From a virus, in the IMG/VR virus record IMGVR_UViG_3300045996_001487, positions 1-28,259 of that record: a stretch of 28,259 bases of DNA. One strand, written 5' to 3'. Below are positions 1 through 28,259 of the stretch, piece by piece. Both the position numbers and the translations under genes were made by a program. Numbering within the stretch: position 1 is the first letter of the stretch; each line of letters opens with the position of its first letter. The notes under the pieces were generated by a model. The model worked only from the letters and a program-made list of their open reading frames with translations. It searched no databases and was not told the origin of the DNA.

Positions 1-9
1 CGGTGGACC
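1..9. repeat. 9-bp terminal direct repeat, left copy (cos candidate)
   Basis: The first nine bases, CGGTGGACC, are identical to the last nine bases of the window. The match is exactly nine long. Flanking genes (HNH nuclease on this side, large terminase on the other) are those that usually border a cos site, so the repeat is best read as a cohesive-end sequence represented at both ends. An assembly overlap of nine bases is an alternative. Confidence 0.55.
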
Positions 10-92
10 GTGGGGGGGTAGGGTGCAGCGCCGGTGGCCAAAGAAACGAACATGACCGCGGTCACGCGCTCGCGCTCGCCGCGTCGCGCTCG

Positions 93-155
93 CGTTGCAT
101 GGTCATGCATCGACGTTGCATGGTCAGCTGCGCCAACATTGATGCAACATTGATG
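93..155. repeat. Phased short repeats beside the genome end
   Basis: A 13-bp sequence, CGTTGCATGGTCA, occurs at 93-105 and 114-126 (period 21 bp). An 11-bp sequence, CAACATTGATG, occurs in perfect tandem at 134-144 and 145-155 (period 11 bp). GTTGCAT also recurs inverted as ATGCAAC across the second junction. Two turns and one turn of the helix suggest protein binding on one face. The stretch is more AT-rich than the genome, has no gene, and lies between the end HNH gene and the terminus, so a terminase-binding (cosB-like) or replication-origin role is inferred. Bases 1-92 hold GC-rich GCGCTCGCG repeats and no gene. Confidence 0.6.
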
Positions 156-172
156 ACGCATTAGTGGCCAGA

Positions 173-487
173 TTAATACAGGTCAGGGTCAGCAGCGAGC
201 ACCCCGTGCCGTGCCCGCTTGGCCTGCGCCTTGGTCTGCGCAGCGATGATGGCGCGCCGCCTGTTCATCTCGGCGGTGATGGCCTGGCCGTCGCGGCTGT
301 TGCACGGCATGCATGCCGGCAGCACCTCGCAGCAGCCACTGCCCTCGACGTGGTGGTGCAGCGCCAGCGCCGGCACGTGGTCACGGCAGGTGGCCGGCCT
401 GCCGCAGCCGTGCCAGCACAGCCGGCCAGCCACCACCGTGTTGCGGTAGGCCGAGCTGCTGCGGCCAGGGGTGCGGCCCCTAGTCAC
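173..487 (-). CDS. HNH endonuclease at the genome end (cos-cleavage partner candidate)
   Basis: A 104-residue protein. Cys24, Cys28, Cys34, then RDHV (35-38), a His run (44-46) and CMPCN (59-63) make a compact zinc-stabilised HNH/beta-beta-alpha-metal nuclease core; the tail from about residue 75 is basic and helical. The GTG start at 487 was chosen because a GAGGGGG ribosome site lies just upstream; it overlaps the previous stop by 8 bases. Longer readings upstream are a shadow of the neighbouring gene. It is the last gene of the early operon and sits against the end of the genome, as does HK97 gp74, an HNH protein needed with terminase for cos cutting. That role is inferred from position; a homing nuclease is the alternative. 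Confidence 0.8.
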   Translation of the reverse strand: MTRGRTPGRSSSAYRNTVVAGRLCWHGCGRPATCRDHVPALALHHHVEGSGCCEVLPACMPCNSRDGQAITAEMNRRRAIIAAQTKAQAKRARHGVLAADPDLY

Positions 488-782
488 GGGCCACCCCCTC
501 GATGATGCCCCCACCCCCATCGCTCGGGGTGCCACCCCCTCGGTCAGCACCCCCACCCCCGTGCTCGACAGGTGCCACCGGCAACGGCGCACCGGGCACA
601 CCACGCCGGTGCGCGACACCCCCACCCCCGTGCTGCAGGTCAGCCTGCGCACGGCGTGCCACGGTGGCCACGTGGTCCCAGCACGCGCCGTAGTGGGCAA
701 GCGTGCCCCCGTAGTCGAGCGTGAGTGCGACGTCAGGGCGGGCACCGCATGCGATGCACCAGACAGCAGCGTCAACGGTCAT
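480..782 (-). CDS. Small Cys/His protein with glycine-rich tail
   Basis: Function unknown. A 100-residue protein with a short putative metal site, CIAC near residues 9-12 and CWDH near residue 35, then a low-complexity tail made of HGGGG/DGGGG repeats. The ATG at 782 follows a strong GAGGAGG site that lies within the end of the upstream gene, so translation is probably coupled. The glycine repeats come from an exact 18-bp DNA repeat (548-565 and 617-634), which suggests repeat expansion. It lies between a zinc-motif protein and the terminal HNH nuclease. Family assignment is not possible from sequence alone. Confidence 0.7.
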   Translation of the reverse strand: MTVDAAVWCIACGARPDVALTLDYGGTLAHYGACWDHVATVARRAQADLQHGGGGVAHRRGVPGAPLPVAPVEHGGGGADRGGGTPSDGGGGIIEGVARD

Positions 783-784
783 GG

Positions 785-1288
785 TCAGCCTCCTCGATAG
801 GTGGGGTCGGTGGGCCAGGGCAGGCCAGGCGCAGGCTCGGGCCGAGGCGCACGTGGGATAGCGGGCGGGCGGCGGTCGGTGGCCACGCCCTCGCGGTCCG
901 CGTCGCTGATGCGGCGGCGCCCTCGGCATCGCTCGTCCAGGCACGCCGGCCACGGTGCGGGCTTGCCGCCCTGCGGGCCAGACTGCCCGAGCGTGGCGCC
1001 CGAGGTGGTGCGCACCGCGAGCATTGAGGGCTCGGCGCAGGTGTCGCACACGGCCAGCGCGTGGCCGGTGTAGCGCCCGAGCGCGACGTGCAGCAGCCAC
1101 GGCGTAGCCCCGATCAGGTCACCGATCAGCTGAGGTGGTGGTGCCGGCGTGAGCACGAGCACGGGCCTGCTGGCGCGGTGGTCGAGGTCGATGCTGACAC
1201 CGAGCTGGCGCAGCTGGTCGAGCAGCTGCCCGATGCGGACATGCGGACCGTCCGCAATGCCCTGCCGTGTCTCAGCGTCAGCGGTCAC
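785..1288 (-). CDS. Hypothetical phage protein with possible zinc site
   Basis: A 167-residue protein of unknown function. The first 45 residues look helical (IGQLLDQLRQLGV). A segment near residues 67-90 reads WLLHVALGRYTGHALAVCDTC, and a CLDERCRGRRR motif follows about 40 residues later, so CxxC plus CxxxxC could bind one zinc. The C-terminal third is Pro/Arg-rich. GTG start at 1288 with AGGGG about 8 bases upstream. It is the first gene after a 105-base gap that contains a 22-bp palindrome, so it may have its own regulation. A DNA-binding role is only a guess. Confidence 0.7.
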   Translation of the reverse strand: MTADAETRQGIADGPHVRIGQLLDQLRQLGVSIDLDHRASRPVLVLTPAPPPQLIGDLIGATPWLLHVALGRYTGHALAVCDTCAEPSMLAVRTTSGATLGQSGPQGGKPAPWPACLDERCRGRRRISDADREGVATDRRPPAIPRAPRPEPAPGLPWPTDPTYRGG

Positions 1289-1362
1289 GCGTCACCCCTG
1301 ATAAGTAAGTGCCTGGTACTGCCACGTACGCGAGGCAGGTGCGGGCACGCGGACACATGGGC

Positions 1363-1384
1363 GCATTGCGGACGTCCGCAATGC
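1363..1384. promoter_or_regulatory. 22-bp perfect palindrome (operator or hairpin)
   Basis: The sequence has perfect dyad symmetry about 1373/1374, with half-site GCATTGCGGAC. It begins 10 bases beyond the primase stop on the minus strand and about 75 bases before the next gene. There is no T-run, so a classical terminator is unlikely. The right half, GTCCGCAATGCCC, recurs at 1250-1262 inside the next gene, where it is part of a second, shorter palindrome (1243-1255). A binding site for a dimeric regulator or a replication element is plausible. Confidence 0.5.
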
Positions 1385-1393
1385 CCGCATTGC

Positions 1394-3685
1394 TCAGGCC
1401 CGTGACCACAGCGCCCGCTTGGCTTGACCGCCCACGCCCTCGGCGCGCTCCTCGACCAGGCCGGCAGCGACGGCCTCAGCGAGCGCCGTATCCCACAGCC
1501 GGCGCCTGGTCGAGCGCACGCGGTTGCGCAGCTCGCTGATGCCCACGCCTGGCCGCTCGCGCACGTCCTCGACCAGCGCGCTGGTCATGGCCAGCACCTC
1601 GCGCCGCTCGGCCAGCTCGGCCAGCGCCTTGGCCTGGTCGACGGCCTGGGCGGTCTGCGCCCGTGCTCGGGCCTGGCCGGCCTTGGCGCCCTCGGCCTCG
1701 ATGGCGTCGAGCAGCTGGCGGCGCGTGGCCACGCTCACGTCGAGCACGTCGGCGGCCAGCATCAGGTCGGTGCCCGTGATGGTCCAGCGGCCGTCGAGCA
1801 CGGCCAGCAGCGCCGCCACCTGATGCGTGAGGTACACGCGGTGAGCGTCCAGGCCATCGCCCGAGGGGTGGCGCAGGGCGGCTGTCAGCCAGCTGGCCAC
1901 GGCCCTGCTGTCGGTGAACGCCTGGCGGCCGTCGAGCGCCGGCAGACGCCAGCCCAGCGGCGGCAGCTCGGCGTGGCCCTTGACCTCGCCCGGCGTGGTG
2001 TCGTCGTCCTCGACCAGCGCCGGCAGCTCGGGCGCCTCGGCCTCGATGTCGGGCAGCACGGGCGCGAACAGCAACCGCTCAGGCAGTCCACCACCGAGGT
2101 CATCGAACAGCGGCGCCGCCTTGGCCGGCGCGATGCCCAGCACGCCCGTGAGGCGGTAGCTGTGCGGCGCCAGGGCCAGGTTGCGGTCGTCGCTGGCGTA
2201 GCCGCCCCCGATGCCCTCACCGCTCACGGCGCCTTTCAGGTGGGCGAGCATGCCGTCACCGTGGGCGCTGCGCCCGTTGGTGGCCGCGGCGTAGGCCGCC
2301 ACCTCGTCGGTGCGCACGATGACCGGCCTGGCGTGGCGCACGAGCGGCTGATGCTTGGCGGTCTCAGGGTCGGCGTTGCGCTCGTAGAACGCCCGCACGA
2401 GGCCCTGCGGTGTGCCCAGGGCGATGGGGCGCACGTTGGGCGGTGGTGGTACGAGCTGCAGCGCACGGTCGAGCGTGGTGCCCTTGCCGGCGCCAGGTGG
2501 GCCGACCACGCACGCCAGCGGGTTGACCTGGCCGTAGCGCTTGCCCGGCAAGCGCACCACGGGCGGCACGTGCAGGGCGACGGCCGCCAGCACGCCCAGC
2601 ATCAGCGCCTCGGCGCTCACGCCCACGAGGTCGGCGCAGCGGCGCACGACGTGATGCGCCTCGCGCTGCCAGAATCGCTCAGGCAGGCGTGGCCCGTGCG
2701 ACAGCCCGATGCGAGGGGGCACCGAGCTGTCGCTGGGCGCGGGCAGCGCGACGCGGAACCCTACGTTTTCGATGAACAGCGCGTCGATGCGCTCGGTGGG
2801 CGCGGCCTGCGCCTTGGCCACGGCGTGGCGCAGCATGTCCGGCCATTCGGTCGAGGTGGGGCGCCGGCTGCCCGCCCCCGTGAACGATTCCAGCCACAGC
2901 ACGTGCAGCGCATTGATCGCTCGGCCGGCGTCGAGCATGGCCGCCCTTGCGCATTCCATGGCCCATATGAGCGCGTGCGTCATGGTGTCATGGCGGCTGA
3001 ATCCGTCACGTACTTTCAGCGCGTAGTAGTTCGTGATGACGCCCAGGTAGTGACCGGCCAGCTCCTCGACGTGGGCCGCCAGGTAGGCCTCGACCTCGGC
3101 CGGCGCCGCGGGCCTGACGGGCGCCTGGCCCTCGCCCTCGACGGCCAGGGCGCCGACCCACGCCCATGGCAGCTCGGGCAGCTCGGCCACCTCGGGCACG
3201 CCCTCGTAGGGCTCGCCGGCCTGCACGTCCCACCAGCCATAGCGGCGCCCATCGGGGTGCAGCGAGGGCCACACCACGGCGTAACGGTGGTGGCGCTGTA
3301 TGACCTCGATGCCCGGCAGGTTGGCCACGAACCTGGCGCCCCACGGCACGCGGTAGAACCTGATGCCGCTGCCGTCGTCGCGGCCATTGTGGCTGACGTA
3401 GCTGGGCGGCAGCTTGCCGAGCTTGGCCGTCAGCGCCCGCATGGTGTCCAGGCCCCCGCGGTACGCGTCGACGTCCAGGCCGATGACATCGGGCGGCATG
3501 CGCAGGCCGATGTTGCCGGCCGGCCAGCCATGCACCTCGATGTCGGCCGGCGTCAGGTCGGTGCCGGCGTCGCCCGTGAGGCCATCGGGCGGCGGGGCCT
3601 TGCGGCCGGCCGGCAGCGGCAGCACGGGCCAGCCGGCGCCCAGGTACGTCAGGGCCACGTCGGTGTCGGTGTCAGCTGCCATCAC
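1394..3685 (-). CDS. Primase-polymerase / DUF3987-type ATPase replication protein
   Basis: A 763-residue phage replication protein. The N-terminal part (about 8-180) is an archaeo-eukaryotic primase-polymerase (Prim-Pol) domain: the DhD metal motif is IGLDVDAY (Asp71, Asp73) and the later conserved block is YAVVWPSLHPDGRRYGWW (about 135-152). The C-terminal part is an ATPase with Walker A GPPGAGKGT (395-403), a Walker B-like VIVRTDE (455-461) and the GGGLPERLLF block (531-540) typical of DUF3987 proteins. It would prime DNA and drive the replication fork. Start GTG 3685 (or ATG 3682) follows GAGGGGG. It overlaps the small membrane ORF upstream. Domain order is clear; exact helicase activity is inferred. 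Confidence 0.88.
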   Translation of the reverse strand: MMAADTDTDVALTYLGAGWPVLPLPAGRKAPPPDGLTGDAGTDLTPADIEVHGWPAGNIGLRMPPDVIGLDVDAYRGGLDTMRALTAKLGKLPPSYVSHNGRDDGSGIRFYRVPWGARFVANLPGIEVIQRHHRYAVVWPSLHPDGRRYGWWDVQAGEPYEGVPEVAELPELPWAWVGALAVEGEGQAPVRPAAPAEVEAYLAAHVEELAGHYLGVITNYYALKVRDGFSRHDTMTHALIWAMECARAAMLDAGRAINALHVLWLESFTGAGSRRPTSTEWPDMLRHAVAKAQAAPTERIDALFIENVGFRVALPAPSDSSVPPRIGLSHGPRLPERFWQREAHHVVRRCADLVGVSAEALMLGVLAAVALHVPPVVRLPGKRYGQVNPLACVVGPPGAGKGTTLDRALQLVPPPPNVRPIALGTPQGLVRAFYERNADPETAKHQPLVRHARPVIVRTDEVAAYAAATNGRSAHGDGMLAHLKGAVSGEGIGGGYASDDRNLALAPHSYRLTGVLGIAPAKAAPLFDDLGGGLPERLLFAPVLPDIEAEAPELPALVEDDDTTPGEVKGHAELPPLGWRLPALDGRQAFTDSRAVASWLTAALRHPSGDGLDAHRVYLTHQVAALLAVLDGRWTITGTDLMLAADVLDVSVATRRQLLDAIEAEGAKAGQARARAQTAQAVDQAKALAELAERREVLAMTSALVEDVRERPGVGISELRNRVRSTRRRLWDTALAEAVAAGLVEERAEGVGGQAKRALWSRA

Positions 3686-3836
3686 GCGGGTGCCCCCTCA
3701 GCTCGTGCATCAGGCGGGCGTGGCTGTGCCGCGCCTCACGGTCGGCCAGGCCGCGCTCGCGGCCGGCGCGCCACAGCTCGTGCACGACGTCGACCAGCAC
3801 GGCGCCGGCCAGCAGTACGAGCACGAGCTGCAGCAC
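3672..3836 (-). CDS. 54-residue single-pass membrane protein
   Basis: A small ORF beginning at GTG 3836, nine bases after the stop of the preceding gene and in the same frame as it, and ending inside the primase start region. Residues 2-18 (LQLVLVLLAGAVLVDVV) form one hydrophobic segment; the rest is charged and Arg/His-rich, so an N-out or N-in type with a cytoplasmic basic tail is likely. The ribosome site is weak (AGGG about 8-11 bases upstream), so coupling to the upstream gene, or read-through of its TAG, would be needed. Unknown function; the gap-filling position and typical codon use support it as real. Confidence 0.55.
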   Translation of the reverse strand: MLQLVLVLLAGAVLVDVVHELWRAGRERGLADREARHSHARLMHELRGHPRDGS

Positions 3837-3845
3837 GGGGCGGCC

Positions 3846-4361
3846 CTAGCCCTGGTCGCTGAACAGGTCAGCCACCGGCATGCTCGTGGCCATCACGGGC
3901 GCCACGGGCGCGGCCGGCGTCGGGCTGAACGATGGCGCCGCAGCGGGCGGCTGCCCGGCGCGGTAGGCGGCGGTGAACAGCTTGGGCGCATTCTTGCCGC
4001 CCTTGGCCTCACCGAGGCCCGTGAACGCCACCACCAGCTCGTCGCCCAGGCGCAGGCCCTGGCCGTTGGCGGCCTTGACCGCCTCACCGATGGCCACCAG
4101 CATGGCCTTGCCGTCGCCCTGCACCGGGGTGAACGCGCCGCCCTTGGCGTACAGGTTCACCACGTCACCGTTGGCCTGCTCGATGCTGATGACCCACTGC
4201 ATGCGTGGGCTGCCGTCGTTCCAGCTCAGCGGCTGGCCCTCGGTGTTGGTCTGCTGGCGCTGTTCCATGGCCACGATGCGGCCCTGGTATCGGTCCCCGA
4301 TGACGTTCCAGGCGGCGGCCTTGCCGCCCTGCAGGTCGCTCAATGGGATGCTGTCAGGCAT
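3846..4361 (-). CDS. Putative ssDNA-binding-like (OB-fold) replication protein
   Basis: A 171-residue protein with start ATG 4361 after a GAGGAG site. The pattern resembles a family common in actinobacteriophage replication modules: IGDRYQGRIVAMEQRQQTN, then a short insert and MQWVISIE, then a KGGAFT...AIGEAVKAA block and LVVAFTGLGEAK...PKLFTAAYRAG. The beta-strand pattern is compatible with an OB fold. The last 35 residues are Pro/Ala-rich and end in an acidic-hydrophobic tip (VADLFSDQG), like the protein-interacting tails of SSB proteins. It lies next to the primase and nuclease. The SSB function is inferred from context and shape, not from a diagnostic motif. Confidence 0.7.
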   Translation of the reverse strand: MPDSIPLSDLQGGKAAAWNVIGDRYQGRIVAMEQRQQTNTEGQPLSWNDGSPRMQWVISIEQANGDVVNLYAKGGAFTPVQGDGKAMLVAIGEAVKAANGQGLRLGDELVVAFTGLGEAKGGKNAPKLFTAAYRAGQPPAAAPSFSPTPAAPVAPVMATSMPVADLFSDQG

Positions 4362-4848
4362 GGTGGTGCTCCTCGGTGGTGATGGTGGTGGTGGTGGTGA
4401 TGCGTGGGGCGTGCGCCCCGCGCTCTTGCTGCCGGCGCTCATAGGCGCGGCGTTGGTGAACGGTCTCGCACGTGCGGCACACGCGGTGCGGCGCGCCGTT
4501 GCGCCATCGCACGCGGGTGTTGGCCTCGGTGTAGGGGTGGCCCTGGCTGCACGCGGTGCGGGCGCTGAAACGGTCACGGCCCTTGGCGCGCATGTCCTGC
4601 GCGTTCTCGGCGTTGGTGCCTAGCCACAGGTGCCGCACGTTCACGCATGGCGGGTTGTCGCACGCGTGGCAGACCTGCAGGCCGGCCGGCACCTCGCCGT
4701 GCGCCTCGACCCACGCGACGCGGTGCGCCTTGCGCATGCGCCCACGCCACCACCGCATGCCGTAGCCCTTGGCGTTGCAGCACCCCTGCCACTCCTCGCA
4801 CGGGTCGAGCAGCGCCCACAGCTCGGCCTGCACCTTGCCCACGCTCAC
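4354..4848 (-). CDS. HNH homing-type endonuclease
   Basis: A 164-residue protein with a GTG start at 4848 overlapping the previous stop (GTGA). Sequence signs of the HNH_3 type are AHRVAWVEAHGEVPAG, then LQVCHACDNPPCVNVRHLWLGT (His and Cys pairs that hold metal plus the Asn-His core) and NAQDMRAKGR. A second Cys/His cluster (CSQGHPY...RVCRTC) follows, probably a zinc DNA-binding element. The C-terminus is a short run of Thr and His. Such free-standing nucleases are often mobile elements between phage genes; here it separates the nuclease and ssDNA-binding-like genes of the replication block. Mobility itself is not shown. Confidence 0.88.
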   Translation of the reverse strand: MSVGKVQAELWALLDPCEEWQGCCNAKGYGMRWWRGRMRKAHRVAWVEAHGEVPAGLQVCHACDNPPCVNVRHLWLGTNAENAQDMRAKGRDRFSARTACSQGHPYTEANTRVRWRNGAPHRVCRTCETVHQRRAYERRQQERGAHAPRITTTTTITTEEHHHA

Positions 4849-6281
4849 GGCGCGGCCTCGACCGTGCTGCCCGGAAAGGTGCCGAGCAGACGCTGCAGCC
4901 ATTCGGCCTCGGGCACGCGGTCGGTGCCCGGCCTCGACGGCCCGAATGGAAAGCTGAACCGCGCCTCGATGTCATCGCACAGCGCCTCAATGGCGGCCAG
5001 CTCCTCGGCCGTGTGCGCCGTCGAGCTGCGCAGCGAGGGCACCCCGAGGGCGGCCCAGCGATGCGCCAGGCTCTCGCGGGCCGTTGCATGCGCGCCGATG
5101 GTGTCGATGCGCTGCTGCAGCCACGCCCGCAGCTCGGCGGTGGTGGGCAGCGCCTCCTCGCCCTCGCACGCCGGGCACGCCTCGGGCGTGCCGTAGCCAT
5201 GAGGGCAGGCGTCACCCTGCTGGGGCAAGCTGGTGCTTGCTGTGTCAAGCACCCTGACAGCTGGCATAGCCTCGGCGGCGGTCGAGGTGGGGCTGGCGGC
5301 TGCTCCGTCATGCGGGCGCTGTTCCACCTCGGCTACCGGTGGCACGAGCGTGAGCGCAGGCGGCTGCTCGACCACGTGCAGGGCGTTGACGCGCCGCTCG
5401 ATGGGCGGCAGGTCCATGACCAGGGCGCGCTCACCACGCCACTGACGGGCGGCCAGCGACAGGCCGAACCCGCGCCAGCCGGCCTCGATGTCGACCACGT
5501 ACAGGTCGACGTGGGCGCTGCCTGGGCGCAGATTGATGATGAGGCCGTGGCGCTGGTCGACCTCGGGCATGGCCGTGCGCTCATCGGTGCTGCCGTTGGG
5601 GTCGGCGCCCTGCCAGTAGACCGCATCACCGTGCGCGTAGGCCGCCAGCTGCACCGCGATGGCGTGCCAGCCGTAGGTCAGGTCCCCCGTTTTCAGGTCC
5701 GCGATGAGCGGCAGGTCGAACCCTGGCACGGCCACGATGCGGTCGGCCGTGCCGGCCACGTGCTGGCGGTCGAGCACCACCGTGACCTCGACGGCCGGCT
5801 GGCCTGGCCACAGCTCGACCACGCTGATGCCCTCGCGGATCAGCGTGTTGACGTAGGCGCTCAGGTCGGCCTCGGTGTCGGGCGTCAGGCCCGTGACCGT
5901 GCGGTTGACGTCGACCAGCGCGGTGAGCGCGTGCAGGCTCGTGCCCTGCTCGGCGCGGTCGCTGGCGCCCCCGACCTTGGCGCACTCCTCGACCAGCGCC
6001 TTGGCCTGCGCCTTGGCCTCGCTGCTGGCGTACCACGGGTCGCCTGCGGTGGCCGCGATGAGCGTTTCCCAGCGTGAGCGCAGGCCCGGCCTGGCGTAGG
6101 CGCCGAGCATGCACATGGTGGCTTTCCAGGGCGCCAGGCCCCCGCCCTCGTCCAGGGCCTTGGCCACGGTGGTCACCCGCGTGTAGCCCATGGGCTCGGT
6201 GCCATCGGGCGGCACCACGAGCATGCGCCCCCAGCGGTCGCGGCGGTGGGCGTCCACGCCCATGTCGGCCAGGGTGGTCAT
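4845..6281 (-). CDS. PD-(D/E)XK exonuclease (RecB/Cas4-like)
   Basis: A 478-residue protein. The nuclease core is in order: His117 (GTSLHAL), Glu165 (VEVTV), Asp180 (GTADRI), Asp195-Leu-Lys197 (ADLKTGD) and the QLAAYA helix (211-216), the full RecB/Cas4-type catalytic set. About 200 further residues follow with a Pro-rich linker, a Cys/His patch (CPHGYG...CPACEGEE) and a helical C-terminus. In phages such enzymes process double-strand ends for recombination and replication. The ATG at 6281 follows GAGGAGG and overlaps the previous stop (ATGA); the upstream extension is a shadow frame. The C-terminal zinc-like patch is an unusual addition. Confidence 0.85.
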   Translation of the reverse strand: MTTLADMGVDAHRRDRWGRMLVVPPDGTEPMGYTRVTTVAKALDEGGGLAPWKATMCMLGAYARPGLRSRWETLIAATAGDPWYASSEAKAQAKALVEECAKVGGASDRAEQGTSLHALTALVDVNRTVTGLTPDTEADLSAYVNTLIREGISVVELWPGQPAVEVTVVLDRQHVAGTADRIVAVPGFDLPLIADLKTGDLTYGWHAIAVQLAAYAHGDAVYWQGADPNGSTDERTAMPEVDQRHGLIINLRPGSAHVDLYVVDIEAGWRGFGLSLAARQWRGERALVMDLPPIERRVNALHVVEQPPALTLVPPVAEVEQRPHDGAAASPTSTAAEAMPAVRVLDTASTSLPQQGDACPHGYGTPEACPACEGEEALPTTAELRAWLQQRIDTIGAHATARESLAHRWAALGVPSLRSSTAHTAEELAAIEALCDDIEARFSFPFGPSRPGTDRVPEAEWLQRLLGTFPGSTVEAAP

Positions 6282-6421
6282 GCGGGTTGCCTCCTCGGGC
6301 GGTCGTACAGCAGGCGGTCGATGAGCAGCACGAGCGCATAGAACGGCGCCGAGCTGTCGGTGGTCAGGCGCTCGGGCGGGCACGAGCACGTGCGGCAGTG
6401 ACGTGGGCCGTGAGCGGTCAT
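6278..6421 (-). CDS. 47-residue protein of unknown function
   Basis: A small gene closed on both sides by ATGA stop/start overlaps (start ATG 6421, stop 6278), which is strong evidence for translation. It has CRTCSC near residues 9-14, then a short hydrophobic helix (FYALVLLIDRLL), and a basic end. The Cys cluster and helix suggest a small metal-binding or membrane-associated peptide, but no family is recognised. Confidence 0.6.
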   Translation of the reverse strand: MTAHGPRHCRTCSCPPERLTTDSSAPFYALVLLIDRLLYDRPRRQPA

Positions 6422-6774
6422 GGCGTGGCCGCCCACTGCAGGCGGGCCGACGCGGGCAGGTCGAGGTACGGCACCCGCGGGATGCGCAGGCGGTCGGCCT
6501 CGGCCATCTCGCGGTCAGCGCCCGTGCTCGGCCCAGGCAGGCGCACGATGCGGTCACAGCGCGCCAGCAGGTGCAGGTCGTAGGCGTACCAATGGTCGAC
6601 CGGCTGCGGGTCGATGAGGTGCCACAGCAGCGTCAGGTGCGGCACCACGGGCACGTAGGGCGTGCGCTCGTACAGCGCCGTGGCCACCTTGACGGCGCGG
6701 TGCGTGTTGGCCACGGGGTCGTCGCGGGTGTACGGGCCAGCCACGTACAGCAGCGGCCGGCGCTCGGCGCTCAT
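6418..6774 (-). CDS. Nucleoside 2-deoxyribosyltransferase-like protein (DUF4406/DUF1937 type)
   Basis: A 118-residue protein. The N-terminal YVAGPYT (10-16), the following Asn-His pair, the WYAYDLHLLARCDRIV block and the PGPSTGADREMAEAD block match the nucleotide-binding fold of nucleoside deoxyribosyltransferase-like proteins common in phages. The usual catalytic Glu would be the Glu of GADREM. Such proteins may modify or salvage nucleotides during infection; the substrate cannot be told. ATG 6774 overlaps the previous stop (ATGA), and the stop overlaps the next start. The fold call is fairly secure, the biochemical role is not. Confidence 0.75.
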   Translation of the reverse strand: MSAERRPLLYVAGPYTRDDPVANTHRAVKVATALYERTPYVPVVPHLTLLWHLIDPQPVDHWYAYDLHLLARCDRIVRLPGPSTGADREMAEADRLRIPRVPYLDLPASARLQWAATP

Positions 6775-7112
6775 GCCGTGGCCTCGCGCCACAGCGTCGC
6801 CCACGCCTCGGGCGTCATGACCATGCGCCACGTGCCGCCCCTGATGCGCAGCATGGTCACGGCGTGCGTGGCGCCCGCGTTGCGGGCCTGGGCGTCGGCC
6901 TCGATGGGCTTGCGCACCACGCCTCGGGCCACCACGTCGGTGCCGCGGCTGACCACCTGCACCACGGTGTCGGGCACGCCATCGATGTCGCCCTGGTCGT
7001 CCAAGCGGCCGGCGCCGAGCTTGCGTCGCGCCGGCACACCGAGCAGGTCGTGCAGTAGCGCGGCGGCCTCGCGCTCGCCCTCGTCGCCCTTGCGCTTGCT
7101 GGCACCGGTCAC
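6771..7112 (-). CDS. Putative Holliday-junction resolvase-like PD-(D/E)XK protein
   Basis: A 113-residue protein. The order KGDEGEREAAALL, then DDQGDIDGVPDTVVQVV, then a basic helix-rich C-terminal half, resembles the Hjc/phage resolvase pattern E...GDI-G-P...(E/Q)xK. The last catalytic position reads Gln-Val-Val where Glu-Xaa-Lys is usual, so the active site may be altered. A role in resolving recombination or replication intermediates fits the neighbouring exonuclease and primase. GTG start at 7112 overlaps the previous stop (GTGA). Confidence 0.62.
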   Translation of the reverse strand: MTGASKRKGDEGEREAAALLHDLLGVPARRKLGAGRLDDQGDIDGVPDTVVQVVSRGTDVVARGVVRKPIEADAQARNAGATHAVTMLRIRGGTWRMVMTPEAWATLWREATA

Positions 7113-7195
7113 GCGACAGCCAGCCAACCGATGAGCGTGATGACCACCAGGGCCATCAGCGCCCACGCCACGAGGTAGTCGAGGTCTGGCCTCAT
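7109..7195 (-). CDS. 28-residue membrane peptide
   Basis: A very short gene with start ATG 7195 and stop 7109, overlapping both neighbours by four bases. After a short charged start (MRPDLDY) almost the whole rest is one hydrophobic helix (VAWALMALVVITLIGWLAV). The double overlap keeps the reading continuous in the operon. Role unknown; early phage micro-proteins of this type often act on host membrane proteins, but nothing here shows that. Confidence 0.55.
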   Translation of the reverse strand: MRPDLDYLVAWALMALVVITLIGWLAVA

Positions 7196-7386
7196 GGCAC
7201 GAGGTCGCCCGAGCGCAGCAGCCGCTCGATCAGCTCGGCCGCGGTGTCGATGGGCATGACCACGCGCTCGCACGCGCTGCACACCTCGACGTCGAACGCA
7301 CCGAGGCGGCGCGGCGCCGACCACCGGCAGCTGCAGACATGCTCGCCCGCCAGGTGCCACGCCCTGATGACCTCGGTGTCGCTCAC
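7192..7386 (-). CDS. 64-residue zinc-ribbon-like protein
   Basis: GTG start at 7386 overlaps the regulator's stop (GTGA). It contains CSCRW near residues 18-22 and VCSACERVV near 36-44, so four cysteines in two pairs about 16 residues apart could hold one zinc. The C-terminal end is a helix (AAELIERLL). Family unknown; the second gene of the early operon. Confidence 0.6.
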   Translation of the reverse strand: MSDTEVIRAWHLAGEHVCSCRWSAPRRLGAFDVEVCSACERVVMPIDTAAELIERLLRSGDLVP

Positions 7387-7757
7387 GAGGCGTAGGCCTC
7401 GACGTCGGTGCGCCGAGCACGGCGCTCCTGGCCGACCCACGTGCTGGGGATGCGGCCGTCAGCGAGCAGGCGCTGCGCCGAGCGCTCGCTGATGTCGAAC
7501 ATGGCCGCGATGGCGCTGGCGTCCATGTCGTACACCAGGCCGGTGGCCTCCTCCTCGATGGCCAGGGCGCGCAGGCGGGCTTGGTGGTCGAGCAGGTCGG
7601 CCTCACGCACGCGCCGGCTGTTGCCGATGAGCTTGCTGGGCAGGTACCGCGGGTCGTCGGCCGGCAGGGCCATGCGCTTGTAGGTGGTCTGGCGGCTGAC
7701 CCCCAGGGCCTTGACCACCTCCTCGATGCGCAGCCAGCGCGTGCCGTGCGGTGTCAT
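7383..7757 (-). CDS. Double excisionase-like DNA-binding protein (Xis/Cro candidate)
   Basis: A 124-residue protein with two helix-turn-helix units. The first (about 9-50) reads RIEEVVKALGVSRQTTYKRM and the second (about 80-122) ASAIAAMFDISERSAQRLLA followed by a basic wing and RRTDVEAYAS, the usual end of HTH_17 excisionase domains. The ATG at 7757 follows GAGGGGG; the longer upstream reading crosses the promoter region. As first gene of the early lytic operon, opposite the repressor, it may act as Cro-like switch protein, as excisionase, or both. Two such domains in one chain is less usual than one. Confidence 0.75.
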   Translation of the reverse strand: MTPHGTRWLRIEEVVKALGVSRQTTYKRMALPADDPRYLPSKLIGNSRRVREADLLDHQARLRALAIEEEATGLVYDMDASAIAAMFDISERSAQRLLADGRIPSTWVGQERRARRTDVEAYAS

Positions 7758-7799
7758 GGTGGCCCCCTCGGTGGTGCGATTCGAACAGCGGCAGGGGCC

Positions 7800-7829
7800 A
7801 CCGTAAGGCCACGCGAGCGCCCGAGTCAA
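7800..7829 (-). promoter_or_regulatory. Early leftward promoter
   Basis: On the minus strand, -35 TTGACT (7824-7829) is separated by 18 bp from -10 TACGGT (7800-7805). It would start transcription about 35 bases before the regulator gene. A second GTCAAC sits 20 bp further upstream (7845-7850), so two copies of TTGAC lie two helical turns apart; these could be repressor operators overlapping the -35 box. Confidence 0.6.
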
Positions 7830-7929
7830 CGCCTGCGGCAGCGCGTCAACTACCGTCCAGGGCGGTGGCTGAGCAGGGGTGCTGTCGGGTAGGTGGTCGG
7901 TATGTCGCACCTCTTGAACACCTGTCAGC

Positions 7930-7942
7930 TAGGTTTCCACGC
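7930..7942 (+). promoter_or_regulatory. Candidate leaderless repressor promoter (-10)
   Basis: TAGGTT (7930-7935) is exactly seven bases before the repressor ATG and no ribosome site precedes that ATG. This is the spacing expected when transcription starts at the A of the start codon, giving a leaderless mRNA, as known for many actinobacterial genes and for lambda cI from PRM. No good -35 is visible. CACCT occurs twice just upstream (7904-7908 and 7917-7921 approximately) and may be an operator half-site. Confidence 0.5.
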
Positions 7943-8482
7943 ATGACGGATCACAACAGGCAGGCGGTAGCTCGAAAGGTTCGCGAGAGACGCGAACAGC
8001 TCGGGCTGTCGGTACGGCAAGCGGCTGCGCAGGCTGGCGTCACTCGGGCCACCTGGGCCGACGTCGAGGCCGGCAAGCGCGACCACATAAGAGTGCGCAC
8101 GCTCGACTCAATCGACAGGGCGCTGCGATTCAGACCGGGCACCTTGGCCGACCTAATCGGCGTGACCACTGCAGACTCACCGAGCGGTGAGCGGCGCATC
8201 ACGGTGGTGCTGGAGGTCAAGGCTGGCGATGAGGCCGAACACCTCAACGCACGCGAACAGCTCGTCAACTACGCCACGTCGCTCAGCAACTACGACGTGC
8301 AGCGCGTGCTCACGTACATTGACCGCTTGCCGCCACCGCCCGACATTGACCGATTCGTGCGTGAGGCAGTCGAGCGCACGCTGGCCGAGCTTCTAACAGC
8401 CAGCGGAAATCTCGACGCCATGCGAGACCTCATCGCAGCGCAGCCCCACGCTGCCAAATCCGCCCACAGAAAGGTGTCATAA
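7943..8482 (+). CDS. Xre-family immunity repressor
   Basis: A 179-residue protein. Residues 7-60 form a classic Xre/Cro-CI helix-turn-helix: VARKVRERREQLGLSVRQAA, then AGVTRATWADVEAGKRD and a final helix with SIDRALRF. The rest (about 85-179) is helical, without an S24 peptidase Ser-Lys pair, so it is not a LexA/CI-type self-cleaving repressor; induction must use another route. It begins the only plus-strand operon and stands back-to-back with the early operon, the usual place for an immunity repressor. It ends with TAA. Role is inferred from domain and position. Confidence 0.82.
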   Translation: MTDHNRQAVARKVRERREQLGLSVRQAAAQAGVTRATWADVEAGKRDHIRVRTLDSIDRALRFRPGTLADLIGVTTADSPSGERRITVVLEVKAGDEAEHLNAREQLVNYATSLSNYDVQRVLTYIDRLPPPPDIDRFVREAVERTLAELLTASGNLDAMRDLIAAQPHAAKSAHRKVS

Positions 8483-8486
8483 ACCC

Positions 8487-8858
8487 ATGGCACGAAAGTC
8501 AGACAGCATGCCCCAGGAAGCCAGGTTCGCAGCCTGTCGCTCGATGGGGCACGAATGGCACCACCAGCCGCCCATCGGGATCGATGATGCCGAAACGGGC
8601 GGCTGGTCCAAGCCATTCGGTGGCACCAGCTCGGCCGTTGGCTTGGGCTCGGTCTGTTCCATGTGCGGCACCGAGCGGCTGCGTTGGGTCCTGCGCTCGG
8701 GCGAATATCTGCCATGGCGGTATCGCCATCCTGATGGCTACGCCACGCATGGCGATGAGCGCATGACGTTGAGCGAATGGCGCACCACGCACATCAGCAC
8801 GCTGTTCCCTGACTTTCTTGCCAAGCCCAAGGCGCGCAAGCTGGCGGTGGCGTCATGA
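8487..8858 (+). CDS. Hypothetical protein with zinc-type Cys pairs
   Basis: A 123-residue protein starting four bases after the repressor stop. Cys17 with His22, and CSMC about 35 residues later, could form one zinc site (CRSMGHEWH...SVCSMCGTERLRW). The second half is rich in Trp, Tyr and His (EYLPWRYRHPDGY). The C-terminus ends in the basic KPKARK motif also found in the next gene. This resembles small zinc-ribbon proteins seen in actinobacteriophages; function unknown. Being co-transcribed with the repressor, it should be expressed in the prophage. Confidence 0.7.
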   Translation: MARKSDSMPQEARFAACRSMGHEWHHQPPIGIDDAETGGWSKPFGGTSSAVGLGSVCSMCGTERLRWVLRSGEYLPWRYRHPDGYATHGDERMTLSEWRTTHISTLFPDFLAKPKARKLAVAS

Positions 8859-9415
8859 GCGCCGACGTGACCGTGGCGATTGTGAGCGACGGCGCGGTGC
8901 GTGCCTACCATCGCAATGGCGGCGCGCTGGCCCAGGTGGCACAGCTCGCTGTTGCGGCCGACGTCGACCCCGCGGCCATGGCAGCAGCCATGGCCGACCT
9001 GGGCGACATGCTCGGCTGGCACGGTGCGGGCGGCATCGGTCAGCCGGCCGGTGCCGCTGGTAGGGCGGCGGGCGCTCTGCCAGCGGCACCACCGGCCGAG
9101 CTGCCCGTGGCCCACCCCGTTGCCGCCCAGCCACCTCGACGTAAGCCCAAGGCGCGCAAACGGCTGACGCCCGTGCAGGTGCAGACCATCCGCGATGAGG
9201 TGCTGGCCGTCGTGCGTGGGAAACCTGGCATTCTGCGCAGCGAGGTCGCCCGCATCGTTGACGCTGACCCCGCGGTGGTCAAGCGGTGCACCGATTGGCT
9301 GCTGGCCCATGACGTCATCGACGCGGCCGTGGTGCCCGGCGTGCGGGCTCGTGGCCCTGGCGGTGGCCACGGGTTGTTTGCTCGAATGGTGCAACCTGAC
9401 GCGCAGGTGTCGTAG
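8855..9415 (+). CDS. Hypothetical protein with C-terminal winged-helix-like domain
   Basis: A 186-residue protein; ATG 8855 overlaps the previous stop (ATGA). The N-terminal 55 residues are Ala-rich, a Pro/Ala linker follows (about 60-95), and the last 80 residues look like a winged helix: LTPVQVQTIRDEVLAVVR, PGILRSEVARIVDADPAVVK, WLLAHDVI. The basic patch RKPKARKR precedes it and is encoded by a 17-bp DNA repeat shared with the previous gene. A DNA-binding or lysogeny-control role is plausible, not shown. Confidence 0.65.
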   Translation: MSADVTVAIVSDGAVRAYHRNGGALAQVAQLAVAADVDPAAMAAAMADLGDMLGWHGAGGIGQPAGAAGRAAGALPAAPPAELPVAHPVAAQPPRRKPKARKRLTPVQVQTIRDEVLAVVRGKPGILRSEVARIVDADPAVVKRCTDWLLAHDVIDAAVVPGVRARGPGGGHGLFARMVQPDAQVS

Positions 9416-9426
9416 CGTCCGTCAGC

Positions 9427-9702
9427 ATGTCAATGCACGAGGGAGACCGCCAGCAGCCGCCCGCAGCTGGCAGACCGGAACGACCACCGAGGCGCCCGCC
9501 TGGCACGCTGGTGGTGTACCTCGACCCCGTGCACCTGACCCGCGTGCGCACGCTGGTGGTCCACATGGTCGACGCCATCGATGACCACCACGGGGGCGGC
9601 GGTGGTGACGGCCACCTGCTGCGCGGCACGCACGAGCTGCGCGCCGAGCTGGTCGAAACGCTCGACCGCCTCGATGAGGCCCGGCGCCGTGGCCAGCGTT
9701 GA
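9427..9702 (+). CDS. 91-residue hypothetical protein
   Basis: No family recognised. The first 25 residues are Pro/Arg-rich, a helical segment follows (VYLDPVHLTRVRTLVVHMVD), then a Gly/His-rich loop (HHGGGGGDGH) and a charged C-terminal helix (LRAELVETLDRLDEARRR). There is no ribosome site before ATG 9427; an in-frame ATG two codons later is an alternative. The stop overlaps the next TTG start, which supports the reading frame. Confidence 0.55.
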   Translation: MSMHEGDRQQPPAAGRPERPPRRPPGTLVVYLDPVHLTRVRTLVVHMVDAIDDHHGGGGGDGHLLRGTHELRAELVETLDRLDEARRRGQR

Positions 9703-9899
9703 ACGTCGCGCTGTGCGTTGCGGCGGTCGTCGCGGTCACGGTGGCGTGCACCTGGCTGGGGTGCCGTGAGGTGGGCGACGTCGGCCTGCAGCGCATCAGC
9801 ACGATGCCACCGCCTCGACGGCCGGCGCCGCCCGCTCGCGTGACCTGGCGCGACCTCGTGCCCAGCCTCGTGGTGCTCGTGCTGGCGGTGGTGGCGTGA
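9699..9899 (+). CDS. 66-residue membrane protein with hydrophobic ends
   Basis: The TTG start at 9699 overlaps the previous stop (TTGA) and its own stop overlaps the following GTG start. A hydrophobic N-terminal helix (VALCVAAVVAVTVACTWLGC) and a hydrophobic C-terminal end (LVPSLVVLVLAVVA) flank a Pro/Arg-rich middle. It is either a two-pass protein or a lipid-anchored one (the Cys near residue 22 could be a lipobox, but the motif is poor). With the next gene it makes a pair of small membrane proteins in the repressor operon. Confidence 0.58.
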   Translation: MNVALCVAAVVAVTVACTWLGCREVGDVGLQRISTMPPPRRPAPPARVTWRDLVPSLVVLVLAVVA

Positions 9900-10198
9900 C
9901 CACGCTGCTGCTGCTCGTGGTGGTGGTCAGCACGTCGGTGGTCAGCTCGGTGCTGTTCATGCGCTCGACGCGCTCGTGGCGGCAGCTCACCGCTGAGCTG
10001 ACCACTGAGCTGGTGTGCCTGCAGCGCGTCAACGATGCGCTGCTGCAGCGGCTGGCCGCGCTGCAGCCGTGCGAGGTCTGCGGCCGGCCGCTGGCCGAGG
10101 GCGACAGCGCCATGGTGCGCCTCGGGCCTGATGGCTACGACGTGGTGGCCCACGGGCTGTGCCTCGGGCCGATGCCCGGCCAGCGGCAGGGCTACTAG
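9896..10198 (+). CDS. Membrane-anchored protein with coiled coil and CxxC
   Basis: A 100-residue protein from GTG 9896 (overlap with the previous stop). Residues 3-22 are a transmembrane anchor (LLLLVVVVSTSVVSSVLF), 28-57 a likely coiled coil (RQLTAELTTELVCLQRVNDA...), and the C-terminal part has CEVCGRPL and a later His/Cys (VVAHGLC), a probable zinc knuckle facing the cytoplasm. As last gene of the repressor operon it should be made in lysogens; superinfection exclusion is a reasonable guess only. Confidence 0.65.
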   Translation: MTTLLLLVVVVSTSVVSSVLFMRSTRSWRQLTAELTTELVCLQRVNDALLQRLAALQPCEVCGRPLAEGDSAMVRLGPDGYDVVAHGLCLGPMPGQRQGY

Positions 10199-10205
10199 CT
10201 CTCGC

Positions 10206-10281
10206 GGGCCGTGTGCTGCTGGCGCAGCGGTGGGGATTTAAACCCCCGCGTCGCCCGGTTCGATCCCGGCACGGTCCACCA
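10206..10281 (+). tRNA. Degenerate tRNA-like element (UUA anticodon loop) or tRNA-derived att site
   Basis: A near-complete cloverleaf can be drawn. Acceptor stem GGGCCGT (10206-10212) pairs with ACGGTCC (10271-10277) in all seven positions (one G-U), followed by encoded ACCA (10278-10281). D stem GCTG/CAGC (10215-10218/10225-10228) has four pairs but a six-base loop. The anticodon stem GGGG/CCCC carries loop ATTTAAA (10236-10242), giving anticodon UUA, which would read the UAA stop. The T loop TTCGATC (10259-10265) is normal, but the T stem has an extra C or a C-C mismatch. Positions 8-9 and 14 are not canonical. It may be a decayed tRNA, an unusual suppressor tRNA, or an integration core copied from a host tRNA. 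Confidence 0.4.
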
Positions 10282-10498
10282 CCACGCTGCCCACGATGGC
10301 CAGCGCGCCACCGCCGAGGTGGTCGAGCACGGCGCCGCGCAGGTCGCTGTCATCGCGGGCGGTCATCACGTCGATGGTGCGCCCGTCGCTGAGCAGAAAC
10401 CTGACGCGCTGCTCGCGCCACGTGGCCACCAGCGCGCCGTCAGCCTCAACGATGAGCGGCCACCGCTCGCTGCCGGGCTTGGGCTTGCGCTCAGCCAT
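10238..10498 (-). CDS. 86-residue hypothetical protein ending in the tRNA-like element
   Basis: ATG 10498 overlaps the previous gene's stop. The protein has a beta-rich middle (ALVATWREQRVRFLLSDGR, then TIDVMTARDDSDLR) and a short helix; family unknown. Its last codons (DRAGIEPGDAGV) are the antisense reading of the T arm and acceptor of the tRNA-like element, a peptide typical of frames that run through tRNA genes. If that element is an attachment core, integration would change the C-terminus. Confidence 0.55.
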   Translation of the reverse strand: MAERKPKPGSERWPLIVEADGALVATWREQRVRFLLSDGRTIDVMTARDDSDLRGAVLDHLGGGALAIVGSVVVDRAGIEPGDAGV

Positions 10499-10709
10499 GG
10501 CCGTGCATCAGCTTGCCGATGTCGCGCATGCGGTCGAGTACGACGTCAATGCCATCGGCGTAGCCCTGGTGGTACTCGCACAGGTGACCGCGCCAGGTGT
10601 CGGCCGAGCAGCAGCCGCCTGGCTGCAGCGCTTGCGACTCGGCCACCAGCACGTTGCGCCATGCCACCTCGGCGGCGGCGACCAGCTCGCTGATGGACGG
10701 CGGTTCCAT
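10491..10709 (-). CDS. 72-residue hypothetical protein
   Basis: A mostly helical small protein: ISELVAAAEVAWRNVLVAES, a Cys-rich middle (GCCSADTW...LCEYHQGY) and VVLDRMRDIGKLMHGHG at the end. Two Cys plus a later Cys/His could bind metal. ATG 10709 lies just after the upstream stop (10711) and its stop overlaps the next start by eight bases. Similar short proteins often fill actinophage early regions; function unknown. Confidence 0.58.
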   Translation of the reverse strand: MEPPSISELVAAAEVAWRNVLVAESQALQPGGCCSADTWRGHLCEYHQGYADGIDVVLDRMRDIGKLMHGHG

Positions 10710-10710
10710 A

Positions 10711-10863
10711 TCACCGTCCCCATTTCGTCATCGCGGCATCGAGCGCCCGCTGTCGAGCGCGCTCGATCGCGTCGGGATCGGCCAGGGTTCGGCGAGCAGT
10801 CCGCCATGCCTCCATCGCGTCGTCGTAGTCGCTGAACGGCGGTCCATCAGCGCCCTCAGCCAC
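10711..10863 (-). CDS. 50-residue hypothetical protein
   Basis: GTG 10863 overlaps the end of the preceding gene by eight bases; the longer open frame upstream is a shadow. The protein is charged and helical (YDDAMEAWRTARRTLADPDA, then IERARQRALDAAM). No motif is recognised. Confidence 0.5.
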   Translation of the reverse strand: MAEGADGPPFSDYDDAMEAWRTARRTLADPDAIERARQRALDAAMTKWGR

Positions 10864-11170
10864 GGCCGTGATCCGGGCACGCGGGGTCATTGCACTGGCC
10901 GGCCAGCATGTCGCTGAGGGCGCCGCTGCCACCGCAGGCCGAGCACGCGCCGACGCGCCCCAGCACGATGTCGAGCGTGGTGCCGCCACCGAGGCAGACC
11001 GCGCAGGCCTCATGCTCGATGGCAGCCGAGGGCGACGGCCAGACCTTGCGCTCGGTCTCGCTGGCCTGACCCCACTGCGGAAACAGGGCGCGCAACCGGG
11101 CCAGCGTTTTGCCGGTGGGCGCTGGCGCGGTGCGCCACCTGCCATCGCGGTGGCCCTCTGCCTCAGCCAC
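10856..11170 (-). CDS. DnaJ-like zinc-ribbon protein
   Basis: A 104-residue protein with GTG start at 11170 preceded by GGAG. Its second half carries CAVCLGGG, then CSACGGSG about 18 residues later, and CNDPACPDH near the end, a repeated CxxCxGxG pattern like the zinc domain of DnaJ. Similar small zinc-ribbon proteins are common in actinophages; the client is unknown. The N-terminal part is Arg-rich and helical (LARLRALFPQW). Confidence 0.68.
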   Translation of the reverse strand: MAEAEGHRDGRWRTAPAPTGKTLARLRALFPQWGQASETERKVWPSPSAAIEHEACAVCLGGGTTLDIVLGRVGACSACGGSGALSDMLAGQCNDPACPDHGRG

Positions 11171-11324
11171 GGCGCTCGACCTCCTCGGGCTTGCGCTCGT
11201 GGCGGTCGCGCTCGTCCAGCACCACCCGCGTGATGGCGCGGGCGGCCTTGGGCATCAGCCAGACCGCCAGCGCGATGACCACGGCCGCCAACAGCAGCAG
11301 GTTGTAGGCCCCCAGCGCGCTCAT
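11163..11324 (-). CDS. 53-residue membrane protein behind the integrase
   Basis: ATG 11324 overlaps the integrase stop (ATGA). One transmembrane helix (YNLLLLAAVVIALAVWLM, about 7-24) is followed by a basic, charged tail of about 28 residues. No family recognised. The tight coupling to integrase suggests that both are made together. Confidence 0.6.
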   Translation of the reverse strand: MSALGAYNLLLLAAVVIALAVWLMPKAARAITRVVLDERDRHERKPEEVERRG

Positions 11325-12448
11325 GCCGCCACCTCGCCCATCAGCTCATCGACCAGCGCGCCGGTGTCGACGTCGGTGGTGTCGTGCACGTACAGCCGCG
11401 TGACCAGCACGAGGTCGACGTGGCCCAGGAACGCGGCCACCTTGGTCAGGTTGCGCGTGGCCTCGTACAGCAGCGACCCCGCGGTGTGCCGCAGGCCGTG
11501 CGGGTTGACGTAGGCCACGCCCGAGCGCTCGCACGCCATGCGCAGCGACTGCTGCACGCCTCGACGGGCCAACGGCGTAGTGAGGGCGCGCCGCTTGGTG
11601 GCCTTGGTCGAGCAGACCAGCACGGCGTCGGGGTGCGCCTGGCGGTGCTCGTCCAGGGCGGCCATCAGCATGCGCGGCAGGTTGGTCAGCGTGCGCCGGC
11701 TGCTGCGGGTTTTCAGCTTGGGCGTGAGCGTGGCGTGCTCGGTGGCCTGCTGGCGCACCGTGATGGTGCGCTCCTCGATGTTGACGTCAGCCCACGCCAG
11801 GCCCAGCGCCTCACCGATGCGCAGGCCGGCGTGCAGCATCAGCAGGCAGGCCACGTGGGGGTCGGTGAGGTCGGCGCGCAGGTACTTGGTCAGCAGCACG
11901 GTGTCGGTGAGGTCGAGGAACCGCGGCGCCTCGCTGCCGGCCGCGTTGAACGTGGCCACCTTGACGCCGGCCAGCGGGTTGGCCGTGGCCTTGCCGTGGT
12001 CGACCGCCCACTGCAGCACGGGGTTGAGGGCCTTGCGCCAGGCGCCGATGGTCGAGGCCTTGATGCCGGCCGCGGCCATGCGCGACATGACCAGCTCGAT
12101 GTCGTCGCGGGTGAGGTCGGCCACGGGCTTGTCACCAACCTCGACCACGAGGCGGTCGACGGCGCGGTGGTAGCGCACCACGGTGGCCTCGGCGCGCACG
12201 CCACGCCGGCTGACGAACAGCTCGACCAGGCCGCTGAGCATGGCCGTGCGGTCGGCCGCGGCGCCCGCCTGGGCGGCCTTGATCTGCGCGTCACGGGCAG
12301 CAGCGGCCAGCTTGCGGTTGGCGCCTCGGGCTTTCATCGGGCGGCCATTGATGCGGTACTGCCACAGCCACATGGGCTTGCCGTCAGGCCCGAGGCGGCC
12401 GGCCTCGGGCTTACAGCTGCCGGCTGTGATGTCGAGCGATGCGCTCAT
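11321..12448 (-). CDS. int: Tyrosine-type site-specific integrase
   Basis: A 375-residue phage integrase. The catalytic set is complete: Arg210 (HAGLRIGEALGL), Lys246 (PKLKTRSSRRTL), His317 and Arg320 (PHGLRHT), His343 (LGHVD) and Tyr353 (RLYVH). Residues 27-55 (WLWQYRINGRPMKA...) fit the N-terminal arm-binding domain and about 70-155 the core-binding SAM-like domain. ATG 12448 was chosen over GTG 12481 because AGGAG lies upstream of it. Two TGGGGTAG repeats lie immediately upstream of the start and four more lie about 185 bp further away, probably arm-type binding sites. It joins phage and host DNA; attB cannot be read from this window. Confidence 0.93.
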   Translation of the reverse strand: MSASLDITAGSCKPEAGRLGPDGKPMWLWQYRINGRPMKARGANRKLAAAARDAQIKAAQAGAAADRTAMLSGLVELFVSRRGVRAEATVVRYHRAVDRLVVEVGDKPVADLTRDDIELVMSRMAAAGIKASTIGAWRKALNPVLQWAVDHGKATANPLAGVKVATFNAAGSEAPRFLDLTDTVLLTKYLRADLTDPHVACLLMLHAGLRIGEALGLAWADVNIEERTITVRQQATEHATLTPKLKTRSSRRTLTNLPRMLMAALDEHRQAHPDAVLVCSTKATKRRALTTPLARRGVQQSLRMACERSGVAYVNPHGLRHTAGSLLYEATRNLTKVAAFLGHVDLVLVTRLYVHDTTDVDTGALVDELMGEVAA

Positions 12449-12450
12449 GT

Positions 12451-12697
12451 TGGGGTAGCTCCTGGGGTAGTTCCACGTCACCAGGCTGGCGTTGGGCTTG
12501 ACAGCCGTATCAGGGCCGCTAGCGCATATGGCCAGGTAGTTGACGTGATGTCGGGGTGAGCGACCATCCTACCAGGGCGGCCCGTGCTACTTGTAGGAAT
12601 GCGCTGTCAACCCCGTTGCCGCAGGTCAGGGGCCTACTCGTCCTCGCTGGGGTAGCCCGGTGGGGTAGTTCCAGGCGCTGGGGTAGCCCTGGGGTAG
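12451..12697. other. Candidate attP with six arm-type repeats
   Basis: TGGGGTAG occurs, all in one orientation, at 12451, 12463, 12648, 12661, 12679 and 12690; copies 2 and 4 extend to TGGGGTAGTTCCA. Two groups flank a 177-bp centre that is non-coding for most of its length and holds an imperfect inverted repeat (CATCCTACCAG near 12565, CTTGTAGGAATG near 12590) and TTGACAGC at 12498 with its inverse at 12603. The arrangement is like attP regions of tyrosine integrases, with arm sites at both sides of a core. A TTGACA on the minus strand (12605-12610), with a weak TAGCAC 15 bp on, could be the integrase promoter. Confidence 0.55.
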
Positions 12698-12837
12698 CGG
12701 CCCGAGGCCTGCAGCTGCCCCTCGATGCGGGCGACGCGCTCGCGCACCTTGACCACGGCGCGGGCCAGCCCGAACAGCACGCTGACCAGCGCGCCGATGA
12801 GCGCCAGGGCAAGGTCGGCGCGGTCCAGGCCGCGCCC
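12634..12837 (-). CDS. Small membrane ORF continuing in frame after the lipoprotein's TAG
   Basis: The open frame directly follows the TAG at 12838 and runs 67 codons to TAG 12634. It encodes a hydrophobic segment (LALALIGALVSVLFGLARAV), a charged helix (VKVRERVARIEGQLQ) and a Tyr/Pro-rich tail coded by the arm-type repeats. No ATG, GTG or TTG precedes the hydrophobic segment; the first GTG is inside it. Translation would need TAG read-through, an unusual start such as CTG, or a start I cannot see. Codon use and amino-acid pattern look real. Boundaries are uncertain. Confidence 0.4.
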   Translation of the reverse strand, partial: GRGLDRADLALALIGALVSVLFGLARAVVKVRERVARIEGQLQASGRYPRATPAPGTTPPGYPSEDE

Positions 12838-13218
12838 CTACTGCGTGGCGGGCAGGGCTGAGCGTGGCGCCGAGGTGGCGGTGGTGGCCGGCGTGCGCCG
12901 CGGCGTGCTGGCTACGGTCGTCGTCGTGCCGGGCAGCGTGGTGCTCACCACGGTCGAGGTCGAGCTGTCAGGCGGCGGCGCCACGGTGGTGGTCGTCGTG
13001 CTCGGCGCCGTGGTCGTCGTGGTGGTGCTGCTCGATGGCGGCGGTGGCGGCGGCGGTGGTGGCGTGGTGGTCGTCGGTGGCACCGAGGTGGACGCCGGCA
13101 CGGTGGTCGACGGATAGCACGAGGGCTCGTAGCACAGCACGCGCTGATTGCCGCGCACGGTCGCGCTGCCGCAGCCGGCCAGCACGAGCAGGCCGGCCGC
13201 GAGGGCGAGGGCGCGCAC
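12838..13218 (-). CDS. Thr/Pro-rich lipoprotein
   Basis: A 126-residue exported lipoprotein. A signal peptide (MRALALAAGLLVLAGC) ends in lipobox LAGC with Cys16 as the likely lipid-modified residue. After CYEPSC the chain is an extended, low-complexity Thr/Ser/Pro stalk with nine prolines in a row. It ends with LPATQ at the TAG stop. The stalk would span the cell wall. Next to the integrase it may be expressed in lysogens; lipoproteins that block superinfecting DNA entry are known from other phages, and a lysis role is the other option. GTG start at 13218. Confidence 0.72.
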   Translation of the reverse strand: MRALALAAGLLVLAGCGSATVRGNQRVLCYEPSCYPSTTVPASTSVPPTTTTPPPPPPPPPSSSTTTTTTAPSTTTTTVAPPPDSSTSTVVSTTLPGTTTTVASTPRRTPATTATSAPRSALPATQ

Positions 13219-13221
13219 CGG

Positions 13222-13347
13222 TCAGTAGACCTTGATGGCGATGGCCACGGCGCAGACCGCGGTCACCACGTTGGCGATGGTGTTGAGGATGGGGTGGTAG
13301 GGCATGGCGCTCCTCGGTCGGTGGTCGTCGCTGGTCTCGTAGGTCAT
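13222..13347 (-). CDS. Two-start miniature membrane protein (holin/antiholin-like)
   Basis: A 41-residue reading from ATG 13347, preceded by AGGAGG at good spacing. An in-frame second ATG at 13305, preceded by its own GAGGAG, gives a 27-residue form. The longer product adds a charged, flexible N-terminus (MTYETSDDHRPRSA); the shared part is one hydrophobic helix (ILNTIANVVTAVCAVAIAI) ending in KVY. Two ribosome sites for one frame, separated by 14 codons, recall the dual-start holin genes (lambda S). It lies near the endolysin. Both forms are short for a holin, so the role is inferred. Confidence 0.6.
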   Translation of the reverse strand: MTYETSDDHRPRSAMPYHPILNTIANVVTAVCAVAIAIKVY

Positions 13348-13358
13348 GGGGTTGCCTC

Positions 13359-13496
13359 CTAGGCGTGGGCGGTCAGTAGCGGCAGGGCGGTGCCGGCCAC
13401 CACGGTGCCCTCGATGTCGGGCGTGACCATGGTGCGGCCGGCGTAGTCGGCGGGCGGCGGCGCGAACACCGAGGGGTCGGTCACGGTCACGCTCAC
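13359..13496 (-). CDS. 45-residue hypothetical protein
   Basis: GTG 13496 overlaps the previous stop (GTGA). The sequence is beta-rich and contains no charged helix (VTVTDPSVFAPPPADYAGR, then a Thr/Val-rich end). It may be a small virion or tail component, given the neighbours, but no family is recognised. Confidence 0.5.
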   Translation of the reverse strand: MSVTVTDPSVFAPPPADYAGRTMVTPDIEGTVVAGTALPLLTAHA

Positions 13497-14104
13497 CGCG
13501 CCACCGCCAACGGGGTGGGCTGCAGCAGCGAGGTGGCGGTGGGCGTCACCACGAGCGTGCCCTGCAGCACCGAGCGCGGCGCGGTCAGGCCCGTGAACGT
13601 GCCCACGAGCGACCAGCCGTAGGTCAGGCGTGGGCGCTGCACGACGTAGCGCGTGGGGTCGGGCGAGGGCGGCAGCTGGTCGACGTCGCTGACGATGCGG
13701 TCGGCCATCTCCAGCGACCACTGCGCCGCCTCATCGGTGTGCGGCACCAGCGTCAGCGTCAGCGCGTCGGGCGACAGGTCGGTGGGCACCTCCTGAGCGC
13801 GCCCGTATTCGTCGTGGTAGGCGGCCGTCACGGTGGCCCAGGGGTAGGGCTCGGCGCTGACCGTTTCCATGTCGCCGCGCACCAGTAGCTCAGGCTCCCA
13901 CCACAGCCCGAGGCCGAGGCGCAGGCGCACGTTGGCGCCCTCGATGACCGTGCTGTGCACCAGCCACGGCGCGCCGCAGTAGTAGACCCACGCGCCGGCC
14001 ACGAGGGCGTCAGCGCGCACGCGGGCGCCTGGGCGGTGGTAGCGCACGGCCGTGCCCAGCGTGGTGCCCGAGGCCACCACGAGGTCATGGTGGGGCGTGG
14101 TCAT
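13493..14104 (-). CDS. Hypothetical protein following the endolysin
   Basis: A 203-residue protein. ATG 14104 overlaps the endolysin stop (TGATG); a GTG one codon earlier is an alternative. The composition is beta-strand rich with many Trp/Tyr: GAWVYYCGAPWLVHSTVIEG, LRLGLGLWWEPELLVRG, and LTYGWSLVGTFTG. The pattern fits a virion or tail-tip protein more than an enzyme. No motif is decisive. Confidence 0.55.
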   Translation of the reverse strand: MTTPHHDLVVASGTTLGTAVRYHRPGARVRADALVAGAWVYYCGAPWLVHSTVIEGANVRLRLGLGLWWEPELLVRGDMETVSAEPYPWATVTAAYHDEYGRAQEVPTDLSPDALTLTLVPHTDEAAQWSLEMADRIVSDVDQLPPSPDPTRYVVQRPRLTYGWSLVGTFTGLTAPRSVLQGTLVVTPTATSLLQPTPLAVAR

Positions 14105-14958
14105 CACTTGGCCGCCAGCCGGCGCATCAGGTCGCTGTCGCTCGGGCTGAGCGGAAACGGGTGATTATCTGCGCCCTTGACGTAGCCGCGCATGTTGACG
14201 CCATCGCTGGCCTGCTCCTCGGTGATCTGCGTCGCGTAGCTCGCGAAATCAGTCACCCATGGCCACCCATCGGTGTCGCGCACTAGGTATTTCTCCACGT
14301 CATCACCTCCAGGTGGTGGGGTCGGGGTTGGTGTCGTGCCGCCAGCTCGGCGCTGTGCCTCGGCCACGGTGTCGGCCAGGCGCCAGCTGCCCGAGCTGTT
14401 GGTGGTCGAGGGCCGCCATAGCCCCTCGACCGCGGCGCCCGTCGCGGGGTCAATCTTGCGCGTCGGCGCCCAATCGACGTGCTGGCACAGCAGCGTCACG
14501 TCACCGCCGAGGTAGGCGCCGGCCAGCGCCTCGATGAGCGTGAACATGGCGTCGACCATCGGCGCGGGGTACGGCATGCCGGTGCCGGCGTTGCTCATCT
14601 CGATGCCGATGGCGCGGGTGTTCATGGTGTCGGCGCTGACCACGCGGCCGTTGCTCAGCGTCCACGGGCCGCCCTTGCCGTTGGTGTTGGTGGCGCCGGC
14701 TGCGCAGACATGCACCACGGCGTCACGCCCGAGCACGAGGTTGCACACGGGCTTATCGCTGCTACTAAACGTGCAGTAATGGGCATCCTGCGCGCCGTTG
14801 CCGGCGCTGGCCGTGTGGTGCAGCATGACGCACCACGGGCCGCCATCGGCGTAGCCCCCCGAGCTGCGGGCGCGTGTCTGCCAGCCGTCCAGCTCGACCA
14901 CCGCCAGGCCGGCGCGGCGCAGCACGTCGGCCATGTCGGTGAGGTAGCGCCCGCTCAT
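14104..14958 (-). CDS. Endolysin: N-acetylmuramoyl-L-alanine amidase (Amidase_2/PGRP)
   Basis: A 284-residue lysis enzyme. The zinc amidase domain (about 20-200) has MLHHTAS (His47, His48), IGIEMSN with Glu120, and LLCQHVDWAPTRKIDP with His160 and Lys168, the metal-binding and catalytic set of Amidase_2. A TPTPTPPPGG linker (209-218) leads to a C-terminal domain of about 65 residues (KYLVRDTDGWPWVTDF...), probably cell-wall binding. It would cut the amide between muramic acid and the stem peptide. There is no signal peptide, so release needs a membrane-permeabilising partner. ATG 14958 overlaps the previous stop. Confidence 0.92.
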   Translation of the reverse strand: MSGRYLTDMADVLRRAGLAVVELDGWQTRARSSGGYADGGPWCVMLHHTASAGNGAQDAHYCTFSSSDKPVCNLVLGRDAVVHVCAAGATNTNGKGGPWTLSNGRVVSADTMNTRAIGIEMSNAGTGMPYPAPMVDAMFTLIEALAGAYLGGDVTLLCQHVDWAPTRKIDPATGAAVEGLWRPSTTNSSGSWRLADTVAEAQRRAGGTTPTPTPPPGGDDVEKYLVRDTDGWPWVTDFASYATQITEEQASDGVNMRGYVKGADNHPFPLSPSDSDLMRRLAAK

Positions 14959-15179
14959 GTCGGTGTGCCCTCACGGCGCAGCCAGGCCAGCAGCGCGGCC
15001 ATGATGGCCACGAGCACCAGCCGCTCGCCCGCGGTCAGGTCATCCCACCCCACGGTTTCGCGCTCGCGCTCACGGCGCAGCTCGTGCAGCCGGCGCGCCA
15101 CCTGCTCGGGGTCGGCCACGTTGCCCTCGACATAGCTGTCATCGGCGCCGTCATCACCGAACACCGGCGCATCGCTCAT
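14955..15179 (-). CDS. 74-residue protein with C-terminal membrane helix (holin candidate)
   Basis: ATG 15179 overlaps the preceding stop, and its stop overlaps the endolysin start. The first 50 residues are acidic then strongly charged and helical (ARRLHELRRERERE), followed by one hydrophobic helix (LVLVAIMAALLAWL) and a short basic end. Direct position before the endolysin makes it a holin or holin-partner candidate. A small tail-associated protein is the alternative. Confidence 0.6.
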   Translation of the reverse strand: MSDAPVFGDDGADDSYVEGNVADPEQVARRLHELRRERERETVGWDDLTAGERLVLVAIMAALLAWLRREGTPT

Positions 15180-15517
15180 GACGGCGCCCCCGGTGCGGTG
15201 GGCGACACCACGGGCGGCGCGTCCAGGGGCCAATGCGCCTGCACCGCGGCCTCGATGTTTTCGTCGGTGATGACCGCGGGGTCACCGCCAGGGTCGGGGT
15301 TGCCGGCCGCCAGCGCGCTCTCGTAGGCGGCCTCGTAGTCGACCGCGGTGGGGTACGCGAACACGGCCTCGATGGGCGCGCCACCACTGAGCACCTGGCC
15401 CCCGAACATGGTGTCACCGAACATGGGATTCGCGATGGCCTGCTGCCACGTCGAGGCGGTGATGCGGTCGATGAGGGCCTGGTCATTCGCGGCCTGATGG
15501 ATGGTGGTAAGCGACAT
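15176..15517 (-). CDS. 113-residue hypothetical virion-region protein
   Basis: ATG 15517 follows a good AGGAGG site. The N-terminal half is helical (SLTTIHQAANDQALIDRITA, then TWQQAIANPMFG); the end is Pro/Ala-rich. Helical proteins of this style are frequently found between minor-tail and lysis genes of actinophages. It may be a tail accessory protein; no motif is recognised. Confidence 0.58.
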   Translation of the reverse strand: MSLTTIHQAANDQALIDRITASTWQQAIANPMFGDTMFGGQVLSGGAPIEAVFAYPTAVDYEAAYESALAAGNPDPGGDPAVITDENIEAAVQAHWPLDAPPVVSPTAPGAPS

Positions 15518-15528
15518 GGTGGTGCCTC

Positions 15529-16257
15529 CTAGGGGTATGACGTGATGCGGCCGGCCGACCACGTGGTGCGGTTGTCGAGACTCAGGTTCGGCACGTCACC
15601 GCCGACCGCGACGCGGATGAAATCACCGACTGACATGGGCTGAACCCACGCGAGGTTGACGCCCGCCCAGTTCTGGCTCGGCATCGCTGTGAACGCCGGG
15701 ATCGCCTGATACGGCGTGCCCGGCGTGCTCGGGTTGAAGAACGCGAGCGACGCCTGCGCGACCTGCTGCGGTGCACCGCCGGTGCTGCTGTAGAACAGCG
15801 CGTTCAGCGTGATCACATACGTGCCCTCGACCAGGCAGCGCACGCCCCATGAGTCCTGCGCGCTCCAGTTCCGCCCCTGTTGCATGGTCATGTTGGCGTT
15901 GCCGCCAGACGTCGGCGCCGAGGCGACCCCGTGCGCCCATGACCGTGCGATCGGACGGACCCAGCCGTCAGCGGTCGTGCGCCACCAAACGGTGCCGGAC
16001 AGCTCCGGCGACGTCGCGAGCTGACCGAATGGTGGCGTGGCAGCGCGCAGCGCGGCGTCGGTGGCATAGCGCTGCACCACGCGATCCTTGACCGCGTTAC
16101 CCCACGTGCTTTCGATCAGCTCGCCCGCAGCGACGGCGCCAGGGTTGCCGGCGTTGTCGACCGCGGCGCGCAGGTCGGGCGTGAGCAGCTGGTCCATGCG
16201 GGCGATGAGCGACCGCAGCTCGCTCAGCTCGACGGCGTTGGCGTCAACGATGGTCAT
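15529..16257 (-). CDS. Tail fibre / receptor-binding-like protein
   Basis: A 242-residue protein. The N-terminus is helical (ELSELRSLIARMDQLL, possible trimerisation), a linker follows, and the C-terminal 130 residues are a Trp-rich beta-sandwich pattern (CLVEGTYVITLNALFYSSTG, then QASLAFFNPSTP, and a final GRI TSYP end) similar to C1q/TNF-like receptor-binding heads. ATG 16257 overlaps the previous stop, with AGGAG upstream. The DNA of 15700-16117 contains five GATC sites and a codon style unlike its neighbours, suggesting recent exchange of the receptor-binding part. Role inferred from position and pattern. Confidence 0.62.
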   Translation of the reverse strand: MTIVDANAVELSELRSLIARMDQLLTPDLRAAVDNAGNPGAVAAGELIESTWGNAVKDRVVQRYATDAALRAATPPFGQLATSPELSGTVWWRTTADGWVRPIARSWAHGVASAPTSGGNANMTMQQGRNWSAQDSWGVRCLVEGTYVITLNALFYSSTGGAPQQVAQASLAFFNPSTPGTPYQAIPAFTAMPSQNWAGVNLAWVQPMSVGDFIRVAVGGDVPNLSLDNRTTWSAGRITSYP

Positions 16258-17582
16258 GGTGTTGGTGCTCCTGCTCGTGCCAGTAGTGCCTCGGCCTCGA
16301 TGCGCAGCGCGGCGATGCTCGCCCACAGCGATCGGTCCCACCACCCTTGATCCCACCGGCCGCCCACGGCCTCGTAGGGCGCGGCCAGGTCGAGGTTGAC
16401 CGCGGTCTCCCAGCGGTCGGCGGTCATATCGTGCACCACGCCGGTCACGAGGTGCACGGCGTCGAACACCAGCCCGCGGTCGTAGGCCAGCCGGCAGCGG
16501 TAGTGCGTGGGCTCGTAAGGGTCGGCCATGGTCATCACGTCCACCGCGGCGTCGCTCGTGCCGGCGTCGAGCGTCACGGCGCGCACCACCGGCGCGTTGG
16601 TGTGCCCGAGCACGCGCAGGGCGCGGTTGCCCAGGGTGGTCAGGTCGACGTCATCACGCGTCCACAGGTCGACGCGCTCGTGGGGCTCGATGCCGTAGAG
16701 CGTGATGCCATCGGTGTCATCGAACACCAGGGCGGTATCAGCGTCGCGGCCCATGATGGCGCGGGTGGCGATGTCGGCCCGTGCGAATGGCCGCTCCCAC
16801 GAGACCGGGCAGACGTCGGTGGGCTCGACGTTGCCGATGGTGGCCTCATAGGGCGTGCCCGGTGGGAACGTCTGCCAGTCACGGGCGCGGAACACCACGA
16901 ACCCCTCGCGGTCACCGAACACCGAACCCCCCGCGCTGTCGGCGGCGCGCCCGAGCAGGTCGGCCACCTGACCGTTGAGGGCGTCGGCCACGAGCGGCAC
17001 CGATGAGGCGTCCAGGCGCGACCGATCGGTGGGCCACAGCGCCAGGTCGAGCACGGCCCGGATGCGCTGATTGGCGGTCTGCTCGGGCGAGTCAGGCTGC
17101 TCAGCGATGCGGGCGCGGTTGACGTCACCGAGGGCGTCCACGCATTGAAACGTGGCGCTGTCGGTCACGGTGGGGTCATAGGTGGGCGTCACGCTGTCGA
17201 TGAACCCGCGCCACAGCACCACGCGCCCGAGCGCCACGTGGTCGACCCCGAACCTGATGGCGCGCCCTGGGCGCATGGTCAGCACCGAGGGGTCGCTGGT
17301 GGCCAGCGGGTCGGCCCAGCCGCTGGCGTTGCTCACCTCGATGGTGGCCACGCCGGGCACGAACCTGTCGGTGCTGCGGCGCCGGCCGTATTCGCAGCGG
17401 CACCGGAACGCCTCACAGCTGACGTCCAGCCACGAGGGCTCGGTGCTCGCCCAGCGCGCCGTCGTGCCGTCCCAGCGCGAGACATTCCAGCGACCGAGGC
17501 CCGTGGCCAGCCTGGTGTCGCCCACCCCGATCTGCAGCCACGGCGTGGCGCGCTCGGTGAATGTGAACCGCGGCAAGGTCAT
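16254..17582 (-). CDS. Minor tail protein (tail tip/baseplate)
   Basis: A 442-residue protein directly after the tape measure, the usual place of distal tail or tail-tip proteins in siphoviruses. It is beta-rich with Trp/Arg/Asp motifs (RWNVSRWDGTTARWASTEPS; GRAIRFGVDHVALGRVVLWR) and ends in a helical tail (ASIAALRIEAEALLARAG). The N-terminal half (GVATIEVSNASGWADP) resembles the hub or distal tail proteins of actinophages. ATG 17582 overlaps the tape-measure stop. Exact subunit identity is not determined. Confidence 0.72.
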   Translation of the reverse strand: MTLPRFTFTERATPWLQIGVGDTRLATGLGRWNVSRWDGTTARWASTEPSWLDVSCEAFRCRCEYGRRRSTDRFVPGVATIEVSNASGWADPLATSDPSVLTMRPGRAIRFGVDHVALGRVVLWRGFIDSVTPTYDPTVTDSATFQCVDALGDVNRARIAEQPDSPEQTANQRIRAVLDLALWPTDRSRLDASSVPLVADALNGQVADLLGRAADSAGGSVFGDREGFVVFRARDWQTFPPGTPYEATIGNVEPTDVCPVSWERPFARADIATRAIMGRDADTALVFDDTDGITLYGIEPHERVDLWTRDDVDLTTLGNRALRVLGHTNAPVVRAVTLDAGTSDAAVDVMTMADPYEPTHYRCRLAYDRGLVFDAVHLVTGVVHDMTADRWETAVNLDLAAPYEAVGGRWDQGWWDRSLWASIAALRIEAEALLARAGAPTP

Positions 17583-19978
17583 TCGCGCACGCCCGTGATG
17601 CGAATGGACGAACCCACCACGATGTCGACGGGGATGCGCGGCCGGCCGATGGCGCGCTGAATCTCGCCCGCGCTGGGGTAGTCGGCCAGGTAGGCATCGA
17701 CGGGCACGCGGGGGCGCATGTTGCCGAGGCCACGAATCTCAGCAGCGGCGCCGGCCGTGTCGGCCTCGACGTGCACGGTGGGCTGAATCAGAGCGGCCAG
17801 GAACATGAGCAGCCGCATGGTGTACAGCGCGTTGGCGGTGTCGGAATCCACGGGCACCACCGGCCGCGTGTTGCGCGTGCGGCGCCGGAAATCCTCGGCC
17901 TCGCCCTCAGCGTCGCCCGTGTCCGCGTCCACCGGCGCCGTCACGGTGTCGCGCTCGGTCTCGCGCTTGAACCCTGCCACGTCGCCCTCGGCGCCCGAGG
18001 TGTCGGCCTCGGTGGGCATGGTCACGGGCTTGCCGGCGCGCAGCGCAGCGTCGGCCTCGCGCACCGCCTGGGGCGTGTTGGGCTTGGCCAGCTCGGCCGG
18101 AATCTCGACACCGGCGTCACCGAGCTGCGCCTGCACGAGCGTCTGCGCCTGGGCGCCCGTGATGGTGCCGGCGTCGAGCGCCAGGGCGATGCTCGCGGTG
18201 TAGGGCGTCTCACCTTTCAGGCCCGTGAGGATGGCCAGCTGCCGCTTGGCGTTCTCGATGTCTGACATTTCGATGGCCACCGCCACGGTGGCCTCGATGT
18301 TGTCCAGGCCGAGCAGCTTGGCCACCTCGTCGCGGGTGAGCTTGCCGCCCAGCTCGGCCGTCACGCGGTCCACGTAGCTGTTGGCCATGGCGGTGGCCGC
18401 CTCGGGGCCGCCCGCGCTGAACGCCTCGACCACCTTGCCCTGAATCTGCGGGCGCAGGCTGTCGATGCTGTCCAGCAGCTCGTCGGCCTTGACCGTGCCG
18501 AGCTTGATGTCCTTGCCGCTGATGCCCTTGGCCTTTTCGCTGAGGTCATCGATGGCGATGGTGATGTCACGCACCGAGGCCGCGGCGTCGAGCGGTGCGT
18601 TGCCGAGGTCGAACAGCGCGCTGAGCGCGTCGCCGCGGGTGCTCATCTGCGTGAACGTGCCCGCCAGCTCGGCCAGCGCGCCCTCGGCCTGCGTGGTCTT
18701 GACCGCCCACTCGTCCATGGCGGCGGCCAGCTCCTCGGCCGCTGCTCGCTGTTTCTCAGCCTCCTCGGTGCCCTTGGCGGTCTCCTCGGCCAGCTTGGCC
18801 TCGGCCTCGGCGGCGGCCTCGGTGCTGTCGGCGGCCTCGCTGCGGTACTCACCAGCCGCTCGGCCGGCCTCATTGGCCTTGGTCTGCACGTCGAACGACG
18901 TGCCGAACGCGGCATCGACAGCCTCCAGGTCGGCCAGCACCTCGTCGGCCTGCTCCTCGGTAAAGCCCATCTGCTCGCGGAAATCAGCCTTGGCCTGACG
19001 CGTGCCGTACAGCGCCACGCCTGCTTGGAACCGATCCCACATGGTGAGCGCGTCGGCCAGGTCGCCCTCACCGCTGCGGAACCCCTCGGTGACCTCATCC
19101 CACGTGATGCCCATGCGGCGCAGGGCGTCGACCACCTTGGGGGTCTTACTGCCCAGCTCCTCGAAAATCTTGGTGACGGCCGATTCGGCCACGTCGTCCA
19201 GGCCCTCGCCCAGCCTGCCGCCCGCCTCGGCCACGTCGAGCATGCTCGACACCGCGAGCTTGCTGGCCTCATTGATCTTGCGGCCCATCTCGCCGGCCTT
19301 GGCCGCGATGGACGTGAGCAGACCGACCACGATGCTGATGCCTGCGATGGGCAGCGACGCGAGGGCGAAGCTCTTGAACGCGGCGCCCATCGACTGCCCC
19401 GCGGCCTTGGCCGCGAACGCGGTGTCACTGAAATATTCAGCGAGCTGGCCGAGGGCCACGCCCGCGCTGCCGCTGACGCCGGTCAGCTCGCCCAGGTCCT
19501 GGCTGGCGTTGCCGACCATGTTGCTCACGGCGCTGTTGGCCTGGTCGGCGCCGTCAACGATCTTGCGCATGCCGGCGCCGGGGTCGCCCCCGCGGCCGGG
19601 CTCTAGCGGCAGGTCATTGAGCGCCTTGACCTTGGCCTCCATGGCCTCCAGGTCGCCGCGGGCCTGCGCCAGCTGCTCGACCTTGACGTCAACGGTGGCG
19701 TCCTCGCTGTCCAGCCGGCTGATGTCGTACAGCAGGTCCTTGATGTCCCGCTGGGCCTTGGCCATCTCGATGCCGACGACAATGCTGGCGTCCTCGGTGC
19801 TGAGGCGGTCGACCTTGGCGAACAGGTCGTCAAGGTCGCGCCCGCCCTTGACCTTGACCGGAACGGTGGCGCCCTCCTCCAGGGTGTCCAGCTGTTTCTG
19901 GTAGGCCGCGGTGTCGCGCTTGGCTTGGTCGAGCTTGGCCTTGATGTTGACAATGAGGTCCTCGGCGGTGGTGGCCAC
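17579..19978 (-). CDS. Tape measure protein
   Basis: A 799-residue protein, by far the longest in the virion module, placed just before minor tail proteins. Long helical segments (EAEAKLAEETAKGTEEAEKQ, about 405-424) and a hydrophobic centre (LPIAGISIVVGLLTSIAA, about 208-225) are typical of tape measures. The C-terminal 130 residues carry short repeats of the form (V/P)VDADT/VEADTAGA, common in actinophage tape measures. By the usual 0.15 nm per residue the tail would be about 120 nm long. The GTG start at 19978 lies two bases after the previous stop. Confidence 0.88.
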   Translation of the reverse strand: MATTAEDLIVNIKAKLDQAKRDTAAYQKQLDTLEEGATVPVKVKGGRDLDDLFAKVDRLSTEDASIVVGIEMAKAQRDIKDLLYDISRLDSEDATVDVKVEQLAQARGDLEAMEAKVKALNDLPLEPGRGGDPGAGMRKIVDGADQANSAVSNMVGNASQDLGELTGVSGSAGVALGQLAEYFSDTAFAAKAAGQSMGAAFKSFALASLPIAGISIVVGLLTSIAAKAGEMGRKINEASKLAVSSMLDVAEAGGRLGEGLDDVAESAVTKIFEELGSKTPKVVDALRRMGITWDEVTEGFRSGEGDLADALTMWDRFQAGVALYGTRQAKADFREQMGFTEEQADEVLADLEAVDAAFGTSFDVQTKANEAGRAAGEYRSEAADSTEAAAEAEAKLAEETAKGTEEAEKQRAAAEELAAAMDEWAVKTTQAEGALAELAGTFTQMSTRGDALSALFDLGNAPLDAAASVRDITIAIDDLSEKAKGISGKDIKLGTVKADELLDSIDSLRPQIQGKVVEAFSAGGPEAATAMANSYVDRVTAELGGKLTRDEVAKLLGLDNIEATVAVAIEMSDIENAKRQLAILTGLKGETPYTASIALALDAGTITGAQAQTLVQAQLGDAGVEIPAELAKPNTPQAVREADAALRAGKPVTMPTEADTSGAEGDVAGFKRETERDTVTAPVDADTGDAEGEAEDFRRRTRNTRPVVPVDSDTANALYTMRLLMFLAALIQPTVHVEADTAGAAAEIRGLGNMRPRVPVDAYLADYPSAGEIQRAIGRPRIPVDIVVGSSIRITGVRE

Positions 19979-19980
19979 GG

Positions 19981-20427
19981 TCAGCTCACCTGCGCCTTGA
20001 TGGCCCCGATGGCCGCCACCACGCCCGCGTCGAGCGCCTTGTCAGCGTGGCGCTCGGTGATGCGGAATCCCTGCCACCGGCTGCCCTTGGCCGAGCGCTT
20101 GTAGCCGCGTGGCGTGTCGAGCGCAGCGCGGCGCTGGCCTCGACGGCGCACGGGCTTGGCGTACAGCTTGCGGCGCACGCGCTTGCGGCGGCCCTTGTCA
20201 GCCAGCGCGTAGGTGCCACCGCTCAGCGTGAGCGTGGCGCGCTTGGGCTTGGCCACCACCTTGAACACCACGGGGCCGCCCTTGAACCCTGACATGCGCA
20301 TGCCAGGCCCCAGGTAGCGCTCGGTGGCGTCCACCATGGCCTCGTGCATGGCGTCGGCGGCAGCGACCGCGGGGCGCGTGCCCTCGACCTCACGGCCCAG
20401 CAGCTCGATGGTGCGCACGAGGTCCAC
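19981..20427 (-). CDS. Basic 148-residue tail-region protein
   Basis: Function uncertain. The N-terminus is helical (MDLVRTIELLGREVEGT), a strand-rich middle has KGGPVVFKVVAKPKRATLTL, and a very basic section follows (KGRRKRVRRKLYAKPVRRRG); the end is helical. HK97 gp10-like tail-completion proteins have a similar order, but they normally lie before the major tail gene. It fills the position where siphoviruses usually have tail assembly chaperones, yet has no frameshift partner. GTG 20427 has only a weak ribosome site. Confidence 0.58.
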   Translation of the reverse strand: MDLVRTIELLGREVEGTRPAVAAADAMHEAMVDATERYLGPGMRMSGFKGGPVVFKVVAKPKRATLTLSGGTYALADKGRRKRVRRKLYAKPVRRRGQRRAALDTPRGYKRSAKGSRWQGFRITERHADKALDAGVVAAIGAIKAQVS

Positions 20428-20438
20428 AGCTCAGGCGC

Positions 20439-21194
20439 TCACGTGGCGCGCCCTGCCGTCCAGCCCGTGCCGTCCCAATGCATTTCACCACCGACGCCGG
20501 CCGTGCTGCCCTGCACGTACTGGCCCGTGGTCCATGCGGTGTTAGGCGTGGCCACGATGGCGGCCGCGTCGGCGGCGGCCTCATTGGCCGGCGCCGTGCT
20601 GCCGGTGGGCGTCCAGGTGCCCGGCGTGCCGGCCGTGGCGCCAGTCGCGGGGCCTGCGCCGCCCACGACAATCTCGCTGACCGTGCTGTTGCCGAACATC
20701 ACGTCGGGCTTGGTCTCGACGGGCAGCGACACCGTAAACGTGAGGTCGGCGCGGGCGTCACCGCCGAGGGCGCCGGCCACCAGGCGCACCTTGCCGATGG
20801 CCTTGGGCGGGTTGACCCCATCGAACCCCAGCATGAAATACGCCAGCTTGGTGTCGTGCTCGAACAGGTAGCGGCTGATGCTCGTGGCGGGGTCGGCGTT
20901 GGCATCCTGCAGGCCGTTGACGTCGAGCGTGTACGAGGTCACGCCCACGCTCGTGCGCGTCACCTCGGGGGCGCAGAACGTGGCCGGCGTGGTCTGCTGC
21001 GTGGTGTTGGGCGACGCGTTGAGGGCGCCGCTGGTCACCTGACAGCTGAAATCGATGCCGTCAGCGGTGGTGTAGTCGCCCCCGTCCACCTGGTCGACGG
21101 GCAGGCCACCAGGCGCCTGCCAGGCCGCGTCGTCGCCCTCGCCCACCAGCGTCAGGTAGAGCTTGCCGTTTTCGATTCGGAAGATATTTGCCAT
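20439..21194 (-). CDS. Major tail protein with C-terminal decoration domain
   Basis: A 251-residue protein. The N-terminal 170 residues are beta-rich (FRIENGKLYLTLVGEGDDAA; SYTLDVNGLQ; KLAYFMLGFDG) as in tail tube subunits. A linker then leads to a C-terminal module (TPGTWTPTGSTAPA ... TAWTTGQYVQG ... HWDGTGWTAG) of a type often fused to actinophage tail and head proteins, probably a surface-exposed binding module. It precedes the tape measure in the standard order. The start at 21194 reads ATGGCAAAT. Confidence 0.82.
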   Translation of the reverse strand: MANIFRIENGKLYLTLVGEGDDAAWQAPGGLPVDQVDGGDYTTADGIDFSCQVTSGALNASPNTTQQTTPATFCAPEVTRTSVGVTSYTLDVNGLQDANADPATSISRYLFEHDTKLAYFMLGFDGVNPPKAIGKVRLVAGALGGDARADLTFTVSLPVETKPDVMFGNSTVSEIVVGGAGPATGATAGTPGTWTPTGSTAPANEAAADAAAIVATPNTAWTTGQYVQGSTAGVGGEMHWDGTGWTAGRAT

Positions 21195-21212
21195 GGCTGT
21201 GCAGCTCCTCGG

Positions 21213-21596
21213 TCAGGTGCAGGCGGTCGACGTGCACAGCAGTGACGCGGTGTACGCGGGAATGTCGAGGCCGGCCACCTCGATGACGCCGGCCGTGATG
21301 GACTGCAGCCGGATGCCCACGCCCTCGGTGCGTGGCGGCTGCCAGAAACGCGCCAGCAGCAGGTCGGCCAGCTGGTCAAGCTCGCGCTGCGCGTCGTCGT
21401 CGCCCTGGCGGCGCCCGAGCGCGAACACGGGCACGGTGGTGGCGATGATGGCCGGCTGGTCGCCCTCGGCCACGTTGGGCCGCCCGACCACGAGCGCCGG
21501 CAGGTCGTCGGTGTTACCGGGCAGCCATTGGTGCACGGGCACGGGCGCGCCCTGCAGCAGGCCGGCCACGAGCGTGCGCATGGTGGTCACGCTCAT
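21213..21596 (-). CDS. Tail terminator protein
   Basis: A 127-residue protein in the usual position between adaptor and major tail gene. It has the family pattern: N-terminal helix (MRTLVAGLLQ), PALVVGRP, the IIATTVPVFALGRR strand, the helix ELDQLADLLLARF and final beta-strands. It would cap the tube and dock it on the head. ATG 21596 overlaps the previous stop (ATGA). The function is assigned from order and fold pattern. Confidence 0.72.
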   Translation of the reverse strand: MSVTTMRTLVAGLLQGAPVPVHQWLPGNTDDLPALVVGRPNVAEGDQPAIIATTVPVFALGRRQGDDDAQRELDQLADLLLARFWQPPRTEGVGIRLQSITAGVIEVAGLDIPAYTASLLCTSTACT

Positions 21597-21925
21597 GCCA
21601 GGCCGGCCTTGGCGTAGTCGACGTGGCGTTCCAGCAGCGCCTCGACGTCAGGGTCACGGGCCAGCACGCGGATGACGCCCAGGTCGCCCCAGCCGGCCAC
21701 GCCCTCGGGGCTGTTGCGCCTGGCGTAGAGGCGGCTGGCAATGAGCAGGATGGCCTCGACCACCTCGGGGTGACGCCGGCCGTAGCCGCTGTCAGGCTCG
21801 ACGTACACGCGGTCCTCGACCCACGCGGTGGCCACGTCCAGGCAGCGCGCCAGCGTGCCGTTGGCGTCATCGCCCTTGACGTGCAGGCGCGCCCGCAGCA
21901 GGTCGAGGTCGGCCTGGTCGCTCAC
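21593..21925 (-). CDS. Head-tail adaptor (HK97 gp6-like)
   Basis: A 110-residue helical protein: DLDLLRARLHVKGDD, LARCLDVATAWVEDRVY, VVEAILLIASRLYARRNSP, GVIRVLARDPDVEALLERH. The four-helix pattern with the RLYARR-NSPEG segment is typical of gp6-type connectors that sit on the portal ring. GTG 21925 overlaps the previous stop. It lies just upstream of the tail terminator, as expected. Confidence 0.8.
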   Translation of the reverse strand: MSDQADLDLLRARLHVKGDDANGTLARCLDVATAWVEDRVYVEPDSGYGRRHPEVVEAILLIASRLYARRNSPEGVAGWGDLGVIRVLARDPDVEALLERHVDYAKAGLA

Positions 21926-22422
21926 GCCTCGGTGTCCTCGATGTCGTCGGCCTCGTCGTCGTCGCGGTGAGCGATGAACCCCTGCAGCCAGTCGATGAGC
22001 GTGACGCGGGGATGCTCTCGCGCCTGCTCCTCGGCCAGCACCTCGTCGGCCTCCTCGGGGTGGTCATCGACCCACGCCCGCACATCGGCCACGCTCATGG
22101 TGCCGACGTCCAGGGCGGTGGCCACGAATGGCACGCTGTTGGATTCCTGCGACCCGCGCCGCACCGTGAACATGACCGTGCCGGCAGCGGTGGGGTCGTA
22201 GCTGACCGTGAGCTGCGTGGCGCTCACGTAGGTGGTGGGCTGCGCCACCTGCTGAATCTCGACCACCGAGCTGGCGTCGAAATCCGTGCCCGTGACCGTG
22301 ACCGTGATGGGGCCAGCCGCAGCGCTGCCCGTGTTGGGCGTCAGCGTGGTGATCTGCGGGTCAGGCCCCAGCCACAGCGAGGGCGGGTAGCTCTCGTCGT
22401 AGGGGCGGTCAACGATGCTCAC
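21922..22422 (-). CDS. IPT/TIG (Ig-fold) domain head protein
   Basis: A 166-residue protein. Residues about 18-105 are an IPT/TIG domain (ITTLTPNTGSAAAGPITVTV, TGTDFDASSVVEIQQV, LTVSYDP, VMFTVRRGSQESNSVPF). The rest is acidic and helical (VRAWVDDHPEEADEVLAEEQ) with a strongly acidic end. It follows the capsid gene, so a capsid decoration or neck-associated role is likely. GTG 22422 has GAGGAGG at good distance; a TTG two codons upstream is less likely. Confidence 0.72.
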   Translation of the reverse strand: MSIVDRPYDESYPPSLWLGPDPQITTLTPNTGSAAAGPITVTVTGTDFDASSVVEIQQVAQPTTYVSATQLTVSYDPTAAGTVMFTVRRGSQESNSVPFVATALDVGTMSVADVRAWVDDHPEEADEVLAEEQAREHPRVTLIDWLQGFIAHRDDDEADDIEDTEA

Positions 22423-22504
22423 GGGCAACCTCCTCGACCGCCAGGCCAGGCCGGTACGCGGCGGGCGTCGCGCCGACCTGGCCCGTGGCGGTCAACGTCG
22501 AGCA

Positions 22505-23737
22505 CTACGCGAAATCCAGCTTCTGGACGGCGCCCGCGAATGGCGTCGGGCGGTACATGGCGGCCGAGGCCGCCACGGCCACCTGACGGCCGAGCACGCT
22601 GGGCTCGACGGCCTCCAGCACCGGGAAGCGGTGCAGGTAGCCCTCGACAGCATCGGGGCCACCGACGTACAGGCTGTCGTCGGTGATGGCCGAGGTGACC
22701 ACCGGCGTGAGGCCGGCCACGCTGCCGGCAAACGTCGTCGCGCTGGCGGTGCCCGGCGCGTTGGCGGCGCCCAGGGTGGGGAACATCGGCCGGCCAGCGA
22801 GGTCGACCAGACCGCCGAGGCGCGCCCAGCCGAGCGGCCCCATGGCCAGCCACGCCGGCAGGCTGCCCGTGATGCCGTAGTAGGCGGCAGCCGCATCGTA
22901 GACCGCGGCCAGAATGTCGGCGGCCGTTGCGCCTGCACCGATGGGCACCGACGTGGCGCCGGTGCTCATGCCCACGAACGCAATGCCCTCGATGGCGTGC
23001 TCAAGGCGCGTGCGCAGCTGGTCCAGGATGATCTGCAGCGATTGCGGCATGAACGTGAGCAGCTGCTGGCTGATGTTGAGGTAGCCGCCCACCGTGTCGA
23101 GCGCCACCGGCGTGGTGGTCACGTTGAACGCCTTGCTGGCCAGCTCGCCCTTTTCGAGCGCCTGCACGCCCACGCCTGTCGCGAGGTTGGCGTCAACGAT
23201 CTGCGGCCGGCTGAATCCGAACCCGTCGCTGGCCGGCACGTCGCGCATGCCGATGGCGTTGGCCAGCGGCATCGACGTGCGGTAGGGGTTGATGACCGGA
23301 CCAACGGGCGACTGCACCACGAGGCCCCCGAGGTCGCCCGCCACCGGCGTGGTGTTGGCGGCCAGGGTGCCCATGTGCTCGGCCGCCCGCTTGTACACGC
23401 GGTGATACCGCTGCTTGGCCTGGGGGTCGCCCTGGTGCAGCACGTCCCACAGCAGCTGCCCGTCGCTGCGGTAGTGGAAATCGCTGCCGATGACGGCGCC
23501 GCTGCTGCCGAGGCCCGACAGCCGGCGCTGCGTGTCCTCGGCCAGGTCGAGGTCGGTGGTCAGCTTGGTGAGCTGGTCATTCCAGGCGCGCACGTGGGTC
23601 TGCGCGTCATCGATCGTTGCCATGTCCTGCTCGGTCAGGTCACGGCCCTCATCGGCCGCTTGCTGCGTCAGGTTTTCGATCAGCATGAGCTTGCTGTCAC
23701 GCTTGTGCGTCAGCTGCTCTACGAGGCTGGTGGCCAC
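22505..23737 (-). CDS. HK97-fold major capsid protein
   Basis: A 410-residue capsid protein. Residues 1-95 are a charged coiled-coil (LVEQLTHKRDSKLMLIENLT, DDAQTHVRAWNDQL) acting as delta/scaffold domain that the prohead protease would remove. The rest has the HK97 pattern: GGLVVQSPVGPVINPYRTSM, a glycine-rich E-loop region, the GGYLNISQQLL block, the spine helix with QIILDQLRTRLEHAIEGIAF, and a beta-rich P-domain ending in PFAGAVQKLDF. GTG 23737 is chosen since AGGAGG lies eight bases upstream; the GTG at 23746 overlaps that site. The 145-base gap upstream holds no gene. Confidence 0.88.
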   Translation of the reverse strand: MATSLVEQLTHKRDSKLMLIENLTQQAADEGRDLTEQDMATIDDAQTHVRAWNDQLTKLTTDLDLAEDTQRRLSGLGSSGAVIGSDFHYRSDGQLLWDVLHQGDPQAKQRYHRVYKRAAEHMGTLAANTTPVAGDLGGLVVQSPVGPVINPYRTSMPLANAIGMRDVPASDGFGFSRPQIVDANLATGVGVQALEKGELASKAFNVTTTPVALDTVGGYLNISQQLLTFMPQSLQIILDQLRTRLEHAIEGIAFVGMSTGATSVPIGAGATAADILAAVYDAAAAYYGITGSLPAWLAMGPLGWARLGGLVDLAGRPMFPTLGAANAPGTASATTFAGSVAGLTPVVTSAITDDSLYVGGPDAVEGYLHRFPVLEAVEPSVLGRQVAVAASAAMYRPTPFAGAVQKLDFA

Positions 23738-23882
23738 AGCGGGCACCTCCTATGGGAAAGGGTCGGGGTTGCCGCTCCTCGTCCGTCGGTGTGCCGTGTC
23801 CGGTGGTCCAGCTATGCGGTATGGCGCTGGGGTGCCGGTGTCGGGGTGACCGCGCAGCCCTTGGCCTGGGCTGGTCGAATCG

Positions 23883-24128
23883 CTACGCGGACGGTACCAC
23901 GGTCGACAGGGCGCGGGAAATAGCCTCCAGCGCCTCGACCGCGATGCGCCCGTTATTGAGGTCGCTGACCATGGACTCAAACAGCGCCGCGGTCAGCTCG
24001 ACCGTGGCCGCCTTGCCCTGCGGCCACGTCACCACGTAGCCGCCACGAGCGTCACGCGAGACCACGGGCGGGCCGCCACCGTTGCGCTCGGGCAGCGGGC
24101 GGCCGTCGTCCAGGGCGGTGATGGTCAC
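23883..24128 (-). CDS. 81-residue protein between protease and capsid
   Basis: GTG 24128 overlaps the protease stop (GTGA). Beta-rich start (GGYVVTWPQGKAATVELTAA) then helices (LFESMVSDLNNGRIAVEALE). Position would fit a small scaffold, cofactor or hypothetical gene; no family is recognised. Confidence 0.6.
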   Translation of the reverse strand: MTITALDDGRPLPERNGGGPPVVSRDARGGYVVTWPQGKAATVELTAALFESMVSDLNNGRIAVEALEAISRALSTVVPSA

Positions 24129-24757
24129 GAGCGCAGACCGTCGAGCATGGCGCGCACGCGGTCGAGGTTGGGCGTTTCGCTGGCCGGTGCGCCGTCGCCC
24201 GCTGAGCGCATCGACACCACGCCGGCCGAGGCGTAGGCGGGCACCTCGACCGCGGCCACGTGGTGAATGTTCACCTGGCGCCGGCTGACCAGGCGGCCCT
24301 CGACCACCGGCGCCACGTGGTCGCTGAATTGCACGCTCATGCCTCGATGCGAGGTCGACACCAGCTCACGCACCAGCTCGTAGTTACTGCGGTTGCGGTA
24401 CAGCTGCAGGTGCGCATACGCGCCGTCGTCGCGCTCCTCCAGCGACAGCCCGTAGCCCAGCCGGCCGTCAATGCCCGGCGCGTCATGGCCGAGCTGGTAC
24501 GTGATGAACCTGGGGTCGAGGCCGCGGCTGATGAGCTGGCGCAGGCGCATGGTGCAGCCGGGCAGGAACAGCTCGTCATAGTCGAATAGCTCGCCGTCCA
24601 TCACCTCGCGGATATGCGCCGCGGTGCTGAACGGAAACAGCCGGCCGACCACTACGCCCTTGGCCTCGTCAACGTCGCTGACTTCCAGGCCGGCGCGCAC
24701 GTGGCGGCCATCCTTGACGGGCGCCGGCACGCGGCCCTGCGGCTGTTCGTCGCTCAT
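24125..24757 (-). CDS. HK97-type prohead protease (U35)
   Basis: A 210-residue protease. The fold pattern is clear: GVVVGRLFPFST, the VMDGELFDYDELFLPG block, LGHDAPGIDGRL with likely catalytic His91, LVSTSHRGMSVQF with likely catalytic Ser141, then VAAVEVPAYASAGV as the final strand of the family. It would cut the capsid N-terminal delta domain. It overlaps the portal stop (ATGA) and sits between portal and capsid in standard order. Confidence 0.85.
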   Translation of the reverse strand: MSDEQPQGRVPAPVKDGRHVRAGLEVSDVDEAKGVVVGRLFPFSTAAHIREVMDGELFDYDELFLPGCTMRLRQLISRGLDPRFITYQLGHDAPGIDGRLGYGLSLEERDDGAYAHLQLYRNRSNYELVRELVSTSHRGMSVQFSDHVAPVVEGRLVSRRQVNIHHVAAVEVPAYASAGVVSMRSAGDGAPASETPNLDRVRAMLDGLRS

Positions 24758-26040
24758 AGCTTGGCCCCCGTCATCTTCTCGGCATCGCCCTGCTGTGCAT
24801 CGGCCGTGGGCGCCAGGCGCTCGGCGGTGCGTATCTCCTCGACCGACATGGCGCGCTCGCCCGTTGCCGGGTCAACGATGGCGTGCAGCGCGGTCCACGC
24901 GCTGACGCGCTCACCGAGCGGCGGCTGCGTGTAGCGGTCGGGGTTGAACTCAAGCGCGCTGCCCCGGGGCAGCAGCCACTGCGACCAGCTCGACGCGAGC
25001 ACGTCGGCCAGCGGGCGCAGCGTGCTGCGCCAGTGATGCTCAAACAGACTCTCAGCGTTGGCGTAGACCAGCTGGCCGGCCTGGGCCACGTTCACGAGGT
25101 ACGAGGGCACACCGAACGCGGCGCAGATTCGCTGCTCATCGAATTGCCGCAGCTCTAGCAGCGCCATGTCGCGGGGGCTGATGGTGACGGGCTGCAGGTC
25201 GAGGTCACCGCCGATGACGGCCGGCGCGCCGTCGCGGCGCCGGCCGGCCTCGACCCACCGGCGCTGCGCGGTCTCAGCCTGCTCGCGGCTGATGCTGCCG
25301 CGGCCTTTCAGCACCGCCCAGGGGATGCCGCCACGCGAGGCCAGGCCCCTGGCGTAGCTCTCCAGGGCGCTGGCGGTCTCCAGGCTGCGCCCAATCCACT
25401 CGATGGGGCTGATGCCCCTGATGCTGCCGGGCAGCGATTGGTAGCGCGTCACGTTGACGTCGGCGCTCGGTATCTCAGCGCCGGCCAGGGTGACCACGCG
25501 CTGGCCGTCGATGAACTCGATGTCGACCAGCTCGGGGTTGAGCGTGGTGAACCTGCCCACGGTGCCGTTGGCGTAGCGGCCGGTGCAATACAGGATGCAC
25601 TCACCGCGCAGCAGCAGGCCGTTGACGGCGCTGTGCATGAAATCTGCCCAGCTGTCGAACAGCTCAGGCTCGGGGTTGTGCCGCCACTCGGGCAGCGTGA
25701 ACGGCGCAATGCCCTTGACCCCGTACACCGGGAAGCTGCCGAGCTGGCGGCTGTTGAGGTCCACGCACGTCATGGCCGTGGACACGCGCCCGAGCATGCC
25801 GCTATGGCCGATGCTCGCGCCTGGCGTCATCCATGGCGTATCCCAGCCATCGGGCCAGCCATCCCAGGGCTGTGCGTGCCAGCCCATGACCGGCGCGCCG
25901 TGGGTCTCAGGGCCGACCGTGGTGGGCGTGTTGCCGTTGGGCGTGTGCGTGCGAGGGTCGACCTGCGGCACCTCGCTCGATGCGCGCTCGTGCCTGCGGT
26001 CGGTGACCACGAGGCCCGAGGGCAGCACCTCGGTGGTCAT
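24754..26040 (-). CDS. HK97-family portal protein
   Basis: A 428-residue portal. Recognisable are STAMTCVDLNSRQLGSFPVY, the DFMHSAVNGLLLRGECILYC block, ISPIEWIGRSLETASALESY, the GRGSISREQAETAQRRWVE helix, QRICAAFGVPSYLVN and LFEHHWRSTLRPLADVLASS, the normal portal order with wing, stem and clip. It forms the twelve-fold DNA channel. The first 45 residues are a polar, disordered extension. The ATG overlaps the stop of the preceding 28-residue ORF by one base (TGATG). Confidence 0.9.
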   Translation of the reverse strand: MTTEVLPSGLVVTDRRHERASSEVPQVDPRTHTPNGNTPTTVGPETHGAPVMGWHAQPWDGWPDGWDTPWMTPGASIGHSGMLGRVSTAMTCVDLNSRQLGSFPVYGVKGIAPFTLPEWRHNPEPELFDSWADFMHSAVNGLLLRGECILYCTGRYANGTVGRFTTLNPELVDIEFIDGQRVVTLAGAEIPSADVNVTRYQSLPGSIRGISPIEWIGRSLETASALESYARGLASRGGIPWAVLKGRGSISREQAETAQRRWVEAGRRRDGAPAVIGGDLDLQPVTISPRDMALLELRQFDEQRICAAFGVPSYLVNVAQAGQLVYANAESLFEHHWRSTLRPLADVLASSWSQWLLPRGSALEFNPDRYTQPPLGERVSAWTALHAIVDPATGERAMSVEEIRTAERLAPTADAQQGDAEKMTGAKL

Positions 26041-26126
26041 CAGGCCGGCGTGCGCTCGGGCTGGTCGGGCTGCTCGGGCTGGTCAGGCTCGACAGGCTGC
26101 AGGGGCGCGGGCTCCTCGGGGGTCAT
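26040..26126 (-). CDS. 28-residue Pro/Glu/Gln-rich leader ORF before portal
   Basis: ATG 26126 to TGA 26040, with its stop overlapping the portal ATG (TGATG). The peptide is entirely Pro, Glu, Gln and Asp (PEEPAPLQPVEPDQPEQPDQ). It has no ribosome site but lies about 20 bases behind a good promoter. It may be a leader for translational coupling of the portal gene; a real product is less certain. Confidence 0.45.
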   Translation of the reverse strand: MTPEEPAPLQPVEPDQPEQPDQPERTPA

Positions 26127-26133
26127 GCCCGCA

Positions 26134-26168
26134 ATGGTGCCACAAGCGGCCGGATTAGTACACCATGG
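26134..26168. repeat. 35-bp imperfect direct repeat, portal-side copy
   Basis: It matches 26706-26740 in 30 of 35 positions (start ATGGTGCCAC, core TTAGTACACCA). The other copy spans the last codons and stop of the terminase; here the same bases are non-coding and their TACTAA becomes a promoter -10. Together the copies flank the Ig-like gene, suggesting duplication at its insertion. Confidence 0.8.
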
Positions 26169-26184
26169 CACACCGAGCGGTCAA
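26155..26184 (-). promoter_or_regulatory. Structural-operon promoter before portal
   Basis: On the minus strand, -35 TTGACC (26179-26184), 18-bp spacer, -10 TACTAA (26155-26160). Transcription would begin about 20 bases before the 28-residue leader ORF and read into portal, protease and capsid genes. The -10 comes from the repeat copied from the terminase end. Confidence 0.62.
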
Positions 26185-26197
26185 CCGTGGGACCCCG

Positions 26198-26213
26198 TGA
26201 TAGGCGTCTATCA
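26198..26213 (-). terminator. Weak hairpin at the end of the Ig-like gene
   Basis: TGATAG and CTATCA form a 6-bp stem with a 4-base loop; the Ig-like gene's stop codon is inside the stem. No T-run follows, so termination would be weak or factor-assisted. The small intergenic region between this hairpin and the portal holds the promoter. Confidence 0.3.
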
Positions 26214-26699
26214 GCGAGCGGTGCGCCGCTGCTCGGGCACGGGCTTGTCGGTGGGCTCGCTGGCCGTGACCACCACCTCGGTCACCTCGCCCGCGACCAC
26301 CTGCACCGCGAGGCTGCCCGATACGTCGCCCGCGGGATTGCTGACCGTGACAGCGGCCGACCCCACGGGGCCGACAGCGACGGCCGTGCAGGTGTCGCCC
26401 TCGGGGAACACCTGCACGATGCTCTCGTCACTCGATGACCATTGTGCGTCGGCGGTGCTGATGTCGACAGGGTTGCCGTAGCGGTCCTCACCGCTGATGG
26501 TGAGCGTGACCTGTTGGTCGGCGGTGAGCTGCATGGTGACGGCCTCATTTCCACTGGCTGGCTGCCCGCCTGACGCGGGCAGCACCTCGATGCTCTTGGC
26601 GCGCACGGGGCCGATGTTCCAGCGCACCGGCGCGGGAAACGGTGTGACCACCGTGGTGGTCGAGACTTGATAACCCCACGGGGGCACCACCTCGACCAC
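26211..26699 (-). CDS. Big_2 (Ig-like) domain protein between terminase and portal
   Basis: A protein of about 162 residues. The core reads LTADQQVTLTISGEDRYGNP, DISTADAQWSSSDESIVQVF and TAVAVGPVGSAAVTVSNPAG, a Big_2-type Ig fold (the W-S-S-S-D-E-S motif is diagnostic) followed by a beta-rich end. Such domains are usually capsid or tail surface decorations; one placed between terminase and portal is unusual. It is flanked by the 35-bp repeat. The GTG at 26699 is only the best available start and may be wrong; no clear ribosome site is seen. Confidence 0.7.
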   Translation of the reverse strand: MVEVVPPWGYQVSTTTVVTPFPAPVRWNIGPVRAKSIEVLPASGGQPASGNEAVTMQLTADQQVTLTISGEDRYGNPVDISTADAQWSSSDESIVQVFPEGDTCTAVAVGPVGSAAVTVSNPAGDVSGSLAVQVVAGEVTEVVVTASEPTDKPVPEQRRTAR

Positions 26700-26705
26700 G
26701 AGGCC

Positions 26706-26740
26706 ATGGTGCCACGAGCGGCGCGGTTAGTACACCACGG
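26706..26740. repeat. 35-bp imperfect direct repeat, terminase-side copy
   Basis: This copy covers the last four codons plus stop of the terminase and about 20 bases behind it, and matches 26134-26168 at 30 of 35 positions. Since this copy lies in a conserved gene, it is more likely the original and the portal-side copy the duplicate. Confidence 0.8.
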
Positions 26741-28199
26741 GCTCGGCCGGCCGCAGCCAGGGCTGTGCCCGCGCCCACGCCATGCGGGCGGCCATGGCGC
26801 CATCGATCCATGCGCCATCCTTGTGCACGCGGCGCAACACGGTGCCCTTGGGTCCGTCGCGGTGGCCCACGTTGCTGAAATGCTCGCGCAGCAGCTCGCT
26901 GCCGTCGTGCGTGAACGTGCCCTCAGCGATGGCCTGCCACAGCCCGTTAGTGGCGGTGGCCTCCTCGATGGGCGTGGTGCGCCATTCGACCATCGGCATG
27001 CCGCGGCGGTCCAGCTCGGCCGTCAGCGTCGGCCTGATGGTCGGGTAGTAGGCCACCTCAACGATGTTGTAGCGGTCGGCCGCCCGTTGCATGACCTCGA
27101 CCACCTCGCTGTCGTCGGCCAGCTCGCCCGCCCACAGCAGGAACACCGCGCCGGTATCGAGCGCTGCGCCCACCACGGCCGTGCTGCGCCGGTACGTGCC
27201 GTCCAGGCCGATGACCACGGCCGTGCCGGCCTCGGGCGGTGGCGCCACGCGGCAGTCATCCCAGGCGCCGGCCGGCAGCCAGGCGTCAACGGCCACGGTC
27301 TGCAGCCACTGGCCGAGGCGGTACATGCGAAACCTGCGCATGAGCAACGCCTGCACGTGGGGTTTGGCGGCGCGCAGCTTGCCCACGTCGCGCTCGATGG
27401 CCTCGATGCCAAGGATGCCGGCGCCGAGCGCAGGGTTGGCCAGGTGCCACGTGCGTGGGTCGTAGGGGTCCGCGTCGAGCGGCGCGGCGTGCTCGACCAG
27501 CCGGTAATCGGCGCCACCGGCGTGCAGGTCGCGCACGGTGGCCAGGGCGCTGTCGATGCGGTTGCCCGGCGTGCCGATGCACAGCACCACGGCCTCGGCG
27601 CGCTTGCCCAGGCGGTCCTCGATGGCGGCCAGCGCCTCTAGGGGCACCTCCTCGCCCTCGTCCACCACGGCCACCGTGGGGTTGAGGCCCTGCAGCTTGG
27701 TGTCGTCGGCCGGCAGGGTCTGCAGCACCCCGTTGTTCCAGGCGCAGCGCACGCCGGGCTCGATGTTGCTGCGCCGAATGGTCAGGTGCTCGCCCAGCTC
27801 GGCGCTGCTCTCGACCATGGTGATGATGGGGTCAAGCAAGGTGCGGTTTGCCTGGCGCCCGTTGGTGGCCACGAGCGGCACCTGCGGCGCGTCGGGGTAC
27901 GTGGCCACGGCCCACAGCCCGATGGCTGCAGCCAGCGTGCTCTTGGCGTTACCCGCAGGGATGCTCACAGCCCCCGCCTGGGCGCCCTCGGCCAGCAGGG
28001 TCTCGATGATGTCGAGCTGATACGGCGCGAATCGGATTCGTTGGCCAACATTGCGGCCCGATGGGATGCGAATATAGCGCTGACCCCAATTAATGAATGA
28101 TCCCGCTCTACTCGCGCCCTTAAATACCCGCCAAGGGCTGCCAACGTCGGGGCGCATTAGCGGATATGTCCATGCATGCTCGGGTGCATATTCATGCAT
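26727..28199 (-). CDS. terL: Terminase large subunit
   Basis: A 490-residue DNA-packaging motor. The ATPase half has a deviant Walker A IPAGNAKST (80-88), Walker B VAVVDEGEEV with Asp180 and Glu181, and coupling motif CIGTPGN (207-213). The nuclease half has AVVIGLDGTYRRST with Asp333 and a final conserved WIDGAMAARMA with its Asp. It cuts and pumps DNA at cos. It begins 60 bases from the genome end; no small-terminase gene lies upstream. ATG 28199 has only an AGGCGG-like ribosome site; an in-frame ATG at residue 15 is an alternative start. The 5' end contains CATGCATG twice, 22 bp apart. Confidence 0.93.
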   Translation of the reverse strand: MHEYAPEHAWTYPLMRPDVGSPWRVFKGASRAGSFINWGQRYIRIPSGRNVGQRIRFAPYQLDIIETLLAEGAQAGAVSIPAGNAKSTLAAAIGLWAVATYPDAPQVPLVATNGRQANRTLLDPIITMVESSAELGEHLTIRRSNIEPGVRCAWNNGVLQTLPADDTKLQGLNPTVAVVDEGEEVPLEALAAIEDRLGKRAEAVVLCIGTPGNRIDSALATVRDLHAGGADYRLVEHAAPLDADPYDPRTWHLANPALGAGILGIEAIERDVGKLRAAKPHVQALLMRRFRMYRLGQWLQTVAVDAWLPAGAWDDCRVAPPPEAGTAVVIGLDGTYRRSTAVVGAALDTGAVFLLWAGELADDSEVVEVMQRAADRYNIVEVAYYPTIRPTLTAELDRRGMPMVEWRTTPIEEATATNGLWQAIAEGTFTHDGSELLREHFSNVGHRDGPKGTVLRRVHKDGAWIDGAMAARMAWARAQPWLRPAEPVVY

Positions 28200-28250
28200 G
28201 CCCGCCTGGCGTCGAGCGGCTGTTTGCCCAGCGTAGGGGCCTCGGGGAGA

Positions 28251-28259
28251 CGGTGGACC
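28251..28259. repeat. 9-bp terminal direct repeat, right copy (cos candidate)
   Basis: The final nine bases CGGTGGACC equal the first nine of the window. They lie 51 bases upstream of the terminase start. See the left copy for interpretation. Confidence 0.55.

Follow-up and report, generated by a model that had tools for sequence, protein, structure and literature searches.

A family of 26–27-residue phage membrane peptides with a second in-frame start in one member

The locus and its two starts

The gene at positions 13222–13347 (minus strand) of the window, by which we mean the whole 28,259-base IMG/VR virus record that was analysed, is real, and in it two ATG codons, at 13347 and 13305, lie in one frame and share a stop at 13222. 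This micro-protein gene is located between lysis genes and an integrase, with an Amidase_2 endolysin gene two genes upstream. The features of the locus are as follows.

14104–14958, minus strand: Amidase_2 endolysin in the same operon (Pfam PF01510, E 5e-13; PHROG 880 endolysin, E 5e-27)
13493–14107, minus strand: gene call for a 204-aa protein between the endolysin and the micro-protein, with no family or relative found
13359–13496, minus strand: gene call for a 45-aa ORF ending 11 bases ahead of ATG 13347
13355–13360, minus strand: SD1, AGGAGG, 7 nt from ATG 13347 and overlapping the upstream gene's stop codon (TAGGAGG)
13222–13347, minus strand: long form, 41 aa, translation MTYETSDDHRPRSAMPYHPILNTIANVVTAVCAVAIAIKVY, with coding-like codons and absent from the relatives
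13310–13315, minus strand: SD2, GAGGAG, 4 nt from ATG 13305
13222–13305, minus strand: short form, 27 aa, MPYHPILNTIANVVTAVCAVAIAIKVY, to which 18 relatives align from ATG 13305 to the stop
13228–13296, minus strand: single predicted membrane helix, residues 18–40 of the long form (AlphaFold2; hydropathy)
12838–13218, minus strand: 126-aa Thr/Pro-rich ORF read in the sequence, with a GTG start, directly after the micro-protein stop
12634–12828, minus strand: 64-aa one-helix holin-like ORF read in the sequence, best start CTG 12828

Translation confirmed the coordinates, the frame, the 41-aa length and the 14-residue extension given in the preliminary description, and its account of a very small membrane protein with one helix and two plausible starts, each with its own ribosome site (AGGAGG at 13347, GAGGAG at 13305), agrees with the pairing values and the helix prediction. 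The proper spacing claimed for both sites is found at ATG 13347, while the 4 nt at ATG 13305 are at the short end of what is proper.

Among the neighbours, the 126-aa ORF carries a lipobox-like LAGC near its N-terminus and has no match in Pfam or PHROGs; it could encode a surface lipoprotein. The holin-like ORF at 12634–12828 has GTG 12780 (48 aa) as its only standard start and gave weak PHROG matches, one of them to a holin family at E 0.05. No relatives of the 204-aa neighbour or of a 128-aa upstream ORF were found, and no promoter or terminator pattern was found in the window cassette.

Both ribosome sites pair well with the 16S tail, SD1 at -10.2 and SD2 at -7.9 kcal/mol, the median for called genes in the window being -6.1 kcal/mol (n=36). 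Of 773 non-gene ATGs in the window, just 0.4% match the strength of SD1 and 2.2% that of SD2. An additional in-frame ATG that pairs equally well and lies over 10 codons into the gene occurs in 2 of 257 called genes from the window and 18 related loci (approximate counts, as the gene caller was a simple script), namely in this gene and one other. The leader CCTAGGAGGCA at 13347–13363 recurs once in the window, at 15517–15533, before the gene of the late operon that starts at 15517.

The 14 residues placed by the long form ahead of the short-form start, MTYETSDDHRPRSA, are predicted to be unstructured (AlphaFold2, which models this N-terminal part at low confidence), and their charges, E, D and D against R and R plus H, give a net charge near -1. 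For the 13 codons that separate the two ATGs, the in-frame coding score is +2.44, which 4.2% of off-frame segments reach; the five remaining frames give -5 to -12.

A conserved family of single-helix peptides

Five relatives came from viral contigs searched with a protein pattern of a 48-residue stretch; after two further rounds, based on alignments, and removal of one false hit (L032), there were 18. All 18 are found in other uncultivated phage contigs, are 54–78% identical, consist of 26–27 residues and start at the short-form ATG. The family core reads [ILV]-N-T-x-A-N-[IV]-V-T-A-V-C-A-[VI]-x-x-[AT]-[IV]-K-[IV]-x; the window gene shows the NT-x-AN-x-VTAVCA core, the Lys two residues before the end and the family length of 26–27 aa.

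Eleven of the 22 aligned positions are conserved (8 invariant, 3 near-invariant), and over the 171 pairs formed by the 19 members pN is 0.14 and pS 0.55 (pN/pS 0.26), with synonymous sites saturated. By these measures the family is under purifying selection and the short form is its conserved product; as positions are conserved despite saturated synonymous sites, the short form is a selected protein that is very probably translated.

No match to the family was found in Pfam, PHROGs or NCBIfam (holin families included), by a PDB profile search, or in 50,697 phage records, where a 26-residue query would miss diverged members. A tblastn search of phages with the 41-aa protein, whose helix is masked by the BLAST low-complexity filter, returned nothing, and its repetition with other family members as queries, at least one of which was verified to escape masking, again gave no phage match. 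Two scans of genome contigs yielded no confirmed relative. As the query is short and small ORFs are seldom annotated, absence from these libraries is weak evidence of rarity. We describe the group, from its sequences, as an undescribed family of 26–27-residue single-helix phage membrane peptides; it is new to the searched libraries, and it may have been listed earlier in the small-gene catalogue of Fremin et al. 2022.

AlphaFold2, applied to the 41-aa form, predicts the helix at residues 18–40 with a mean pLDDT of 77.6, and the best 19-residue hydropathy value is 2.19. Three invariant residues (Asn11, Thr14 and Ala18 in family numbering) and the near-invariant Asn7 share one face of an ideal helix; the hydrophobic asymmetry of the helical faces is not significant (p 0.09). 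This one-sided arrangement of conserved residues suggests that the peptide associates with itself or binds a partner helix.

Gene contexts and possible function

The 19 members occur in three unrelated gene contexts. Group A comprises eight loci (the window, L016, L020, L027, L028, L029, L030 and L031), in all but one of which a Pfam-confirmed Amidase_2 or GH25 gene lies 0–2 genes upstream; in L030 the upstream gene encodes a 233-aa protein without a domain match. A confirmed endolysin domain thus lies within 0–2 genes in 7 of 19 members, with one more likely and 11 lacking one as far as visible. The micro-protein gene overlaps the endolysin gene by 4 bases in L027 and L029, that of L029 being a GH25 gene, and short ORFs containing one or two hydrophobic segments adjoin it in the window and in L016, L020, L027, L029, L030 and L031. 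The endolysin most similar to that of the window (60% identical) is from L003, where a 25-aa all-hydrophobic ORF (6873–6950; MNASLLAVIAVVALVLAVIALVLVV) starts within the amidase stop; it is comparable to the micro-protein in place and size but unrelated in sequence, and is possibly an unrelated replacement.

The six loci of group B (L006, L008, L023–L026) carry the gene in antisense orientation, flanked by portal and terminase. Family matches establish this context in L006 and L024, and a match to terminase does so in L025; in the others it was read from similar sequence. Two of these loci also carry a small ORF (L023 2144–2305, L024 7831–8004) in which IQPNKECVxVGPIV precedes a long Pro-Glu repeat; the end of this ORF overlaps the micro-protein start by 4 bases. 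In the five loci of group C (L017, L018, L019, L021, L022) the gene sits in a replication region, surrounded by small ORFs. L019 encodes a DNA primase/polymerase with 55% identity to its counterpart in the Gordonia Deejayvirinae, in which small membrane genes occur in the replication region but no recognisable family member was found. In one Gordonia phage, Tanis (L034 9329–9604), two adjoining 38-aa membrane ORFs, not of this family, lie between polymerase and helicase. Of the eight whole records of groups B and C that were searched, four gave an Amidase_2 gene, whose distance from the micro-protein is at least 9.9 kb even on a circular reading of the record.

As the gene belongs to a lysis cassette in part of the family only, a lysis role is plausible there and a family-wide one is not supported. 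For the window phage, the gene order makes such a role plausible, and a holin-like or holin-assisting function is the most likely one here, its main rival being a host membrane target. Against the lysis reading stand the 11 members outside lysis cassettes, the six antisense to portal and terminase and the five in replication regions.

The three unrelated gene contexts commend that rival, in which the peptide binds a conserved host membrane protein, for host takeover or superinfection exclusion, and is encoded by an independent small gene only sometimes found beside lysis genes. The near-invariance of the ANxVTAVCAV core while synonymous sites are saturated could reflect such a host protein target instead. 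The interval between lysis genes and integrase is a usual site of accessory genes; the window gene occupies it, and integrase-like ORFs, judged from their sequence only, lie near the micro-protein in L016 and L031. However, the close linkage to endolysin genes in seven members, two by start/stop overlap, and the other small membrane ORFs often found alongside in these loci speak against a host target, and we consider it a serious but unlikely explanation.

The private second start and known systems

An upstream in-frame walk from the start of each of the 18 relatives revealed no usable upstream start, and none with pairing better than -4.4 kcal/mol; in seven (L006, L016, L018, L022, L023, L026 and L028) a stop lies within 1–7 codons. 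Since the relatives found all have the short form only, without a usable long start, the pair of starts is no conserved device. Within the family as sampled, the dual start is private to the window phage, and the simplest history would be that the start at 13305 is ancestral and that at 13347 was gained. SD2 is probably the ancestral site, as GAGGAG is also the single site of the closest relative, L029 (on the same contig as L004 and L009). The N-terminal extension is lineage-specific and probably translated, and both forms are probably made.

We therefore favour, giving it about an even chance as a whole, an explanation that combines an undescribed family, a gained second start, and a holin-like or holin-assisting role in the lysis cassette. 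In the window phage, the gene would have acquired a further start, stronger than the first, by which 14 polar residues are added; the peptide would insert in the host membrane and associate via the side with the conserved Asn, Thr and Ala. In the window phage and the other cassette-linked phages it would serve as a holin-like or holin-assisting part of lysis, and the charged extension (E, D, D, H, R, R ahead of the helix) would at most modulate insertion or topology.

That the window phage makes the long form only, SD2 and ATG 13305 being relics of the ancestral start, would agree with the greater strength of SD1, the reuse of its leader at another window gene and the coding-like codons of the extension, but the pairing of SD2 still exceeds that of the window's median gene start and selection has kept the short form elsewhere, so that we regard this as rather unlikely. 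The converse, in which only the short form is made, as from the start used by all relatives found, and ATG 13347 with its AGGAGG is a chance or leftover site, is improbable given the rarity of such a site among other ATGs and the codons between the starts, which are coding-like in this frame only.

The 26-residue peptide, under strong purifying selection and found in three gene neighbourhoods, could readily be synthesised and tested, which makes it a concrete target. Should it open membranes, it would rank with the smallest holin-like proteins; should it bind a host protein, it would indicate a conserved target in the host. The second start, private to this phage, looks like a natural example of how a gene acquires an N-terminal extension. 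A bolder and decidedly speculative view is that these are extremely small membrane effectors, nearly invariant across otherwise unrelated actinophage-like viruses, which act on one conserved membrane target or as a minimal pore, and to which the window phage added its own regulatory long form by start gain.

Holins of classes I, II and III have, respectively, three helices, two helices, and one helix with a large periplasmic domain, T4 T being of class III. With one helix and no soluble domain, the window peptide has none of these architectures; it shares the single helix of T4 T, while the periplasmic domain and any sequence match are absent.

The preliminary description had invoked dual-start regulation of the lambda type. 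On such a reading the short form would be the holin and the long form an inhibitor whose charged tail resists membrane crossing, their ratio timing lysis. In lambda (S107/S105) and phage 21 (S71/S68), dual starts yield both a holin and an antiholin that bears an extra positive residue (PMC9636201), and the window gene resembles these in its two in-frame starts with good ribosome sites, its small membrane protein, the concentration of charged residues in the extension and the nearby endolysin gene. The differences are greater: the lambda and phage 21 holins have three or two helices and a short, positively charged extension, against one helix and 14 mixed-charge residues here, and none of the relatives found keeps the second start, unlike the retention in homologues to be expected of such a system. 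As holin families gave no match and 11 of 19 members lie outside lysis cassettes, as far as visible, the claim is not supported, and we consider a pair of this type highly doubtful.

A different comparison is offered by one-helix lysis proteins of Gordonia phages, of 79–145 aa with charged tails (PMC9671378), and by LysF1b of the F1 mycobacteriophages Girr and NBJ, a tested one-helix holin-like protein (PMC13056207). No sequence match to either was found, and they carry a long charged cytoplasmic tail, whereas the window peptide is without a soluble domain and three to five times shorter. It shares with them the single helix, an endolysin-linked gene and other small membrane genes alongside.
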